From the NCBI RefSeq assembly GCF_030064165.1, contig NZ_CP125947.1, positions 2,170,001 to 2,234,000 on the forward strand: a stretch of DNA of 64,000 nucleotides, read 5' to 3'. The notes under the pieces are model-generated. The model did no database searches and was not told the origin of the DNA. It saw nothing but the letters and a program-made list of their open reading frames with translations. Shown here one piece after another: positions 1 through 64,000 of the stretch. Each line of letters opens with the position of its first letter. Within the stretch, counting starts at the first letter, position 1. A program made the position numbers and the translations under genes. This DNA comes from Comamonas resistens (GTDB lineage Bacteria > Pseudomonadota > Gammaproteobacteria > Burkholderiales > Burkholderiaceae_C).

Positions 1-1287
1 CGGCAGTACATCGACTGGATCAAGGACCGGGACCAAGCTTACAGCACCAAGAAATCCTACTATGGTCACGCGAAATCTGTACTCACGGCTCTGGTTCAAT
101 GCGGGATTGTGCGTGACCAGCAAGACCTTTTTCCACCTAATCCCTTCCCTGGCAGCAACAGCCGGATAAAAGGTGCAACGCCGCTATCGCCGACCGAGCG
201 CCAGCGCCTTGCGCAGGCTCTGCGCGATGACATCGTGGCCATCCACAATGAACAGTTCAAGGGGGCTGGTCGCGATGCGATGGTGGTCTATCTGCTGGCG
301 GTGGCTATTCGCACGGGAGCCAATCTTACGCCACTGTTGGAGGCTGCGCGCGACTGCCTGCGCCCGCATCCTTTCATGCCCAACATGATGCTGCTGGAGC
401 TCTTCAAACGGCGCGGCAACGCCACCAAACTAGTGAATCTCCGTTACTCCCGTGTGCATGAAGGTTCGCAAGCGATTCCCATGGATGGCGTAGCTTTGAT
501 GCGTAAGGCCCTGCAGATGTCAGAGTCACTGCTTGGCGAAGCGAGGCCAGATTGTCGGGGGCGAGTGTGGCTATATCGGGCTAGTAAAAATTTTGGTGGA
601 GCTGGCGAGGTCATGGCGTTGACGTCCACTGCTTTGGGAGCAAGCATCGCCAAGCTGATTGAGCGACACGACTTGCGCGATGACGATGGGAATCGTTTGG
701 TACTGAACCTCTCGCGCCTGCGCAAGACTGTCGAACACCGCCTCTGGTCATTATCCGGTGGCGATCTGATTGCAACGGCTGCCCTGATGGGGCACACCCC
801 CAAGGTGGCCGACACCCACTACCTTGCTTGCACCCGTCAAATGAGGGAGAACGCGACCTTTGTCGGCGAGGCATTACCGGATATCTATCGCTCCGGTGAA
901 CGAGTAGCAGAAGTCGTCCCTATCTTGCCAAGCAAGTCGCCCACGGGGCGCTGCAAGGACCCTTACTACGGCGATAAGGCTCCCAGGAATGGGGCGCCAT
1001 GTGACGACTTCTTTGCTTGCTTCACGTGCACCAGCTATGCCATCGTTGGTTCTCAGGAGGACCTGCATCGTCTCTTTAGCTTCTATTGGTTTCTTGAGCG
1101 AGAGATGAGCAACACCCGTTCCAATGAGTGGCGCGAGGAGTTTCGCAACACCATGAGCCTGATCGACCGCTTCACAGCGGACAGGTTTGATGCCGGTTTG
1201 TTGACCAGCGCAAAGGAGCGCGCCCGTATGGAGCCGCTAAAGTTCTGGGCGGCCTACACTTTGAGCAGCCTGGAGGGACATGGCTAA
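1..1287 (+). CDS. Tyrosine recombinase, first gene of a recombinase trio (5' partial; GmtY/TnpA-like)
   Basis: The frame is open from base 1, so the gene starts outside the window; the GTG at 109 is probably internal because the residues before it (RQYIDWIKDR...) read like the core-binding domain of an integrase. The C-terminal catalytic domain has an Arg in AIRTGANLTP (about nt 310), an LRKT Arg near 720, a GHT His near 790 and a Tyr in THYL near 820. The usual HxxR His is Ser in this copy. A Cys-rich tail (CDDFFACFTC) follows near nt 1000. It overlaps the next recombinase by 8 bases. Three-gene recombinase operons of this shape are known from Tn554 (tnpA/B/C) and gamma-mobile-trio islands (gmtY/Z/X); which family this is needs a profile search. 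Confidence 0.82.
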   Translation, partial: RQYIDWIKDRDQAYSTKKSYYGHAKSVLTALVQCGIVRDQQDLFPPNPFPGSNSRIKGATPLSPTERQRLAQALRDDIVAIHNEQFKGAGRDAMVVYLLAVAIRTGANLTPLLEAARDCLRPHPFMPNMMLLELFKRRGNATKLVNLRYSRVHEGSQAIPMDGVALMRKALQMSESLLGEARPDCRGRVWLYRASKNFGGAGEVMALTSTALGASIAKLIERHDLRDDDGNRLVLNLSRLRKTVEHRLWSLSGGDLIATAALMGHTPKVADTHYLACTRQMRENATFVGEALPDIYRSGERVAEVVPILPSKSPTGRCKDPYYGDKAPRNGAPCDDFFACFTCTSYAIVGSQEDLHRLFSFYWFLEREMSNTRSNEWREEFRNTMSLIDRFTADRFDAGLLTSAKERARMEPLKFWAAYTLSSLEGHG

Positions 1288-3151
1288 GACCAAGATCACT
1301 CAAACGCAGTTAGCTGAACCGGTGAAGATTGCAGGCACAGGACAGGAGAGGGGGGCAAAAACGCGTTTGAGCAAAGCCTACGAGTTACTGGCCGACCAGC
1401 CAGCGAGTCTGGCGGGGCTCTCGGTGGAAGAGCGTAGCAACGTGGTAGTTAGCGCCGTGCTGGACGAGGCTGGCAACACTGTGGTGATTTCCCGTGTAGG
1501 GGATCCGGTGTGGGAAATGTGGCCGTACTTCAGCAGACCTAACGTCCCGAATTCTGTGAAGCGCCTGAACTGGTCGACCATTCCAGAGGCGTTCCGCGAG
1601 GCTTGCCAAAATGTGCTGTATCACTACTGGAAGGTGGGGCGACCGGGGGTGGGGCCGCCAGCGGAGACGACACTTCTTAAAACTCTGCATACTATGAGTG
1701 TGATCTGCCGTTTTGTTGCTTCGCTCGGGTTGCAGTCGCTCGCTGATGTGCAACCTCTGCACATTGCTAACTACGTTCACAGGCAGAAGAGCGCAGGGAT
1801 GGTAGCTAGCACCATGGTAAATCAATTCGCTACGCTTGAGTTGCTGTATCACTTTCGCGATCAGCACAAGGCAGCCTTGCGGGTGCACCCTTGGCCGGAA
1901 TCGAGTGCAGTTGAGGTCGCGGGGCGGGTTGGGCAGAATGGCGTGGATGCTCGTAAGGTTAGTTTGACACCGCTGATCCCGGTTGAAGTGGCACGGCGTT
2001 TATTCCTTTACGCCGAGGAGATCCTGGCTGGTGCAGAAGAGCAGCTTGACGAGCGTGATCGTGAAGAGCGTTCCGCGCTCAGCGCTCCTGGCCATACGAC
2101 GATACGCGATGCCTGCTTTTACTTGCTCGGCGTGCTTACCGGCATGCGATCCTCAGAACTATCAAGCATAGAAGTCAGCGCAGGGCGTACCGAAGTCAAG
2201 AACGGCTTCGTCTTCCACTGGGTCACCGCTGTCGAGTACAAAACCAAGAAGGGGTGCGTGGAGTACCTGATGCCTGCGATGGGTCACCGCATCCTGCGCA
2301 TTCTCGAGCGCTGGTCCCTGCCTTACCGCGCGCGGCTGGCTAAGCAGATTTCGATGATGGAGCGAAAGTCTCAGTCGCTCACGCCAAAGCAATTGCAATG
2401 GCTGATCACAGCCAGAAGCAATGTCAAGCGGCTCTTTCTGGGAAATTCAAGATATGGCCTTGTAGCTTTGTCTTCTGTCGGCTGGGAAATGGTTTGTGCG
2501 AGTTTTTCACGTGCTGCAGGCGTTGACTGGAAGCTCGCACCCCACCAGATGAGGCGGCTCTACGCATATACCTTCGTACGCCACCGCCTGGGAGACATTC
2601 TGTTCCTCAAGGAGCAGTTCAAACATTCCAGCATCGATATGACGCAACTCTATGGCTCAAACCCATTGCAGGACGTGGCACTGTACGACGACATTCTCAG
2701 CGAGTTGATAGCTTATAAGGCCGGCGTGGTGGCGCAGTGGTTGGAAAAAGATGAGCCACTGGCTGGAGGTGCTGCTCCCAGGCTTATGGAAATGCGGGCC
2801 CATGACTTTGACAACCGAAAGGAGCTCCTCATTGAAACGTCGCGGCGTGTCAATATGCGCTCCACAGGGCATTCGTGGTGCCTAGCACAGGACGAGGGTT
2901 GTGGTGGCTCGGGGATCTATGCCAAAGGAGCCTGCGGCGATTGCCGTAACGGCGTGATCGATCGTAGGTTTATACCAATCTGGCAGGAGGCCTATCGCCA
3001 CCACAAGGAGTTGCGCATGGATGCCCAGGAACTGGGGCCTGGGGTGGTGATGCGGGTGGAGAGGGATCTGAACCAGGCGGCAAAAATCCTCAAAGACTTG
3101 GGAGTTGAGGTAGACGCAGAGGAAGGCGATGGCCAAATCACTCCCCGCTAG
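1280..3151 (+). CDS. Large tyrosine recombinase/integrase, second gene of the trio (GmtZ/TnpB-like)
   Basis: This 623-residue protein carries a full tyrosine recombinase active site: Arg in TGMRSSEL (about residue 290), a Lys in VEYKTKKG, HQMRR (about 421-425), FKHSS (about 448) and the nucleophile Tyr in TQLYG (about 457). A C-terminal Cys cluster (C-x6-C-x9-C-x2-C) near nt 2880-2950 suggests a zinc-binding DNA contact. The length is close to that of Tn554 TnpB and of GmtZ-type integrases. The ATG at 1280 overlaps the stop of the upstream recombinase and the end overlaps the next gene, so the three are translationally coupled. It presumably cooperates with its neighbours in excision and integration of an island lying mainly to the left. 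Confidence 0.85.
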   Translation: MAKTKITQTQLAEPVKIAGTGQERGAKTRLSKAYELLADQPASLAGLSVEERSNVVVSAVLDEAGNTVVISRVGDPVWEMWPYFSRPNVPNSVKRLNWSTIPEAFREACQNVLYHYWKVGRPGVGPPAETTLLKTLHTMSVICRFVASLGLQSLADVQPLHIANYVHRQKSAGMVASTMVNQFATLELLYHFRDQHKAALRVHPWPESSAVEVAGRVGQNGVDARKVSLTPLIPVEVARRLFLYAEEILAGAEEQLDERDREERSALSAPGHTTIRDACFYLLGVLTGMRSSELSSIEVSAGRTEVKNGFVFHWVTAVEYKTKKGCVEYLMPAMGHRILRILERWSLPYRARLAKQISMMERKSQSLTPKQLQWLITARSNVKRLFLGNSRYGLVALSSVGWEMVCASFSRAAGVDWKLAPHQMRRLYAYTFVRHRLGDILFLKEQFKHSSIDMTQLYGSNPLQDVALYDDILSELIAYKAGVVAQWLEKDEPLAGGAAPRLMEMRAHDFDNRKELLIETSRRVNMRSTGHSWCLAQDEGCGGSGIYAKGACGDCRNGVIDRRFIPIWQEAYRHHKELRMDAQELGPGVVMRVERDLNQAAKILKDLGVEVDAEEGDGQITPR

Positions 3152-3575
3152 GTCGAAAGTTGCTGGCATCGCCAACGATGCACCCAGGAAACGGGATCGC
3201 GAGCGTACGCAGCAAGAACTGAGTCTGGCTCTGATTCGCGTGCAACAGAGCGGCAAGAAGGTCACCCTCAAGGCTGTGGCAGATGAAGCGAAAGTGTCCC
3301 CGCCGCTGATTCACAATCGCTACCCCGACTTCGCCGAGCAGGTTCGGACGGTTATGCGCAAGGCCGTGCGCCAGCAGCGTGACGAGAAGGCAGATCTCCT
3401 GATCCAGGAGAGGGCGAAAAGCCGCAAGCTGCGAGAGTTGGTTATCAGTCAGTTGGTGGAGATCATCAGGCTGGCATCAGTGAATGAAGCACTACGCGTA
3501 GAACTGGCTCTGGAGAGGGCTATCGGCGAAGGAAAGATCGTCAGAGGAACGTTTAAAAACAAGTCTGATATCTAA
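3129..3575 (+). CDS. Small HTH protein, third gene of the trio (GmtX/TnpC-like)
   Basis: A 148-residue basic protein. Residues about 35-65 (VTLKAVADEAKVSPPLIHNRY) form a TetR-like helix-turn-helix, and the C-terminal half is a predicted long helix or coiled coil rich in Lys, Arg and Glu. It overlaps the preceding recombinase gene by 23 bases, which supports one operon. In Tn554-like elements the third gene (tnpC) influences orientation and efficiency of transposition; in gamma-mobile-trio islands the small partner is called GmtX. A DNA-binding accessory factor is the most likely role. It could be misread as a TetR regulator, but the ligand-binding domain is missing. Confidence 0.7.
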   Translation: MAKSLPARSKVAGIANDAPRKRDRERTQQELSLALIRVQQSGKKVTLKAVADEAKVSPPLIHNRYPDFAEQVRTVMRKAVRQQRDEKADLLIQERAKSRKLRELVISQLVEIIRLASVNEALRVELALERAIGEGKIVRGTFKNKSDI

Positions 3576-3657
3576 AGGCTGCATATTATTTACTTATAAA
3601 AATACATTTGTTTTCATGCACTTAGATGAATAGTAAATTTACAAGGAATCTTAAACG
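3576..3657. other. AT-rich junction, candidate right end of the mobile island
   Basis: These 82 bases are strikingly AT-rich compared with both sides and contain the perfect 10-bp palindrome GTAAATTTAC near 3631-3640. They lie between the last trio gene and an ordinary chromosomal gene, where an island end or attachment site is expected. The ribosome-binding site of the next gene (AAGGAATCT) is at the right edge. The exact boundary cannot be fixed without an empty-site genome. Confidence 0.4.
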
Positions 3658-4152
3658 ATGAGCATCTGGTCCATAGACGCCCAGACCGTCACCCATAGCA
3701 TCCAGCTGGCCGTGGCGCCGGTTTTTTTCCTGACGGCCGTGGCCGGCATGATCGGCTCGGTGGCCGGACGGCTGGCACGCATCATCGACCGGGCGCGCAA
3801 GCTTGAAGAGATGCTGCGCACCACCGAAGACCATGAGCTGGTTGCACGCTACCTCAAGGAGCTGCACTTTCTGCGCGAGCGGGGGCGCCTGGCCAATGTG
3901 GCCATCGGTCTGCTGACCTTGTGCGGCATGTGCATAGGTCTGACCATCGTGCTGCTGTTCGTCGGCCAGGCCTACGGCGTCAGCGGCCATCGTTATGCGG
4001 TGATCAGCTTTTTGCTCGGTGTTTTCGCCTTTGTTTCCGCCTTGTGCTGCTTTCTCTGGGAGACGGCCATGGCAACCCGTATTCTGGACTTCCACATGCT
4101 CAGCCGCGCCAAGGCTGCCGTGCGCCATGTGGATGCGCAGACCAGGGATTGA
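3658..4152 (+). CDS. DUF2721 family membrane protein
   Basis: A 164-residue inner-membrane protein. A hydrophobic segment lies at residues 17-35, followed by a charged, helical cytoplasmic stretch (about 38-80) and two further membrane segments (about 82-105 and 115-138). The pattern GRLARIIDRAR after the first segment and the overall length match the DUF2721 family, whose function is unknown. The ATG is preceded by AAGGAATCT. It is the first chromosomal gene after the recombinase trio and converges with argP. Confidence 0.75.
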   Translation: MSIWSIDAQTVTHSIQLAVAPVFFLTAVAGMIGSVAGRLARIIDRARKLEEMLRTTEDHELVARYLKELHFLRERGRLANVAIGLLTLCGMCIGLTIVLLFVGQAYGVSGHRYAVISFLLGVFAFVSALCCFLWETAMATRILDFHMLSRAKAAVRHVDAQTRD

Positions 4153-4159
4153 CTGCTTA

Positions 4160-4250
4160 TTGATAGCTGCAGGCGCTGGCCTGAAGCCACATTCGGGTTG
4201 AGAATGTCTGAATCTATTCTCAGATATGCGCAACCTGCTATCAAAATAAA
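4160..4250. repeat. TTGATAGC inverted repeat with an inner hairpin, probable terminator
   Basis: Outer arms TTGATAGCTGCAGG (4160) and CCTGCTATCAA (4234-4244) flank an inner perfect hairpin TGAGAAT/ATTCTCA (4199-4222). A run of A on the right gives U-rich RNA for the minus-strand gene argP. It lies between two convergent genes and belongs to the TTGATAGCTGC palindrome family seen elsewhere in this window. Confidence 0.55.
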
Positions 4251-4264
4251 AAAGCAATCCTGCA

Positions 4265-5176
4265 TCATTGGGCAGTCATGGGCTCCAGGCAGGCAGCTGC
4301 GGCCTGGATCACGCAGTCGGTCAGCCGCTGCAGGCTGGCCTGCGCGCTGCGCGTGTGGCACCAGTACATGGGGATGTCCAGGCTCTGGCCCGGTATCAGC
4401 TCCACCATGCGGCCCAGCTTCAGTTCCGACTCGATCATCTGTACCGGATGCATGCCCCAGCCCATGCCCAGCTCCAGAGCCCTGGAGTAGCCCTGGTTCG
4501 AGGGCAGAAAGTGGCGTGCAGCGTTGCGCCTGCCATCGACCCCCAGGCTCTGCAGCCACTGGTCCTGCAGGCTGTCCTTGCGTCCATAGCACATCATGGG
4601 TGCTTGGGCGATGGACTGGGGCGTCGCGTCCTGGGACAGATAGCGCTGCACGAAAGCCGGTGAGGCCACCGCCACATAGCGCATGCGTCCCAGCGGCCAG
4701 GTGTTGCAACCCGTGATGGCCGAACCGGTGGCCGTCACGGCCGCCATGACCTCGCCTTGCTTGAGGCGCTGCGCCGTGTGGTCCTGGTCGTCGATGCTGA
4801 TGTCCAGCAACTCGTTGCTGCCTTCGGTAAAGGCCGCCATGGCATCCATGAACCAGGTGGAAAGCGAGTCGGCATTGACCGCCAGCTTCAGCGAGGGCAG
4901 GGCGGCCTGCCCTTCGGGGATCAGCTCGGGGTTCTTGCGACGCAAATCGTTTTCCAGCAGCGCGACCTGTTCCACATGCAGGCACAGGCGTCGCCCGGCC
5001 TCGGTGCCCGTGCAGGGCTGGCCACGCAGAACCAGTGCCTGGCCCACGCGCTCTTCCAGCTGTTTGATGCGCTGGGAAACGGCCGAGGGCGTGACATGCA
5101 GCTTGTGTGCCGCACGCTCGAAACTGCCCTCGCGCACCACAGCGGCTAGGGCTTCCAATCCCGCGTAGTCGAGCAT
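4265..5176 (-). CDS. argP: LysR-type regulator ArgP (LysG/IciA type)
   Basis: A 303-residue LysR-type transcription factor. The N-terminal winged HTH (residues 1-60) reads MLDYAGLEALAAVVREGSF, then SAVSQRIKQLEERVG, the pattern typical of ArgP/LysG. The rest is the substrate-binding effector domain. ArgP-type proteins sense lysine and arginine and activate the basic amino-acid exporter gene. The gene is divergent from an ArgO/LysE exporter with 68 bases between the starts, which strongly supports the assignment. A palindrome in that gap (5194-5219) is a plausible binding site. Confidence 0.88.
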   Translation of the reverse strand: MLDYAGLEALAAVVREGSFERAAHKLHVTPSAVSQRIKQLEERVGQALVLRGQPCTGTEAGRRLCLHVEQVALLENDLRRKNPELIPEGQAALPSLKLAVNADSLSTWFMDAMAAFTEGSNELLDISIDDQDHTAQRLKQGEVMAAVTATGSAITGCNTWPLGRMRYVAVASPAFVQRYLSQDATPQSIAQAPMMCYGRKDSLQDQWLQSLGVDGRRNAARHFLPSNQGYSRALELGMGWGMHPVQMIESELKLGRMVELIPGQSLDIPMYWCHTRSAQASLQRLTDCVIQAAAACLEPMTAQ

Positions 5177-5193
5177 TAGTATTTCTTAATTTG

Positions 5194-5219
5194 GTTGAGT
5201 AAATGTAATTTTACTTAAC
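5194..5219. promoter_or_regulatory. Candidate ArgP operator between argP and argO
   Basis: Arms GTTGAGTAAA (5194-5203) and TTTACTTAAC (5210-5219) match at 9 of 10 positions around a 6-bp spacer. The palindrome is AT-rich and sits in the divergent promoter region, where LysR-type regulators normally bind. The regulatory role is inferred. Confidence 0.5.
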
Positions 5220-5244
5220 TGATGTCGCGCCGCACAATGCCGCC

Positions 5245-5901
5245 ATGTTTGCGTCCGACCTCTCCTCTGCCTGGCTGGCAGGCTTCACTGTTTGCATCTC
5301 CCTCATCGTCTCCATCGGCGCACAAAATCTATATGTGCTGCGCCAGGCCGTGCAAGGCGAGCATGTGCGTGCCTGCGTAACCTGGTGCGTGATCAGCGAT
5401 GCAGTCCTGGTGGCGATTGGCGTGGCAGGCATGTCGCAGATGCTGGAGCAGCGTCCGGGCCTGGCCTACTATCTGACATTGGGCGGGGCGGTATTTCTGC
5501 TGGCTTATGGCTTGTTTGCACTGCGCCGCATGTGGCTGGCGCCTGATGCTGCCCTGAATGCGGACGAGCGTGCAGACAAGCGCAGCCTGGCACCGCGCAG
5601 CCTGATGAGTGTGATGGCGGCCCTGGCCGCGATCACCTTGCTCAATCCCCATGTCTATCTGGATACCGTGCTGCTGATGGGCTCCATCGGCGCGCAGCAG
5701 CAGGGCGTGAGTCGCTGGACCTATGTGATGGGCGCGGCCAGCGCCAGCCTCAGCTGGTTTGTGCTGCTGGCATTTGCAGGCCAGCGCATGAAAGGCATTT
5801 TTGCCAATCCCAAGGCCTGGCGTGTGATGGACGGCATCACGGGCGTGATGATGCTGGCGCTGGCCTGGTGGGTGGCCAGCGGTGTGATGCAAATGGATTG
5901 A
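5245..5901 (+). CDS. argO: LysE/ArgO family basic amino-acid exporter
   Basis: A 218-residue inner-membrane protein with about six hydrophobic segments. The N-terminal FTVCISLIVSIGAQNLYVLR is the hallmark of the LysE/ArgO family (conserved GAQN before the second helix), and NPHVYLDTVLLMGSIG is the second conserved block. These proteins export L-arginine and/or L-lysine by exchange with protons, relieving toxic accumulation from peptides or canavanine. It is divergent from argP, its expected activator. Whether lysine or arginine is the main substrate cannot be read from sequence. Confidence 0.88.
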   Translation: MFASDLSSAWLAGFTVCISLIVSIGAQNLYVLRQAVQGEHVRACVTWCVISDAVLVAIGVAGMSQMLEQRPGLAYYLTLGGAVFLLAYGLFALRRMWLAPDAALNADERADKRSLAPRSLMSVMAALAAITLLNPHVYLDTVLLMGSIGAQQQGVSRWTYVMGAASASLSWFVLLAFAGQRMKGIFANPKAWRVMDGITGVMMLALAWWVASGVMQMD

Positions 5902-5908
5902 GCGAGCC

Positions 5909-6220
5909 TCAGCCTGCGCCGGGCGGGCTGATTTCTTCCAGCACTTCCAGGGCCTCGATCAGATTCCAGCTATTGCACTCGATGCGGTACAGCGATGTGG
6001 CTCCGGTCTTTGTGCTCTGGCCTTCGACGATCACCACAGTCTTGCCTTGCAGGCGGGCCTTGCTCAGCGGGCGAATCTTGTCGTAGTTGTACTGTTCTGC
6101 CCGGTCACCTCGAAACGAGATGCTGACCTGGCTCAGCCGCGGGAAGTAATCCTTGGCGTATTTTTCCAGTGTGCGCTCGGCGATGAGCATGGCCATTTCG
6201 GGCGTGGCAGCAACAGTCAT
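5909..6220 (-). CDS. Hypothetical protein, about 103 aa
   Basis: A small soluble protein with no family I can name. It has an Ala-rich N-terminal helix (TVAATPEMAMLIAERTLEKYAKDYFPR) and a mixed alpha/beta C-terminal part. The ATG at 6220 is chosen over the TTG at 6226 because GGAG lies 6 bases before the ATG, while the TTG abuts the GGAG. It converges with argO with only 7 bases between the stops, so there is no room for a separate terminator. Coding bias agrees with the neighbours. Confidence 0.6.
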   Translation of the reverse strand: MTVAATPEMAMLIAERTLEKYAKDYFPRLSQVSISFRGDRAEQYNYDKIRPLSKARLQGKTVVIVEGQSTKTGATSLYRIECNSWNLIEALEVLEEISPPGAG

Positions 6221-6284
6221 TGGCAACTCCGTGAGTCAATTGTGACGGTATTGTTGCATTTTGTTTCATTCGGGGCCAGCCCTG

Positions 6285-6770
6285 TCAGTCCTGTGCCTTT
6301 GCGTGAACCGGAATCTGCAGCCCGGTCTTGATGCGCTCCAGTGCAATCGACGAGCTGTAGCGGCGGATATTGTCATCGCCCTCGAACAGGCCTCGACAGA
6401 TGGCCTGGTACTCATCCATATCGGCAGCCGTGACGATAAGAATGTAGTCCGTCTCTCCCGTCACATACAGGCATTGCTGCACGGCTGCCTCGGCCGCGAT
6501 ACGGGCACGGAACTCGCGGGACAGGTCCGGCCTGTCATTGAACAGATGCACATTGATCACGGCGGTCAGCGCGCGGCCCGCGCGCACGGGATCCAGCACT
6601 GCCACATTGGCGGCGATCACACCGGTTTCCTGCAGCCGCTTGATGCGGCGCTGTACGGCGGGAGCGGAGAGATTGACCTGCTCGGCAATCAGGCGCTGAG
6701 GCATGAGGTTGTCACGCTGCAGCAGTGCAAGAATGGCGCGGTCAAAGGCGTCGAGGTCGGCGGCGGGCAT
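6285..6770 (-). CDS. Lrp/AsnC family transcriptional regulator
   Basis: A 161-residue protein with an N-terminal AsnC-type HTH (LDAFDRAILALLQRDN, then VNLSAPAVQRRIKRLQETGVI, residues about 5-55) and a C-terminal RAM ligand-binding domain (VTGETDYILIVTAADMDEY). Lrp/AsnC proteins respond to amino acids as octamers. It is divergent from an RhtA-type exporter, and amino-acid exporters controlled by a neighbouring Lrp-like regulator are a common arrangement. The effector amino acid is unknown. Confidence 0.88.
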   Translation of the reverse strand: MPAADLDAFDRAILALLQRDNLMPQRLIAEQVNLSAPAVQRRIKRLQETGVIAANVAVLDPVRAGRALTAVINVHLFNDRPDLSREFRARIAAEAAVQQCLYVTGETDYILIVTAADMDEYQAICRGLFEGDDNIRRYSSSIALERIKTGLQIPVHAKAQD

Positions 6771-6858
6771 GGTTTGGGTGGCGAAGAGAGTGAAACTTGC
6801 AGATTCCTGCTTGAAAAAGAGTGAATTCCGCGGGTGTCATGCAATATCTTAGGCGCCT

Positions 6859-7758
6859 ATGTCAAAGAATAGTTGGAATCATTGGTGGCCGGTACTGGCC
6901 GTGTTGGGATCGGTCACATCCCTGGGGGTGGGGACTTCGCTGGCCAAACAGCTGTTTCCTTTGATCGGGGCGCAGGGGACATCGGCCCTGCGCGTGGGTT
7001 TTGCCGCGCTGATTCTGGTGTGTGTCTGGCGGCCCTGGCGCTGGTCCTTGAATCGGCAGCAGGCACTGTCGCTGCTGGTCTTCGGCGGCGCACTGGGCGG
7101 CATGAATCTGATGTTCTACATGGCGCTGCGCGATATCCCGTTCGGCCTTGCCGTGGCCATCGAATTTTCGGGACCGCTGGCCGTGGCGATCTATTACTCG
7201 CGCCGCGCGGTGGATTTTGTCTGGCTGGCGCTGGCCGTGCTGGGGCTGGCCATGATCTTGCCGCTGGGGGGCGGCAGCTCGGCCATGCATCTGTCACCGG
7301 TGGGCATAGGCTGTGCGATCGGTGCAGCCGTCTGCTGGGCCTCGTACATCGTGCTGGGCCGCAGACTCAGCCATATCCCCAGCGGACAGGCCGTGTCGTT
7401 GGGGCTGCTGTGCGCAGCCCTGGTGGTGGTGCCCTTTGGCGTGGCAGAAGCGGGTGCCAAGTTGCTGACGCCATCCGTCCTGCTGTTCGGACTCATGGTC
7501 GCGGCTATATCGAGTGCCTTGCCTTATTCGCTGGAAATGCTGGCGCTGCGCCGCCTGCCGCCGGCGACCTTCGGCATTGCGCTGGCGACCGAGCCCGCGA
7601 TCGCGGCCTTGATGGGCATGCTGCTGTTGAGCGAGCATTTGACGCTGACGCAATGGACGGCCATTGCCTGCATCATGGCGGCGGCCATGGGCAGTGCGAT
7701 GACCCGCCCGGGAGCCAAGGCAGATGCTCCCGATGGTTCTGCTGCGGCACCGAGCTGA
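6859..7758 (+). CDS. RhtA-like EamA (DMT) family amino-acid exporter
   Basis: A 299-residue inner-membrane protein with ten predicted helices in two EamA repeats. The conserved stretches GTSLAKQLFPLIGAQGTSALR, IPFGLAVAIEFSGPLAVA and LATEPAIAALMG are diagnostic of the RhtA branch (threonine/homoserine exporter) rather than general DMT transporters. It is divergent from an Lrp/AsnC regulator. The likely function is proton-coupled export of threonine, homoserine or a related small amino acid; substrate range is inferred. Confidence 0.82.
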   Translation: MSKNSWNHWWPVLAVLGSVTSLGVGTSLAKQLFPLIGAQGTSALRVGFAALILVCVWRPWRWSLNRQQALSLLVFGGALGGMNLMFYMALRDIPFGLAVAIEFSGPLAVAIYYSRRAVDFVWLALAVLGLAMILPLGGGSSAMHLSPVGIGCAIGAAVCWASYIVLGRRLSHIPSGQAVSLGLLCAALVVVPFGVAEAGAKLLTPSVLLFGLMVAAISSALPYSLEMLALRRLPPATFGIALATEPAIAALMGMLLLSEHLTLTQWTAIACIMAAAMGSAMTRPGAKADAPDGSAAAPS

Positions 7759-8225
7759 AGCAGCTGCTATCGAAACCGAGGCTGCTGGCGCTGGTCTGCT
7801 CTGGGTTTCCATATTTTTTCATAGTGAAAAACCCTCGGAATGTGCGTTGAAAGCTCTTGTTTCAGGAGTCCGAGCGGCAAAGGTACTGTCCGATTCAGCG
7901 CCTTTTTGATGTCTCCTCAGGGCCTGCGCAAGAGCATTTTGGCAGCAAGTATTTGCTCATCCGCATCTGCACGCCAGCAGATGAATGGACGCAGGCTGCG
8001 CGGTGTTCTGCCGCACTGATCCAGACGTTTTCGCGGGGGCTGCGGGCATGATTTTTCCGGCCCGGAAATGGCGGTTTGGGTCATCACGGAGACTGCGTAT
8101 CTGTAGGACGCCTGAGCTGTTCAAATCAGGAGCAAGGTGCTACAACGACCTCACACGGTAACGAATGCCTTGCAACTTTGCGGCACTTTGCGCCCCTGGC
8201 TTCGGGTGTCGCCATGGGAGGTCAT
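7759..8225. other. Intergenic region upstream of prkA, no gene found
   Basis: About 470 bases with no credible ORF. It begins with a weak AGCAGCTGCTATCG palindrome of the comamonad repeat type. The rest presumably holds the promoter of the prkA operon, which in enterobacteria is stress- and stationary-phase controlled; I could not identify a convincing promoter by eye. The open frame from 8076 in phase with prkA lacks a suitable ribosome-binding site. Confidence 0.45.
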
Positions 8226-10148
8226 ATGGATGTCATCAGCAACTCCGCAGCGCGCTATGTTCGTCTGCGTGAAGAGGAAATGTCGCTGGACGAGTATCTG
8301 GCTCTGTGTCAGCGGGACCCCATGGCTTATGCCAGCGCCGCCCAGCGCATGCTGAGCGTTATCGGCGAGCCGGAGATGGTCGATACACGCAACGATCCTT
8401 CCCTGTCCCGCCTGTTTGCCAACAAGGTCATCCGCCGCTATCCGGCATTCTCCGAGTTCTACGGCATGGAAGATGCCATCGAGCAAGTGGTGAGCTTCTT
8501 CCGCCATGCCGCGCAGGGGCTGGAAGAGCGCAAGCAGATCCTCTATCTGCTGGGCCCTGTGGGCGGTGGCAAGAGCTCGATCGCCGAGCGCCTCAAATAT
8601 CTGATGCAGAAGGCGCCGTTCTATGCCCTCAAGGGCTCGCCCGTGAATGAGTCGCCGCTGGGACTGTTCGACCCGGTGGAAGACGGCCCGGTGCTGGAAG
8701 AGGAGTTCGGTATTCCGCGCCGCAGCCTGCAACACATTCTCTCGCCCTGGGCGGTGAAGCGGCTCGAGGAATTTGGTGGCGACATCCGCCAGTTCCGCGT
8801 GGTCAAGCGCTATCCGAGCATCCTCAAGCAAATCGGTATTGCCAAGACCGAGCCGGGGGACGAAAACAACCAGGACATCTCCAGCCTGGTGGGCAAGGTA
8901 GACATCCGCAAGCTCGAGAATTTTGCCCAGGACGATACCGATGCCTACAGCTACTCGGGTGGGTTGTGTCTGGCCAACCAGGGCCTGCTGGAGTTCGTCG
9001 AAATGTTCAAGGCTCCTATCAAGGTGCTGCACCCCCTGCTGACGGCAACCCAGGAAGGCAACTACAAGGGCACGGAAGGCTTTGGCGCCATTCCCTTCGA
9101 TGGTCTGGTGCTGGCCCACAGCAACGAGAGCGAGTGGAAGGCGTTTCGCAACAACAAGAACAATGAGGCTTTCCTCGACCGTATCTATATCGTCAAAGTG
9201 CCTTACTGCCTGCGCGTGAGTGAGGAAGTGAAGATCTACGAGAAGCTGATTCGCGAGTCTTCGCTGGCCCACGCGGTCTGCGCGCCGGGCACCCTCAAGA
9301 TGATGGCCCAGTTCTCGGTGCTCACGCGCCTGAAGGAGCCCGAGAACTCCAGCATCTTCAGCAAGATGCAGGTCTATGACGGCGAAAGCCTCAAGGACAC
9401 CGACCCGCGTGCCAAGAGCTACCAGGAATACCGCGACTATGCGGGCGTGGACGAAGGCATGGAGGGCATTTCCACGCGCTTTGCGTTCAAGATTCTGGCC
9501 AAGGTCTTCAACTACGACAGCACCGAAGTGGCGGCCAACCCCGTGCACCTGATGTATGTGCTGGAGCGGCAGATCGAGCGTGAGCAGTTCTCGGCCGAGC
9601 TGGAGACCAAGTACACGGGCTACATCAAGGAATATCTGTCACAGCGCTATGCCGAATTCATAGGCAAGGAAATCCAGACTGCCTATCTGGAAAGCTATAG
9701 CGAGTACGGCCAGAACATCTTTGACCGCTACGTCACCTATGCCGACTACTGGATCCAGGACAGCGAGTACCGCGATACCGACACCGGCGAGGTGTTCGAC
9801 CGCAACGCGCTGAACGCCGAGTTGGAAAAGGTCGAAAAGCCTGCCGGCATTGCCAACCCCAAGGACTTCCGCAACGAGATCGTCAACTTCGTGCTGCGTG
9901 CCCGAGCCAACAACCAGGGCAAGAACCCCAGCTGGACCAGCTACGAAAAGCTGCGCGTGGTGATCGAGAAGAAGATGTTCTCCAACACCGAAGAGCTGCT
10001 GCCCGTCATCAGCTTCAATGCCAAGGCCAGTGCCGAAGATGCGCGCAAGCACGAAGACTTCGTCACCCGCATGGAGGCCAAGGGCTACACGCCCAAGCAG
10101 GTGCGGCTGCTGTGCGAGTGGTATCTGCGTGTACGCAAGAGCAGCTGA
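8226..10148 (+). CDS. prkA: PrkA family serine protein kinase / AAA+ ATPase
   Basis: A 640-residue cytoplasmic protein. The AAA domain carries a Walker A motif LLGPVGGGKSS at about residue 110, and the C-terminal half is the PrkA kinase-like domain. The start at 8226 (MDVISNSAARY) follows GGGAGGTC; the in-frame ATG at 8076 has no comparable site and would add a low-complexity extension. The length matches E. coli YeaG. PrkA/YeaG acts with YeaH in adaptation to nitrogen starvation and sustained stress. The next two genes complete the conserved prkA-yeaH-spoVR trio. Confidence 0.95.
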   Translation: MDVISNSAARYVRLREEEMSLDEYLALCQRDPMAYASAAQRMLSVIGEPEMVDTRNDPSLSRLFANKVIRRYPAFSEFYGMEDAIEQVVSFFRHAAQGLEERKQILYLLGPVGGGKSSIAERLKYLMQKAPFYALKGSPVNESPLGLFDPVEDGPVLEEEFGIPRRSLQHILSPWAVKRLEEFGGDIRQFRVVKRYPSILKQIGIAKTEPGDENNQDISSLVGKVDIRKLENFAQDDTDAYSYSGGLCLANQGLLEFVEMFKAPIKVLHPLLTATQEGNYKGTEGFGAIPFDGLVLAHSNESEWKAFRNNKNNEAFLDRIYIVKVPYCLRVSEEVKIYEKLIRESSLAHAVCAPGTLKMMAQFSVLTRLKEPENSSIFSKMQVYDGESLKDTDPRAKSYQEYRDYAGVDEGMEGISTRFAFKILAKVFNYDSTEVAANPVHLMYVLERQIEREQFSAELETKYTGYIKEYLSQRYAEFIGKEIQTAYLESYSEYGQNIFDRYVTYADYWIQDSEYRDTDTGEVFDRNALNAELEKVEKPAGIANPKDFRNEIVNFVLRARANNQGKNPSWTSYEKLRVVIEKKMFSNTEELLPVISFNAKASAEDARKHEDFVTRMEAKGYTPKQVRLLCEWYLRVRKSS

Positions 10149-10160
10149 CGAAAGCACCGG

Positions 10161-10181
10161 TGGCTGCACACTGCAGCCACT
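10161..10181. other. Hairpin between prkA and yeaH
   Basis: GTGGCTGCA, a CAC loop and TGCAGCCAC form a perfect 9-bp stem in the 74-base gap. There is no U tract, so it is unlikely to be a full terminator. It may stabilise the upstream mRNA or attenuate expression between prkA and its partner. Confidence 0.5.
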
Positions 10182-10222
10182 GGCGGAAAGTTGGAACACA
10201 GCCCCTGGAGATGGGAGCATAG

Positions 10223-11491
10223 ATGACATTGCATATCATCGACCGCAGGCTCGCAGGCAAGAACAAATCGGTGGGCAACCGAGAGCGGTTTGTGCGGCGT
10301 TACAAGGCGCAGATCGCGGAGGCGGTGCGAAAAGCCGTGTCCACGCGGGACATCCGCCATATCGATCAGGCTGAAAACATCACGATTCCCAAAAAGGACA
10401 TTCAGGAGCCGGTGTTCAGGCATGGACAGGGCGGCATCCGCGATGTGGTGCTGCCCGGCAACCATGACCATGTGCGGGGCGACCGGATCGCGCGGCCACA
10501 AGGCGGAGGCGGAGCAGGGGGATCGCAGGCCAGCGACAACGGGGAGAGCCAGGACGACTTCACCTTCACCCTGACCAAGGAAGAGTTCATGGAACTCTTC
10601 TTCGAAGACCTGGCCCTGCCGCGCCTGCTGCGCAACCATATCGGCAACACGCTGCAATACAAGACAAGGCGTGCCGGCTACAGCCATGATGGAACGCCCA
10701 ACAATCTGGCGGTGGTGCGCACCATGCGCGGTGCGCTGGGGCGGCGCATTGCACTGAGCAAGGCGCCGAATCGGGAGCTACATGTGCTGGAGGCCGAACT
10801 GGAGTCCCTGCTGGCGCAGGACGACGGCACGAGTGAAGCCATCGCCGAGTTGCAGCGCCAGATCGAGGCGCTGCGGGAACGCATCCGGCGCGTGCCGTTT
10901 CTGGAGCCGCTGGATCTGCGCTTTCGCAATCGTGCCAAGGTGCCCGTGCCCAGCAGTCAGGCCGTGATGTTCTGCGTGATGGATGTCTCGGGCTCCATGG
11001 ATCAGGAGCGCAAGGACCTGGCCAAGCGCTTCTTCATTTTGCTGTACCTGTTTCTGACCAGGCATTACGAGAAGATCGAGATCGTCTTCATCCGCCACCA
11101 TACCCAGGCGGCAGAGGTCAGCGAGGATGAGTTCTTTCACTCCACCGAAAGCGGAGGCACGGTGGTCAGCAGTGCGCTGGTGCTGCTCGATCAGATCATC
11201 CGGGCCCGCTATCCGGTCAATGACTGGAATATCTACGTGGCACAGGCCAGCGACGGCGACAACTTCAGCGACGACGGCGGCAAATGCCGTGCCTTGCTGG
11301 CCGAAAAGATATTGCCGCTGGTGCGCTATTACGCCTATCTGCAGGTGGTGCAGGAGGAGCAAAATCTCTGGGAGGAATACACCCGGTTGCAGACCGATTT
11401 CGCGCATTTTGCGATGCGCAAGGTCTCCGATGCGAGCGAGATTTATCCAGTCTTTCGCGATCTCTTCAAGAAAGATGGGGTATCCATATGA
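10223..11491 (+). CDS. yeaH: YeaH/YhbH family protein (DUF444, von Willebrand A-like)
   Basis: A 422-residue cytoplasmic protein of the DUF444 family. The N-terminus (RRLAGKNKSVGNRERFVRRY) is the conserved YeaH opening, then comes a Gly-rich linker (about residues 93-105). The C-terminal vWA-like fold has the MIDAS motif DVSGSMDQ at about residue 253. YeaH is the partner of PrkA/YeaG in stress adaptation. The TGA stop overlaps the ATG of spoVR (ATGA), giving translational coupling. Confidence 0.93.
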   Translation: MTLHIIDRRLAGKNKSVGNRERFVRRYKAQIAEAVRKAVSTRDIRHIDQAENITIPKKDIQEPVFRHGQGGIRDVVLPGNHDHVRGDRIARPQGGGGAGGSQASDNGESQDDFTFTLTKEEFMELFFEDLALPRLLRNHIGNTLQYKTRRAGYSHDGTPNNLAVVRTMRGALGRRIALSKAPNRELHVLEAELESLLAQDDGTSEAIAELQRQIEALRERIRRVPFLEPLDLRFRNRAKVPVPSSQAVMFCVMDVSGSMDQERKDLAKRFFILLYLFLTRHYEKIEIVFIRHHTQAAEVSEDEFFHSTESGGTVVSSALVLLDQIIRARYPVNDWNIYVAQASDGDNFSDDGGKCRALLAEKILPLVRYYAYLQVVQEEQNLWEEYTRLQTDFAHFAMRKVSDASEIYPVFRDLFKKDGVSI

Positions 11492-13113
11492 ACCTCAATC
11501 TCTACCCGGCGCTGGATCTCAGCAACACGCGAAAATCCGGGAACCACGGAGCTCAGGGCGAGCGTCCGCGCGATGTGCCTCAAGCGCCTTTGCGAGCCAT
11601 GAAAAGGCCGGCAAGTCCGCTGCCCGACCCCAGCGACTGGACCTTCGAGCTGATCGAGCAATACCACGCGGCGATTGCCGCCACGGCCGAACGCTACGGC
11701 CTGGACACCTACCCGAATCAGCTGGAGATCATCACGGCCGAGCAGATGATGGATGCCTATGCCAGTGTGGGCATGCCCGTCAATTATCGCCACTGGAGCT
11801 ATGGCAAGGAATTCCTGGCGACCGAGCGCCGCTATAGGCGCGGTCATATGGGCCTGGCTTACGAGATCGTCATCAATGCCAATCCCTGCATCAGCTATCT
11901 GATGGAGGAAAACAGCACGGCCATGCAGGCCCTGGTGATCGCCCATGCAGCCTATGGGCACAACAGCTTTTTCAAGAACAACTATCTGTTTCGCATGTGG
12001 TCGGACTCGGGCAGCATCATCGACTATCTGGTCTATGCGCGTGACTATGTGGCGCAGTGCGAGGAGCGTTACGGCCTGGATACGGTGGAGCAGTTGCTGG
12101 ATTCCTGTCACGCGCTGTCGAACTTCGGTGTGGACCGCTATTGCCGCCCATCGCATAAAAGCCTGGCGCGCGAGCGTGCCGAGCGTGAGGAGCGCGAAGC
12201 CTATGTACAGCAGCAGGTCAACGTGCTGTGGCGGACCTTGCCGATGCGCAAGGACAAGGACAGCACCGCGCCTGGCAGCGAGCGCTTTCCCAAGGAGCCC
12301 GAGGAGAACATCCTCTATTTCATCGAGAAGAACGCGCCGCTGCTCGAGCCCTGGCAGCGTGAGCTCGTGCGCATTGTGCGCAAGATTGCCCAGTACTTCT
12401 ATCCGCAGCGCCAGACCCAGGTGATGAACGAGGGCTGGGCCACGTTCTGGCATTACACCTTGCTCAACACCATGTATGACGAGGGCTGGTTGACCGATGG
12501 GGTGATGATCGAGTGGCTGTCTTCCCACACCAATGTGATCTTTCAGCCCCCGGCAGGACATCGCGCCTTCAATGGCATCAACCCCTATGCGCTGGGCTTT
12601 GCCATGTACCGGGACATTCGCCGCATCTGTGAAAACCCGACCGAGGAAGACCGGCGCTGGTTCCCCGATATCGCGGGCACGCCCTGGCTGCCTACGCTGC
12701 ACCATGCCATGCGCAACTACAAGGACGAGAGCTTCATCGGCCAGTTTCTGAGCCCGCAGCTGATGCGAGATATGCGATTGTTCGCGCTGCATGATGACCC
12801 CGCCGAGCGTGAGGTGCTGGTCAGCGCCATTCATGACGAAGACGGTTATCGTGCGCTGCGCCAGCTGCTGTCTCAGCAATACGATCTGGGTACGCGCGAG
12901 CCCAATATTCAGGTCTGGAATGTGAATCTGCGCGGTGACCGCTGCCTGACACTGCGTCACACCCAGTATCAGGGCAGGCCGCTGGCCGATGACGCGCAGG
13001 AGGTGCTCAAACATGCGGCTCGTCTCTGGGGCTTCGGTGTGCAGTTGGAAACCGTCAGCGGCGATGGAGAGGCTCCCTTGCTGCTGCAATCGGTACCGGC
13101 ACCGCCGGGCTGA
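11488..13113 (+). CDS. SpoVR family protein (YcgB-like)
   Basis: A 541-residue soluble protein matching the SpoVR/YcgB family, named for a Bacillus spore cortex gene but widespread in non-sporulating proteobacteria. Conserved blocks include YPNQLEIITAEQMMDAYAS, HAAYGHNSFFKNNYLF and MNEGWATFWHYTLLN, which contains a metal-like HxxxH/NEG arrangement. The ATG at 11488 overlaps the yeaH stop; longer in-frame starts lie inside yeaH and are rejected. The operon ends at a strong hairpin at 13189. The molecular function is unknown; co-occurrence with prkA and yeaH suggests a shared stress pathway. Confidence 0.93.
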   Translation: MNLNLYPALDLSNTRKSGNHGAQGERPRDVPQAPLRAMKRPASPLPDPSDWTFELIEQYHAAIAATAERYGLDTYPNQLEIITAEQMMDAYASVGMPVNYRHWSYGKEFLATERRYRRGHMGLAYEIVINANPCISYLMEENSTAMQALVIAHAAYGHNSFFKNNYLFRMWSDSGSIIDYLVYARDYVAQCEERYGLDTVEQLLDSCHALSNFGVDRYCRPSHKSLARERAEREEREAYVQQQVNVLWRTLPMRKDKDSTAPGSERFPKEPEENILYFIEKNAPLLEPWQRELVRIVRKIAQYFYPQRQTQVMNEGWATFWHYTLLNTMYDEGWLTDGVMIEWLSSHTNVIFQPPAGHRAFNGINPYALGFAMYRDIRRICENPTEEDRRWFPDIAGTPWLPTLHHAMRNYKDESFIGQFLSPQLMRDMRLFALHDDPAEREVLVSAIHDEDGYRALRQLLSQQYDLGTREPNIQVWNVNLRGDRCLTLRHTQYQGRPLADDAQEVLKHAARLWGFGVQLETVSGDGEAPLLLQSVPAPPG

Positions 13114-13188
13114 GAACATTCAGTCAAAACTGCATCAATCTCATGGCGTGCAAAACGCTGGCAGCTATCAAATTGAGATGAGCAACAA

Positions 13189-13218
13189 AAAAAGCGCTGC
13201 CAAGAGGCAGCGCTTTTT
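13189..13218. terminator. Bidirectional rho-independent terminator
   Basis: AAAAAGCGCTGCC, loop AAGA, GGCAGCGCTTTTT: a perfect stem with A and T runs on both sides. It serves spoVR (+) and metQ (-), which converge here. A half copy of the GCTATCAA repeat lies just upstream at 13155-13175. Confidence 0.9.
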
Positions 13219-13236
13219 CATGCGGCTTGCAGATGC

Positions 13237-14019
13237 TTAGAACGCGGGGACGATGGCGCCCTTGTACTTTTCCTGGATGAACTTCTTCACATCGGGGGTG
13301 TGCAGGGCGTTCATCAGCTTGGTGATGTCGGAGCCATTGGCGCGGTCCTTGCGGGCCACGACGATATTGGTATAGGGCGAGTCAGAGCCTTCGATGAACA
13401 GCGCATCCTTGCTGGGGTTGAGCTTGGCTTCGATGGCGTAGTTGGTGTTGATCAGGGCCAGATCCACATCCGCCAGTGCACGTGGAAGCAGAGGAGCTTC
13501 CAGTTCCTTGAACTTCAGCTTCTTGGGGTTCTTGACCACGTCCAGGGCCGTGGGGGTCAGGCTCTTGGGGTCCTTGAGCTCGATCAGGCCTTGCTTGGCC
13601 AGCAGAATCAGGGCGCGGCCTCCGTTGGAGGGATCGTTGGGGATGGCAATGGTGGCGCCGTCCTTCAGGTCCTTGATGTTCTTGATCTTGCTGGAGTAGG
13701 CGCCGAAGGGCTCCACATGCACCTTGCCGTTGGGCACGGCCACCAGCGAGGTCTTGCGATCCTTGTTGTAGCTGTCCAGATAAGGCTGGTGCTGGAAGAA
13801 GTTGGCATCCAGCTGCTTGTCTTCCACGGCAGCATTGGGTTGCACGTAGTCGCTGAACTCCTTGACTTCCAGATCGATGCCCTGGGCCTTCAGCGCGGGC
13901 TTGATGTGGTTGAGGATCTCGGCATGGGGCACGGCAGTCGCGCCCACCTTGAGCACTTCAGCCTGAGCCGACAGGGCCAGAGTGGCAATCGCGATAGCAG
14001 AGAGAGCTTTCTTCAGCAT
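13237..14019 (-). CDS. metQ: MetQ/NlpA family substrate-binding protein (solitary copy)
   Basis: A 260-residue periplasmic binding protein of the NlpA/MetQ family for D/L-methionine uptake. A Sec signal peptide (KKALSAIAIATLALSAQA, cleavage before EV) ends without a lipobox Cys, so it is likely soluble or periplasmic rather than a lipoprotein. Family signatures are VPHAEILNHIKPAL, SDYVQPNAA, IPNDPSNGGRALILL and NTNYAIEA. No metN or metI genes adjoin it; the complete transporter is at 43719-46971, about 30 kb away, with its own MetQ. It may feed that permease with another substrate or affinity. Confidence 0.9.
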   Translation of the reverse strand: MLKKALSAIAIATLALSAQAEVLKVGATAVPHAEILNHIKPALKAQGIDLEVKEFSDYVQPNAAVEDKQLDANFFQHQPYLDSYNKDRKTSLVAVPNGKVHVEPFGAYSSKIKNIKDLKDGATIAIPNDPSNGGRALILLAKQGLIELKDPKSLTPTALDVVKNPKKLKFKELEAPLLPRALADVDLALINTNYAIEAKLNPSKDALFIEGSDSPYTNIVVARKDRANGSDITKLMNALHTPDVKKFIQEKYKGAIVPAF

Positions 14020-14182
14020 GGGTTCTGACTTTCTTCAGCAAGTTGCAATAAATTCCTTCGGCCTCAACCTCATACAGGCCTTGGTGAAGTAAGGTGCATA
14101 GTCTAGTGCGACTGCAGCAGACTCTGCAGGACATTTTTCTTATTTAGTTATAAGAGCGTCGTTTTTTATTCAAACCCAGTTC

Positions 14183-14422
14183 ATGAATCCCGAAATGCTC
14201 GAGCGACTGGTTCGCGTGCAAATGCCTTATGGCAAATACAAAGGCCGTTTGATTGCCGATCTGCCCGGCAACTATCTGAACTGGTTTGCGCGCGAAGGTT
14301 TTCCCAAAGGGGAGATCGGCCAGTTGCTGGCATTGATGCAGGAGCTTGATCACAACGGCCTTGCCGGGCTGCTGGAGCCTTTGCGCAAGGCCGCGGGTCT
14401 GCCGCCAGCGCCCAAGGGCTGA
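14183..14422 (+). CDS. DUF3820 family protein
   Basis: A 79-residue protein whose core MPYGKYKGRLIADLPGNYLNWF is the signature of DUF3820, a small family sometimes described as a quorum-sensing-regulated virulence factor. Hard evidence for that role is thin. It is a single small domain with no signal peptide. It converges with the M20 hydrolase gene with 22 bases between the stops. The leader (14100-14182) is AT-rich and probably holds its promoter. Confidence 0.8.
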   Translation: MNPEMLERLVRVQMPYGKYKGRLIADLPGNYLNWFAREGFPKGEIGQLLALMQELDHNGLAGLLEPLRKAAGLPPAPKG

Positions 14423-14444
14423 TGCGGCAGTGCTCCGCCGGGAC

Positions 14445-15863
14445 TCAGGAGCCTGAAGCCAGCATATAGTCCACCGCCATGTTCGACAGCGCGCGCACGC
14501 CATAGATCAGCGCCGACTCGTCGGCATAGAACAGCGGCGAGTGGTTGTTGGGTGCGGTGTTCGGGTCCTTGTCCTTGGGCGTCACGCCCAGGTAGAAGAA
14601 CATGCCGGGCGCTTGCTGCTGGTAGAACGAAAAGTCTTCGGAGGCCGAGGACTTGGGCTGCACGCCGAAATTGCCGGGGCCGGCCACACGTTCCAGCGTT
14701 GGGCCCATCTTCGCGACCAGGTCGGGCGGGTTGACCACCGCGTTGTAGAGCTCGACCACCTTGACCTTGGCCTTGGCGCCCGAGCTTTCGGCGATGTGCT
14801 CGGCCGTGGTCGCCAGGCGCTTGTGGATGTCCTTCTTCATGCCCTCGTCATAGGTGCGGATGGTGCCGAGCATCGAGACCTTGTCGGGGATGATGTTCAT
14901 GCGGTTGCCGCCGTTGATGGCGCCCACTGTCACCACCGCGGGCTCCAGCGCGATGTTGGACTGGCGGCTGATGATGCTCTGGATGCCGGTGACGATCTGC
15001 GCACTGGCCACGATGGGGTCGACGCCCGACCAGGGCCGCGCGCCATGCGTCTGCTTGCCGCTCACGTCGATCCAGAACTGGTCCACGGCCGACATGGCCG
15101 GGCCCGGGCGCCAGGCGATCCAGCCCGCCGGGTAGGCGCTGGACACATGCAGGCCGAAGACGGCATCGACCTTGGGGTTGGCCATCACGCCTTCCTTGAC
15201 CATCTGCTTGGCGCCCCAGATCTTCTCGCCATCGGGCTCGAAGGTGGCGGGCGACTCCTCGGCCGGCTGGAAGATGAACTTCACGCTGCCGGGCAGTTGC
15301 TCCTTCATGCCGGCCAGAACCTCGGCCGTGGCCATCAGCATGGCGGTGTGGGTGTCGTGGCCGCAGGCATGCATCACGTCCACTTCCTTGCCCAGGTACA
15401 TGCCCTTGGCCTTGGAGGCGAAGGGCAGCTCCACCTGCTCCTTGACCGGCAGAGCGTCCATGTCGGCGCGCAGCGCCACCACCGGACCGGGTTTGCCACC
15501 CTTGAGCAGGCCGACGACACCGGTCACGGCCACGCCGGTCTTCACCTCCATGCCCAGTTTGCGCAGATGCTCTGCCACCAGGGCGGAGGTGCGCGTTTCC
15601 AGATTGCCCAGCTCGGGGTGTTCGTGGATGTCGCGGCGCCAGGCGATGAGCTTTTGCTCAATAGCCTTGGCTCTCTCGTCGATCTGCGCATGCAGGGCCT
15701 GGGCCTGTGGCGAGGCGGTGGCTGCCAACGCGGCGGGAGTCACAGTTGCAGGCACGGTTTGGGCATGCACTGCCAGACCTCCGCTTGCAAGCGCTGCTGT
15801 CATTGCGCTGGCAAGCACCAGCTTTTTGAAGCCCAGGCTGGAATGGGTGGCAAATGCCTGCAT
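14445..15863 (-). CDS. Exported M20 family metallo-amidohydrolase
   Basis: A 472-residue hydrolase of the M20D (hippurate/N-acyl-amino-acid amidohydrolase) type. The start at 15863 has GGAG 8 bases upstream; the longer frame from 15905 has none. A signal peptide (FKKLVLASAMTAALASGGLAVHAQ) predicts export to the periplasm, unusual for a family that is mostly cytoplasmic. Metal-site motifs are visible: ALRADMDALPV, HACGHDTHTAML, FQPAEE, and SEDFSFYQQQ near the C-terminus. It probably cleaves N-acylated or aromatic amide amino acids outside the cytoplasm; the substrate is unknown. Confidence 0.88.
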   Translation of the reverse strand: MQAFATHSSLGFKKLVLASAMTAALASGGLAVHAQTVPATVTPAALAATASPQAQALHAQIDERAKAIEQKLIAWRRDIHEHPELGNLETRTSALVAEHLRKLGMEVKTGVAVTGVVGLLKGGKPGPVVALRADMDALPVKEQVELPFASKAKGMYLGKEVDVMHACGHDTHTAMLMATAEVLAGMKEQLPGSVKFIFQPAEESPATFEPDGEKIWGAKQMVKEGVMANPKVDAVFGLHVSSAYPAGWIAWRPGPAMSAVDQFWIDVSGKQTHGARPWSGVDPIVASAQIVTGIQSIISRQSNIALEPAVVTVGAINGGNRMNIIPDKVSMLGTIRTYDEGMKKDIHKRLATTAEHIAESSGAKAKVKVVELYNAVVNPPDLVAKMGPTLERVAGPGNFGVQPKSSASEDFSFYQQQAPGMFFYLGVTPKDKDPNTAPNNHSPLFYADESALIYGVRALSNMAVDYMLASGS

Positions 15864-15960
15864 GTTTTTGTCTCCTTGTTGTACGTAAGACAAAGATGCT
15901 AGCAAGCGCTGTCGTTTAACCGAGCCTCATCCGAGACTGTTTTCATGAGGCTGGCATACC

Positions 15961-16002
15961 CAAAAAAGAACAGCCCCATGCGCAATCAAGCGGATGGGGC
16001 TG
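15961..16002 (-). terminator. Rho-independent terminator of the glycine-zipper gene
   Basis: On the minus strand CAGCCCCAT, a loop and ATGGGGCTG are followed by a TTCTTTTTTG run. It lies 51 bases past the stop of the 16053-16562 gene. Confidence 0.8.
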
Positions 16003-16052
16003 GGTTCCCTCTCTTGCCTGGTTGAAGCCCGAGAGGGAGCGGGTCTGGGTAT

Positions 16053-16562
16053 TTACTTGGCTGCAGCGCGGGCAGCTTCGGCCTTAGCCTTGGCTTGGTC
16101 CAGCTTCTTTTGTAGTTCAGCGGCTTCGGCTTCAGCCTTTTTGGCCTCTTCTTCCTTGGCCTTCTTGGCTTCGGCTTCCTTGTCGCCACTCATGGAACCG
16201 GCAATGGCGTTGCCGGCCATGGTGCCAGCCACGGCGCCGACGGCTGCACCGGCCATGGTGCCCATCATGCCGGAGCCACGAGCGGCAGGCGCTGCGGTAG
16301 CGGGTGCTGCTGCAGGCGCTGCAGCGGCGGCGGGAGTGGCAGCAGGAGTTGCGGCCTTGGGAGCCGCGGCAGCAGGAGCTACGGGCGCGGGCTGTGCAGG
16401 AGCCTTGCTGCCGATGCTGGCAGGACGCACGGACTTGCTGCTGCCCATGCGCTTGGCCTGTGCCAGCGAAGGCACGGTTAGCGATGCAATGGCGATGGCG
16501 ATCACGGAAGCGGCAGCACGGTACGAAGTCTTCACAGGTGTTTTTCCAATCATGGTTGTCAT
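16053..16562 (-). CDS. Exported Ala-rich protein with glycine zipper and charged coiled-coil tail
   Basis: A 169-residue protein with no named family. It has a signal peptide (residues about 10-35, ending PSLAQA), a low-complexity Ala/Pro linker (about 50-95), a glycine-zipper segment (GTMAGAAVGAVAGTMAGNAI, about 97-120) able to insert in or oligomerise at a membrane, and a C-terminal Lys/Glu/Ala helix (about 125-169). Glycine-zipper proteins are frequent in proteobacterial envelopes and often stress-linked. The ATG at 16562 is preferred over upstream ATGs because the signal peptide follows at the right distance. Low-complexity composition makes homology calls unreliable. Confidence 0.7.
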   Translation of the reverse strand: MTTMIGKTPVKTSYRAAASVIAIAIASLTVPSLAQAKRMGSSKSVRPASIGSKAPAQPAPVAPAAAAPKAATPAATPAAAAAPAAAPATAAPAARGSGMMGTMAGAAVGAVAGTMAGNAIAGSMSGDKEAEAKKAKEEEAKKAEAEAAELQKKLDQAKAKAEAARAAAK

Positions 16563-16815
16563 AGAGGTTGCCTGTCGCGCAGGGCGAAATACAACCGGCA
16601 TGCCATGAGACGTATGTCCCATTGGGCCTGCTTGCTATGGTATTTAGAGTTAAGAGGAGAAATTTCAAGGATCTGAGCTGAAACTGTCCGTAAAAAGGAC
16701 AGGGCCCGGCCCCTGGCAGCTGGTGTTGTGATCTATGTAATGCTGCGGGTCGATTGTAGGAACACTGGAGGCACAGAAAAGTTCCGGCAGCCTTTCTTTG
16801 AAGGAAATATTCACG

Positions 16816-16851
16816 AAAAAGCCCCGTAACGCTTGGTGTGCTTACGGGGCC
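16816..16851 (-). terminator. Rho-independent terminator after the FMN reductase gene
   Basis: On the minus strand GGCCCCGTAA, a loop of about 12 bases and TTACGGGGC are followed by TTTTTC. The MITE-like repeat (16866-16963) lies between this terminator and the gene stop at 16982, suggesting it inserted into a pre-existing 3' region. The rest of the gap 16563-16981 holds no gene. Confidence 0.75.
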
Positions 16852-16865
16852 AGCTATGAAATCAG

Positions 16866-16963
16866 TACGACTTACGCAAATCAGGTTCAGGCAAGAGCTT
16901 CGCCTCTAGGCCGCAGTCCTCGATGCATCGTATCGGCGGCCAGGTTTGTTTGCGTAAGTCCTA
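16866..16963 (+). mobile_element. MITE-like repeat, copy 1 (98 bp, 5-bp target duplication)
   Basis: The ends TACGACTTACGCAAA (16866-16880) and TTTGCGTAAGTCCTA (16949-16963) are inverted repeats matching at 14 of 15 positions. ATCAG occurs directly outside both ends (16861-16865 and 16964-16968), as a 5-bp target-site duplication would. There is no coding capacity. A 26-base block at 16878-16903 is identical, inverted, to 46107-46132 in copy 2. The parental transposase is not in this window. Confidence 0.75.
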
Positions 16964-16981
16964 ATCAGTTGTGCTGCAGGT

Positions 16982-17539
16982 TCACTGCTTGGGGTGTTTG
17001 CGCACCCAGGCGAGGAAATGGCTCATGTACTTGTTCAAAAAATCATGGCTGGCCGGGCCGATATTTCCTTGTGCGTCGATCAGATCATCACTCCAGCGCA
17101 CAAAGCCCTCGGGTTGCTGCATGGTGGGCATGTCCAGGAATACGAAGACATTGCGCAGATGCTGCTGGGCCATGGAGGTAGCGGGGCCGCCGGGAGAGGT
17201 GCCGATCACCGCTGCGGGAATGCCGTTCCAGGCGGCTTGGCCATAGGGGCGGCTCAGCCCGTCGAGTGCATTTTTCAGGGGCGCGGGAATGGAGCGGTTG
17301 TGCTCTGGCGTGATGAAGAGCAGACCGTCACAGTTGCGCACCTGGGCCTTGAGCTCGTCAAAGGGCTTGAATTCAGGCGTACCGTCAAAGTCGCGGTTGT
17401 ACAGCGGCAGATGACCAATATCGATGAATGTCACATCGGCCTGATCCTGTATCAACCTGGCCAGCCCTTCAGCGAGCTTGCGGTTGATGGATTGCTTGCT
17501 GTTGCTGCCCACGACCATGCCGATTTTCAGTTTGCTCAT
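16982..17539 (-). CDS. NAD(P)H-dependent FMN reductase (ChrR/YieF-like)
   Basis: A 185-residue flavodoxin-like oxidoreductase. The N-terminus KIGMVVGSNSKQSINRKLA is the FMN phosphate-binding loop, and ITPEHNRSIPAPLKNALD is the family signature that packs on the isoalloxazine ring. Proteins of this group reduce quinones, FMN, chromate or azo compounds with NAD(P)H. The start at 17539 is followed directly by this loop. It sits downstream of serB on the same strand, but a terminator separates the two, so it is probably transcribed alone. Confidence 0.88.
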   Translation of the reverse strand: MSKLKIGMVVGSNSKQSINRKLAEGLARLIQDQADVTFIDIGHLPLYNRDFDGTPEFKPFDELKAQVRNCDGLLFITPEHNRSIPAPLKNALDGLSRPYGQAAWNGIPAAVIGTSPGGPATSMAQQHLRNVFVFLDMPTMQQPEGFVRWSDDLIDAQGNIGPASHDFLNKYMSHFLAWVRKHPKQ

Positions 17540-17629
17540 CTCAGACCTTTCAGTTCAACGGAAAAGAGCTTCACTCTAACGGAGGACGGTGACTTTGCCG
17601 AGTCAGAGATTTCTGATGGCTGCCGCCGC

Positions 17630-17661
17630 AAAAAAGCCGCTGGCGCGATGACGGCAGCGGC
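17630..17661 (-). terminator. Rho-independent terminator of serB
   Basis: On the minus strand GCCGCTG (17661-17655), a 12-base loop and CAGCGGC (17642-17636) are followed by a T run. It lies 22 bases past the serB stop. Confidence 0.8.
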
Positions 17662-17683
17662 TTGGGAGAAGTGGCTGCAGGCT

Positions 17684-18397
17684 TTACTGCAGGATTTCCA
17701 GCAGGCGGTCCAGGCCGCCTTCGTTGATGGCCACCTTGGCTTCGTTGCGTACGCGGGGCTTGGCGTGATAGGCGACGGACAGGCCGGCAGCCTGCATCAT
17801 GGGGATGTCGTTGCTGCCGTCACCCACGGCAATGCACTGCTCGGGTGAGATGCCGATCAGCGAAGCCACTTCCAGCAGCGTGCGACGCTTTTCAGCGCCG
17901 TCGCAGATGTCGCCCCAGGCCTGCTCGACCAGGCCGCCGGTGAGCACGCCGTCCTTGATTTCCAGCACATTGGCGCGCACGAAGTCGATACCCAAGAGGC
18001 CGCGCACATGTTCGGCAAAGTAGGTGAATCCACCAGAGACCAGCAGCACCTTCAGGCCTGCGGCCTGGCAGGCTTTGACCAAGGTTTCCGCGCCCGGCGA
18101 GAGCTTCAGGCGTTCGGCCAGCACGCGGGCCATGTCCGCCTCGGTGACTCCGACCAGCTTGCCCACGCGCTGGCGCAGGCTGTCCTTGAAGTCGGTGATT
18201 TCACCGCGCATGGTGGCTTCGGTGATGGCGGCAACTTCCTCCTTCTTGCCCGTGGCGTCGGCGATCTCATCGATGCACTCGATGGTGATCAGCGTCGAGT
18301 CCATGTCGAAGGCGATGAGCTTGTAGTCAGCCAGCTTCTGAGGGGCGTTAATGCGGCGGATCATCAGGCCGGGAGCGAATTCTGTGGCGTCAGTCAT
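17684..18397 (-). CDS. serB: Phosphoserine phosphatase SerB
   Basis: A 237-residue HAD-superfamily enzyme for the last step of serine synthesis (O-phosphoserine to serine). The nucleophile motif LIAFDMDSTLITIECIDEIA is at residues about 28-47 with the DxDST catalytic Asp pair, motif II is LLVSGGFTYF, and motif III with Mg-binding Asp is AVGDGSNDIPMMQAAG. The length fits the short form lacking the N-terminal ACT domain. A terminator follows directly, and the gene stands alone between an FMN reductase and a CbiM-like gene. Confidence 0.95.
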   Translation of the reverse strand: MTDATEFAPGLMIRRINAPQKLADYKLIAFDMDSTLITIECIDEIADATGKKEEVAAITEATMRGEITDFKDSLRQRVGKLVGVTEADMARVLAERLKLSPGAETLVKACQAAGLKVLLVSGGFTYFAEHVRGLLGIDFVRANVLEIKDGVLTGGLVEQAWGDICDGAEKRRTLLEVASLIGISPEQCIAVGDGSNDIPMMQAAGLSVAYHAKPRVRNEAKVAINEGGLDRLLEILQ

Positions 18398-18531
18398 TGA
18401 AGTACATGCGAAGGCTGGTTCAGGAGGGCAGATGGCAGTGTTGCCTTCTGCAGATGGCTGCCATTATCTCCGCGCCAGACTCTTGCGGGCCGGGCTTGGG
18501 CGGCCCTTGGAACATGTTCTCATGGAACGGA

Positions 18532-19215
18532 TCAGGGCTTGTCGGACCTGTCGCCGGGCATGGGAGGCTGGAGATAGATGGCATCCGACCAGGTGGCCAC
18601 CCACTGGGGGCGGAAAACCACGAACACCGCCGTCAGCATCCCGGTGGTCACACCATCGCTCCAGGCCATGAGCCAGCGGGCCATGCGCGAGAGATCGTCA
18701 TGGACATTGGGCAGCACATGGCCGGCCCATTGGCCCAATAGTGAAGCGATAAACAGGCAAAGCACCGTACCCAGAAAGCCGCGCAGCAAAATGAACACAA
18801 AGATGTGATGCCAGCACCAGCGGCGCACGATAGTGCCCCAGAGCATGGCCAAAGTGGCTGGCACCAGTCCCTGCCAGACCGTCACGCCCAGGGCCTCAGA
18901 TGCGCTCAGCTCCGGAGAAACAGCAAAAGCGATGGCGCCCACCGCAAGCAGGCAGGGCACGGCAAGCGGCCAGCCCAGCAAGATGACCACCAGAGGGGCG
19001 GCGGACCAGTGCAGCTGCAAAGGCAGTCTGTACAAGGTGGGCAGAGCCCAGGCCCAGGGCAGCAACACCAGCACGGCCAGCAGCGGCGTGATCAGGGCCG
19101 ATGCGATCAAATCCTGGCTGCCGCCGGGGCCCGGGCGGCTGGCCAGCATGCGCCAGGGACGCATCAGCAAGGCCAGCAGCAGGGCCAGAGCGGCAATCGA
19201 AGCTTCCAGAAACAT
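18532..19215 (-). CDS. CbiM-like membrane protein, possible ECF transporter permease
   Basis: A 227-residue inner-membrane protein with six to seven hydrophobic segments. The block LVPATLAMLWGTIVRRWCWHHIFVFILLRGFLG resembles the conserved C-terminal helices of CbiM-like proteins, which are S-components for cobalt or nickel in ECF-type transporters. No A or T components adjoin it; it lies directly after mfd on the same strand with 58 bases between. Substrate and partners are unknown, and the family call rests on one conserved segment. Confidence 0.6.
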   Translation of the reverse strand: MFLEASIAALALLLALLMRPWRMLASRPGPGGSQDLIASALITPLLAVLVLLPWAWALPTLYRLPLQLHWSAAPLVVILLGWPLAVPCLLAVGAIAFAVSPELSASEALGVTVWQGLVPATLAMLWGTIVRRWCWHHIFVFILLRGFLGTVLCLFIASLLGQWAGHVLPNVHDDLSRMARWLMAWSDGVTTGMLTAVFVVFRPQWVATWSDAIYLQPPMPGDRSDKP

Positions 19216-19273
19216 GGCTTCAGGCTAGATGCGTGATGGAGAGCTCACGATGCCATGGGCACCAGGGACTTCC

Positions 19274-22200
19274 TCAAGCATGGGCCGCAGCCTCGGCCTT
19301 GAGTGGCTGGCCCAGGCTGCGCAGCACATCGCGCACCATCTGGGCACGGTCCTTGGGGTTCTCCAGCTCTTTTTCGATGCGCAGCTTCTCATTGCCCGCC
19401 AGCTTGATGTGCTTGTTCTTCTGGATCAGGTGAATGATGTTCATGGGATCGATCGGCGGCTGGGGCTTGAAGCTGATATTGATCACGCCGGGGGCGGCAT
19501 CGACCTTGACCACGCCATAGGGCTGGCTCAGCACGCGCAGGCGATGCACGTCGATCAGGGTCTGGGCCTGGGGGGGCAGCTTGCCGAAACGGTCCACGAT
19601 CTCCTCGAGCAGGGTATCGATCTGATCGGCTGTCTTGGCCGTGGCCAGCTTCTTGTAGAACGACAGGCGCAGATGCACGTCGCCGCAGTAGTCGTTGGGC
19701 AGCAGGGCCGGGGCGTGCAGATTGATATCGGTGGAGGCCGACAGCGGCGAGAGCAGATCGGGCTCCTTGCCGGCCTTGAGGCTGCGCACGGCTTCGGACA
19801 GCATCTCGTTATAGAGCTGAAAGCCCACTTCCATCATATTGCCGCTCTGGTTTTCGCCCAGCACCTCGCCGGCGCCACGGATTTCCAGGTCATGCATGGC
19901 CAGATAGAAGCCCGAGCCCAGCTCCTCCATCTGCTGGATGGCCTCCAGCCGCTGCTGGGCCTGCTTGGTCAGGCCGTCCAGGTCCGGCACCATCAGATAG
20001 GCATAGGCCTGATGGTGGCTGCGTCCCACGCGGCCGCGCAGCTGGTGCAGCTGCGCCAGACCGAACTTGTCGGCGCGGCTGATGAGAATGGTGTTGGCAG
20101 AGGGAACGTCGATGCCGGTCTCGATGATGGTCGAGCACAGCAAGATGTTGTAGCGCTGGGCCACGAAATCGCGCATCACACGCTCCAGCTCGCGCTCGGG
20201 CATCTGGCCGTGGGCCACGGCGATGCGGGCCTCTGGCAGGATTTCCTCCAGCTTCTGCTTGCGGTTCTCTATGGTCTCGACCTCGTTGTGCAGGAAGTAG
20301 ATCTGTCCGCCCCGCTTGAGCTCGCGCAGCACGGCTTCGCGAATCACGCCCGTGCCCTCGTTGCGCACAAAGGTCTTGATGGCCAGACGCCGCTGCGGCG
20401 CCGTGGCGATCACCGACAGATCGCGCAGCCCCTCCAGCGCCATGCCCATGGTGCGCGGAATCGGGGTGGCCGTCAGTGTCAGCACATCGACCTCGGCACG
20501 CATGGCCTTCATGGCCTCCTTGTGGCGCACGCCAAAGCGGTGTTCCTCGTCGATGATGAGCAGGCCTAGGTTCTTGAACTGCGTGGATTCAGATAGCAGC
20601 TTGTGCGTGCCGACCACGATATCCACCGTACCGTCCGAGATGCCCTTGATGGCTGCCGTGATCTCCTTGCCCGAGCGGAAGCGCGACACCTCGGCCACCT
20701 TGATCGGCCATTTGGAGAAGCGGTCCACCAGGGTCTGGTAATGCTGCTCGGCCAGCAGCGTGGTGGGGGCGAGGAAGGCGACTTGCTTGCCGCCCATGGC
20801 TGCCACAAAGGCTGCACGCAGCGCGACCTCGGTCTTGCCGAAGCCCACATCGCCACAGACCAGGCGGTCCATGGGCTGGGGGCTGATCATGTCCTGCACC
20901 ACGGCGTGGATGGCGGCGCGCTGGTCGGCCGTTTCCTCGAAGCCGAAGTCGGCCACAAACTGCTCGTAGTCGGCCGTGGGGAAGCGGAAGGCATGGCCCT
21001 GGCGCGCGGCGCGGCGAGCATAGATATTGAGCAGCTCGGCGGCCGAGTCGCGCACCTGTTCGGCGGCCTTGCGCTTGGCTTTTTCCCATTGCGTGCCGCC
21101 CAGCTTGTGCAGCGGCGCATCGTCGGGCGAGACGCCGGTGTAGCGGCTGATCAGGTGCAACTGGCTGACGGGCACATAGAGCACGGCATCGGCCGCATAT
21201 TCCAGATGCAGAAACTCCTGCAGCGCGGGCGTGCCGTCCGGGTTCTTCTGGCCCATGTCCATATTGATCAGCCCGCGATAGCGGCCTATGCCGTGGTCGG
21301 CATGAACGATGGGGTCTCCCACCTTGAGCTCGGACAGGTCCTTGATCAGGGCCTCCACATCGCTGACCTGCTCCTGGCGGCGGCGACGGCGGCCTGTGGG
21401 GCTGCTGGCGAACAGCTCGGTTTCGGTGACGAAGTCCAGGCCTTCCTCGACCCAGGCAAAGCCCGTCATCAGGCTGGAAGTGGCAATGCCGACCTTTTCC
21501 GTGAGATCGGCCTGGAATTCGGCCAGCGAATCGAACACGGGCGGGTTGACACCCGAGGCACGGAAAAAGTCGAGCAGGCTCTCGCGCCTGCCATCGGATT
21601 CGGCCAGAAGCAAGACCCGGCTTGCGCTGGATGCTATATGTTTTTGCAGCTTGGCCAGCGGGTCATCGGCGCCACGCAGCACGGAAAGGTCTTCGAGCTT
21701 CTGGAAGATGGCGCTGTCGGCCACATCTTCGGTGCCTGGGCGCAAGGCCAGCTGGGCATGCTCCTTGCTGCGGGTATAGAACTGGTCGGCGCTGAGAAAC
21801 AGCGTCTCGGGCGGCAGCGCCGGGTGGTCGGGGTCGCCTTGCACCAGGCGGTAGCGGTCCTTGGTGTCCTGCCAGAAACGCTGGAAGGCCGGCTCCAGAT
21901 CGCCGTGCAGCACCACGGTGGCCTCATCGCCCAGATAGTCAAAGACCGTGGCCGTTTCGTCAAAGAACAGCGGTAGGTAATACTCGATGCCGGCCGTGGC
22001 AATGCCGGCCCCCATGTCCTTATAGATGCGGCTGCGCGTGGGGTCGCCCTCAAGCAGCTCGCGCCAGCGGCTGCGGAACTTGGCGCGTGCCTCCTCGTCC
22101 ATCGGAAATTCGCGGCCCGGTAGCAGTCGCACCTCGGGCACGGGGTAGAGGCTGCGCTGCGTGTCGGGGTCGAAGGTGCGGATGGAGTCGATCTCGTCGT

Positions 22201-22765
22201 CGAACAGGTCCACGCGGTAGGGCTGGAGCGAGCCCATGGGAAACAGATCGATCAGGCCGCCGCGCACCGCATATTCGCCATGGCTGACCACCTGAGACAC
22301 ATGCTGGTAGCCCGCCAGCGTGAGCTGGGCCTTGAGCTTGGCCTCGTCCAGCTTCTGGCCCTGCTTGAATTCAAAGGTATAGCCGGCCAGAAACGAGGGC
22401 GGGGCCAGGCGATAGAGGGCTGTGGTGGCGGGCACGATGACCACATCGGCGCCATGCTGCTTGTCGCGCTGGTTGATGCGCCACAGCGTGGCCAGGCGCT
22501 CGCTGATCAGATCCTGGTGCGGCGAGAAGCTGTCGTAGGGCAGGGTTTCCCAGTCGGGAAACAATGCGCAGCGCAGCTCGGGGGCGAAGAAAGCCATCTC
22601 CTCCATGAGGCGGTGGGCATCGGCGGCATCGGCCGTGACGATGGCCGTGACCCGGCCGTCGTGCTTTTCACGCTCGCCCAGCCTGGCCAGCAGCAGCGCG
22701 TCGGCGCTGCCAACGGGGCGGGGCAGGTGAAAGCGTTTACCGGGGGTGAGCTTGGGCAGTTGCAT
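19274..22765 (-). CDS. mfd: Transcription-repair coupling factor Mfd
   Basis: A 1163-residue cytoplasmic ATPase that displaces stalled RNA polymerase and recruits UvrA to lesions. In order: a UvrB-like N-terminal module, a CarD-like RNA-polymerase-interacting region (HADHGIGRYRGL, about residue 490), helicase motif I GDVGFGKTEVALRA (about 640), motif II DEEH (about 738), RecG-like motifs (TATPIPRTMGMAL, QLRGRVGRS) and the TRCF C-terminal domain. The length is normal for the family and all helicase motifs look intact. The gene is divergent from ispD. Confidence 0.97.
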   Translation of the reverse strand: MQLPKLTPGKRFHLPRPVGSADALLLARLGEREKHDGRVTAIVTADAADAHRLMEEMAFFAPELRCALFPDWETLPYDSFSPHQDLISERLATLWRINQRDKQHGADVVIVPATTALYRLAPPSFLAGYTFEFKQGQKLDEAKLKAQLTLAGYQHVSQVVSHGEYAVRGGLIDLFPMGSLQPYRVDLFDDEIDSIRTFDPDTQRSLYPVPEVRLLPGREFPMDEEARAKFRSRWRELLEGDPTRSRIYKDMGAGIATAGIEYYLPLFFDETATVFDYLGDEATVVLHGDLEPAFQRFWQDTKDRYRLVQGDPDHPALPPETLFLSADQFYTRSKEHAQLALRPGTEDVADSAIFQKLEDLSVLRGADDPLAKLQKHIASSASRVLLLAESDGRRESLLDFFRASGVNPPVFDSLAEFQADLTEKVGIATSSLMTGFAWVEEGLDFVTETELFASSPTGRRRRRQEQVSDVEALIKDLSELKVGDPIVHADHGIGRYRGLINMDMGQKNPDGTPALQEFLHLEYAADAVLYVPVSQLHLISRYTGVSPDDAPLHKLGGTQWEKAKRKAAEQVRDSAAELLNIYARRAARQGHAFRFPTADYEQFVADFGFEETADQRAAIHAVVQDMISPQPMDRLVCGDVGFGKTEVALRAAFVAAMGGKQVAFLAPTTLLAEQHYQTLVDRFSKWPIKVAEVSRFRSGKEITAAIKGISDGTVDIVVGTHKLLSESTQFKNLGLLIIDEEHRFGVRHKEAMKAMRAEVDVLTLTATPIPRTMGMALEGLRDLSVIATAPQRRLAIKTFVRNEGTGVIREAVLRELKRGGQIYFLHNEVETIENRKQKLEEILPEARIAVAHGQMPERELERVMRDFVAQRYNILLCSTIIETGIDVPSANTILISRADKFGLAQLHQLRGRVGRSHHQAYAYLMVPDLDGLTKQAQQRLEAIQQMEELGSGFYLAMHDLEIRGAGEVLGENQSGNMMEVGFQLYNEMLSEAVRSLKAGKEPDLLSPLSASTDINLHAPALLPNDYCGDVHLRLSFYKKLATAKTADQIDTLLEEIVDRFGKLPPQAQTLIDVHRLRVLSQPYGVVKVDAAPGVINISFKPQPPIDPMNIIHLIQKNKHIKLAGNEKLRIEKELENPKDRAQMVRDVLRSLGQPLKAEAAAHA

Positions 22766-23042
22766 GGTTTTTCACAGACGAACGCAGGCAGCGACGCACA
22801 GGAGCGAGCTGGATGCGAAAAAAACGGGGACAGATTGAATGCGGGCGAGTCCGGCCATCAAAGGCAGGGCTCACAGCCCAATCAGCGCGGAGCTGATGGT
22901 TGGCGGCGCATTCACTCAAAATGGGGACACCTCAAGGCGATGCAAGCCGAAAGCAGGTCGTCGATGGATCTCACAGGCTTTCGGACGAAATGGTGATTTT
23001 AAAATACTGTGCATGACAGATCGGTTTTTCTCGCCTGAGTCC

Positions 23043-23810
23043 ATGACGGACGACAAGGCAAACGCTGCGGCGGCTTCATCGCCAGCATCTGCGCCCCGCT
23101 GCTGGGGGCTGATTCCCTGCGCGGGCGTCGGTCTGCGCGCCATTGCCGCAGACTCTCCTGCCCCCGAGTTGCCCAAGCAATACCAGAACGTTGCGGGGCA
23201 GCCCATGGTCATGCACACGCTGGCCGCCATGTTGGCCGTGGAGCGCATGCACCGTGTGCTGCTGGTGGTCTCTGCTGCCGATGGCTTCTGGCAGGAGCGC
23301 GCCACGGACGCCCGGCTCAGCATTGCTGCCTGTGGAGGAGCCACCCGTGCTGAGACCGTGAGCAACGGCCTGCAGGAGTTGATGCGCATGGGAGCCAGCG
23401 CCGAGGACTGGGTGCTGGTGCATGACGCGGCGCGCTGTCTGGTCGCATCGGAGCAGGTCAATGCCTTGATCGATGCCTGCCTGCCCGATGCGGTGGGCGG
23501 GCTGCTGGCGTTGAAGCTGCCCGACACGCTCAAGCAGCAGGCCGCTGGTGCAGGCCCGGCCCGTGTGGCGCAGACGGTGGAGCGCAGCGACAAATGGCTG
23601 GCTCAGACACCGCAGATGTTCCGCATCGCTGCCTTGCAGGCGGCGCTGCAGGCGGCGGGTGCTGCGGTGACCGACGAAGCCAGCGCCATGGAGCTGGCCG
23701 GTCACTCACCCAGGCTGGTGCCGGGTGGTGCGCAGAACTTCAAGGTGACCTATCCCGACGACTTCGCGCTGGCCGAGGCCGTGCTGCTGCAGCGCAAGGC
23801 GTGTGGCTAG
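23043..23810 (+). CDS. ispD: 2-C-methyl-D-erythritol 4-phosphate cytidylyltransferase IspD
   Basis: This enzyme of the non-mevalonate isoprenoid pathway makes CDP-methylerythritol from MEP and CTP. Family blocks are visible: the nucleotide-binding loop GLIPCAGVGLRAIA, PKQYQNVAGQPM, DWVLVHDAARCLV, TPQMFR and TDEASAMELAG. A Cys replaces the usual Ala in the loop and the loop is a little long, as in other Burkholderiales. Both ATG 23013 and ATG 23043 are possible starts with weak ribosome-binding sites; I prefer 23043 because the upstream segment is poorly conserved-looking. ispF follows after 121 bases. Confidence 0.9.
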   Translation: MTDDKANAAAASSPASAPRCWGLIPCAGVGLRAIAADSPAPELPKQYQNVAGQPMVMHTLAAMLAVERMHRVLLVVSAADGFWQERATDARLSIAACGGATRAETVSNGLQELMRMGASAEDWVLVHDAARCLVASEQVNALIDACLPDAVGGLLALKLPDTLKQQAAGAGPARVAQTVERSDKWLAQTPQMFRIAALQAALQAAGAAVTDEASAMELAGHSPRLVPGGAQNFKVTYPDDFALAEAVLLQRKACG

Positions 23811-23875
23811 ATGGATCGCGGTCGACAGGGCTTGAGGGCGGGCCAGGCCGTGCCCGACCCGGGACGGTGCAGATA

Positions 23876-23931
23876 GTATTTAATTTGATAGCTGCTTGCG
23901 CTTTCTGAGCAAGGGTTTGACAAGGGTTTTT
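23876..23931. repeat. TTTGATAGCTGC palindrome in the ispD-ispF gap
   Basis: TTTGATAGCTGCTTGCGC and the following GAGCAAGGGTTTGACAAGG form an imperfect palindrome of the comamonad repeat family. It runs up to the ATG of ispF at 23932, so the ribosome-binding region of ispF (AAGGGTTTTT) is part of the repeat itself. Confidence 0.6.
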
Positions 23932-24414
23932 ATGAATTTTCGTATTGGTGAAGGCTGGGATGTACATGCCCTGGTTCCCGGGCGCAAGCTGATTCTCGGC
24001 GGTGTCGAAGTGCCTCATAGCCTAGGGCTGCTCGGCCATTCGGATGCCGACGTGCTGCTGCACGCGATCACCGATGCGCTGTTCGGCGCTGCGGCGCTGG
24101 GCGATATCGGCCGCCATTTCTCGGATACCGACGCGCAGTTCAAGGGGGCGGACTCCGCCGTGCTGCTGGCCGAAGCTGCGAGGCGCGTGCGCGCCAAGGG
24201 CTTCGAGATCGGCAATATCGACAGCACCATCGTGGCCCAGGCACCCAAGCTGGCACCCCATATCGAGAAGATGCGCGAGCGCATTGCGCAGGTGCTGGAG
24301 CTGGATGTAGAGCAGGTCAACGTCAAGGCCAAGACCGCCGAGAAGATGGGACCCGTGGGACAGCAGCAGGCCATGGAAGCCCGTGCAGTGGCCTTGCTGG
24401 TACGGACTGCCTAG
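23932..24414 (+). CDS. ispF: 2-C-methyl-D-erythritol 2,4-cyclodiphosphate synthase IspF
   Basis: A 160-residue enzyme of the MEP pathway, normally a homotrimer with zinc. Signature [14 protein letters not shown] with the DxH metal ligands, then [26 protein letters not shown] and the C-terminal [12 protein letters not shown] are all present. The start at 23932 gives the canonical N-terminus; the upstream in-frame ATG at 23896 would translate through the intergenic repeat. It acts two steps after IspD and is adjacent to it, as in many proteobacteria. Confidence 0.96.
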
Positions 24415-24448
24415 TCTCGTTCGGTGCAATGGCCGCTGCGAAAGCCGG

Positions 24449-24844
24449 TCATGAATCGCTGTAGAGGGCTTGCACCTCGGCCCCGGTCAGGGTCGGGGTG
24501 TCGTTGGCCAGCGCGTAATAGTCGGGCTTCTCGTCGATATAGATCTGCTGTGCCAGTGTCAGCCCCTGGGCATCCTGGAACAGCCCGGCAGACAGAAAAT
24601 GCTCGTTGCTGGCCAGCAGGCGGTAGAAGAGATGGGTGCCGCAGCTGCTGCAAAAGGTCCGCTCCGCCCAGGGCGAGGATGCATAGCGCGTGATAGGGCC
24701 GCTGGTCTGCACCGCTGTGCCGCCATGCAGGGTGAAGGCGGGGCCTTCTCCCCAGCGCCGGCACATGCTGCAGTGGCAGACATGGACTTCGTGGGTGTCG
24801 GGCGCGGTGACGAGAACGGCTTGGCACAGGCATCGGGCTTGCAT
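24449..24844 (-). CDS. GFA family protein (glutathione-dependent formaldehyde-activating-like)
   Basis: A 131-residue zinc protein of the GFA family. Zinc-ligand Cys residues appear as CLC near the N-terminus, CHCSMCRRW and CSSCGTHLF. The start at 24844 has GGAG 8 bases upstream; the in-frame extension to 24916 would overlap the histidine kinase gene and lacks a site. Family members bind glutathione adducts; for most, including this one, the substrate is not known. Confidence 0.85.
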   Translation of the reverse strand: MQARCLCQAVLVTAPDTHEVHVCHCSMCRRWGEGPAFTLHGGTAVQTSGPITRYASSPWAERTFCSSCGTHLFYRLLASNEHFLSAGLFQDAQGLTLAQQIYIDEKPDYYALANDTPTLTGAEVQALYSDS

Positions 24845-24905
24845 CGGGAGCTCTCCGGAAGGTGGTTGAAAAGACCCTGCCGATTGTGCCCCGACGTGCG
24901 CCAGT

Positions 24906-26408
24906 TCAATCCTCACCGGTCTCTTCGTCTTTCTTGTCGCGCGGCAGATTGCGCAGCACCTGGGGGCGCTGCAGGCGCTGTTCAGGCGCGGCCGCAGCCG
25001 TCACACCCATGGCGCGCTGCAGCTGCAAATGGGCGACAAGACCGCCAGACGATGAGTTGGACAGCGCCAGAATACCGCCCATGCGCTGCACCGTCTTGTC
25101 CACGATGGACAGGCCCAGGCCGGCACCGGCGGCTGCCGTGCGGGCAGAGTCACCTCGAAAGAAGGGCTGGGTCAGATTGGAGAGATGCTCGGGCGGTACG
25201 CCCTTGCCATGGTCGCGGATACGGATGACCACCCATTTCTCGCTTTCCTTGGCGATGACATCGACTTGCGTGGTGTCGGTATCGGGCGTCTTGCCATAGC
25301 GGCGCGCATTCTCAAAGAGGTTGGAGACTACCCGGGCCAGCTCCACCTCGTCGGCCATCACATAGAGGTTCTCCGGCACGTTCATATTGATCTGCAGCTC
25401 GCGGTGATCCTGCACCGCATAGACGCAGGAGGCGACCACGGCATGCAGGTCCACGGGGCTGAGTGCCACGTTGTGGTCGGGGCGCGCATAATCGAGAAAC
25501 TTGTCGATGGTGGCATCGAGCTGCACGATGTCGGCCACCATATGCTCGCGGGCCACATCGTCATAGACGCTCATTTCCGTCTCCAGCCGCAGGCGCGCCA
25601 AAGGCGTGCGCAGGTCGTGGGAGATGCCGGCCAGCATCACCGCGCGATCCTGCTCCAGCTTGGCCAGCTTTTTGGCCATGCGGTTGAAGCCGATATTGAC
25701 TTCGCGGATTTCACTGGTCACGGCTTCCTCGTCGAGCTGACTGGCATCGAAGTCGCCTTCGCGTACCCGGTTGGCGGCATAGGACAGTTGCTTGAGCGGC
25801 CGGTTGATCAGGCGCGCAATGGCTGCAGCACCGACCAGGGAAAGCAGGGCGGCCGTGATCAGCCAGATCAGCCAGGTCTGGCCGCTGGCGGGGGTGAAGC
25901 GTGACTGATCCATCAGCAGCCAGTTGCGGTCCCCGTTGATATTGAAGCCCACCCATAGCCCCGGCTCGTTGTTGACGCTGCGCGCCACCACCGTGCCATA
26001 GCCCAGCCGCCGTGTCAGCTCTTCGGTCAGGCGCTGGCCCAGGGCGTTTTGCTCCAGCGGCTCGAAGGTGTCGCCGGGCTCGCGCGGCAGAATGCGCACG
26101 CCTTCCTGGTCGGCCATGGTCTTGATGAGGGAGACGCGGTTGATGGCGTCCGAGTGCACCAGCGCTGCACGGCTCAGATTGACCAGCGACGCCACTTGCC
26201 GGGCGGTCTGCAGCGTGCGGGGTTCGAAGTCCAGGGCGCGCAGGGTCTGCAACCAGGCAAGAATGCTGCCCACCAGCAGCAGGGCCAGCAGGCAGAAAGT
26301 GCGCCAGAACAGATTCAGGCCGACGGGGGAGCGCGCCGTCGCGCGTCGCTCATACTCCAGAGGTACGGGGCTGGTGGCATCTGACGGCGGGTTGGAATAA
26401 GCGCTCAT
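24906..26408 (-). CDS. EnvZ-type sensor histidine kinase
   Basis: A 500-residue inner-membrane histidine kinase. It has a first membrane helix (about residues 33-55), a periplasmic sensor region, a second helix (about 185-205), a HAMP domain (NRPLKQLSYAANRVREGDF), the H-box GISHDLRTPLARLRLE with the phospho-acceptor His (about 262), N-box NLFENARRYGK, G1 DHGKGVP and G2 GAGLGLSIV. It pairs with the OmpR-like regulator directly upstream. Layout and motifs resemble EnvZ, which responds to osmolarity, but the signal cannot be deduced. The start at 26408 is chosen as the first ATG after the intergenic hairpin. Confidence 0.9.
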   Translation of the reverse strand: MSAYSNPPSDATSPVPLEYERRATARSPVGLNLFWRTFCLLALLLVGSILAWLQTLRALDFEPRTLQTARQVASLVNLSRAALVHSDAINRVSLIKTMADQEGVRILPREPGDTFEPLEQNALGQRLTEELTRRLGYGTVVARSVNNEPGLWVGFNINGDRNWLLMDQSRFTPASGQTWLIWLITAALLSLVGAAAIARLINRPLKQLSYAANRVREGDFDASQLDEEAVTSEIREVNIGFNRMAKKLAKLEQDRAVMLAGISHDLRTPLARLRLETEMSVYDDVAREHMVADIVQLDATIDKFLDYARPDHNVALSPVDLHAVVASCVYAVQDHRELQINMNVPENLYVMADEVELARVVSNLFENARRYGKTPDTDTTQVDVIAKESEKWVVIRIRDHGKGVPPEHLSNLTQPFFRGDSARTAAAGAGLGLSIVDKTVQRMGGILALSNSSSGGLVAHLQLQRAMGVTAAAAPEQRLQRPQVLRNLPRDKKDEETGED

Positions 26409-26540
26409 GAACAGCAATGCGGAAATAACTGGATCCGAGGGTACGCCCAATATAGGCAGCACGGGTTACGGTTTGCCCAAAAAGTGTCTATCTACAGGTG
26501 CTTTTCGAGAGAGATTGACTTATGGGTCGCGCCCAAGCGA

Positions 26541-26567
26541 AACAAGCCGCGCAGTGGGCGGCTTGTT
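26541..26567. terminator. Hairpin between response regulator and histidine kinase genes
   Basis: AACAAGCCGC, a 7-base loop and GCGGCTTGTT form a perfect 10-bp stem just after the regulator stop at 26586. A short T-rich stretch follows on the minus strand. It may be a weak terminator that makes kinase less abundant than regulator. Confidence 0.55.
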
Positions 26568-26585
26568 GCAATGGGGAGTGCAGGA

Positions 26586-27317
26586 TCAGTTCATGCCATC
26601 GGGAACGAACACATAGCCTACGCCCCAGACGGTCTGAATATAGCGGGGGGCAGCGGCGTCTTCCTCGATCAGCTTACGCAGGCGCGAGACCTGCACGTCC
26701 AGGCTGCGGTCAAAGGGCTCGAATTCGCGGCCTCGGGCCAGCAAGGCCAGTTTTTCACGCGACAGCGGCTGGCGCGGGTGGCGCACCAGAGCCTTGAGCA
26801 TGGCAAATTCGCCCGTGGTCAAAGGCAGCTCCTCGCCATTTTTCTGCAGCACGCGTGTGCCCAGGTCGAAGTTGAAGGGGCCGAAGGTGACGACTTCGTT
26901 GTCGCCCGAAGGAGCGCCGGGCGCTTCCTGGGGGGGGCGGCGGCGCAGCACGGCATGGATACGGGCCAGTAGTTCGCGCGGGTTGAAAGGCTTGCCCAGA
27001 TAGTCGTCTGCGCCCACTTCCAGGCCCACGATACGGTCTACATCTTCGCCCTTGGCGGTCAGCATGATGATGGGCGTGCGGTCGTTGGCCGAGCGCAGGC
27101 GGCGGCAGATGGACAGGCCGTCCTCGCCGGGCATCATCAGGTCCAGCACGATCAGATCGACAGTTTCGCGCAGCAGGATGCGGTTCAGTGCCTTGCCGTC
27201 TTCGGCAATCATGATCTCGAAACCTTCCTGCGTCAGATAGCGGCGCAGAAGGTCACGGATGCGTGCATCGTCATCCACGACCAGGATCTTGTCGGTACGG
27301 GTGCTTGTCGTTGCCAT
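26586..27317 (-). CDS. OmpR-type response regulator
   Basis: A 243-residue two-component regulator. The receiver domain has the acidic pocket VVDDDARIRD, the phospho-acceptor Asp in DLIVLDLMMPGEDG (about residue 58) and the Lys in LTAKGEDVD. The C-terminal winged HTH (about 140-240) has LTTGEFAMLKALVRHP and YIQTVWGVGYVFVP. Both the order and the sequence place it in the OmpR subgroup. It is encoded before its kinase, separated by 177 bases with a hairpin. Confidence 0.93.
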   Translation of the reverse strand: MATTSTRTDKILVVDDDARIRDLLRRYLTQEGFEIMIAEDGKALNRILLRETVDLIVLDLMMPGEDGLSICRRLRSANDRTPIIMLTAKGEDVDRIVGLEVGADDYLGKPFNPRELLARIHAVLRRRPPQEAPGAPSGDNEVVTFGPFNFDLGTRVLQKNGEELPLTTGEFAMLKALVRHPRQPLSREKLALLARGREFEPFDRSLDVQVSRLRKLIEEDAAAPRYIQTVWGVGYVFVPDGMN

Positions 27318-27629
27318 GATCGTCCTTGTCGATTTATTTGTAACAGGCAGATTGTTATCGCATGGAGAAAAAAATCCAGCGAAAACGCAGTGAGTTTTGC
27401 TGCTTGTTACGAATGTTGCAGGTATTTATAGAACAATAAATGTTTCTTTTGCGAATTTTAATTTGATTTGAACTTTTGATGCAATTGTCGTTCTATTTAT
27501 GTGTTTAATATCTGTAATTCGTACAGCAAGTGGCTATGACGACTGACAAGACGGATGCTGCCATCACGGTCTGATGGCGGACCTGCACTTGTTTCCATGG
27601 CCGTCCATTTACTTCCAAGGGTGAACCGA
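27318..27629. other. AT-rich intergenic region with divergent promoters, no gene found
   Basis: About 310 bases between the divergent regulator and SIMPL genes. The centre (27340-27540) is much more AT-rich than the genome around it, including AGAACAATAAATG and runs of A/T. It probably contains both promoters and binding sites for regulators; no RNA gene or repeat is evident. Confidence 0.4.
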
Positions 27630-28391
27630 ATGACTCTGTATTCCAAACCTCAATCTCTGTCTCGTTCCATGGCGGCTGGCCTAGTGCTGGCGGCCGCGGC
27701 TGCCACCGGATCTCAGGCCTGGGCACAAAGCGCCGGCCACAGCGCCGAAAAGCCCACGAATGTGGTGCAACTGGCTGCCCAGGGCGTGGTGGAGGTCAAG
27801 CAGGACTGGATGACGGCCACACTTTCCACCACCAAAGACGGGCGCGATGCCGCCACGGTGCAGGCACAACTGCAAAAGGCGGTGGAGGCCGCCATGACCA
27901 CCTTGCGTGCCGATGCGCGCGCAGGCCAGATGGAGGTAAGCACGGGCAGCTTCTCGATCTCGCCGCGCTATGGCAGCAACAGCAAGCTGGAGGGCTGGCA
28001 GGGCCAGGCCGATATCGTGCTGCAGGGACGTGACTTTGTGCGTATCACCCAGGCGGCGGCCAAGGTGCAGGGCATGACGCTGTCGGGTACGAGCTTTGGC
28101 CTGTCGCGAGAGGCGCGTGAAAAGGTGGAGGGCGAAGCCCAGGCCAAGGCGATTGAGAATTTCCGCCAGCGTGCGGCAGCGATTTCCAAGAGCTTTGGCT
28201 TTGCCGGCTACAGCGTGCGTGAAGTCAGCGTTCATGCCAGCGGAGGCTATGTTCGGCCCATGCTGCAAGCCCGCGCTGCAAGCATGAATATGGCGAAGTC
28301 TGCCGGTTATGCGGATGCCGCGCCGGTGCCGGTCGAGTCGGATAGTGCCGAGGTGACGGTCAATGTCAGCGGCTCGGTGCAGATGCAGTAA
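27630..28391 (+). CDS. Exported SIMPL (DUF541) domain protein
   Basis: A 253-residue protein with a signal peptide (about residues 10-33, ending GSQAWAQ) and a SIMPL/DUF541 domain: VQLAAQGVVEVKQDWMTA, NSKLEGWQGQADIVLQGRD and a C-terminal VTVNVSGSVQ. Family members are periplasmic or surface proteins, such as BP26 of Brucella, that form oligomeric rings; the biochemical role is unknown. The start at 27630 gives a correct signal peptide; the longer frame from 27555 does not. A strong terminator follows. Confidence 0.85.
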   Translation: MTLYSKPQSLSRSMAAGLVLAAAAATGSQAWAQSAGHSAEKPTNVVQLAAQGVVEVKQDWMTATLSTTKDGRDAATVQAQLQKAVEAAMTTLRADARAGQMEVSTGSFSISPRYGSNSKLEGWQGQADIVLQGRDFVRITQAAAKVQGMTLSGTSFGLSREAREKVEGEAQAKAIENFRQRAAAISKSFGFAGYSVREVSVHASGGYVRPMLQARAASMNMAKSAGYADAAPVPVESDSAEVTVNVSGSVQMQ

Positions 28392-28414
28392 GCCCAGTCA
28401 AAGGTGCTGATATG

Positions 28415-28445
28415 AAAAAAGGAGCTGCTTGCGCAGCTCCTTTTT
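28415..28445. terminator. Bidirectional rho-independent terminator
   Basis: AAAAAAGGAGCTGC, loop TTGC, GCAGCTCCTTTTT: a perfect stem with runs on both sides. It serves the SIMPL gene (+) and possibly the dehydrogenase gene (-). A GCGCTAGCGGCTATCTAATTG repeat copy follows at 28478-28507. Confidence 0.9.
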
Positions 28446-28529
28446 GATTTTCATCATGAATTGATGCTGAAACAGCCAACTATCCAGCGCTAGCGGCTAT
28501 CTAATTGCTGGCTTCTCAGGGCTTGAGGC

Positions 28530-29318
28530 TTATTGCGCCGCCCAGCCGCCATCCATATTCCAGGCCACGCCGCGCACATTGTTGCCGGCGGCGGAACAGA
28601 AGAAGACGGCCAGTTCACCCAGTTCCTCGGGCGTGGTGAACTGCATGGAGGGTTCTTTCTCGCCCAGCAGTTGCCTGGTGGCTTCTTCGTTGGAGATGCT
28701 TTGAGTGCTTGCCTTGGCATCCACCTGCTTTTGTACCAGTGGTGTCAGCACCCAGCCGGGGCAGATGGCGTTGCAGGTCACGCCGGTGGTGGCGTTTTCC
28801 AGCGCCGTCACCTTGGTCAGGCCCACGATGCCATGCTTGGCTGCGACATAGGCGGACTTCTGCGCCGAGCCGACCAGGCCGTGAACGGAGGCCACGTTGA
28901 TGATGCGTCCCCAGTTGGCTTGCTGCATGGCGGGCAGGGCCAGGCGGGTGGTGTGAAAAGCGCTGCTGAGGTTGATGGCGATGATGGAATCCCACTTCTC
29001 TACGGGAAAGTCCTCAATCGCTGCCACATGCTGGATGCCGGCGTTGTTGACCAGGATGTCCACGCGGCCGAACTCTGCGGCCGCGTATTTCATCATGGCT
29101 TCAATTTCGGCGGCTTTACTCATGTCGGCGCCGTGATAGCCAACCTGGATGCCGGCGGCTTGGCCCGCCTCCCGCACCTGGGCCTTGGGGGATTCCACAT
29201 CACCAAAGCCGTTGAGAACAATATTGGCGCCCTGGCGAGCCAGAGCGATGGCGATACCGAGGCCGATTCCGCTGGTCGATCCCGTCACGAGAGCGGTTTT
29301 GCCTTTCAACATGGACAT
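28530..29318 (-). CDS. 3-hydroxybutyrate dehydrogenase (SDR family)
   Basis: A 262-residue short-chain dehydrogenase. NAD-binding TGSTSGIGLGIA (residues about 12-23), NNAGIQHVA, the catalytic Ser in INVASVHGLVGSAQKSAYVAAKHG with YxxxK, and the C-terminal GVAWNMDGGWAAQ are typical of D-3-hydroxybutyrate dehydrogenase, which oxidises 3-hydroxybutyrate from polyhydroxybutyrate breakdown to acetoacetate. GGAG lies 8 bases before the ATG at 29318. The alternative is another SDR of similar shape, but the VQHVA/GIQH and VHGLVGS blocks favour this call. Confidence 0.88.
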   Translation of the reverse strand: MSMLKGKTALVTGSTSGIGLGIAIALARQGANIVLNGFGDVESPKAQVREAGQAAGIQVGYHGADMSKAAEIEAMMKYAAAEFGRVDILVNNAGIQHVAAIEDFPVEKWDSIIAINLSSAFHTTRLALPAMQQANWGRIINVASVHGLVGSAQKSAYVAAKHGIVGLTKVTALENATTGVTCNAICPGWVLTPLVQKQVDAKASTQSISNEEATRQLLGEKEPSMQFTTPEELGELAVFFCSAAGNNVRGVAWNMDGGWAAQ

Positions 29319-29387
29319 ACAAGGTCTCCGAATGAATTACGATGCGACGACAGCCATTATCGGCTCCGGTCTCCCCAACGCGCTCCC

Positions 29388-30404
29388 ATGAATCAACCTA
29401 CGCTGAACTACGTATCGTGTCCCGGAGCTTCCGCCGTTGCTCCCAGTTGGGCCAATGCCCAGCGCCGTCAAGAGATTGCCAGCCAGCCCCAGGGCTTGCA
29501 CCGTATGGTTTACTGGGAATGGAACCTTACCGGTGATCCAAGACATCCGCATGTCATCGTCTGCGTGCATGGGCTTTCTCGCCAGGGCCGCGACTTCGAT
29601 GCGCTGGCCCGTGAACTCAGCCGTTTTGCCCGTGTGATCTGCCCTGATGTGGCGGGGCGTGGCGAAAGCGACTGGCTGGCTGATTCCAGGGCCTATCAGG
29701 TTCCGGTATATGCCGCCGACATGCTGGCGTTGCTGGCCCAGTTGCACCTTGAGGCTCCGATCGAGACGCTGGACTGGGTGGGTACCAGCATGGGGGGGCT
29801 GATCGGCATGGGAATCGCGGGCCAGCCAGGTCTGCCATTGCCTGCACCGATACGCAAACTGGTGCTCAACGATGTGGGGCCGGTGATCGAGTGGCAGTCG
29901 CTGGAGCGCATCGCCTCCTATCTGGGAAAAAGCTTGCAATTTCCCAACTTTGAGAGCGCCGCAGCCGCCATGCGCTTGATTTCCCTGGGGTTTGGCCCAC
30001 ATAGCGATGAGCAATGGAAGCAGCTGTCGCAAGCCATGGTCAAGCCTCTGTCTGACGAAGGCGTAGTTTTGCACTATGACCCTCGCATTGCCGAGCCTAT
30101 GGCCGGTATGACGCATGAGATGGCCCAAGCCGGCGAAGTGCTGCTTTGGCAGCTTTACGACCAGATTCAGGCACAGGTTTTGCTTGTTCGTGGAGCGGAC
30201 TCCGATCTGTTGTCCCAAGCGACCGCGCAAAGTATGAGGCAGAGAGGTCCCAAAGCGCTCTGCGTGGAGCTGGAAGGCGTGGGCCATGCGCCCACACTGG
30301 TGGCTCCCGGTCAGATTGCTTTGATACGAGAATTTTTACAAGGGGATTCGGACCTGCCTGCACGCTTGAGTCTTGTGCAGCAGGCCCAAGAGGAAGCTGA
30401 ATGA
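29388..30404 (+). CDS. Alpha/beta fold hydrolase
   Basis: A 338-residue hydrolase. HVIVCVHGLSRQGRDF carries the oxyanion region, the nucleophile elbow is WVGTSMGGLIGM (GxSxG), the acid is probably in VRGADSDLL and the catalytic His in GVGHAPTL. The start at 29388 (MNQPTLNYV) is the first ATG past the divergent promoter. The stop overlaps the ATG of relA (ATGA), so the two genes form an operon. The substrate is unknown; coupling to relA is notable because this arrangement recurs in related genomes as far as I recall. Confidence 0.85.
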   Translation: MNQPTLNYVSCPGASAVAPSWANAQRRQEIASQPQGLHRMVYWEWNLTGDPRHPHVIVCVHGLSRQGRDFDALARELSRFARVICPDVAGRGESDWLADSRAYQVPVYAADMLALLAQLHLEAPIETLDWVGTSMGGLIGMGIAGQPGLPLPAPIRKLVLNDVGPVIEWQSLERIASYLGKSLQFPNFESAAAAMRLISLGFGPHSDEQWKQLSQAMVKPLSDEGVVLHYDPRIAEPMAGMTHEMAQAGEVLLWQLYDQIQAQVLLVRGADSDLLSQATAQSMRQRGPKALCVELEGVGHAPTLVAPGQIALIREFLQGDSDLPARLSLVQQAQEEAE

Positions 30405-32632
30405 AGACCAGCGATACCGTAAACACCTTTTCTGATGCCGCCCCCAAGCTCACGGAGCTCACGCCTGATCTGATCAAGGCGACTTCTGAAATACTGCCCG
30501 GCCAGGCCAATGCGCTGGCGCGTGCCCGTGCATTCGCCGAGCCTTTGATTGCCGGTGAAACCATGGAGACAGGGGAGAACACCCTGGCTCATGCGGATGC
30601 CGTGGCTGCCATTCTGAAGAAGATCGGCGGCTCGGAAACCATCCAGGCCGCGATCTATCTGGTGCACGCCAGCGTGCACCTGAACAAGCCGCAGGAAGTC
30701 ATTGCCAAGGCTTTTGGCGACAACTTCGCCACCTTGGCAGTGGAAACCATCAAGCTCATCCGCGTGCAGCAGCAGGCACGCGATGCCGAGCTCAGCTCCC
30801 AGCATGTGGACGATGTGGCGGCCCAGACCGAGAACGTGCGCAAGATGCTACTGGGCTTCTCGCGCGATCTGCGCGTCGTGCTGTTGCGTCTGGCCTCCCG
30901 GCTGCAGACCCTGCGTTTTTATGCGGCGCAAAAAAGTTCGGTCTCGCCCAGCATTGCGCGTGAGGCGCTTTATGTGTTCGCGCCACTGGCCAACCGGCTG
31001 GGTATCTGGCAGATCAAGTGGGAGCTGGAGGACCTGGCCTTCCGTTTCCTGGAGCCCGAAACCTATCGCGAAGTTGCACGTCTGCTGGACGAGAAGCGGG
31101 TGGAGCGCGAAGCCTATATGGAACAGATGCGTGGCCGGCTGGAGGCCGATCTGCGTGCGCACAGTATCAGCGCCACCGTTCAGGGGCGGCCCAAGCATAT
31201 CTACAGCATCGTCAAGAAGATGCGCGGCAAGTCGTTGAGCTTTGATCAGCTGTTCGATATTCGCGCCATGCGAGTGGTCGTGCCCACGGTCAAGGACTGC
31301 TATGCCGCGCTGTCCTGGGTGCATGAGCAATTCACGCCGCTGGAAAAGGAATTCGACGACTACATCGCCAGGCCCAAGCCCAATGGCTACCAGTCGCTGC
31401 ATACCGTGGTGCGCGACGAGACGGGGCGCACCATAGAGATCCAGATTCGCACTCAGGCCATGCATGACCATGCCGAGCATGGCGTGGCGGCGCATTGGGC
31501 CTACAAGGAAGCCGGCACCAAGGGCTATAGCGGAGTCTCTGCCACCAGCGAATACGACGCCAAGATCGCAGTGTTGCGCCAGCTGCTGGCCTGGGGTAGC
31601 GATCTGGCAGGTACCAGCCAGCGCGGGCTGTTCGACGACCGCATCTATGTGCTGACGCCCGATGCGGCCGTGATCGAGTTGCCGCAAGGGGCGACCCCTG
31701 TGGACTTTGCCTATTCCGTCCATACAAGTCTGGGTCACCGCTGCCGTGGCGCCCGCGTGGACGGCGTCATGGTTCCGCTGAACACGCCGCTGCAAAGCGG
31801 TCAGACCATTGATATCAACACCGCGAAGGAAGATCGCCCTTCGCGTGACTGGCTCAACGCGGATCTGGGCTACCTCGTCAGCAACCGAGCCAAGGCCAAG
31901 GTGCGTGCCTGGTTCAATGCCCAGGCGACGCATGAAACAGTCTCGCGAGGGCGCGAGGCCGTGGAAAAGCTGTTGCAGCGGGAGGGCAAGACGGCCGTCA
32001 AGCTGGAAGAGCTGGCGGCGCAACTGGGCTTCAAATCGGCAGATGCCTTGTTTGAGGTAGTGGGCAAGGATGCATATTCGCTGCGCAATATCGAATCGGT
32101 GCTGCGCCCTGCCGAAGAGCATCCGCCCGAAGAAGAGTTCACCCTGATACGCAAGGCCAAAAGTACGGACTCCCCCAAGGGTGGTGTGCTGGTGGTTGGT
32201 GTGGGATCGCTGATGACGCAGCTGGCCAAATGCTGCCGCCCGGCGCCCCCCGACGAGATCGCTGGCTTTGTGACGCGAGGCAAAGGTGTGAGCGTGCATC
32301 GCTGCGACTGCTCCAACTTCCGCGAAATGTCGGCCAAGAATCCCGAACGGGTGATCGAGGTGGGCTGGGACCTGCCCAAGAATGTGGAAAAGGGCGGCGC
32401 GCTCTATCCAGTCGATGTGGCGGTCGAAGCTGCCGACCGTCAGGGCTTGCTGCGCGATATCTCGGATGTTTTCGCCCGCGAGAAAACCAATGTCATCGGT
32501 GTGCAGACCCAGTCCGTCAAGGGGACGGCCTGGATGACATTCACGGTGGAAGTGGCCGACTCGGGACGATTGAATAAAGTACTGGCCATTGTGGCCAGCG
32601 TGTCGGGAGTGAGGTCGGCAAGAAGGCGTTGA
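30401..32632 (+). CDS. relA: Monofunctional (p)ppGpp synthetase RelA
   Basis: A 743-residue stringent-response enzyme. The N-terminal hydrolase region is degenerate: the metal-binding HD is replaced around AIYLVHASVHL, so hydrolysis is not expected. The synthetase domain has RGKSLSFDQLFDIRAMRVV and the RelA-type EXDD motif in KEFDDYIARPKPNGYQS (about residue 316), instead of the RXKD of bifunctional SpoT. The TGS domain (VYVLTPDAAVIELPQGATPVDFAY), a zinc-finger-like CCRP...HRCDCSNF and a C-terminal ACT domain (about 665-743) follow. It makes (p)ppGpp on stalled ribosomes. Confidence 0.94.
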   Translation: MKTSDTVNTFSDAAPKLTELTPDLIKATSEILPGQANALARARAFAEPLIAGETMETGENTLAHADAVAAILKKIGGSETIQAAIYLVHASVHLNKPQEVIAKAFGDNFATLAVETIKLIRVQQQARDAELSSQHVDDVAAQTENVRKMLLGFSRDLRVVLLRLASRLQTLRFYAAQKSSVSPSIAREALYVFAPLANRLGIWQIKWELEDLAFRFLEPETYREVARLLDEKRVEREAYMEQMRGRLEADLRAHSISATVQGRPKHIYSIVKKMRGKSLSFDQLFDIRAMRVVVPTVKDCYAALSWVHEQFTPLEKEFDDYIARPKPNGYQSLHTVVRDETGRTIEIQIRTQAMHDHAEHGVAAHWAYKEAGTKGYSGVSATSEYDAKIAVLRQLLAWGSDLAGTSQRGLFDDRIYVLTPDAAVIELPQGATPVDFAYSVHTSLGHRCRGARVDGVMVPLNTPLQSGQTIDINTAKEDRPSRDWLNADLGYLVSNRAKAKVRAWFNAQATHETVSRGREAVEKLLQREGKTAVKLEELAAQLGFKSADALFEVVGKDAYSLRNIESVLRPAEEHPPEEEFTLIRKAKSTDSPKGGVLVVGVGSLMTQLAKCCRPAPPDEIAGFVTRGKGVSVHRCDCSNFREMSAKNPERVIEVGWDLPKNVEKGGALYPVDVAVEAADRQGLLRDISDVFAREKTNVIGVQTQSVKGTAWMTFTVEVADSGRLNKVLAIVASVSGVRSARRR

Positions 32633-32712
32633 TGGCGATTTGTGAGCAAAAAGTTTTCGCTCTCAAAAAATGAGTGAAAACCCATGCTACAATTGCTTCA
32701 TCGAACGAACAC

Positions 32713-32789
32713 AGGCGCGTAGCTCAGCTGGTTAGAGCACCACCTTGACATGGTGGGGGTCGTTGGTTCGAGTCCAATCGCGCCTACCA
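32713..32789 (+). tRNA. tRNA-Val (anticodon GAC)
   Basis: The 7-bp acceptor stem AGGCGCG pairs with CGCGCCT, the D-arm is AGCTCAGCTGGTTAGAGC, the anticodon loop TTGACAT has GAC, and the T-arm is CGTTGGTTCGAGTCCAATCG. CCA is encoded at 32787-32789. A -10-like TACAAT is at 32688, about 20 bases upstream. It reads GTC and GTT codons. Mobile DNA lies downstream, but no repeated 3' end of this tRNA was found. Confidence 0.96.
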
Positions 32790-32824
32790 AATATCGCAAG
32801 CAAAACCAGAGCTTGCAACGAAAG

Positions 32825-32851
32825 TGCCCGCTAACAAGCGGGCATTTTTTT
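32825..32851 (+). terminator. Rho-independent terminator of tRNA-Val
   Basis: TGCCCGC, loop TAACAA, GCGGGCA and seven T: a textbook terminator 36 bases past the tRNA. Confidence 0.9.
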
Positions 32852-33444
32852 GTGCGGAATACGGAAGAAGTACGGAAAACTTCTACGAACACCCCCCTCC
32901 AAACCAGCACTTTTCAGCACAAAAAGTGTGGTTGACAGAAGACACCCCCAGTCTGCTCTATTCCCCCTGCGTCCAGTTTGGCTCGCTCACAGGTCAGCTG
33001 ATCTTGAACTCCATGTGGATTTTCTGCGATCAAGACATTGCTGCTAGGTAGCGCGAGCTTCAACTTTAGTTTAGGGTTGTGGGATACCTGCCCGGAACGA
33101 CTCCCCACGCGACGATCGCTCCCTGCCTGAGGGCAGGTGTCGCACAAGCCTCGATGGTGGAAACCGCGGAACACTTCTGTGTCGGTGTTCTGGGCGCAAA
33201 CGCTATGGGGATTAAAGCGTTGCTCCTGCAAGCTTGGGCACTCTAATCAAGCTGTTCAGCCCGCTCCAACCTGGGAATGCAACCCGCAGGCGACGCCAAG
33301 CGCAGGTGTTCATGCCTGTGTGGCACCTGCTGGTAGTCCTATTGCATGCCCAGCCCTGCTTGCTGCAGAGACAGGCGCGCCAATCCCCTGTCGAATGGCT
33401 CATGAGCATCGACCTTGCTAGTAAATGAATGATCGGCAAGCTGT
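32852..33444. other. Gap between tRNA-Val and the IS91-type transposase, no gene found
   Basis: Nearly 600 bases with no credible ORF. A short duplicated TACGGAA occurs near 32861-32877. CAAG at 33229, followed by CTTGGGCACTC, could be the target tetranucleotide beside the origin end of the IS91-type element, because this family inserts next to CAAG or GAAC, but I could not prove the boundary. The remaining sequence reads like decayed intergenic DNA. Confidence 0.4.
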
Positions 33445-34641
33445 TCATGATGCTGGCGGTGCACGGATGGCCTGCCAGCATTGCAGGATCACCATGGCTT
33501 TGCCGCAGTGACGGCAGACAAAGGCTGGTGCAGTTCCTGCCTCTGCCTCTGGCTTGGCTGTTTTGTTCAAACTTGCTGTGTCATTGATGGCGGCCTGCAT
33601 GGGAGTGGTTTGCAGCAGTTCACGGGCCAGTGCCAGACAGCTCTTGCGGGCCCCGTTGGCCAGCAAGCCGTAGTGCCTGATGCGGTGGAAGCCGCAGGGC
33701 AGCACATGCAGCAAGAATCGGCGCATGAACTCTTCGGGAGCCAGGGTCATAGTCTTGTGCCGTGTGCGGCCCTTGGCCCGGTAGTCCTTGTACTTGAAGC
33801 GCACGCCATGCTCATCCATGGCAACCAGCCGGCTATTGGAGATGGCGACGCGGTGCGTGTAGCGTGAGAGGTAGGCCAGCACTGCTTGCGGCCCAGCGAA
33901 TGGTCGCTTGGCATAAACCACCCATTCACATTGGCGCATGGGGGCCAGCCATTGTTGGAAGTACGCTGCATTGGCCAGCGCTGCCAGTGTCCCAAAGAAT
34001 CGGAGTCTGCCGGCTTGATGAAGACGCTCAAGCTCTTCAATAAAGCGTCTGCGCATCAGCCGGGACAGCACACGCACCGGCAGAAAGAAGCCGGGTCGGC
34101 AAGCCCTCCAGCATTGACCGCCATCTGCCAAGCCGCCTCCAGGCACGATCCCGTGCACATGCGGGTGATGGGTCAAGGCCGATCCCCAGGTGTGTAGTAC
34201 CAACGTTGCCCCGATGCGAGCGCCCAGGTGTTTGTGATCTGCAGCGATGGTTTGCAGCACCTCGGCGGCAACATCAAACAGCAGCCCATAGAGCACCGCC
34301 TTGTTCTGGTAGGCCAGATCCGCAATGGGCGCAGGTAAGGTGAAGACCACGTGGTAATACTGCACGGGCAATAGGTCGCTCTGGCGGGCTTCAAGCCAGC
34401 GTTTGGCTGCAGCACTTTGGCACTTGGGGCAGTGGCGGTTGCGGCAGGAGTTATAGGAGACTTGCTCGGCAGCACAGTCTTCGCAGCGCAAAACATGACC
34501 ACCCAGTGCCGCTGTGCGGCACTGTTCGATGGCCGACATCACTTTGAGCTGAGACAGGCTCAGGTGACCACGTTGGCTCTCACGCCAAGCAGCGCCATGT
34601 TGGAGAAAGATGTCGGCGACCTCCAGGGAGGGCCGCTGCAC
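33445..34641 (-). CDS. IS91 family transposase (HUH, rolling-circle type)
   Basis: A 398-residue HUH transposase. The N-terminal zinc finger reads CEDCAAEQVSYNSCRNRHCPKC (residues about 53-75, split in two Cys pairs). The HUH motif is HHPHVHGIVPGGG (about 158-170), and the relaxase Tyr region is YLSRYTHRVAISNSR. The C-terminal FHRIRHYGLLA block is also typical. IS91-type elements move by single-strand rolling-circle transfer without inverted ends. A tyrosine recombinase lies immediately upstream on the same strand with 9 bases between, and both belong to one element. Confidence 0.93.
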   Translation of the reverse strand: MQRPSLEVADIFLQHGAAWRESQRGHLSLSQLKVMSAIEQCRTAALGGHVLRCEDCAAEQVSYNSCRNRHCPKCQSAAAKRWLEARQSDLLPVQYYHVVFTLPAPIADLAYQNKAVLYGLLFDVAAEVLQTIAADHKHLGARIGATLVLHTWGSALTHHPHVHGIVPGGGLADGGQCWRACRPGFFLPVRVLSRLMRRRFIEELERLHQAGRLRFFGTLAALANAAYFQQWLAPMRQCEWVVYAKRPFAGPQAVLAYLSRYTHRVAISNSRLVAMDEHGVRFKYKDYRAKGRTRHKTMTLAPEEFMRRFLLHVLPCGFHRIRHYGLLANGARKSCLALARELLQTTPMQAAINDTASLNKTAKPEAEAGTAPAFVCRHCGKAMVILQCWQAIRAPPAS

Positions 34642-34650
34642 GAGTGCCTC

Positions 34651-35526
34651 TCAACTCGGCAGCATTGGCTCCAGCGGACCCATCACTTCCCGCAGCAGAT
34701 CGGTCGCCACATGGGCGTAGATGGAAGTCGTCTCCAGCTTCTGGTGTCCCAGCAGCACTTGAATCACACGAATATCGACCTTGCGCTCCAGCAGGTGTGT
34801 GGCAAAACTATGGCGCAAAGTATGCGTCGTGACACGTTTGTCGATACCAGCGGCCTCGGCTGCAGCGTGCACCGCTCGGTTGAGCTGACGAATCGTCAGT
34901 GGCTCCAAGACCGTCATGCCAGGGAACAGCCAGCCACCGGGCAGCATCTTGCCCTGGGCATGTGCCAAATGCCACCAGGTGCGAAGGCGCTGAAGAACCA
35001 CCGGGCTGAGCATGGCGTAACGATCCTTGGCACCCTTGCCTTGCTCGATGCGCAGGGTCATGCGCTGGCTATCGACATCTGTGACCTTCAAATGCACAAC
35101 CTCGCTGGCACGAAGACCTGCGCCATAGGCCACGGACAGCGCCACTTGGTGCTTGATGTTGTAGGCGGCAGCCAGCAACCGTGAGACTTCTTCGTGGCTG
35201 AGCACCACAGGCAAGGTGCGAGGCAGCTTCACGGGCTGCATCTTGCCCATCAGCTCAATGTGGCCCAGCGTCACATCAAAGAAGAACTTCAGGCCCGTCA
35301 ACGTGGCGTTGAGCGTTGTGGGTGATGAACCCGCATCGACCAAGTGGAGCTGGAAGTTGCGCAAATCCTCCACGGTGGCCGTGTCCGGGGAGCGCTTCAG
35401 ATAGGCGGCCAGATTGCACACGGCACGAATATAGGCATCCTGGGTGCGAGGCTGGAGCTTGCGCATTCTCATGTCGTCGAGCATGCGCTGACGCAACGGG
35501 GAGATGGTTTGAATCGAGGGGGTCAT
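34651..35526 (-). CDS. Tyrosine recombinase associated with the IS91-type element
   Basis: A 291-residue XerD-like integrase with the full catalytic set: Arg in YGAGLRASEV, Lys in EQGKGAKDR, HTLRHSFATH, LLGHQKLETTS and Tyr in SIYAHVA. The start at 35526 (MTPSIQTISP) has AGGAG 7 bases upstream, better than the longer frame to 35565. An integrase encoded just upstream of the transposase is known for a branch of IS91-like elements. How it contributes is not settled; it may resolve intermediates or assist in integration. Confidence 0.88.
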   Translation of the reverse strand: MTPSIQTISPLRQRMLDDMRMRKLQPRTQDAYIRAVCNLAAYLKRSPDTATVEDLRNFQLHLVDAGSSPTTLNATLTGLKFFFDVTLGHIELMGKMQPVKLPRTLPVVLSHEEVSRLLAAAYNIKHQVALSVAYGAGLRASEVVHLKVTDVDSQRMTLRIEQGKGAKDRYAMLSPVVLQRLRTWWHLAHAQGKMLPGGWLFPGMTVLEPLTIRQLNRAVHAAAEAAGIDKRVTTHTLRHSFATHLLERKVDIRVIQVLLGHQKLETTSIYAHVATDLLREVMGPLEPMLPS

Positions 35527-35823
35527 GATCGCGCTCCTGTCGAAGAACGAGGCCGATTGCCTCATTCGTCAACATAGAGAGGGGCGCGATATGTACCTTG
35601 CGTCATGGCCTTCGCGTCGGATTACCGCGCGAGCGGTTTAGTCCTTAGGCTGATTACCGCCGCTGAGCTTTGGCAAGCCTGTGACCGCTGCCGCCGATAC
35701 CAGACGTTGACCCGCTGTCTGACCAGACGTCCGCTGTACGCCTCAAACCGGAAACTCGCTGGATGCAGTGCGCCAGACAACCTGAACGGCAGCTTTCGTA
35801 AGCTGCGAACTGGTGCTGACGAC
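35527..35823. other. Segment between two mobile elements, no gene found
   Basis: About 300 bases between the recombinase start and the left IR of the IS1182 element. An open frame at 35605-35850 has atypical composition and no recognisable domain. The stretch contains a CAGCTTTCGTAAGCTG hairpin near 35790 and probably includes the terminal end of the IS91-type element, partly cut by the IS1182 insertion. Confidence 0.4.
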
Positions 35824-37508
35824 CGAGGCTGTGTGAAAACCCTCTCGTAGCCAACCCATGACCTGAATAAAGTCAATTCATCTCGGTTTCGGGAGATGGC
35901 ATGCCTCGATTCATTGAAGGTCAAGCGCGGCAGCAAGTGACGCTGATGCCGGAATGTCTGGAGGACTTTATTGCTAAAGACAACCCGGTACGTGTTGTCG
36001 ATGCCTTTGTCAGCGAACTCAATCTGCAGGCTTTGGGTTTTGACGGTGCAGAGCCTGCCTGTACGGGCAGACCTTCTTACCACCCAGCCGTGCTGCTCAA
36101 GATCTACATCTACGGCTATCTCAATCGGCTGCAATCGAGCAGACGGCTTGAACGTGAATGCCAGCGTAACGTTGAACTGATGTGGCTGACTGGGCGCTTG
36201 GCTCCTGACTTCAAAACGATTGCAGACTTCCGCCGTGACAACGGCTCAGGCATTCGCAATGTGTGCCGCCGATTCGTACTTCTCTGCCGTGATCTGAAAC
36301 TGTTCAGCCAGGCGCTGGTGGCCATTGATGGCAGCAAATTCAAAGCCGTCAACACGCGTGACAAGAACTTCACCTTGGGCAAGATCGACAAGCGGCAGCA
36401 GCAGATCGAAGAAAGCATCCAACGTTATCTGACGGCTTTGGATACAGCGGACCGCACGCAGCCTGTGGAGCTCGAAGCCAAGACCACAAGGCTCCAAGAC
36501 AAGATCGCCATGTTGCGCAAGCAAATGCGGGTGCTCGATGCAGTGAAGGAGCAACTCAAAGAGCAGCCCGAGAAGCAACTCTCGATGACAGATCCTGATG
36601 CACGGTCCATGGCAACCAGTGGTCGAGGCTCGGGCATGGTGGCCTATAACGTGCAGGTGGCGGTCGATGCCAAACATCACCTGATCGTCACTCATGAGGT
36701 CACCAACCAAGGGCATGACAGAGCTGCTCTGGCATCCATGGCTCAAGCAGCTCGCAAGGCAATGGGAAAACGCAAACTGCAAGCTATTGCAGATCGTGGC
36801 TATTACAGCGGTGAGCAAATCAAAGCGTGTGAAGATACAAGCATTGCAGCCATTCTTCCCAAGCCCAACACATCGGGTGCCCGAGCTCACGGGCGCTTTG
36901 ACCGCTCAGACTTCATCTATATCCAAAGCGACGATGAATTCCAATGCCCTGCGGAACAGCGCGCGATCTATCGTTTTACGCGGGAAGAGAACGGCTTACA
37001 GATGCGTCGTTACTGGAGCAGTGCGTGTACGCAATGCACGATAAAAGCCCAATGCACACCGAGCGACTACCGCCGCATCAGCCGATGGGAGCACGAAGAC
37101 GTGCTGGAGCGAGCACAACAGCGCTTGGACCAGATGCCCGACGCCATGATGGTGAGAAGAAGGACAGTCGAGCACGTGTTTGGCACCCTCAAGCATTGGA
37201 TGGGGTACACGCACTTCCTGACCAGGCGACTGCGCAACGTCAGCACGGAGATGAGCTTGAATGTGCTGGCTTACAACCTCAAGCGAGTGCTTGGAATCCT
37301 CGGGTTCGACAAAACGATGGCGGCGATGCATCTGGTGGGCGGGTGAGCCCTTTTAAAACCGGGAAATTAGCGACCTCAAGGGCTCTGGAATGCAATGAGA
37401 AGGCTGAGGGCGCTCTTGGCGTCGAAGGCGCCTCAGTCGTGCTTGCCTGAAATCTGCCAGTTGGATTGTTCAGCCATTAATAGTTTTTTGCGTTTCCACA
37501 CAGCCTCG
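35824..37508 (+). mobile_element. IS1182 family insertion sequence (about 1.69 kb)
   Basis: The left end CGAGGCTGTGTGAAAAC (35824) and the right end GTTTCCACACAGCCTCG (ending 37508) are imperfect inverted repeats, identical over the outer 12 bases. They enclose one intact transposase gene with about 77 bases before and 160 bases after it. No clear target duplication is visible. Confidence 0.85.
35901..37346 (+). CDS. IS1182 family transposase
   Basis: A 481-residue DDE transposase. The N-terminal block QVTLMPECLEDFIAKDNPVR is characteristic of IS1182. Catalytic residues are likely the Asp in LVAIDGSKFKAVN, the Asp in AIADRGYYSGEQ and the Glu in RRTVEHVFGTLKHWMG. A coiled region (about 150-215) and a Cys cluster (CTQCTIKAQCT) lie in the usual places. 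The frame is complete, so the copy could be active. The start is preceded by GGGAGATGGC. Confidence 0.93.
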   Translation: MPRFIEGQARQQVTLMPECLEDFIAKDNPVRVVDAFVSELNLQALGFDGAEPACTGRPSYHPAVLLKIYIYGYLNRLQSSRRLERECQRNVELMWLTGRLAPDFKTIADFRRDNGSGIRNVCRRFVLLCRDLKLFSQALVAIDGSKFKAVNTRDKNFTLGKIDKRQQQIEESIQRYLTALDTADRTQPVELEAKTTRLQDKIAMLRKQMRVLDAVKEQLKEQPEKQLSMTDPDARSMATSGRGSGMVAYNVQVAVDAKHHLIVTHEVTNQGHDRAALASMAQAARKAMGKRKLQAIADRGYYSGEQIKACEDTSIAAILPKPNTSGARAHGRFDRSDFIYIQSDDEFQCPAEQRAIYRFTREENGLQMRRYWSSACTQCTIKAQCTPSDYRRISRWEHEDVLERAQQRLDQMPDAMMVRRRTVEHVFGTLKHWMGYTHFLTRRLRNVSTEMSLNVLAYNLKRVLGILGFDKTMAAMHLVGG

Positions 37509-37932
37509 TACGTAAGCGGACAAATATATACGTTTGCGCAGCGCAAATGCAGCGTGGTGAATCGTCAACACAATGTCTGATGCTGGGTCGGTCTGGATGC
37601 ATGGCGGATCGCTGTGCACTTTGTTCCCATCAAGGGTGCTGCACAGCAAGGGAGGTTAGTGATGCATCGTTTTTGCGAAGGCCGCAAGCAAGAATATCCA
37701 CGCTTGGTAAATATTCTGTGGATCGCGCTCGACAAGTTTTGTTGAAGAGTGAGGGTATGAGAGATATGCCGGACCAAGCGGTTGGCATGCCGGGAAATTT
37801 CGATCCAAAACGGAAGTGGATGCTGTCAGATGACGGGGAGAAAAGATGCTCCGGCGGGGGGCGATACCTCGAAGGCAGAGTTCGTCAGTGTCCGTTTCAT
37901 AGCCTGTGCATCGGACAAGCGGCTGAAGGACT
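37509..37932. other. Gap after the IS1182 element, no gene found
   Basis: About 420 bases without a supported gene. An open frame at 37547-37981 has no domain and runs antisense into the AraC gene, so it is not called. The base composition is more AT-rich than the flanking metabolic genes, consistent with remnant foreign DNA. Confidence 0.4.
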
Positions 37933-38904
37933 TCATTTCAGTGCGGCAAATTCCTTTCTGAGCGCCTGGGCGCTGCGCTGATAGGCGCGCGGCGGCAGGC
38001 CGCACCAGCGCTTGAAGGCACGCGCGAATACGCGTTCGGACTCGTAGCCGCAATCCTCGGCGATCTGCGCCAGCGGCAAGCCGGACTCCAATTGCTGGGC
38101 GGCGTGGGCCATGCGCTGCTGCTGCAGATAGGCCATGGGCGAGTCGCCCACCAGAGCCTTGAATTTTTCGGCAAACCGCGAGCGCGACATGGCCGCCTCC
38201 CTGGCCAGGGTCTGCAAGGTCCAGTCATGGCTGGGGCGGCCATGGATGGCCGCCATGGCCTTGGCTATCTGCGCATCGGCCAGGCCGCGCACCCAACCTT
38301 GTCTGCGCTCCTGCTGAGCGGCGAAATGGTTGCTGAGCACGTGGACCATGGCCAGTTCGCCCAGGCGCACCGCTGCCAGACGCCAGCCCGCGCGCCGTGC
38401 CAGCGAGTCTTCTATCAGCGCCTGCAGCGTGCTGCCCAGCATGGCGGGGGGGGCGGCCTGTGCTGCAGGTATGTGTAGCAGCGGCGGCAGCAGATTCAAT
38501 ATGGTGTGACGGCAGTGGGCCGATATCCACAGCAGCACCGAATCGATGCGGGTCCGGGCTCCGGCACCACCATGCTCGAAGGTCAGGGGATTTTCGTCCT
38601 TGGGCCCCTGGGCGAAGCGCTCGATCATGCGGGCGAATGGAACCGGGGTCAGCGCCAGATCCGAAGCCATCACATGCGGGCTGCCCAGGGGCAGGACCAC
38701 CAGATCGCCGGGCATGACCCGCACCGGAGCCTGGCCCCGCACCTGCAGCCAGTACGGCTGCCCCTGGGCGATGCGGATCATGGTTCCGGGCACGCCTTCG
38801 GATGCCAGCGCCCAGGGCGCACGCAAGAAAAAGCTGGCCGTCACCGCGCGTTCTGCCCGGCAGATGACCAGCACATCGCTTAAATAATCGCTGCTTTGCT
38901 TCAT
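37933..38904 (-). CDS. AraC family regulator with cupin-like N-terminus
   Basis: A 323-residue AraC-type regulator. The N-terminal part is the cupin-like AraC_binding domain (QPYWLQVRGQAPVRVMPGDLVVLPLGSPHVM). The C-terminal double HTH (about residues 220-320) contains LAREAAMSRSRFAEKFKALVGDSPMAYL and IAEDCGYESERVFARAFKRWCGLPPRAY. It is divergent from an FAD-dependent monooxygenase, which it probably controls in response to the monooxygenase substrate. The pair lies next to IS elements, consistent with recent acquisition. Confidence 0.9.
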   Translation of the reverse strand: MKQSSDYLSDVLVICRAERAVTASFFLRAPWALASEGVPGTMIRIAQGQPYWLQVRGQAPVRVMPGDLVVLPLGSPHVMASDLALTPVPFARMIERFAQGPKDENPLTFEHGGAGARTRIDSVLLWISAHCRHTILNLLPPLLHIPAAQAAPPAMLGSTLQALIEDSLARRAGWRLAAVRLGELAMVHVLSNHFAAQQERRQGWVRGLADAQIAKAMAAIHGRPSHDWTLQTLAREAAMSRSRFAEKFKALVGDSPMAYLQQQRMAHAAQQLESGLPLAQIAEDCGYESERVFARAFKRWCGLPPRAYQRSAQALRKEFAALK

Positions 38905-39046
38905 AGGAGGTTTGGGACGATTGATGCTATTTTATGGACGCTTGGCGCTTCACGGCGGCAGCCGCCTTGCCGACACTGGCTGGCACGGGGACCAGGGTGC
39001 GGTTGCAGCCGGTCCCTGGAACTCATACCTATATCAAGGAGCAAAC

Positions 39047-40219
39047 ATGGCCAAGACAGGACTGAAGATAGGCATTGTGGGTGGCGGCATTGGCGGCCTG
39101 GCTGCAGCCAATGCGCTGCATGGCAGCGGACACGAAGTGACGGTGTTCGAGCAAAGCAAGCAATACCTGCGCGTAGGGGCCGATATCAATCTGACGCCCA
39201 ACGCCGTGCGCGCGCTGGACGGCCTGGGTGAGGGCATTGCCGCGGCAGTGCGCGCCTCGGCGGCCCGGCCCACGCACCGCATCAGCCGCACCTGGGACAG
39301 CGGCGAGGAAACCTCGCGCCTGACCATGGGCAATGAGGCCGAGCGCCAATACGGTGCTCCGCAACTCACCATTCACCGTGCCGACCTGCTGGCGGCGCTG
39401 GCTGACGCCTTTCCCGCCGATCAGGTGAGGTTTGGCAGGCGCGTCAGCCGGATTGCCCAAACCGATGCCGACGTCTCGGTGGAGTTTGCCGACGGCACGC
39501 GGGTGGACGGGCTGGATGCGCTGGTCGGCTCGGACGGGATTCATTCGGTGGTGCGCACGGCCCTGTTCGGCGCCGAGAGCCCACGCTTTACCGGTGTGGT
39601 GGCGTTTCGCACCGTGGTGCCCACCGAGCGCGTGCGCCATGTTCCCGATATCGGGGCCTTCACCAAGTGGTGGGGCCCGACAGCGGACAGCCAGATCGTG
39701 ACCTTTCCGCTCAACCAGGGTCGCGACACCTTCATCTTTGCCACCACGGCGCAGGAGTCCTGGCATGAGGAATCCTGGACCACGGAAGGCAGCGTGACCG
39801 AGCTGCGCGGTTTCTACGCCGGCTTCCACCCCCATGCACGGGCCTTGCTGGATGCATGCGACAGCGTGCTCAAGACGGCGTTGTATGAGCGAGACCCGCT
39901 GCCGCACTGGTCGCAGGGCCGGGTCTCGCTGCTTGGCGATGCCAGCCACCCCATGATGCCCTTCATGGCCCAGGGCGCCGGCATGGCCATCGAGGATGCC
40001 GTGGTGCTGGCCCGCAACCTCGACGCCGCCCGAAGCGCTGCCGAGGTGCCGCAGGCTCTGCAGAACTATGAAGCCATGCGCAAGCAGCGCACCAGCCAGA
40101 TCCAGATCGGCTCACGGGGAAACAACTGGCTGCGTGCCGGTGGCAATGCCGATTGGGTCTATGGCTACGACGCCTGGCAAGTGGCTTTGGCGGCCGAGAC
40201 CGCTGGCTGTTCTATCTGA
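39047..40219 (+). CDS. FAD-dependent monooxygenase (NicC/salicylate hydroxylase-like)
   Basis: A 390-residue class A flavoprotein monooxygenase. The Rossmann motif GIVGGGIGGLAAANAL is at residues 8-23, the DG motif is LVGSDGIHSVVR and the FAD ribityl motif is SLLGDASHPMMPFMAQGAGMAIEDA (residues about 300-325). Spacing and C-terminal WVYGYDAW resemble 6-hydroxynicotinate 3-monooxygenase and salicylate hydroxylase, which hydroxylate an aromatic acid with NADH and release of CO2. The substrate is not certain. AAGGAGC precedes the ATG. The AraC regulator is divergent. Confidence 0.85.
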   Translation: MAKTGLKIGIVGGGIGGLAAANALHGSGHEVTVFEQSKQYLRVGADINLTPNAVRALDGLGEGIAAAVRASAARPTHRISRTWDSGEETSRLTMGNEAERQYGAPQLTIHRADLLAALADAFPADQVRFGRRVSRIAQTDADVSVEFADGTRVDGLDALVGSDGIHSVVRTALFGAESPRFTGVVAFRTVVPTERVRHVPDIGAFTKWWGPTADSQIVTFPLNQGRDTFIFATTAQESWHEESWTTEGSVTELRGFYAGFHPHARALLDACDSVLKTALYERDPLPHWSQGRVSLLGDASHPMMPFMAQGAGMAIEDAVVLARNLDAARSAAEVPQALQNYEAMRKQRTSQIQIGSRGNNWLRAGGNADWVYGYDAWQVALAAETAGCSI

Positions 40220-40690
40220 GCGGCTGCATATGGCAGGGATTTCTCTCTGCTGAACGCCCTGGATCGAGGCTTCGGTTTTGGAGGGTAGCCATATCGCTAT
40301 CTGGCCATAGGCAGCGAGCCGGCTGGTTGCATCCATGCCGTTGCAGATCTTGCGGTAGTGCTGCGGCCAGGGTGGCTTAGCTGCACGGCATAGTGTGCGG
40401 GAAGAGTGGACCCCCCCAAAGAGCCTCAAGCGGCGTTTGTGCAGCTTGACCTGTTGAAGGGGAGGCAGGACCCTAGAACCTGTTGCGATCCCTGCGTTCC
40501 CACGCAGGATGGGGCGCAGAGATGCGTCAGTGTGTAGAAATTGCTTGATTGAAATCCCCTTCAAGACAATGGCGCGAGGAGATCGTGAACAGGTTCCTGG
40601 GCAAAAAGCTATACAGCGGCATCGGTAAGTTGCGCTGCAACCCACTTGAAGAACTGTTGGGCTGGGCCTAGGCAGTTAGGCATACCCGTT
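40220..40690. other. Gap after the monooxygenase, no gene found
   Basis: About 470 bases with no supported gene. The stretch near 40583-40672 reads as a short open tail ending in a stop (VNRFLGKKLYSGIGKLRC) that could be a gene fragment, but there is no family match I can name. An IR-like CTGCGTTCCCACGCAG hairpin is at about 40491. Confidence 0.4.
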
Positions 40691-41107
40691 CTATCTTTGC
40701 GCGGCCCAAATATGTTGGGCCAGCATGCCAACCAGCATGGCAGCGACAAACAGCCAGACTTCGGGTTGCAAGGTCGCGAGATTCATCAGCGCAGGACCCG
40801 GGCAAAAGCCGGCCAAGCCCCAGCCCACACCAAACATGGCAGAACCTGTGATCAGTCTTTTATCAATCGACTGACTGGCGGGTAGTTGCATGAGATCCCC
40901 CAGCAGTGCTTTGCTGCGGGTTTTGGCCCAGGTGAAGGCGAGCAGGCCGATGGCGATGGCGCCACCCATGACCAGGGCCAACGAAGGATCCCATTGCCCA
41001 GAAAAATCCAGAAAATTCTGTACCTTGGCGGGATTGCCCATTCCGGAGAGGAGCAGACCCAGGCCGAAGATCAGGCCGGAAAGCAGGGCTGTGGTGGAAG
41101 CAAGCAT
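40691..41107 (-). CDS. YeeE/YedE-like half-transporter (DUF6691), sulfur module
   Basis: A 138-residue membrane protein with four hydrophobic segments, the C-terminal half of a split YeeE/YedE transporter. Signatures are LIFGLGLLLSGMGNPAKVQNFLDF and AMFGVGWGLAGFCPGPAL, the latter with a conserved Cys. The start at 41107 has GGAG 9 bases upstream. With the preceding gene it forms the two-component channel found in BigR-type operons (often called pmpB/pmpA), proposed to move sulfite, thiosulfate or other sulfur species. It is the last gene of the minus-strand operon. Confidence 0.85.
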   Translation of the reverse strand: MLASTTALLSGLIFGLGLLLSGMGNPAKVQNFLDFSGQWDPSLALVMGGAIAIGLLAFTWAKTRSKALLGDLMQLPASQSIDKRLITGSAMFGVGWGLAGFCPGPALMNLATLQPEVWLFVAAMLVGMLAQHIWAAQR

Positions 41108-41123
41108 GGATGTGGCTCCTGTT

Positions 41124-41567
41124 CTAGCCGATGACATGGCGCATCACGAACACGGTGATTGCGCCTGTGGCGATGAAAGTCAGCGTTGCAGCTAATGAGC
41201 GAAGCGAAAGGCGTGACAGACCGCAGACGCCATGGCCGCTGGTGCATCCAGAGCCGAGACGGGTGCCGAACCCCACCAGCAGGCCAGCAACAATGATGAG
41301 AACCGAGTTCGACGGCATCTGCATGGCAGGTAGGGGCGCGAACAGTTGCCAGATCAGCGGAGCAGTCACCATGCCGATGATGAAGGCCAGACGCCAGCCC
41401 CAGTTGCTGACGGACTTCCAGTTCGGTCGTTGCAGCAACGCACCGATGATGCCGCTGATGCCTGCAATACGGCCCAGCGCCGCAACCAGGCTGGAAGCAG
41501 ACAAACCAATGAGCAGGCCGCCTGCCAGCGACGACCAGGGGGTGAATTCGTTCCACAAAATATTCAT
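41124..41567 (-). CDS. YeeE/YedE-like half-transporter, sulfur module
   Basis: A 147-residue membrane protein with the family signature GFGTRLGSGCTSGHGVCGLSRLS; its conserved Cys residues are thought to handle sulfur compounds. It is the N-terminal half partner of the next gene, and 16 bases separate them. The start at 41567 (MNILWNEF) has AGGAG upstream and overlaps the stop of the regulator gene by 4 bases (ATGA-type). Function is inferred from the bigR-type gene context. Confidence 0.87.
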   Translation of the reverse strand: MNILWNEFTPWSSLAGGLLIGLSASSLVAALGRIAGISGIIGALLQRPNWKSVSNWGWRLAFIIGMVTAPLIWQLFAPLPAMQMPSNSVLIIVAGLLVGFGTRLGSGCTSGHGVCGLSRLSLRSLAATLTFIATGAITVFVMRHVIG

Positions 41568-41908
41568 GCTTCTTCTCCTGGTTGGCAAAACAGCTGGTGC
41601 ACGGTTTGCATCAGTTGCAGCGCACGCTGATCTGCCAGCTGATACCAGATGAACTTGCCTTCACGGCGGGTAGCTACCAGACCTTCGCGGCGCAGGACTC
41701 CGAGTTGCTGCGACAGCGTGGGCTGGGTGATGCCGGTCAGCTGTTCCAGCTCTCCGACCGTGCGCTCTTGCATGGACAGCTGGCACAGCAGCAGCAGCCG
41801 GTCTTCGTTGCCCAGCAACTTGAGCATGGCGACGGCTTCTCCTGCATGGGCTCGCATGGCCTGAAGGTCAAGCGGAGGCAGGGTTTCTTCGGCAGTGTTG
41901 GAGGACAT
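41564..41908 (-). CDS. ArsR-family repressor of the BigR/SqrR type
   Basis: A 114-residue winged-HTH repressor. Two Cys at residues 42 (LLLLCQLSM) and 108 (HQLFCQPG) occupy the positions of the redox-active pair in BigR and SqrR, which form a persulfide or tetrasulfide link when sulfide rises and then leave DNA. The recognition helix lies in TGITQPTLSQQLGVLRREGLV. The ATG at 41908 is preferred to a TTG at 41923. It is divergent from a persulfide-dioxygenase-like gene and leads two sulfur half-transporters. Confidence 0.9.
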   Translation of the reverse strand: MSSNTAEETLPPLDLQAMRAHAGEAVAMLKLLGNEDRLLLLCQLSMQERTVGELEQLTGITQPTLSQQLGVLRREGLVATRREGKFIWYQLADQRALQLMQTVHQLFCQPGEEA

Positions 41909-41915
41909 GGGTTGG

Positions 41916-41962
41916 CTTTTCAATATTCTTTCATATATTATATAAAAAAATATATTGAAAAG
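41916..41962. promoter_or_regulatory. Candidate BigR-type operator, AT-rich palindrome
   Basis: CTTTTCAATAT (41916-41926) and ATATTGAAAAG (41952-41962) are perfect 11-bp inverted arms around a spacer made almost only of A and T. It covers the promoter region shared by the repressor operon (-) and the dioxygenase gene (+), the normal location of a BigR box. Binding is inferred. Confidence 0.6.
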
Positions 41963-42001
41963 TCCAAGAGAGATTTTGGACTTGCCTCGTCAGGAGCCGT
42001 C

Positions 42002-42925
42002 ATGACAGTCTGCAGCATGCATATCGAAGCATTTTTTGACAACGCAACGGGCACCATCAGCTATGTACTGGCCGATACCGTCCATGGCCAGGCTGCGGTG
42101 ATCGACCCGGTTCTGGATTTCGAGCCCAAGTCCGGCACATTGAGCAGCCGCTCTGCCGACAACATCATTGACTATGTGCGCAGCCAGGGTTGGCAGGTGC
42201 AGTGGATTCTGGAAACCCATGCTCATGCAGACCATCTATCGGCGGCACAGCACATTCGCCACCAACTGGGTGGCAAGGTGGCCATTGGTGCTCATATCCG
42301 CGAAGTGCAGGCGGCATTTCGCAAGATCTACCACTTTGAGCGCAGCTTTCTGCCCGATGGCAGCCAGTTCGACCATCTGGTGGAAGACGGTGAGGGCCTG
42401 CCGCTGGGCCAATTGCTGCTGACTGCCATGCACGTGCCAGGTCATACCCCTGCAGATATGGCCTACCGGGTGGGGGATGCCGTGTTTGTGGGCGATACCC
42501 TGTTCATGCCTGACGTGGGCACGGCGCGTGCGGACTTTCCGGGGGGGGATGCGGCCACGCTTTATCAGTCCATTCACCGCATCCTGGATTTGCCGATCCA
42601 GACCCGCATTTTTGTCTGCCATGACTATCCGCCCGCAACGCGAGCCCCTGCCTGGCAGACCACGGTCAAGGATCAGCGCGAACACAACATCCATGTGCGC
42701 GATGGCGTCAGCCAGTCCGAATTTGTGCAGATGCGCACGGCCCGCGATGCCACGCTGGAGATGCCGACCTTGATACTGCCATCGGTGCAGGTCAATGTGC
42801 GGGCCGGCAAGTTGCCGCCTGCCGAAGAGGATGGTCGTACCTATGTGCAATTGCCCATCAATGCATTCGCCAGAAACGAGCCCATGCCACAAGGTGTGTG
42901 GCAGAAAGCTTCAGCCCATGACTAG
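42002..42925 (+). CDS. Persulfide dioxygenase-like MBL-fold protein (ETHE1/Blh type)
   Basis: A 307-residue metallo-beta-lactamase-fold enzyme. Iron-site motif THAHADHLSA, then VPGHTPADM, VGDTLFMPDVGTARADFPGG and VCHDYPP match ETHE1-like persulfide dioxygenases and the beta-lactamase-like hydrolase Blh of BigR operons. It would oxidise glutathione persulfide to sulfite in sulfide detoxification. The ATG at 42002 has AGGAG 6 bases upstream; an in-frame ATG at 42017 is the fallback. It is divergent from the BigR-type repressor across one palindromic operator. Confidence 0.9.
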   Translation: MTVCSMHIEAFFDNATGTISYVLADTVHGQAAVIDPVLDFEPKSGTLSSRSADNIIDYVRSQGWQVQWILETHAHADHLSAAQHIRHQLGGKVAIGAHIREVQAAFRKIYHFERSFLPDGSQFDHLVEDGEGLPLGQLLLTAMHVPGHTPADMAYRVGDAVFVGDTLFMPDVGTARADFPGGDAATLYQSIHRILDLPIQTRIFVCHDYPPATRAPAWQTTVKDQREHNIHVRDGVSQSEFVQMRTARDATLEMPTLILPSVQVNVRAGKLPPAEEDGRTYVQLPINAFARNEPMPQGVWQKASAHD

Positions 42926-42992
42926 AAAGCGATCAGTGCTTTCAAATTGAGAGCATGCGAGTGGCTATTGAGGCAAAGCACCGGATGCGGTG

Positions 42993-43412
42993 TCAGTGGG
43001 AAGGCATGCCAAAGAGGTCATGGGCATCGAGCAGCGCCCAGGCAATTTCCGGCCTGTTTTCCAGGCCTTTGCGAATGGCCGCGGGAATGCTCTGGCGGGT
43101 TTTGCGGCACAGGCCTGGCATGTCCTGCATGTCTATCTGTATGCCGCGCATGGTGCGCACTTCGTTGTTGCCGGGGGTGACCTGAACGCACACACCGAGT
43201 TGCTGCTGCATGCGCTGCAACATGTGCTGCAGGTCGTCCAGGCTGGCAATGCGCTCCAGCCGAAGCAGCAGCTTTTTTTCTTCCTCGCGGGTCAGCATCA
43301 GAATGCGCAGGTCTGCACCTGGCTGCTGCAGCAGCGCTTCACGCTGGCAGACGCAGGCACCGGGAGGGCATTCGATACGGACTGGGAAGTCGAGCTGCAT
43401 GAATGGACGCAT
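42993..43412 (-). CDS. Hypothetical protein with N-terminal CxC motif
   Basis: A 139-residue cytoplasmic protein I cannot name. It begins MRPFMQLDFPVRIECPPGACVCQREALL, so a Cys-containing strand (CPPGACVCQ) comes first, then a Lys/Glu helix and a second Cys-containing region (DMQDMPGLCRKTRQSIPAAIRKG). The spaced Cys residues suggest a metal or redox site. The frame has the codon bias of its neighbours and the antisense frame does not. The start could be the second Met (43400). No operon partner is obvious. Confidence 0.6.
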   Translation of the reverse strand: MRPFMQLDFPVRIECPPGACVCQREALLQQPGADLRILMLTREEEKKLLLRLERIASLDDLQHMLQRMQQQLGVCVQVTPGNNEVRTMRGIQIDMQDMPGLCRKTRQSIPAAIRKGLENRPEIAWALLDAHDLFGMPSH

Positions 43413-43718
43413 ACTGCAGGAGTGGCTCAGATGTCTGATGCTAAGGCTTGCACGTGCTTTGCGTCATCAGGCTTTGGCGTGCTTTACGCCGCCCATGGCC
43501 TGCTTGCTACGTGAATTCACTTGTCCCGGTTGGCTTCAAGTTTGCATAGACTCAGGCATCATTGAGGGTTACTACTAAAAGTAGGCTGGCTTGATCTGCC
43601 TGCTTCTACAAGAACAAGGCTCGTGCTGCCGGTGCCCAGCGGCGCTGCGGGCGGGATGGGATCAATCACTTTTTTATAGCGTTATCCGTATTTTTGATAC
43701 GGGGTAGACGATATTTTC
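43413..43718. other. Leader region of metN, no gene found
   Basis: About 300 bases without a gene. The last 60 bases are AT-rich (TTTTTTATAGCGTTATCCG, then TTTTTGATACGG) and probably hold the metN promoter. I see no S-box or SAH riboswitch signature. Confidence 0.4.
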
Positions 43719-44765
43719 ATGATAGAAATTCGGGACTTATCCCTGACCTATAAAGGCCCCAAGGGGCCGGTGCACGCCTTGCGTGGCATCAACCTGGAAA
43801 TCGCCTCGGGCGAAGTGTTCGGCATCATTGGTCGCTCCGGTGCGGGCAAAAGCTCGCTGGTGCGCTGCCTGAATCTGCTCAACCGCCCCACGGCAGGCAA
43901 GGTCATCGTCAACGGTCGCGACCTGATGCAGCTGTCCGATGCCGAGCTGCGTGCTGCGCGTCGCGACATCGGCATGGTGTTCCAGCATTTCAACCTGCTG
44001 TCCTCGCGCACGGTCTATGACAACGTGGCCCTGCCGCTGGAGCTGGCCGGTATTTCCAAGGATGAGATCTATCAGCGCGTGACGCCGCTGCTGGAGCTGG
44101 TGGGGCTTGATCATCTGTCCGATCGCTATCCAGCCCAGATTTCCGGTGGCCAGAAGCAGCGTGTGGGCATTGCCCGTGCACTGGCAAGCAATCCCAAGGT
44201 GCTGCTTAGCGACGAGGCAACCTCGGCGCTGGACCCCGAAACCACGCGTTCCATTCTGGATCTGCTGCGCAAGGTCAACCGCGAACTGGGCGTGACCGTG
44301 GTGCTGATCACCCACCAGATGCTGGTGATCAAGCAGATTGCCGACCGTGTGGCCGTGATCGATGGCGGCGAGATCGCCGAGCTGGGTTCGGTCATCGATG
44401 TGTTCACCCGTCCTCAGCAGGCGATTACCAAGAGCCTGATCGACGAGATCGTGCCTCAGCAATTGCCTGAATCCGTGATGACCCGTGTGAGTCAGCTGGC
44501 CGCCCAGTTGCAGTCCGGTCAGCAAGGTCGGCTGCTGCGCCTGTCCTATGCGGGCGAGAGCGCCTATCAGCCCATTTTGTCGCACCTGATCCGCGAACTG
44601 GGTCTGGATCTGTCGATCCTGCACGGTCAGATCGACGAGATTCAGGAGCAGACCTTTGGCTCGCTGGCCGTGTATGCCAGTGGCGAGGCCGCCAAGATTG
44701 AGGCGGCCGTGGAACACCTGCGCGCCAGCGGTGTGCTGGTGCAGATCGTGCCGAGCAAGGACTGA
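43719..44765 (+). CDS. metN: Methionine ABC transporter ATP-binding protein MetN
   Basis: A 348-residue ABC ATPase that powers import of D- and L-methionine. Walker [13 protein letters not shown] (residues about 38-49), Q-loop, the signature [15 protein letters not shown] and Walker [13 protein letters not shown] are present. The C-terminal region (about 270-348) is the NIL/ACT-like domain that binds methionine and inhibits transport. The gene is followed by metI after 5 bases. The start at 43719 has only a weak ribosome-binding site (GGGG). Confidence 0.95.
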
Positions 44766-44770
44766 TAGAG

Positions 44771-45436
44771 ATGTTTGAGAATTTTTCGGAAATGATGCTC
44801 CAGCTGCTGCTGGATTCCTTCTGGGAGACGCTGATCATGGTCGGCGTCTCGGGCCTGATCGGCGGCCTGATCGGTATTCCTCTGGGCGTGTTTCTGCGCC
44901 TGACCGACCATGGTGGCATTTTGCAGAACGGCCCGGCCAACAAGATCGTGGGCTGGATCGTCAACGCATTGCGCTCCACGCCTTTCATCATCTTGCTGGT
45001 GGCCATCATTCCGCTGACGCGGCTGATCACGGGCTCCTCCATCGGCACCTGGGCTGCCGTGGTGCCGTTGACGATTGCGGCCGCACCTTTCGTGGCCCGT
45101 CTGGTGGAGACCGCGCTGCGTGAGGTCGATGGCGGCCTGATCGAAGCAGCTCAGTCCATGGGCGCGACCACCGGCCAGATCGTCTGGAAGGTGCTGCTGC
45201 CCGAGGCGCTACCCGGCATCGTCGCGGGCCTGACCATCAGCTTCGTCAGCCTGACCGGCTACTCGGCCATGGCGGGCGCCATCGGCGGCGGTGGCCTGGG
45301 TGACCTGGGCATTCGCTATGGCTACCAGCGCTTCCTGCCCGACGTGATGCTGGTCGTGGTGATCATTCTGATTTTCTTTGTGCAAGCCATTCAAAGCCTG
45401 GGTGACTGGGCCGTACGTCGCCTCAGCCATCGCTGA
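44771..45436 (+). CDS. metI: Methionine ABC transporter permease MetI
   Basis: A 221-residue inner-membrane permease with five helices. The EAA-like loop (VDGGLIEAAQSMGATTGQIVWKVLLPEALPGIV, residues about 118-150) contacts MetN, and the C-terminal GYSAMAGAIGGGGLGDLGIRYGYQRF block is typical for MetI. It directly follows metN and is ended by a hairpin at 45527 before the SSB-like gene and metQ. Confidence 0.95.
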   Translation: MFENFSEMMLQLLLDSFWETLIMVGVSGLIGGLIGIPLGVFLRLTDHGGILQNGPANKIVGWIVNALRSTPFIILLVAIIPLTRLITGSSIGTWAAVVPLTIAAAPFVARLVETALREVDGGLIEAAQSMGATTGQIVWKVLLPEALPGIVAGLTISFVSLTGYSAMAGAIGGGGLGDLGIRYGYQRFLPDVMLVVVIILIFFVQAIQSLGDWAVRRLSHR

Positions 45437-45526
45437 GCAGCGGCGCACATTACAAAAAATTAAGAAAAGGGGCGCCGTCTGGAAACAGGCGCCAGCCCTA
45501 AAATGCAGGTTCAAAATTTTTTGAAA

Positions 45527-45562
45527 GGCCGCTCTTGTTCAAGGGCGGCCATGATTTTTTTT
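45527..45562 (+). terminator. Hairpin with T run after metI
   Basis: GGCCGC, a 12-base loop and GCGGCC, then ATGATTTTTTTT. It could end or attenuate the metNI transcript before the next gene and metQ. Confidence 0.65.
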
Positions 45563-45578
45563 GGGTAGATAACAGCAA

Positions 45579-45887
45579 ATGATGGATGGTTTGATTACCG
45601 GCCGACTGACCGGCGTTCCCGAAAGCCGCGTGGACCGCAACCGACGCCCCTATATGGTGGCTCGCATGCGCGCCAACGCTGGCGATGGTTCTTCGATTCC
45701 TGTGAATATCGTGGCTTTTGACAACGCACCCTGTGCGGTGCTGCGCAGCCTGTCCGAAGGCGATGCGATTGCGTTGCGCGGCAGCTTCACGCCCAAGGTC
45801 TGGATTGACAGACAGGAGGAGTCGCATGCCGTGCTGGACGTGGTGGCCCAGCAAGTGCTGGCCGCGCCCACGCTGTCCGACCTCTGA
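45579..45887 (+). CDS. Short OB-fold (SSB-like) protein
   Basis: A 102-residue protein. GLITGRLTGVPESRVDRNRRPYMVARMR, then VNIVAFDNAPCAVLRSLSEGDAIALRGSFTPKVW has the strand order and key positions of a single-stranded DNA-binding OB fold, but the acidic SSB tail that recruits repair proteins is absent. It may be an accessory SSB or PriB-like protein. It sits inside the methionine transport cluster between metI and metQ with hairpins on both sides, so it is probably transcribed partly on its own. The start could also be the second ATG (45582). Confidence 0.65.
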   Translation: MMDGLITGRLTGVPESRVDRNRRPYMVARMRANAGDGSSIPVNIVAFDNAPCAVLRSLSEGDAIALRGSFTPKVWIDRQEESHAVLDVVAQQVLAAPTLSDL

Positions 45888-45912
45888 GTCAGCCCGCTGC
45901 CTCATCGCCATC

Positions 45913-45947
45913 AAAAGCCCGCCTCTGCATTGATGGCGGGCTTTTTT
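45913..45947 (+). terminator. Rho-independent terminator after the SSB-like gene
   Basis: AAAAGCCCGCC, loop TCTGCATTGAT, GGCGGGCTTTTTT: a perfect stem with T run. It implies that metQ downstream has its own promoter. Confidence 0.88.
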
Positions 45948-46061
45948 GTGAGCGCTTGCACAGGCATCTATCGCGCCGTAGTTTGCAAGTAAGCAAACTG
46001 TCTAAGCGCCAGCGTCCGTAGGCGCCGAGTAAGCGCTACAGTAGCCGCCACCTAACCCTCA

Positions 46062-46144
46062 TAGGATTGACGCAAACAAGGGTGCGCCAAGAACTGTTGC
46101 CTGAAAGCGAAGCTCTTGCCTGAACCTGATTTGCGCAAGTCTTG
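46062..46144 (-). mobile_element. MITE-like repeat, copy 2 (83 bp)
   Basis: The ends TAGGATTGACGCAAA (46062-46076) and TTTGCGCAAGTCTTG (46130-46144) are degenerate versions of the inverted ends of the copy at 16866. A 26-base block at 46107-46132 is the exact reverse complement of 16878-16903. It lies 26 bases upstream of the metQ start, so it is in the metQ leader or promoter. No clear target duplication is visible. Confidence 0.7.
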
Positions 46145-46170
46145 CTTTATTTCCAGCGCAAGGATTTCTC

Positions 46171-46971
46171 ATGCTGAACAAGCGCGCATTGCTGCGTAAC
46201 TCTCTGGCCCTGGCTGCGGCCGCAACCCTGGGTCTGACTGCCCAGGCCGAAGAAAAGACCATCAAGATCGGCGTGACTGCCGGCCCCCACGCCCAGATCA
46301 TGGAAGTGGTCAAGAAAGTGGCTGTCAAGAATGGTCTGAACCTCAAGATCATTGAGTTCGGTGACTATGTGCAGCCCAATGCAGCGCTATCGGCGGGCGA
46401 CCTGGACGTCAACAGCTACCAGCATCGTCCCTATCTGGACGCCCAGGTCAAGGACCGTGGCTACAAGATCGGCTGGGTGGCTGATACCGTGAATTTCCCC
46501 ATCGGCATCTACTCCAAGAAGATCAAGTCGCTGGCCGATCTGCCCAGCGGCGCCAAGTTCGGCCTCCCCAACGATCCCACCAATGGTGGCCGCGCATTGC
46601 TGCTGCTGCAGACCCAGGGGTTGATCAAACTCAAGGACGGCGCGGGTCTCAAGGCCACACCGCTGGATGTGGTGAGCAACCCCAAGAAGCTCAAGTTTGT
46701 CGAGCTTGACGCCGCCCAGCTGCCGCGCTCGCTGGACGATCTGGATGCTTCCACGGTCAATACCAACTTTGCCATCTCGGCCGGTCTGAACCCCAAGAAG
46801 GATGCGATTGCACTGGAATCAGCCAAGAACCCCTATGTGAACATCATGGTGGTGCGCGACGCCGACAAGAACCAGCCCTGGGTGGCCCAGCTGATCAAGT
46901 CCTATCACTCCGAGGAAGTGCGCCAGTTCATTGACAAGGAGTTCAAGGGCTCCGTCTTCCCGGCGTTCTAG
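46171..46971 (+). CDS. metQ: Methionine ABC transporter substrate-binding protein MetQ (operon copy)
   Basis: A 266-residue MetQ/NlpA-family binding protein. The N-terminal segment RALLRNSLALAAAATLGLTAQAEE is a signal peptide without a lipobox. VTAGPHAQIMEVVKKVA, FGDYVQPNAALSAGD, LPNDPTNGGRALLLLQ and VNTNFAISAG are family blocks. It serves the MetNI permease encoded just upstream, although a terminator and the MITE copy intervene. It is related but not identical to the solitary MetQ at 13237, which may give the cell two binding specificities. AAGGATTTCTC precedes the ATG. Confidence 0.93.
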   Translation: MLNKRALLRNSLALAAAATLGLTAQAEEKTIKIGVTAGPHAQIMEVVKKVAVKNGLNLKIIEFGDYVQPNAALSAGDLDVNSYQHRPYLDAQVKDRGYKIGWVADTVNFPIGIYSKKIKSLADLPSGAKFGLPNDPTNGGRALLLLQTQGLIKLKDGAGLKATPLDVVSNPKKLKFVELDAAQLPRSLDDLDASTVNTNFAISAGLNPKKDAIALESAKNPYVNIMVVRDADKNQPWVAQLIKSYHSEEVRQFIDKEFKGSVFPAF

Positions 46972-46975
46972 AAGC

Positions 46976-47083
46976 TCCCCCTGAGCCGCTTTGCGGCTTC
47001 CCCTGGCCGGGCGCCCCCGAGGGGGACGGCAGCCTCGCTGCGCGGCGGCGCTTGCTTGCTGTCTCTTTGATGGGGCGTGCCTG
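46976..47083 (+). repeat. GC-rich intergenic repeat, copy A (after metQ)
   Basis: It begins with the hairpin GAGCCGCTTTGCGGCTTC and contains CCTCGCTGCGCGGC, then CTTGCTTGCTGTCTCT and GGGGCGTGCC. The same sequence of blocks is seen after cysP and after cysA in this window. It starts a few bases after the metQ stop. Confidence 0.7.
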
Positions 47084-47101
47084 GTTTGAGGGCATTGAGC
47101 G

Positions 47102-47128
47102 AAGCGCTGCACTTGCAGCGCTTTTTTT
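47102..47128 (+). terminator. Rho-independent terminator of metQ
   Basis: AAGCGCTGC, loop ACTT, GCAGCGCTT and a run of T: a perfect stem. A TTTTGTAGCTGCTTGCGC repeat copy (47138-47221) follows directly. Confidence 0.88.
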
Positions 47129-47222
47129 GACTCCTGATTTTGTAGCTGCTTGCGCTCACCCTTGCTGGTTTTTGGTTTGAAATTGCTGAAAACCCAATGT
47201 GGATAAGCGCTGGAAGCTATCT

Positions 47223-47918
47223 TTATTCAAGAGTCTGAAACCATTCGGCGATCGGGGCGCGGGTGGTGTGGGTCTGGTTGACGGGGGCGGCGTCGTCGGC
47301 CCAGCCCAAGGCCAGGCCGCAGACGATGTGCTGGTGTTCGGGCAGCTCCAGGACGCGGCGCACGGTGGCGGGGTAGGACGCCAGGGCACCGATGGCACAG
47401 CTGCCCAGGCCCATGGCTGCTGCGGCCAGTTGCAGACCGTAGAGCGTCATGCCCAGGTCCATATAGCCGCCGGGGCCGAAGTGGGAGTCTATGGTCACGA
47501 CCAGCGCCACGGGGGCGTCAAAGAACCGGTAGTTGCGGGCAAACTGCGCGTCGCGCCCGGCGCGGTCGTCGCGGGCCACTCCGAGAGCGCTGTACAGGGC
47601 CTGCGCCGCCGCCACCTGGCGCTTGCGCAACTGCATGGGCATGGGGCGGGGGAAGTAGGCATAGTCTTCCTGCTCCGGGGCCTGGCTTTCAAAGTCCTGC
47701 AGCAGTGCATCCGTCAGTTGTTGGCGGCGCCGGCCTTGTACCGCTATCAGGCGCCCGGGTTGCAGATTGCCGCCGCTGGGCGCGCGTCTGGCAGCCAGAA
47801 GCAGCTGTTGCAGCAGTTCATCTGGCACGGCATCGGGCAGAAAAGCGCGGCTGGAGCGGCGCTGCAGCAGCCATTGCAAGGCTTGCGAATTTTGCATGGC
47901 GGTATCGTTCAATCGCAT
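47223..47918 (-). CDS. Nitroreductase family protein
   Basis: A 231-residue FMN-dependent oxidoreductase fold. RRSSRAFLPDAVPDELLQQLLLAARRAPSGGNLQPGRLIAV is the FMN-binding N-terminus, and GLGSCAIGALASYPATVRRVLELPEHQHIVCGLALGW the C-terminal conserved region. It is the last gene of the minus-strand biotin/CoA cluster, 79 bases after the thiolase. Its substrate is unknown. An 11-bp tandem repeat (CGCATATCGGT, 47914-47935) spans the start codon at 47918; ATG 47897 is an alternative start. Weak ribosome-binding sites leave the start uncertain. Confidence 0.85.
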   Translation of the reverse strand: MRLNDTAMQNSQALQWLLQRRSSRAFLPDAVPDELLQQLLLAARRAPSGGNLQPGRLIAVQGRRRQQLTDALLQDFESQAPEQEDYAYFPRPMPMQLRKRQVAAAQALYSALGVARDDRAGRDAQFARNYRFFDAPVALVVTIDSHFGPGGYMDLGMTLYGLQLAAAAMGLGSCAIGALASYPATVRRVLELPEHQHIVCGLALGWADDAAPVNQTHTTRAPIAEWFQTLE

Positions 47919-47997
47919 ATCGGTCGCATATCGGTCAAGGGGCAGGTGCCATGAATGATGGTGGTTCTGTCATTGCAACCGCAGCACTCATCAGCAG

Positions 47998-49188
47998 TTA
48001 TGCCAGCCACTGCACCAGAGTGCCGGCGCCAATGCCGCCAGCGCCTGCAATGGCGGCCATGCCCAGTGCGCCGGGTTGGCTGGCTGACTGCAGCTGAGCC
48101 AGGCAGCGCACCAGTGCGATCGCGCCCGATGCCCCGATAGGGTGGCCGCGAGCCAGGCCGCCGCCTTGGGCGTTGATCTGCTCGGGCTGCAGGCCCAGCG
48201 CCGCGCAGAAGGCCAGACCCTGCACGGCAAAGGCGTCATGCAGCTCGATCGCGGACAGCTCATCTACTGAGAGATCCGATTGCTGTAGCGCCTGCGCGCC
48301 ACGTTGCAGCAGCTTGTGCGTGGCGGTGATGGAGGCAAGCATTGGCGTCTCGGGCGCTGCCCCTACGGAAGCGCTGGCCAGCCATTGGGCACGTGGCTTG
48401 AGCTGCCAGCGCGCGCATGCTTCGGGCGTGGCCAGCAGCAGCAGGGCTGCGCCATCGGCCTTGGCCGAGATGGTCAGTGCGCTCAGCCCGTGCATGTCGT
48501 CCAATCCGCTTTGCGCCACGATGGGCATGCGCGCCGCACGGCTGACGGTCAAGTTGCGGGGATAGGCGTCATGACCCAACCCTGCGAGCGCCGTGATTTC
48601 GGCACTCAGCAACGATTGCGCGGCCGTGGCGCGATGATGGCTTTGCAGGGCGTAGCGTTCCTGTGCCTGGCGGCTCAGGCCTTGCCGCTGGGCATAGTCG
48701 GCGGCGGACTGCAGCATGTCCGGGTCGCGCGCCGGGTCGGGGGCAAATGGCGGGCGCTCGTAGCTTTGTGGCAGCTCTTCGGCATGGCGCGGGCGGGTCT
48801 GGCGTATGGGGGCGCGGCTCCAGGCTTCGGCACCGCCTGCAATCACCATCTGCGCCTGGCCGGACTGCAACAGACCCACGGCCATGGCCACGGCATCCAG
48901 GCCGGAGCAGCATTGGGTATCGATGCTGTGGGCCGCGCAACTGTCGGGCAGGCCTGCAGCCAGAGCCAGCATGCGGGCGGGGTTGCCGCCGGCGCCCAGC
49001 GCATTGCCCAGCACCACGGCGTCTATGGCCTGAGGCGGCAGGCCGGGTTGCGCCAGCAGCGCCTGCAGCAGCGGCGCGCCCAGTTCGTGACAAGCCAGCT
49101 GGCTCAGCGCACCACCCACGGGCGCCACAGGGCTGCGGGTCCAGGCCAGAATGGGAACGCCGCTGGAGCTGGTCTTTAGCTGTGCCAT
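47998..49188 (-). CDS. Thiolase-family protein lacking the second catalytic Cys
   Basis: A 396-residue thiolase fold. The nucleophile Cys is in DTQCCSGLDAVAMAV (residues about 91-105) and the catalytic His in GGGLARGHPIGASGAIALV. The C-terminal base, normally Cys in CIGGGxG, is Ala (AAIAGAGGIGAG), and the usual NEAF motif is HDAF. It therefore looks like a divergent or specialised thiolase, perhaps acting on bulky acyl-CoA or needing another base. The start at 49188 overlaps the acyl-CoA ligase stop by 13 bases. The much longer frame to 50793 runs through that gene and is rejected. Confidence 0.88.
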   Translation of the reverse strand: MAQLKTSSSGVPILAWTRSPVAPVGGALSQLACHELGAPLLQALLAQPGLPPQAIDAVVLGNALGAGGNPARMLALAAGLPDSCAAHSIDTQCCSGLDAVAMAVGLLQSGQAQMVIAGGAEAWSRAPIRQTRPRHAEELPQSYERPPFAPDPARDPDMLQSAADYAQRQGLSRQAQERYALQSHHRATAAQSLLSAEITALAGLGHDAYPRNLTVSRAARMPIVAQSGLDDMHGLSALTISAKADGAALLLLATPEACARWQLKPRAQWLASASVGAAPETPMLASITATHKLLQRGAQALQQSDLSVDELSAIELHDAFAVQGLAFCAALGLQPEQINAQGGGLARGHPIGASGAIALVRCLAQLQSASQPGALGMAAIAGAGGIGAGTLVQWLA

Positions 49189-50699
49189 GGCTGAAGCGCT
49201 GGCAGGTCGGCGGTGCTGCTGCCGGTGTTTTGCATTTGCTGCAGGGCTTTGCCAATGCGGCCGTGATCGGTCTTGCCGCTCGCGGTTTGCGGCCAGGCGC
49301 TGCATATCCACCACTGGCGAGGCACTTTGAACGCCTCGGTGCGTTCGCGCAGCCATTGGGCCAGTTGCAGTGCACCGGGCGGCTGGGTACCTGGCCGCCA
49401 CTGCAGCACGGCCTGGACTTGCATGCCGCGCAGCGCATCGACCTGACCGTGCAGCGAAACCTGGGCAATCGCCGGATGGCTGGCCAGCAGGTTTTCCACC
49501 TCTTCGGGAAACAGATTCTTGCCCTGGGTGACGAGCATGCGGCTCTGGCGTCCCGCCAGGCAAAGCATGCCGCGTTCGTCGATATGGCCCATATCGCGCA
49601 CGGACAGCCAGTCGCCGTCGCGCAGCACGGCCGTGGGGTCGTGGGCATCGCCCACATAGTCCATGAACAGCATGGGACTGCGGATATAGATCAGGCCGTC
49701 TTCGGCGTGAGCTGCTCCCGCCTGCGCAATGCAGGGGTCCGCAGTGGGACGGATATCGATTTCCACATTGCTGAAGGTGCGTCCAACGGCTTGCGGGCTG
49801 CTGGCTTCGTCGGCTTCCATCCAGGCGACAAAGCTGGCTTCGGATGCACCATAGAACTCGATGATGCGGGCCTTGGGAAAGAGCTTGCGCAGTGCAGGCG
49901 TGTGGTCGCGCATCCAGCGTGCGCCGCTGATGGTGATCAGCTCCACCTCGGGGATGGGCGCGATATGGCGGTGCTCGGCCCATTGCAGCATCAGCAGCAA
50001 CTGGCTGGGCACGGCGACCAGGCAGGGCGTTGCGCCGCTGGCCAGAGTCGTCAGGCAGCGCGCGGCAGAGAATTTCTCCTGCATGACGGCGCCCGTGCCA
50101 TACCAGATGCCTTGCATGGCGCCGAACAGAAACAGCGAGTGCGAAATACGGCCCGGCGCCAGGGTACGCTGGGCCACCAACGGGCCAAAGTCCTGCAGTC
50201 CCACACGAAAGCTCTCTGTCCACGAATGGTGGTGGCGCTTGAAACCCTTGGGCAGGCCAGTGCTGCCGGAGGTAAAGCCAGTATAGAAGGCGTCCAGCGG
50301 GTGGGCTGCGTCGTGGGTTGATGGTTGCAAAGGCAGCCAGCCCGCTATGCGCTGGCGTACAGCGGGCTGCCAGTCGGGGTCGGCCACGGCGGCGCAGCGG
50401 CCGCTGGCGATGATGGCGAGAAAATCCACCAGTCGTTGCAGTGTGGACTGGTTGGCGTCTATCAGCACCATCTGTGGCGCGCGCCTGGCAATCAGCGCCT
50501 GGCAGCGCTTCTGTACCTCTGCATGCAGCTGGGCAAAGTTCAGAGTGCCTGCTTCGCTTTGCAGGGCCACGACATCTGGTCGGTGCCGGGCCCAATGCGC
50601 AAGAGGGCCATGCACCAGCTGCCAGAAGCCTTGTAGCGGCGCATGGGCGGGAGCAAGGCCTCCAGCGGCTTGCATGGCAGTCACGTGGACAGAGTTCAT
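49176..50699 (-). CDS. Acyl-CoA ligase (AMP-binding family)
   Basis: A 507-residue adenylate-forming enzyme. The P-loop FTSGSTGLPKGFKRHHHSW is at residues about 142-160, motif A5 is EFYGASEASFV, the D/R core is GDWLSVRDMGHIDERGML, and the catalytic Lys is in QTASGKTDHGRI at the C-terminus. It would activate a carboxylic acid as an AMP ester and transfer it to CoA. Its start overlaps bioY by 4 bases (ATGA), and it is followed by the thiolase. The acid is unknown; biotin, desthiobiotin or pimelate-type acids are suggested only by the gene context. Confidence 0.9.
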   Translation of the reverse strand: MNSVHVTAMQAAGGLAPAHAPLQGFWQLVHGPLAHWARHRPDVVALQSEAGTLNFAQLHAEVQKRCQALIARRAPQMVLIDANQSTLQRLVDFLAIIASGRCAAVADPDWQPAVRQRIAGWLPLQPSTHDAAHPLDAFYTGFTSGSTGLPKGFKRHHHSWTESFRVGLQDFGPLVAQRTLAPGRISHSLFLFGAMQGIWYGTGAVMQEKFSAARCLTTLASGATPCLVAVPSQLLLMLQWAEHRHIAPIPEVELITISGARWMRDHTPALRKLFPKARIIEFYGASEASFVAWMEADEASSPQAVGRTFSNVEIDIRPTADPCIAQAGAAHAEDGLIYIRSPMLFMDYVGDAHDPTAVLRDGDWLSVRDMGHIDERGMLCLAGRQSRMLVTQGKNLFPEEVENLLASHPAIAQVSLHGQVDALRGMQVQAVLQWRPGTQPPGALQLAQWLRERTEAFKVPRQWWICSAWPQTASGKTDHGRIGKALQQMQNTGSSTADLPALQPWHS

Positions 50700-51289
50700 T
50701 GACGTCCGCCAAAGCGCCAGTCAGGCATGCCGCGTGCAACAGTGTGGACGATGATGGCGCAGAGGATGCACTTGATGAAGTCGCCGGGCACAAAGGCCAG
50801 CGTCACCTTGAAGGCCTGGTCCAGGCTCATATTGGCCAGCAGCATCAGGCCCAGCACACCAAAGGCATGCAGGCACACCAGGCCGCCCAGCAGTGAAGCA
50901 ATGAATGCGCTGATGGCCGTGCGGCGGGGCGAGCTTTGGGGAAGTGCGGCCATCAGAGCGCCCACTATGCAGGCTGCCAGCGCATAGCCGAGCAGATAGC
51001 CGGCAGACGGCGTCATGAATACGCCAAGGCCGCCGCGCCCGCCTGACAGCAGGGGTAGGCCTACGGCGACGGCTGCAAGGAACAGCAGCATGGATTGCAG
51101 GCCGCGCCAGGGGCCCAGCATGACGCCGGCCAGCATCACGCCCAGCGACTGGATGGTGATGGGCACACCCAGTGGCAGATCGATCTTGGGAATCAGGCCC
51201 ATGACGGCCATGAGCGCCGCAAACAGCGAAACCTGCGCCATGGAGCGCGCGCCGCTGCGCGATACGGTGTGAGAGGGCGTGGTCATCAT
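50696..51289 (-). CDS. bioY: Biotin transporter S-component BioY
   Basis: A 197-residue inner-membrane protein with six helices. IPKIDLPLGVPITIQSLGVMLAGVMLGPWRG and GGRGGLGVFMTPSAGYLLGY are the BioY signatures for biotin binding. AGGAG is 5 bases before the ATG at 51289, which is preferred over an adjacent TTG. It is co-transcribed with bioM and bioN; together they form an ECF-type importer. A downstream acyl-CoA ligase overlaps its stop. Confidence 0.93.
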   Translation of the reverse strand: MMTTPSHTVSRSGARSMAQVSLFAALMAVMGLIPKIDLPLGVPITIQSLGVMLAGVMLGPWRGLQSMLLFLAAVAVGLPLLSGGRGGLGVFMTPSAGYLLGYALAACIVGALMAALPQSSPRRTAISAFIASLLGGLVCLHAFGVLGLMLLANMSLDQAFKVTLAFVPGDFIKCILCAIIVHTVARGMPDWRFGGRQ

Positions 51290-51297
51290 CAAATCTC

Positions 51298-51891
51298 CTA
51301 AAAACCCAGTCTTGCCCAGAGGGCATCAGCCACGCGGCGCGTGGCTTGCAGCATATGAATCGTCAGCGGGGCGATCAGACGCAGGCCGCCACTTTTGCCG
51401 GTGCGCAGCCGGTGCGCATCGTCGAGTTTTTTCCATTGCACAAAAAAATGCTCGGTAAAGCGCAGCATCAGCGCTATCTGCATGGCGACGCGCTCAACAG
51501 GGATGCCAAGTTTTGCCAGCGGCGAGAGCAGCCATTCCAGTACTTCCACCAAGTCGCTGGGGCGGGTGGTGATGGTCAGCGCAATTCCCAATGTGGAGGC
51601 ACAGATCAGGCGCAGCGCGCTGACGGCCGCCAGCTCGTAGTTGCTCATAAAGGCATGAAAGCCAGCCACCAGCAGCGCGGCGATGATGACCGAGCACATG
51701 AGCCGCCGGGCGATCTGTGTGGCCTGCCCCAGAGACAACCAGAGGATCAGGCAAACCAGCCCGGCACCTGCCAGCAGCAAAGGGGAGTTTGTCAAAAACA
51801 ATAGCGTTCCGCCTATCGCCAGCAGCAACAGCTTGAGGCCGGCGCGCCAGCCGTGCAGCCAGGTGGGGAACTCGCTGTAGAGGCTACCCAT
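51298..51891 (-). CDS. bioN: ECF transporter transmembrane component BioN
   Basis: A 197-residue membrane protein of the CbiQ/EcfT type with about four to five helices. VISLRL-like and ARG-type coupling residues lie in MLRFTEHFFVQWKKLDDAHRLRTG, near the C-terminus, which binds the ATPase. The start at 51891 overlaps bioM by 8 bases, and 8 bases separate its stop from the bioY start. With BioM (ATPase) and BioY (S-component) it imports biotin with high affinity. Confidence 0.9.
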   Translation of the reverse strand: MGSLYSEFPTWLHGWRAGLKLLLLAIGGTLLFLTNSPLLLAGAGLVCLILWLSLGQATQIARRLMCSVIIAALLVAGFHAFMSNYELAAVSALRLICASTLGIALTITTRPSDLVEVLEWLLSPLAKLGIPVERVAMQIALMLRFTEHFFVQWKKLDDAHRLRTGKSGGLRLIAPLTIHMLQATRRVADALWARLGF

Positions 51892-52618
51892 GAAGCGCCC
51901 CGCCTTGTGCGCGACTGTGTGCGCTTGCCGCAAGACGTGCGGCCACATCGGCCTCGTAGGCGCGGCAGACATGCGAGCCTGGACCGTCGCCGCGTATGCG
52001 ACCTTGCTCCAGCCACAACACGCGCTCGAAGCCTCTGACATGGTCGAGCACATGGGTGGAGACCAGGATCTGCTGCGATGCTGCCGCAATATCCTGCGCC
52101 AGCTTTGCCTGGCCTGGCAGATCCAGGCTGGCGAAAGGCTCGTCCAGCAGCAGCACGCTGGGCGCGGCAATCAGCAAGGACAGCCAGCAGACCTGCTGAC
52201 GTTGACCCTGGCTCAGGCTGCTGACCGCCCGCTCGGCCCAGTGAGCCAGCCCGCGTTGCGCCAGCATCTCGCGCGCCGCAGCCATGGCTTGCTGCTTGTT
52301 CAGACCCTTGGGGCGCAGGCCCAGTGCCAGCTCTTCTCCCACGGTGGGGAAGATGATCTGGTCATCGGGGTTCTGAAACATCAGGCCCACCAAGCCCGGC
52401 TTGCCCTGGCGTGCCTCCAATAGCGGCACGCCGTTGATCTGCACTTGACCGGTGGCCGGTGTTTCCAGCCCGCACAGCATGCGAAACAGGCTGGACTTGC
52501 CTGCTCCGTTGTCACCGATCACGCCAATGCGTCGCTCGGTCAGCTGCAGCTTGAGGCCGTCAAACACCGTGGTCTGACCGCGCTGCAGGCGCACGTCGAC
52601 GATCTGCAGCTCGGTCAT
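51884..52618 (-). CDS. bioM: ECF transporter ATP-binding protein BioM
   Basis: A 244-residue ABC ATPase of the ECF A-component type. Walker A GDNGAGKSSLFR (residues about 35-46), Q-loop MFQNPDDQIIFPTVGEELALG, signature SSLSQGQRQQVCWLSLL and Walker [13 protein letters not shown] are all present. It is the first gene of the cluster. The start at 52618 (MTELQIVDV) is preferred over a TTG at 52648; ribosome-binding sites are weak for both. It energises BioN and BioY for biotin uptake. Confidence 0.92.
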   Translation of the reverse strand: MTELQIVDVRLQRGQTTVFDGLKLQLTERRIGVIGDNGAGKSSLFRMLCGLETPATGQVQINGVPLLEARQGKPGLVGLMFQNPDDQIIFPTVGEELALGLRPKGLNKQQAMAAAREMLAQRGLAHWAERAVSSLSQGQRQQVCWLSLLIAAPSVLLLDEPFASLDLPGQAKLAQDIAAASQQILVSTHVLDHVRGFERVLWLEQGRIRGDGPGSHVCRAYEADVAARLAASAHSRAQGGALHG

Positions 52619-53181
52619 AGGGCCGGCAGCCGCAGGGCGGCGCTCCAACAGGGATGCAGGCAGGGAAGCACAGGGGCGGACAGCATGAAAACCAGAAACC
52701 TCGAATCAATTCACGCCACGGACACCCATGGCGAGGCGGATTCTAGCTCTGTGGAATTGCCTATAAAAGCTTTCAAAATCGAAGCTTTTTATGTGATTTG
52801 CATATAAGAAATCGCATCTTCAGTTTCCTGAATTTTGTGACTGAAGAAGGGGATGTTTTATCGACATTTGTAAGGCAGTTGAAGGTGATTTGCTTGCGGT
52901 TGAAAGATCCATGCCTTATCGGGATTGCTTTTGTATTTAACTCCGACGAAATTGAGGCAGAGGGTGTTGGAGAAGTCGGTGTAATCGACGAACTTGGCGG
53001 GTTTTGCAGGGCGTTTTCGATCGATTGCCATGCGATTGATTGCAAGAGATGCAAGGCGCAGTCTTGAAGGACTGGGTAAACCGTTTTTTCGAGGCGATTT
53101 GGCTTTGTTTGAGCGCATCAAAAAAGTCTCGGAAAAATGCAAGAAACGCTGTAGCACAGCACGGGAGACGGTGCGGGATGC
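52619..53181. other. AT-rich region upstream of bioM, no gene found
   Basis: Over 560 bases between bioM and the TonB receptor terminator. It contains the inverted repeat ATAAAAGCTT (52763-52772) / AAGCTTTTTAT (52782-52792), a possible promoter-proximal operator. No BirA-type TTGTAAACC dyad is visible. Small open frames on both strands (52773-53067) overlap each other, have no domain and differ in base composition from the flanking genes, so none is called. Confidence 0.45.
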
Positions 53182-53209
53182 AAAAAAAAGCGGGCCCAAG
53201 GCCCGCTTG
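53182..53209 (-). terminator. Rho-independent terminator of the TonB receptor gene
   Basis: On the minus strand AAGCGGGCC, a short loop and GGCCCGCTT are followed by eight T. It is 19 bases past the receptor stop. Confidence 0.88.
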
Positions 53210-53227
53210 GCCGTTCTGCAGGGCCAG

Positions 53228-55345
53228 CTAGAACTGGTAGCCAAGGCTGGTGCCCAGCATCCATTGACGCCCAGGTGCGGCTTCGTAATAGCGCTTGTTG
53301 CTCTCGTTGACGATGACGGAGCCGACATAGCTTTTGTCGGTCAGGTTGTCGATGCGGGCAAAAGTGTTGAGCTTCCAGGCCCCCAGGCGGTAGGTGTAGC
53401 CCACGCTGAGGCTGGCCACGTTGTAGCTGGGCGCGTAGACACTGTTGTCATCGTTGGCTGCGACCTGGCCCATGCGGCGCCAATCCAGACCCACGCGCCA
53501 GTCGGTGGCGGGAAACCAGTCCAGTCCCAGATAGGCCATGTTTTTGGCCGTGCCTGCGATACGTTTTCCGGCCGGAACAGTGGTTGTGCTGCCGTTTGAG
53601 TTCAGGTAGCCGTAGGCGCTACGCAGGCGGGCATCGAGCAAAGTCAAAGAGCCGTTGAGTCGAACTTGGGGATGAAGCCAGGCCGTGGTACTTAGCTCCA
53701 AGCCACGGCGGCGTGTCCTGCCTGCATTCTGGTAGCTGGTGTTGCCTTGATTGCTGGCCACCACAATCTCGTTGTCGGTCTGGGTCTGGAACAGTGCCGC
53801 AGATAAATCGCCGCGCATGCCTGCCATGTTGAAGCGCCGCTTGATGCCCAGTTCGGCGCTTGTGGAAACAGCGGGTTTGAGACTGAAGTTCAGGCCCGCA
53901 AGGTCACCTGGGCGGTAGGAAATCTCATTGAAAGTGGGCGTCTCCATGCCCCGACCCAGTGAGGCATAGAGAGTGCTGTCTTCGTTGAGCTGATGCTGCA
54001 GCGAGACCACTGGCAGAAGTTTGTGGAAGCCCGTGCTGCCGCTGCCGTTTCCGTCGGCCGGAAAGTGGTCGCTGGACTTGAACTGCACATTGCTCCAGCG
54101 CAGACCCGCATCAAGCTTCCACGTAGGAGCCAAAGCCCATGATGCCTGCAGATAGGGGTCGATATTGCTCAGCGTGTTGCGCTCGTCGCGCACCAGATCG
54201 CCTATCACGCCCAGCTGAGTTCCTGCAAAGTTCTTGTAGCCTTGGCGGTCTTCCTTGACGGTATTGGCAGACAGGCCCGCGATCAGCTTGAATTCGCTGT
54301 CGCCGAGCCGGTATTTGCCGCTCCAGCGTAGATCCAGGCCGCCATAGTCGCGTTGCAGACCGATGACGCCTCCCTTGAAGCCGGGTTGAGAGGCCTTGGG
54401 AGTGGACTGGAACTGCATCATTTCGCGTTGGCCCGCATAGACCATGAAGCGCAGTGCATTGCTGCCATCAAGCTGGCGTTCATAAGTCAGACCGGCCTGA
54501 GTCTGCTTGATGTGTTTGCGCGAGTCGTAGAGCAGGGCATTGGGCGTGGTCATGCGTGAATCCCTGGCCCAGTCTTCAGGGCTGATGCCGCCAGGGTCCT
54601 TGGCGTCGATTTTCACATGGTTGGCCACCAGTGTCAGCTTGCTGTACTCGTCCGGTTTGACGTCGATGCGCGCGTTGAACAGGTTTTTGTCGGCCGCGCT
54701 TTGCGCGCGGTAGCCGTCGGTGAGAAAGCGGCTGGCACCGAGCACATAGCCAATCCCGTTGGCTTCGCCCTTGGCTTTGAGGCCCAGGCGCTTTTGACCG
54801 TTGCTGCCCAGGGCGAAAGTGCTTTCAAGCCGGGGCTTGCCTTCGCCCTGTTCGGTATAGGCGTTGATGACACCGCCCGAAGCATTGCCGTAGAGCGCAG
54901 AGTAGGGACCACGCAGCACTTCCATGCGCTCCAGCGAGCCGATGTCGATATTGTTGGTCTGACCCTGGCCGTCGGGCATGGTGGCGGGAATTCCATCCAC
55001 ATAGATCTGTATGCCGCGCACGCCGAATGTGGAGCGGGCGCCAAAGCCGCGAATGGAAAGCTGCAGATCCTGGGCGTAGTTCTGGCGATTCTGCAACTGC
55101 AGGCCAGGCACGCTGACCAGCGATTCAGAAACATTGACCTGCCACTGGCGGTCACGCATGCGCTCGCCATCAATCAGGCTGATGGCTGCCGGTACCTGCT
55201 CCAGCGTGCTGGACTGCAAGGTGCTGCGGACGGTGACCTCTAAAAGCTGGGGCGTTGCTGCGTCCTGGGCCTGGGAGGGGGAAGTCAGCAGACTGGCTGT
55301 GATGACTGGCCAGCCGGCCAGACCACGCAGGCGTGGAAAACGCAT
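53228..55345 (-). CDS. TonB-dependent outer-membrane receptor
   Basis: A 705-residue outer-membrane receptor. A signal peptide (PVITASLLTSPSQAQ, about residues 13-27) is followed by a TonB-box-like stretch (LLEVTVRS), the plug domain (GLQLQNRQNYAQDLQLSIRGFGARSTFGVRGIQIYVDGIP, ERMEVLRGPYSALYGNASGGVINAYT) and a 22-strand barrel ending in Phe (LGTSLGYQF). Its substrate may be a siderophore, a metal complex or another large solute; nearness to the bio cluster invites but does not prove a biotin-related role. A terminator separates it from that cluster. Confidence 0.92.
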   Translation of the reverse strand: MRFPRLRGLAGWPVITASLLTSPSQAQDAATPQLLEVTVRSTLQSSTLEQVPAAISLIDGERMRDRQWQVNVSESLVSVPGLQLQNRQNYAQDLQLSIRGFGARSTFGVRGIQIYVDGIPATMPDGQGQTNNIDIGSLERMEVLRGPYSALYGNASGGVINAYTEQGEGKPRLESTFALGSNGQKRLGLKAKGEANGIGYVLGASRFLTDGYRAQSAADKNLFNARIDVKPDEYSKLTLVANHVKIDAKDPGGISPEDWARDSRMTTPNALLYDSRKHIKQTQAGLTYERQLDGSNALRFMVYAGQREMMQFQSTPKASQPGFKGGVIGLQRDYGGLDLRWSGKYRLGDSEFKLIAGLSANTVKEDRQGYKNFAGTQLGVIGDLVRDERNTLSNIDPYLQASWALAPTWKLDAGLRWSNVQFKSSDHFPADGNGSGSTGFHKLLPVVSLQHQLNEDSTLYASLGRGMETPTFNEISYRPGDLAGLNFSLKPAVSTSAELGIKRRFNMAGMRGDLSAALFQTQTDNEIVVASNQGNTSYQNAGRTRRRGLELSTTAWLHPQVRLNGSLTLLDARLRSAYGYLNSNGSTTTVPAGKRIAGTAKNMAYLGLDWFPATDWRVGLDWRRMGQVAANDDNSVYAPSYNVASLSVGYTYRLGAWKLNTFARIDNLTDKSYVGSVIVNESNKRYYEAAPGRQWMLGTSLGYQF

Positions 55346-55466
55346 TGAGATACCCTGGAGATAGTCACGAAAAAGCGGCTGCCGGTTTGACAGCCTGCCT
55401 TATCCTGTCCGGGTCGGAGCCATGCGTCACGGGGGCTATCCAGAATGTGGGCCCGCCGCATCGCTT

Positions 55467-55907
55467 TCAGCGTTGGCGGCCCGTGGTCTGCGCGTGGTCC
55501 ATGGCGTCGATGATGGTGACGCCGGTTTGCTGTACACCGGGGGCATTGAAGCCCGGGCCTGGAGTGACCGCCGGGTGGTTCAGCAGCTTTTCCGCCATGC
55601 TGGGCTCGGCGGGACTGGCAGTTTGAGCTACGGGCTCCGATGCAGCCATATCGACGGGTTCGCTCTCGTTCTTGGCCGTGGGCGCTGTCTCCTGCGTGGA
55701 TTGCAGATAGTCGTTGTAGCGCTGATAAGTCTGGCGCTCTTGCCGGCTTTGCTCCTGCTGCTTCGAGTATTTCAGGTATTGATAGCCGACGCCGAGCAGC
55801 ACCATCGAAGCGACCAGAAACACCACCACTGCCGTCATGACCCAGTTTTCGTCGGAGCGCTGGAGAGCTGGCGGCTGGGAATGGGCTGGGTTGTGGAGCT
55901 TGGACAT
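55467..55907 (-). CDS. Membrane-anchored hypothetical protein
   Basis: A 146-residue protein. The N-terminal part is short and polar, one membrane helix (VMTAVVVFLVASMVLLGVGYQYL, residues about 22-44) follows, then a Gln/Arg/Glu coiled stretch and a Pro-rich tail. It resembles single-pass anchoring proteins, but I know no family. The start at 55907 (MSKLHNPAHSQ) is preferred over the long in-frame extension to 56057, which reads through a hairpin and lacks a signal. It is upstream of the TonB receptor and may form a transcription unit with it. Confidence 0.6.
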   Translation of the reverse strand: MSKLHNPAHSQPPALQRSDENWVMTAVVVFLVASMVLLGVGYQYLKYSKQQEQSRQERQTYQRYNDYLQSTQETAPTAKNESEPVDMAASEPVAQTASPAEPSMAEKLLNHPAVTPGPGFNAPGVQQTGVTIIDAMDHAQTTGRQR

Positions 55908-56037
55908 GTAGGGGTTGAGCCAGTTGCCGCTGCAGGGAGCGGGAAGCTGGAAGTATCTGGATGTTTTTAGCGTATCAAAAAAATATTGCCGCAGAGCATG
56001 TCCAGACAATTGTCGGGAACAAGATTTGTGCGCGCGC

Positions 56038-56073
56038 AAAAAAGCCGGGTGCCGCATGAGCGACCCCGGCTTA
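56038..56073 (-). terminator. Rho-independent terminator of azoR
   Basis: On the minus strand AAGCCGGGGT, a loop and ACCCGGCTTTTTT. A second small hairpin (GCTATCT, GAA, AGATAGC at 56087-56103) lies between it and the azoR stop. Confidence 0.75.
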
Positions 56074-56120
56074 GCTGCTTCTCTATGCTATCTGAAAGAT
56101 AGCTGAAGACGCTTTGTCAA

Positions 56121-56738
56121 TCAGGCTGCAACGGCTTCCAGAGCTTCGATCTGAGCCTTGGCGCCCTGCACGGCGGTTTCACGGGCTTCGGGGCCCAGGC
56201 CCAGGCCTTCGGCGCGCACAAAGCTGATATCGGTCACGCCCATGAAGCCGAAGATCACCTTCAGATAGCTTTCCTGGTGTTCCATGGCTTGGCCGGCTTC
56301 GCTGGTCGAGTAGAAACCGCCACGAGCCGATGCCACGATGACTTTCTTGTCACCAGCCAGGCCGACCGGGCCTGTGGCGGTGTACTTGAATGTACGGCCC
56401 GCTTGGGCGATGCGGTCAAACCAGGCCTTGAGCTGGCTGGGGATGCTGAAGTTGTAGAAGGGAGCGCCAACCACGATCACGTCAGCCGCCAGGAACTGGC
56501 TTACCAGGGCTTCGGAGATGGCGTTTTCCTGGCGCTCGATCTCGGTGGAAGCGGCTTGGCCAGTGCGAAAGCCCATGGACTGTGCGTTCAGGTGAGTGGG
56601 GGCGTTCACGGCCAGATCCAGATAGTCCACACGGGCTTCGGGATGGGCTTGCTGCAGGTTGGCCACGATGCCGGCAGTCAGTTCACGCGAGACGGAGTTG
56701 GCGCCGGTGATTGCGGAGTCAATGTGCAGAATTTGCAT
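56121..56738 (-). CDS. azoR: FMN-dependent NADH azoreductase AzoR
   Basis: A 205-residue flavodoxin-like reductase. The start [22 protein letters not shown] binds the FMN phosphate, [26 protein letters not shown] contacts the flavin and [14 protein letters not shown] closes the site. AzoR reduces quinones and azo dyes with NADH and protects against thiol-reactive quinones. It is divergent from a LysR-type regulator that probably activates it. A terminator follows the stop. Confidence 0.92.
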
Positions 56739-56928
56739 GATGTTCTTTCAATCTCTGTCAAAAAAGGTGTTTGGAATGGATCAGGCCTTGATCTGCAAAC
56801 AGCAAAACAGCGGCTAGATTCGTTTGTCGATGGGATAGATTATGGATTTGATGAGATTGAACGATAAGTCTGCAAAAATGCGATAGATTGTTCCAAATAT
56901 CAATCCAATAAGAGCAGAGGATTTATGC

Positions 56929-57843
56929 ATGGTCGATCTCAATGACATGCTGTACTTCGTCGAGGTGGTCGAGCGCGGAGGTTTTGCTGCTGCGGGGCGC
57001 GCTTTGGGCATTCCCAAGTCGCGGCTGTCCCGCCGCGTGGCGGATCTGGAGAGCTTCCTTGGTGTGCGGCTGCTGCAGCGCACCACACGCAAACTGTCGC
57101 TGACCCAGGTGGGCGAGACCTATCTGCGCCACTGTCAGGCCATGCGCGATGCGGCCCTGGCGGCGTCGGATGCGGTGGCCGAAGTGCAGACGGAGCCGCG
57201 CGGCACCATTCGCGTGACCTGCCCGGTAACGCTGGCCCAGACCGTGCTGGGTGAGCTGATGCCGCAGTTCCTGCGCAACTGCCCATTGGTGCAAGTGGAG
57301 ATGCAGGTCACCAACCGGGCCGTGAATCTGGTGGAAGAAGGGGTGGATGTGGCGCTGCGTGTGCGCGCCAGCCTCGATGAAAGCGGCTCCATGGTGGTCA
57401 AGAGGCTCGATAGCTCGCGTCAGATTCTGGTAGCCAGCCCTGATTTGCTCGAGCGTCAAGGCACTCCCCGTACTCTGGAGGACCTGCAACTGCTGGACAG
57501 CATGTCCATGTCGGCTGTGGACGGGCACTCCAGTCTGCTGCTGGTGGGCCCCGAGGGCAAGGAGCACCGCTTGCAACTGCAGCCGCGCTATGTGGTCGAT
57601 GATTTGCTGACGCTGAAATTTGCGGCCCTGGCTGGCAGCGGCATGTGCTGGCTGCCTGACTATATGTGCCAGCACGAGCTGGAGCAGGGCTCCCTGGTGC
57701 GGCTTCTGCCAGACTGGGCTCCGCCGCAAGGCATTGTGCATGCGGTGTTTCCGTCTCGGCGAGGGCTGGCGCCGGCGGTGCGCCACTTTCTGGATTTTCT
57801 GGGCGAGCAGATGCCGGGGCGCAGCAGCATCGAGCTGCATTAG
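56929..57843 (+). CDS. LysR-type regulator, probably of azoR
   Basis: A 304-residue LysR-type protein. The N-terminal HTH (MLYFVEVVERGGFAAAGRALGIPKSRLSRRVADLESFLG, residues about 6-45) and the effector domain (about 90-300) are complete. It is divergent from azoR, the usual place for a quinone- or dye-responsive activator of this gene. The intergenic gap has the repeated motif GATAGATT (near 56832 and 56882), possible binding half-sites. ATG 56929 is preceded by GAGGATTT. Confidence 0.9.
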   Translation: MVDLNDMLYFVEVVERGGFAAAGRALGIPKSRLSRRVADLESFLGVRLLQRTTRKLSLTQVGETYLRHCQAMRDAALAASDAVAEVQTEPRGTIRVTCPVTLAQTVLGELMPQFLRNCPLVQVEMQVTNRAVNLVEEGVDVALRVRASLDESGSMVVKRLDSSRQILVASPDLLERQGTPRTLEDLQLLDSMSMSAVDGHSSLLLVGPEGKEHRLQLQPRYVVDDLLTLKFAALAGSGMCWLPDYMCQHELEQGSLVRLLPDWAPPQGIVHAVFPSRRGLAPAVRHFLDFLGEQMPGRSSIELH

Positions 57844-57937
57844 CTTCTGCCCATAAGATAAGAACAAATCATTCGTTGGGTTTTGCCGGCCCGACTTTCA
57901 CAATGCGGCCTGTTGAACAAGAGCCTCAGGAGGCCGC

Positions 57938-58519
57938 ATGCATTCCCCTTACCGCATCGTCATCGTGCCGGGCTGGCGCAATTCCGGGCCGGGCCATTGG
58001 CAAAGTCTCTGGGCCGAGCAACTGCCCAATGCCGTGCGCGTGCAGCAGCAGGATTGGCTGGTGCCGCACCGCGATGCCTGGGTGGGGGCGCTGGAGGCAT
58101 TGCTGCTGGCTGACGAGCGGCCTGCCGTCATCGTGGCGCACAGCCTGGGTTGCATCACCACGGCCCATGTGGGTGAAGAGGCGGCGGCGCGCATACATGG
58201 CGCGTTGCTGGTGGCTCCGGCAGACCCTGAGCGCCGAGCCCAGTTGGCTGACTTTGCGCCTGTGCCCTATGCACCGTTGCCCTATCGCAGTGTGTTGGTC
58301 GCCAGCAGCAACGACCCCTATTGCCCCATACGCCGTGCAGGCGCCTATGCGCGCGCCTGGGGCAGCGAGCTGGTGCGCCTGCAAAATGCCGGACATGTGA
58401 ATATAGAGTCGGGTTTTGGGCCCTGGCCGCTGGGTTTGGCATTGCTGCAATCCTTGCTGGGAGAGCAGGCCTGGCACGGCAGCGGCCATGCGAGAGCGGT
58501 GGAAGCCTTGAGTGTTTAG
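57938..58519 (+). CDS. RBBP9/YdeN-type serine hydrolase
   Basis: A 193-residue small alpha/beta hydrolase. VIVPGWRNSGPGHWQSLWAEQLP is the family opening, the nucleophile is in IVAHSLGCITTAHV, the acid probably in SSNDPYCP and the His in NAGHVNIESGFG. RBBP9/YdeN proteins are esterases or peptidases with an open active site and unknown natural substrates. AGGAGG precedes the ATG. A terminator hairpin follows at 58540. Confidence 0.88.
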   Translation: MHSPYRIVIVPGWRNSGPGHWQSLWAEQLPNAVRVQQQDWLVPHRDAWVGALEALLLADERPAVIVAHSLGCITTAHVGEEAAARIHGALLVAPADPERRAQLADFAPVPYAPLPYRSVLVASSNDPYCPIRRAGAYARAWGSELVRLQNAGHVNIESGFGPWPLGLALLQSLLGEQAWHGSGHARAVEALSV

Positions 58520-58539
58520 CAAGGCGCGAGAGGGGTTTT

Positions 58540-58563
58540 AAAGCAGCGAAAGCTGCTTTTTTT
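58540..58563 (+). terminator. Rho-independent terminator
   Basis: AAAGCAGC, loop GAAA, GCTGCTTT and a T run, 20 bases past the hydrolase stop. A TATAGCTATAAGCGCTG-type repeat copy follows at 58562-58610. Confidence 0.82.
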
Positions 58564-58731
58564 ATAGCTATAAGCGCTGTGTGTGCAAGGGCTTGATAGC
58601 TATTTGGCCTTGGTTTTATTTTATATATGAAAAATCAGAAAAACAAAGAAAAATATATTCTTTTGAGTTTTAAGGAGTCGTTCGCACAATGTCTACATCT
58701 GTACACATTGCTTAAGAAAAGGCCGCGAACC

Positions 58732-59733
58732 ATGCATTCCGTGAAGCTCAAGACATTGTTGACATCCATCGCACTGGCAGCAGCAGGCGCTGCTTCTGCA
58801 CAGACTCAGCTGCTCAATGTTTCCTATGACGTGGCCCGCGAGTTCTACAAGGATTACAACGCTGCCTTCATCGCTCATTACAAAAAGACCAAGGGCGTGG
58901 ACATCAAGGTGGATCAGTCCCATGGCGGCTCCAGCGCCCAGGCGCGTGCCGTCAACGACGGTTTGGCTGCCGATGTGGTGACCTTCAATACGACCACCGA
59001 TGTGGATTTTCTGGCTCAGAACGGCGTGGTCGCCAAGGATTGGAACAAGAAGTTCCCGCATGACGCATCGCCCACTACTTCGACCATGCTGTTCCTGGTG
59101 CGCAATGGCAATCCCAAGAATATCAAGGACTGGTCCGATCTGATCCGCCCCGACGTGAAGGTTGTGGTGGTCAACCCCAAGACCGGCGGCAATGGTCGCT
59201 ATGCCTATCTGGCCGCCTGGGGCTCGGTACGTGAAAAGGGCGGCACCGATGCACAAGCCGCCGAATTCGTGCAAAAGCTCTACAAAAACGTGCCCGTGCT
59301 GGGCAAGGGCGGTCGTGACGCGACCAGCATCTTCCTGCAGCGCAATATCGGCGACGTGCTGATCACCTTTGAATCCGAAGTCGTGTCCGTGGACCGTGAA
59401 TTCGGCCAGGGCAAGGTCGATGCCGTCTACCCGTCCGTGAGCATCGTGGCCGAGAACCCTGTGGCCGTGGTCGAGCGCACCGTGGCCAAGAAGGGCACGA
59501 CCCAGTTGGCCAACGACTATCTGCAGTGGCTGTACTCCGATGAGGCCCAGGAAATCGCTGCCAAGCATGCGATCCGTCCGCGCTCCGAGGCCGTGCTCAA
59601 GAAGCACGCCGACCAGTTCAAGCCCATCAAGCAGTTCACCGTGGCCAAGTACTTTGGTTCTCTGACCGAAGCGCAAAAGGTGCACTTCAACGATGGCGGT
59701 CAGTTCGACAAGCTCTATACCCCCGGTAAATAA
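58732..59733 (+). CDS. Sulfate/thiosulfate-binding protein
   Basis: A 333-residue periplasmic binding protein of the Sbp/CysP type. The signal peptide (KTLLTSIALAAAGAASA) is cleaved before QTQLLNVSYDVAREFYKDYN. SHGGSSAQARAVNDGLAADVVTFN, NPKTGGNGRYAYLAAWG and GRDATSIFLQRNIGDVLITFESE are the typical anion-site blocks. The start at 58732 gives a correct signal peptide, while the frame from 58627 adds a basic stretch without a site. The gene begins the sulfate transport operon (cysTWA follow) and is probably under CysB control. Confidence 0.94.
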   Translation: MHSVKLKTLLTSIALAAAGAASAQTQLLNVSYDVAREFYKDYNAAFIAHYKKTKGVDIKVDQSHGGSSAQARAVNDGLAADVVTFNTTTDVDFLAQNGVVAKDWNKKFPHDASPTTSTMLFLVRNGNPKNIKDWSDLIRPDVKVVVVNPKTGGNGRYAYLAAWGSVREKGGTDAQAAEFVQKLYKNVPVLGKGGRDATSIFLQRNIGDVLITFESEVVSVDREFGQGKVDAVYPSVSIVAENPVAVVERTVAKKGTTQLANDYLQWLYSDEAQEIAAKHAIRPRSEAVLKKHADQFKPIKQFTVAKYFGSLTEAQKVHFNDGGQFDKLYTPGK

Positions 59734-59741
59734 CTGCTTCA

Positions 59742-59886
59742 GCCCCCGAGCCGCTTTGCCTGGGCGGCCCCACGGCGTCCCCCTCTCTCGCTGCGCGGGA
59801 GGGCGACGACATCCTCGCTGCGGGGCAGCCCTTGCTTGATGTCTCTGATCCGGGTCATACCCGGTATCTAGGAGCGGGGCGTGCAC
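59742..59886 (+). repeat. GC-rich intergenic repeat, copy B (after the sulfate-binding protein gene)
   Basis: GAGCCGCTTTGCC, then CTCTCGCTGCGCGGGAGGG, CCTCGCTGCGGGGCAGCC, CTTGCTTGATGTCTCT and GGAGCGGGGCGTGC: the same block order as the copy after metQ. It lies between the binding-protein stop and cysT. Confidence 0.7.
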
Positions 59887-59917
59887 GCGAAACCTCTCCG
59901 AGTCTGACCTCCGATCT

Positions 59918-60775
59918 ATGTCTTCTGCTGCTTTAGCCCCGCGCAAGGCGCGTAGCGCCAAACGTGTGTTGCCCGGTTTCGGGCTGACGCTGGGCTACAC
60001 CATCTTCTATCTGAGCATCATTGTGCTCATCCCGCTGGTCGCCCTGCTAACCAAAAGCTTTTCCCTGACCTGGGAGCAGTTCTGGACTGCTGTTTCGGCT
60101 CCGGCCGTGGTTGCATCCTACGAGCTGTCTTTCACCATGTCTTTTATTGCGGCCTGCGTGAACGTGGTGTTCGGCATGCTGATCGCCTGGGTGCTGGTGC
60201 GCTACCGGTTTCCCGGCAAGAAGGTGGTGGATGCACTGGTGGATCTGCCCTTCGCCTTGCCTACGGCTGTTGCTGGCATCTCCCTGTCGGCCCTGTATGC
60301 GGGCAATGGCTGGATCGGGCAGTATTTCGAAGCCCTGGGTATTCAAATGGCCTACAACCCCAAGGGCATCGCCATCGCGCTGATCTTTATTGGCCTGCCA
60401 TTTGTAGTGCGCACGGTGCAGCCGGTGCTTGAGGACTTCGAGAAGGAGTTGGAGGAGGCTGCGACCAGCCTCGGTGCGTCGCGCTGGCAGATTTTCTACA
60501 AGGTCATCCTGCCGCATATCGGCCCGGCCTTGCTCACGGGCTTCGCCATGGCATTTGCACGCGCCGTGGGCGAATACGGCTCGGTGATCTTTATCGCCGG
60601 CAATATCCCCATGGTTTCCGAAATCACTCCGCTGATCATCATGGCCAAGCTGGATCAGCATGATGTGGCAGGGGCCACGGCCGTGGCGGTGGTGATGCTG
60701 CTGATCTCTTTTGTATTGCTGCTGCTGATCAACGCGCTGCAGGCATGGCAGCGCAAGGCGCAGGGAGGCCGCTGA
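59918..60775 (+). CDS. cysT: Sulfate ABC transporter permease CysT
   Basis: A 285-residue permease with six helices, also called CysU. The EAA loop [32 protein letters not shown] contacts the ATPase and [23 protein letters not shown] is the typical first helix. The stop overlaps the start of cysW (ATGA). It forms with CysW the channel for sulfate and thiosulfate. Confidence 0.94.
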
Positions 60776-61815
60776 TGTCCAATATTCATGCAACCATTCA
60801 AGCGCTGTTCCCCAATCTGCTGCCCATCTGGGCGCATCTGCTGACGGTTGTTGTCATTGCCCTGGTGGTCCTGCTGGCTCTGTACAAGATCACGGCACCG
60901 CCCAAGAGCGTCAAGCTCGAGAAGATGAGTACCACCGAGCCGCGCTGGGTGCGCTGGGTTCTGACCACGATGGCCCTGCTTTTCATGCTGGTCTTCCTGA
61001 TCCTGCCGCTGCTGTCGGTGTTCGGCGAAGCGCTGCGCAAGGGCTGGGATGTCTATGTCACGGCGCTGGGTGAGCCCGATGCACTCTCGTCCATCAAGCT
61101 CACACTGATCACGGCGTTGATCGCCGTGCCGCTGAATCTGGTCTTCGGCGTGGCCGCCGCTTGGTGCATCGCCAAGTACGAATTCAAGGGCAAGGCATTT
61201 CTGACCACCTTGATTGATCTGCCGTTCTCGATCTCGCCCGTGGTGGCTGGCCTGATGTATGTGCTGGTGTTCGGCGCCAACGGCTGGCTGGGCCCCTGGT
61301 TGGCCGAGCATGGGATCCAGATCATCTTTGCCGTACCCGGCATCGTGCTGGCCACCGTGTTCGTGACCTTCCCCTTTATCGCCCGCGAGCTGATTCCTTT
61401 AATGCAAGCCCAGGGCAGCGACGAGGAACAGGCGGCGATTGTGCTTGGTGCCTCGGGCTGGCAGACCTTCTGGAACGTGACGCTGCCCAATATCAAATGG
61501 GGTCTGGTCTATGGCGTGATTCTGTGCAACGCCCGGGCCATGGGCGAGTTCGGTGCTGTGTCTGTGGTCTCGGGCCATATCCGCGGCCAGACCAACACCA
61601 TGCCGCTGCATGTGGAAGTGCTGTATGCCGATTACCAGGCCGCAGCAGCCTTCGCCGTGGCGTCTCTGCTGGCGCTGCTGGCCCTGGTGACGCTGGTCAT
61701 CAAGTCCCTCGCCGAGTGGCGTGCCGAGCAGCAGGCCAAGGCTGCAGCCGAAACGCCACCCGAGCGCCCAGGCCAGATCAGCCTCGCAACGAACCAAACC
61801 GCCAAGGCAGCCTGA
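60775..61815 (+). CDS. cysW: Sulfate ABC transporter permease CysW with N-terminal extension
   Basis: A 346-residue permease, about 50 residues longer than usual CysW. The extra N-terminal segment ([25 protein letters not shown]) is one additional hydrophobic helix, followed by the standard CysW start region ([15 protein letters not shown]). The 60775 start has GGGAGG upstream and overlaps cysT; the alternative at 60925 would give a normal length but has a weak site. The EAA loop [27 protein letters not shown] is clear. Confidence 0.92.
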
Positions 61816-61844
61816 GCTGCCAGGATCAGAACAAGAGATTCATC

Positions 61845-62972
61845 ATGAGTATCGAAATTCGTAATGTCAGCAAGCAGTTTGGCGATTTTCAGGCCCTGCG
61901 CGATGTCAGCCTCGATATCAAGTCGGGCGAGCTGATTGCGCTGCTCGGGCCCTCCGGCTGCGGCAAGACCACGTTGCTGCGCATCATCGCTGGCCTGGAG
62001 ACTGCCGATGTGGGCAGCATCCACTTCAGCGGTGAAGACACCACCGATGTTCATGTGCGTGACCGCAACGTGGGCTTTGTGTTCCAGCACTATGCGTTGT
62101 TCCGTCACATGACCGTGTTTGACAATGTGGCCTTTGGTCTGCGCGTCAAGCCGCGCAAGGAACGCCCCAGCGAAGCTGTGATCAAGGAGAAGGTCATGAA
62201 GCTGCTCAAGCTGGTGCAGCTGGACTGGATTTCCGACCGCTATCCCTCCCAGCTCTCGGGCGGTCAGCGTCAGCGCATTGCACTGGCTCGTGCCCTGGCG
62301 GTGGAGCCCAAGGTGCTGTTGCTGGACGAGCCCTTTGGCGCGCTGGATGCCAAGGTGCGCAAGGAGCTGCGCCGCTGGCTGCGCCAGTTGCACGACGAGT
62401 TGCATGTGACTTCCATTTTCGTGACCCATGACCAGGAAGAGGCGCTGGAGGTAGCCGATCGCGTGGTTGTCATCAACCAGGGCAAGATCGAACAGGAGGG
62501 CACGCCCCAGGAGGTCTGGGACAACCCGGCCACGCCTTTTGTCTACGGTTTCCTCGGCGATGTGAATCTGTTCAAGGGCCGTGCCAGCGATGGCCGGGTC
62601 TATCTGGACGATGGCATGCAGCTGGACAGCTCGGATGCGCGCGGAGCCAATGACAGTCAGGCTTTTGCCTACGTGCGTCCCCATGATCTGGAGGTGGAGC
62701 GTTATTCACCGGGTCAGAATCTTGACGCGCAAGGCCGCCCCACAGGCATCGTGGCCCAGCTGTCGAGAGCGATTGTGGTCGGCCCCATCGCAAGACTGGA
62801 ACTTATTCCTTCCGAGAACACACCAAGCTCCGGTGATGCAGGGCAGGAGGCTTTGATCGAAGCCCAGATTCCTGCTCAGCAGTTCAAGGAAATGGGCCTG
62901 CGCGAAGGTGAGACCCTGGTGGTCACGCCACGCCGCGCCAAAGTCTTTTTGGATGAGGCTGCGGGGATATAG
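61845..62972 (+). CDS. cysA: Sulfate ABC transporter ATP-binding protein CysA
   Basis: A 375-residue ABC ATPase. Walker [13 protein letters not shown] (residues about 37-48), signature [15 protein letters not shown], Walker [12 protein letters not shown] and a C-terminal TOBE-type regulatory domain (about 240-375). It energises CysTW for sulfate and thiosulfate import. ATG 61845 is at the normal N-terminus ([12 protein letters not shown]); longer in-frame starts lie inside cysW. Confidence 0.95.
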
Positions 62973-62973
62973 A

Positions 62974-63060
62974 CTTCCCCTGCGCGGCTGCGTCGCTTTC
63001 CCCGGAAGGGGGTGGCGCCTTCGCTGCAGGGCTGCCTTTGCTCGGCACCTCTGACATGGG
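62974..63060 (+). repeat. GC-rich intergenic repeat, copy C (after cysA)
   Basis: GCGCGGCTGCGTCGCTTTCCCC, GGAAGGGGGTGGCGCC, TTCGCTGCAGGGCTGCC and TTGCTCGGCACCTCTGAC: a shorter, more degenerate version of the repeats after metQ and after the sulfate-binding gene. It begins right after the cysA stop. Confidence 0.6.
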
Positions 63061-63124
63061 CTGCGACTTGTTCGCAGCCCATGGTCGTTCATGAATCGGG
63101 TTTATTCGATGAAAGAGATAGCTG

Positions 63125-63625
63125 ATGCTTCAATGGTTTGAAACCGCGCCCCGGCGCATCCTGGCGCTGATCTGCGCTGCCTGTGTGGCCATGCTGGTGT
63201 TTGGCCTGTATCTGCAGCATGTGGTAGGGCTGGAGCCCTGCCCCATGTGCATCGTGCAGCGCTATGCACTGATTCTGGTAGCTATTTTCACAGGACTGGC
63301 AAGCCTTAGAGGCCAAAAAGGCTGGTGGATGAGCTTCGGTGTTCTGGCGCTGCTGACCAGCGGTTTCGGCGCCTTTGTCGCGGCACGCCAAAGCTGGCTG
63401 CAGTGGTATCCACCCGAGTTCGCCACCTGCGGCCGTGACTTCTATGGCATGATTGAGCACTACTCCTTCAGCCGCTCCATTCCCATGATCTTCCAGGGCT
63501 CGGGCGACTGCGCGGCCATTGACTGGACTTTGCTGGGCGGCTCGATTGCCAACTGGTCCTTTATCTGCTTCGCGCTGTTCTTCGTGCTCCTGGCCCTGCT
63601 TCTGGCCAAGGGTGGCAAGCGCTGA
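63125..63625 (+). CDS. dsbB: Disulfide bond formation protein DsbB
   Basis: A 166-residue inner-membrane quinone-reducing enzyme that reoxidises DsbA. There are four helices. The first periplasmic loop has CPMC (LEPCPMCIVQRY), and the second has the Cys pair FATCGRDFYG and GSGDCAAID. The arrangement of both redox pairs is complete. It stands alone with a terminator after it. Confidence 0.93.
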   Translation: MLQWFETAPRRILALICAACVAMLVFGLYLQHVVGLEPCPMCIVQRYALILVAIFTGLASLRGQKGWWMSFGVLALLTSGFGAFVAARQSWLQWYPPEFATCGRDFYGMIEHYSFSRSIPMIFQGSGDCAAIDWTLLGGSIANWSFICFALFFVLLALLLAKGGKR

Positions 63626-63644
63626 GCGCCATCGGATCCCCAAA

Positions 63645-63682
63645 GAAAAAGCCCCTAGGCCATGCGGCCCCGGGGCCTTTTT
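63645..63682. terminator. Bidirectional terminator between dsbB and the GST gene
   Basis: GAAAAAGCCCC and GGGGCCTTTTTC form an imperfect stem with a GC-rich loop and T/A runs on both sides. Confidence 0.75.
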
Positions 63683-63699
63683 CATGGTCTGGAGGCGGC

Positions 63700-64000
63700 T
63701 CAGTCGCTTTCCGCGCTGCTGCCCATGAACACAGGGCCCGCCGTGCCGGGGACCCAGCCAGGATAGGTTTCCATCACCTCGGCAAACAGGGCAGAGTCGA
63801 TCCAGCGCTGCAGCCAATCCTGTAGATGAGGCCATGGCTGTTCGTTCCACTGGGCTTCGTCGATGCGGGCGTACTGACGCACGAAGGGGCGCAGCGCCAT
63901 GTCGGCCAGGCTCGGGTTCTGGCCAAACAGATAGCCGGAATCTTCCAGCTGGTCGTTGAGGTCGGACAACCAGGTCAGTGCATCGGCCTGGGCCTGGTTG
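63700..64000 (-). CDS. Glutathione S-transferase family protein, C-terminal part (5' partial)
   Basis: The frame is open at the right edge, so the N-terminal thioredoxin domain is outside the window. The visible 99 residues have the all-helical GST C-terminal domain: LEDSGYLFGQNPSLADMALRPFVRQYARID with the N-capping box (SLADMAL) typical of GSTs. The glutathione-binding part cannot be seen, so the subclass is open. It converges with dsbB. Confidence 0.8.
   Translation of the reverse strand, partial: NQAQADALTWLSDLNDQLEDSGYLFGQNPSLADMALRPFVRQYARIDEAQWNEQPWPHLQDWLQRWIDSALFAEVMETYPGWVPGTAGPVFMGSSAESD

Follow-up and report, generated by a model that had tools for sequence, protein, structure and literature searches.

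What would an acyl ligase and a thiolase-like enzyme do in an operon with a biotin importer? This question was raised by a cluster in the window, that is, the whole 64,000-nucleotide stretch of Comamonas resistens DNA that was analysed. A preliminary description had reported six genes at 47223..52618, and all six open reading frames were confirmed there on the minus strand. They are given below with two codons of the thiolase-like gene.

51884..52618, minus strand: bioM, ECF-type ATPase of the predicted biotin importer (PF00005, 85.7 bits, above the curated cut-off)
51298..51891, minus strand: bioN, CbiQ/EcfT-type transmembrane protein (PF02361, 48.3 bits, above the curated cut-off)
50696..51292, minus strand: bioY, biotin substrate-binding subunit (PF02632, 126 bits, above the curated cut-off)
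49176..50699, minus strand: YhfT-type AMP-forming acyl ligase, 507 amino acids (PF00501 and PF13193; best NCBIfam model PRK07638/NF005797)
47998..49188, minus strand: YhfS-type thiolase-fold enzyme, 396 amino acids, without the second catalytic Cys (PF00108 and PF02803)
48910..48912, minus strand: codon of the nucleophile Cys93 (QCCSGLD), aligned with the CxS-loop Cys of 15 other thiolases
48046..48048, minus strand: codon of Ala381, at the position of the CxG-loop catalytic Cys elsewhere (thiolase alignment)
47223..47918, minus strand: FMN nitroreductase-family protein, 231 amino acids (PF00881, 112.5 bits, above the cut-off)

The Pfam domains found above curated cut-offs were ABC_tran, CbiQ, BioY, AMP-binding with AMP-binding_C, Thiolase_N with Thiolase_C, and Nitroreductase. 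The tight packing described earlier held for the first five genes. bioM and bioN overlapped by 8 bases, bioN and bioY were 5 bases apart, bioY (start codon TTG, or ATG one codon further) overlapped the ligase gene by 4 bases, and the ligase and thiolase genes overlapped by 13 bases. The nitroreductase gene began 79 bases past the end of the thiolase gene, so its co-transcription was less certain. The genes of BioY, an ECF ATPase and an EcfT-like protein were adjacent on one strand, and BioMNY is a predicted ECF-type biotin importer. Its BioY was the only BioY match in its own genome by Pfam search. The ligase and thiolase genes lay directly downstream of bioY, as in the yhfUTS gene unit.

The thiolase had been called atypical, and this was borne out. 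It retained Cys93, the nucleophile, and the GHP-loop residue His349, and in these residues and in family sequence it resembled the classical Zoogloea-type biosynthetic and degradative thiolases. However, it did not have the two catalytic Cys that define a classical thiolase together with the GHP His. The second one, in the CxG loop, was replaced by Ala381, and the NEAF motif was HDAF. In the alignment, the second Cys was absent in 36/36 cluster thiolases and present in 15/15 other thiolases. Ala or Pro stood at its position in all 19 proteobacterial cluster thiolases, and Gly in all 17 from Bacilli. This loss across the cluster thiolases is new here. The NEAF-loop residue varied, being His or Met in the proteobacterial enzymes and Asn in those of Bacilli, so a single condensing mechanism was not proved. 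Signatures common to both groups included DxQC, FxP and DP. The window thiolase grouped with YhfS in a tree of 51 rows (36 cluster, 15 other thiolases; SH-aLRT 95), and its best B. spizizenii match was YhfS, with 158 bits compared to 107 for the next thiolase. The best equivalog model was PRK06690/NF005212, which we take to be the YhfS model; the score of 198.8 bits was below its curated cut-off of 498 bits. With TIGR01930 (acetyl-CoA C-acyltransferase), the score was 257.5, above the cut-off of 240.55, and three of the four related thiolases scanned were below this cut-off.

The ligase grouped with YhfT (SH-aLRT 99) in a tree of 66 rows made by a quick method (36 cluster, 30 other ligases), in which the comparison ligases, like the 15 comparison thiolases above, came from few genomes. 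PRK07638 gave 266.7 bits, compared to 156 for the next NCBIfam model. This was below the curated cut-off of 518 bits, which was reached in 7/11 genomes searched and in the B. subtilis control. The ligases of two genomes, G120 (285 bits) and G535 (282 bits), outscored the window ligase. They had no cluster-thiolase match nearby and were placed outside the cluster ligase group in the tree, so the PRK07638 score alone was no proof. A scan of 185 genomes of the class with this model gave mostly unrelated ligases and one new ligase-thiolase pair (G145), which had no BioY match within 19 kb. The cluster ligases showed conserved aromatic positions, and signatures common to the enzymes of Proteobacteria and Bacilli included FYxG, SW, SGAxW and SPM. 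The kinship of both enzymes with YhfT and YhfS is well supported by these sequence comparisons. Phylogeny might have assigned them to a well-known unrelated pathway, as had been considered earlier, but in both trees they stood with YhfS and YhfT.

The cluster was not specific to this strain. Gene order, which the preliminary description had proposed to look for in other genomes, was conserved well beyond it, with related clusters in 17 other Burkholderiales, on alphaproteobacterial plasmids and in Bacilli. bioY, ligase and thiolase genes were on one strand in 17/17 of the other Burkholderiales carriers, with one open reading frame between bioY and the ligase gene in one of them (G247), and bioM and bioN each adjoined bioY on its strand in 16/17. 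Among 200 genomes drawn from the order, BioY was present in 15 and the cluster ligase in at least 7, all 7 of them among those 15. The ligase was called with profile A1 at E ≤ 1e-60 from the best 7 ligase candidates per genome, so misses are possible. Such an overlap had a probability of 2.8e-9 at random, a figure that ignores relatedness. All six genes were found on two opened alphaproteobacterial plasmids, those of Alloyangia pacifica (NZ_CP154653.1) and Paracoccus aminovorans (NZ_LN832562.1), as bioM, bioN, bioY, AMP-binding protein, thiolase and nitroreductase. The Paracoccus alcaliphilus plasmid (NZ_CP067125.1) shared bioY, AMP-binding protein, thiolase and nitroreductase with the window. 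Unlike in the window, the nitroreductase gene lay on the strand opposite to the ligase-thiolase pair in all three, and in Alloyangia pacifica the importer genes were also opposite. These plasmid clusters bore only generic enzyme names in the annotation. A TonB-receptor-like gene upstream of bioM was considered as a member of the unit and rejected, with no match in 28 BioY regions.

In Bacillus subtilis, yhfU(bioY)-yhfT-yhfS shared with the window the bioY-ligase-thiolase order, the grouping of the enzymes and the missing second catalytic Cys; the sequences compared were from B. spizizenii and relatives. The window differed in having bioM and bioN in the operon and the nitroreductase gene after it, and in having His at the NEAF position where the B. 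subtilis-type YhfS has Asn. The yhfS-yhfT pair of Staphylococcus aureus, likened by name alone, is under biotin control with a putative function and, unlike in the window, is listed apart from bioY in the accessible parts of PMC6391492 and PMC7235819. The preliminary description knew of no characterised pathway with this exact set. This held in that no paper on it was found in the open-licence full-text literature, but bioY-ligase-thiolase is known as a BirA-regulated Bacillus unit, and yhfS-yhfT is known in Staphylococcus. In sampled Bacilli loci, YhfS was beside YhfT in 14/14, with the order bioY-yhfS-yhfT in two (L175 and L177). BioY was present within the 14 kb fetched in 12/14, and the two loci where none was found at this distance, L173 and L174, are among the fullest. 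A FAS1_DH and MaoC dehydratase pair and/or a FabG-like SDR was encoded beside the ligase-thiolase pair in 8/14. The neighbours were assigned by Pfam on L167, L172, L173 and L175, and HadA/HadB and FabG models matched L167, L172 or L173 only under their cut-offs. The predicted dehydratase pair and/or FabG-like reductase at some Bacilli loci is new here. In L170, yhfS was followed by a molybdoenzyme gene, which was judged unrelated from a reading of its neighbour only.

We take the window cluster to be the proteobacterial counterpart of the yhfU(bioY)-yhfT-yhfS unit, to which energising subunits and a flavin enzyme have been added. It may salvage a biotin vitamer with an altered chain, probably by lengthening a shortened side chain by two carbons, where we infer both substrate and direction. 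This reading as a whole has a rough probability of 0.35. A biotin-related carboxylic acid would enter via BioMNY, and the ligase would adenylate it and hand it to a thiol, either CoA or ACP. The thiolase-fold enzyme would load the acyl group on Cys93 and condense it with a two-carbon unit. The donor would probably be malonyl-CoA or malonyl-ACP because the enzyme no longer has the base that a non-decarboxylating reaction needs. After reductase, dehydratase and enoyl-reductase steps, the chain would have grown by two carbons. The reductase and dehydratase could be those encoded beside the pair in some Bacilli, and otherwise enzymes from fatty-acid synthesis. The nitroreductase is a candidate for one redox step. 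In its simplest use, the route would restore biotin from vitamers with a shortened chain, for example bisnorbiotin. A fuller and more doubtful version is an undescribed salvage route, in which bisnor- and tetranorbiotin would be imported through BioY and the valerate chain rebuilt two carbons at a time by the ligase, the one-Cys condensing thiolase and reductase and dehydratase steps of the fatty-acid type. If true, it would serve true biotin auxotrophs and prototrophs alike. Biotin importers of Bacilli, Alphaproteobacteria and Betaproteobacteria repeatedly have the ligase-thiolase pair next to them, and the proposed reading, if right, would add a vitamin salvage route and tell which biotin forms bacteria can share. 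The BioZ and BioC/BioH routes, which draw on fatty-acid synthesis for pimeloyl-ACP, are alike in the idea of a dedicated condensing step that feeds a biotin-related acyl chain via fatty-acid enzymes. However, they serve de novo synthesis through BioF, and most Burkholderiales cluster carriers were without bioF.

The BirA regulon was the subject of a comparative study in 2002, which reportedly names yhfS-yhfT. Upstream of bioM in 17 loci, there was no common palindrome and no match to three simple patterns, which included a BirA half-site and BioR. In the accessible parts of the papers, BirA binds the yhfU operator of B. subtilis (PMC4016012), yhfS-yhfT is a BirA target in S. aureus (PMC6391492, PMC7235819) and an E. 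coli reporter showed repression of its promoter by biotin (PMC6391492). The same parts of these three papers assign the yhf operon no biotin-related function. BirA regulation would also fit an acyl supply that spares biotin, an explanation we consider unlikely. Under biotin limitation, acetyl-CoA carboxylase would falter, the ligase would activate fatty acids from outside or from recycling, and chains would be rebuilt with help from the thiolase-like enzyme; the link to BioY would be one of shared timing only. According to the parts available, yhfT loss reduced surfactin (PMC10988940, PMC7960918), and CRISPRi knock-down at yhfT cut amylase yield, an effect put down by its authors to surfactin (PMC9936203). 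YhfT yielded only acyl-adenylates, and CoA thioesters were not observed, in the part of the review PMC10988940 at hand. Because of this product and the drop in surfactin, a fatty-acid role keeps some probability. However, the conserved aromatic positions of the ligase, and the fact that no CoA thioester was observed with YhfT, seem unlike a general fatty-acyl-CoA ligase. Timing alone also accounts poorly for a linkage to bioY that spans Bacilli, Alphaproteobacteria and Betaproteobacteria, with the gene order rearranged.

Shortening of the biotin valerate chain, in a salvage or catabolic route, was the first suggestion of the preliminary description. Action on the side chain is plausible, but simple shortening or catabolism was disfavoured and we regard it as improbable. 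The ligase would produce biotinyl-CoA, or an analogue longer than this, and a round of beta-oxidation would end with the thiolase, as a way to degrade or detoxify biotin analogues. The degradative direction would indeed also be open to a set of ligase, MaoC-type hydratase, SDR and thiolase. However, the missing Cys of the CxG loop is the acid/base residue, and the S. aureus promoter was repressed, in the part of PMC6391492 cited, by biotin itself. In addition, genomes that match neither bioB nor bioF, and so depend on scavenged biotin, have retained the unit.

The second suggestion was a pimeloyl-type precursor for de novo biotin synthesis, for example from glutaryl- to pimeloyl-thioester. This was contradicted as a general role, and we hold it to be quite improbable. 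The own genome of the window had bioB, bioA, bioD and bioF together and no BioC above the cut-off, the Bacilli neighbour genes were of the right reaction types, and 11/15 Bacilli carriers had a bioF match. However, the unit did not regularly co-occur with bioF. In Burkholderiales, bioF was above the curated cut-off in 2/18 carriers, one being the genome of the window, and absent at the cut-off in 16/18 (in G521 the match was only below it); it was unmatched in 4/15 Bacilli carriers. bioB was absent in 6/18 Burkholderiales and 3/15 Bacilli carriers. G705, G727 and G542 had neither match; three Bacilli with the most complete set of genes (dehydratases, reductase, ECF genes) matched neither gene. 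Since bioF was missing in many carriers and bioB in some, pimeloyl supply is not the general role. The carriers without bioF, some of them without bioB, are new here. The pair is not a general pimeloyl supply and its thiolase is not a normal one; it probably acts in two-carbon remodelling of an imported acid. Two other indicators were set aside. BioC was uninformative, with methyltransferase matches in 40/40 genomes and only 1 above the cut-off. bioB was present in 10/14 cluster-free family genomes and often stood alone, so by itself it says little. A further alternative is trapping, in which biotin would be converted to a thioester and kept bound to the Cys of the thiolase-like protein for storage or hand-over. 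This would fit the conserved nucleophile Cys and GHP-loop His and the lost condensing base. We hold it to be very unlikely, and it gives no reason for the dehydratase and reductase genes that adjoin the pair at some Bacilli loci.

The nitroreductase was not a constant member. That of the window reached no NCBIfam cut-off, and there was no match in 5/17 related Burkholderiales loci or in 19 Bacilli loci. It adjoined the cluster in the other 12/17 (9 on the same strand, 3 inverted) and lay beside it in three of the four alphaproteobacterial plasmid loci opened.

The cluster lies on the minus strand of a 5.3 Mb genome (G000), and its surroundings in the window were as follows:

52618 to 47223, minus strand: bioM, bioN, bioY, AMP-forming ligase, thiolase-family protein and nitroreductase (six genes, in this order)
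53228 to 55345, minus strand: TonB-receptor-like ORF upstream of bioM, assigned by reading
52765 to 52789: inverted repeat AAAAGCTT-N9-AAGCTTTT upstream of bioM
43719 to 46971, plus strand: MetNIQ-like importer, assigned by reading, ending about 250 bases from the nitroreductase

The first five genes overlapped by 8, 4 or 13 bases or were 5 bases apart, and the nitroreductase started 79 bases past the thiolase stop. This agreed with the preliminary description, in which the first five genes overlap or nearly abut. The TonB-receptor-like ORF was unmatched across all 28 BioY regions. The third gene of the MetNIQ-like importer (BLAST cluster c12) recurred near the cluster in four other loci. The inverted repeat had no counterpart in the palindromes of the 16 further bioM upstream regions.

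BioY was sporadic in Burkholderiales, with 15 of 200 genomes in the order and 16 of 150 in the family (14 above the cut-off). All over-cut-off places of both draws except the window's own gave 28 BioY regions, some truncated at contig ends, which were compared using the window's proteins as queries. The proposed search for the gene order elsewhere found bioY, ligase and thiolase sharing a strand in 17 further Burkholderiales loci (17/28), and related sets occurred in Alphaproteobacteria and Bacilli. The cluster is real and conserved. Both bioM and bioN were also present in 16 of these 17 regions, and one ORF lay between bioY and the ligase in genome G247. Neither a ligase nor a thiolase was matched in the remaining 11 regions, which came from nine additional genomes and from the extra BioY copies of G403 and G476. 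In the order draw, where seven ligase candidates per genome were scored, the ligase profile A1 was found in at least 7 genomes, all within the 15 with BioY (2.8e-9 at random, relatedness ignored). At class level, genome G145 had the ligase-thiolase pair (L032, G145:C20:8000-27000, at 9.2-11.4 kb), with no BioY match within 19 kb and no bioB in the genome. By match coordinates, roughly 70 bases separated bioB from the second BioY of G403 (G403:C2:369374-370776), which had no ligase or thiolase nearby.

A tblastn search of plasmids with the thiolase gave six records at E <= 1e-40 (Paracoccus, Alloyangia, Microvirga), and the four loci examined were all alphaproteobacterial. All six genes were present in Alloyangia pacifica and Paracoccus aminovorans. 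Paracoccus alcaliphilus had bioY, ligase, thiolase and nitroreductase, and Microvirga had ligase and thiolase beside bioMNY, the nitroreductase giving no match within 17 kb. In the 17 Burkholderiales loci, the nitroreductase was near the cluster in 12 (nine on the same strand, three inverted) and gave no match in five. Here and on the plasmids, its place was kept while its orientation varied, which spoke for a functional tie to the cluster rather than mere read-through.

Bacilli were reached by a pattern search (26 named stretches), after which PRK07638 (NF005797), the model of the YhfT family, was run on 11 of the genomes; its cut-off was reached in seven. In Bacillus spizizenii, the best match sat between a BioY and a thiolase. 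A draw of 200 genomes from its class gave at least 15 with a match at E <= 1e-90 (seven candidates per genome scored), seven of them above the cut-off and one being B. spizizenii itself. YhfS adjoined YhfT in all 14 other Bacilli loci, with reversed order in L175 and L177 and only pieces in L176. BioY was found within the 14 kb fetched in 12 of the 14. For the window ligase, PRK07638 was the best model by more than 100 bits, yet under the equivalog cut-off. Higher scores were obtained by ligases from G120 (285 bits) and G535 (282 bits), which lacked a cluster-thiolase match in their vicinity and were placed among other ligases in the tree; therefore the score alone would mislead on family membership.

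The trees carried SH-aLRT support only (quick method), with limited comparison sets. The cluster thiolases, 36 in all (19 from Proteobacteria and 17 from Bacilli, L176 being too short to include), were set apart from 15 others from three genomes with a support of 95. The 36 cluster ligases (380-700 aa kept; L176 and paralogue L196 left out) were set apart from 30 others with 99, and the Bacilli rows did not form one group. Sequence signatures were common to the proteobacterial and Bacilli cluster enzymes. Kinship with YhfT and YhfS was thus well supported by sequence comparison, and the cluster is a variant of the already known yhfUTS-type unit.

A 2002 comparative study was reportedly the first to name yhfS-yhfT as members of the BirA regulon. 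According to excerpts of PMC4016012, BirA of B. subtilis binds to three operators, including one preceding yhfUTS, and YhfU is BioY-like. Excerpts on S. aureus describe yhfS-yhfT as a BirA target (PMC6391492, PMC7235819; restated in PMC11089781). PMC6391492 calls the two genes putative homologues of acetyl-CoA acetyltransferase and fatty acid-CoA ligase and gives 10 nM as the biotin concentration for half-maximal repression in an E. coli reporter. The excerpts of these four papers give no biotin-related function for yhfS-yhfT. No operator upstream of bioM was common to the loci compared, so biotin control of the proteobacterial cluster is putative.

The CxG Cys of thiolases is described in an excerpt of PMC3406046 as the base accepting the proton in the Claisen reaction. 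It was kept in 15/15 other thiolases and lost in 36/36 cluster thiolases, which bore out the earlier view of the thiolase as atypical. The position was Ala or Pro in Proteobacteria (Ala381 in the window) and Gly in Bacilli, and all four plasmid thiolases had AAAGG there. The nucleophile Cys and the GHP-loop His were retained in 36/36. The NEAF loop was NEAF or NEAY in Bacilli and HDAF/HEAF or MEAYA/MESFA in Proteobacteria. Decarboxylating condensation of the ketoacyl synthase style would not need a CxG-type base. Such a condensation by the cluster thiolase would be compatible with the loss of the Cys.

FAS1_DH and MaoC small dehydratase-family genes were beside the pair in 5/14 Bacilli loci (L167, L168, L171, L173, L174), a FabG-like short-chain reductase was in 6/14 (L171 to L175 and L177), and one or both kinds were in 8/14. 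The L167 and L173 dehydratases were checked against Pfam, as were the reductases of L172, L173 and L175, and one L167 subunit was slightly under its cut-off; the other assignments were based on BLAST clusters. NCBIfam models were matched below their cut-offs in each case: HadA/HadB for the dehydratases of L173 and for one subunit in L167, FabG for the reductases of L172 and L173. In L173, the ligase, thiolase, both dehydratases, reductase and first EcfA gene overlapped or were 0-2 bases apart. In these genomes, the unit therefore contains genes that could serve activation, condensation, keto-reduction and dehydration, which together would make up a single cycle of two-carbon chain remodelling. 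In Burkholderiales loci, no dehydratase or reductase genes were recognised as conserved neighbours by shared BLAST clusters, a search that could miss single genes (enoyl reductase, acyl-CoA dehydrogenase). In L172, from a single Bacilli genome, an adenine-deaminase-like gene (7743-9461) separated yhfT from the EcfT gene.

Since BioY was the usual partner of the pair, the substrate would most simply be a biotin vitamer imported by BioY. One known product of biotin catabolism is bisnorbiotin, and an excerpt of PMC11203980 calls the extent of this breakdown limited in people. We tentatively suggest that the cluster might act in salvage by side-chain elongation, with a probability of about 0.35, beside four rival readings. 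Because only acyl-adenylates were observed for YhfT (excerpt of the review PMC10988940) and yhfT loss lowered surfactin (excerpts of PMC10988940, PMC7960918), the cluster may also act on fatty acids, or may pass the acyl group to ACP instead of CoA.

The preliminary description had also offered a pimeloyl-type precursor, which was ruled out wherever bioF is absent (15/18 Burkholderiales and 4/15 Bacilli carriers without a match), even if that absence is a trait of the group. Among the 18 Burkholderiales carriers, window included, bioF was above the cut-off in two (G000, G316) and under it in G521, with no match at E <= 1e-60 in 15; bioB was absent from six. In cluster-free genomes, bioF was often missing near bioB too, so its lack probably characterises the group as a whole rather than carriers of the cluster. 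Three of the 15 Bacilli carriers (G705, G727, G542) had no bioB, and pimeloyl supply for BioF would be useless in them, as they lack bioF as well. Their loci (L171, L173, L174) had dehydratases, reductase and ECF genes together, with BioY within 14 kb in L171 only. Across 21 bioB regions (L203-L222 and L202, G000:C1:214000-232000), bioB in this group was often without bioA, bioD and bioF nearby, and L210 and L211 had only a 30% bioA-like match by bioB. All four genes were together in four regions (L202, L217, L218, L222).
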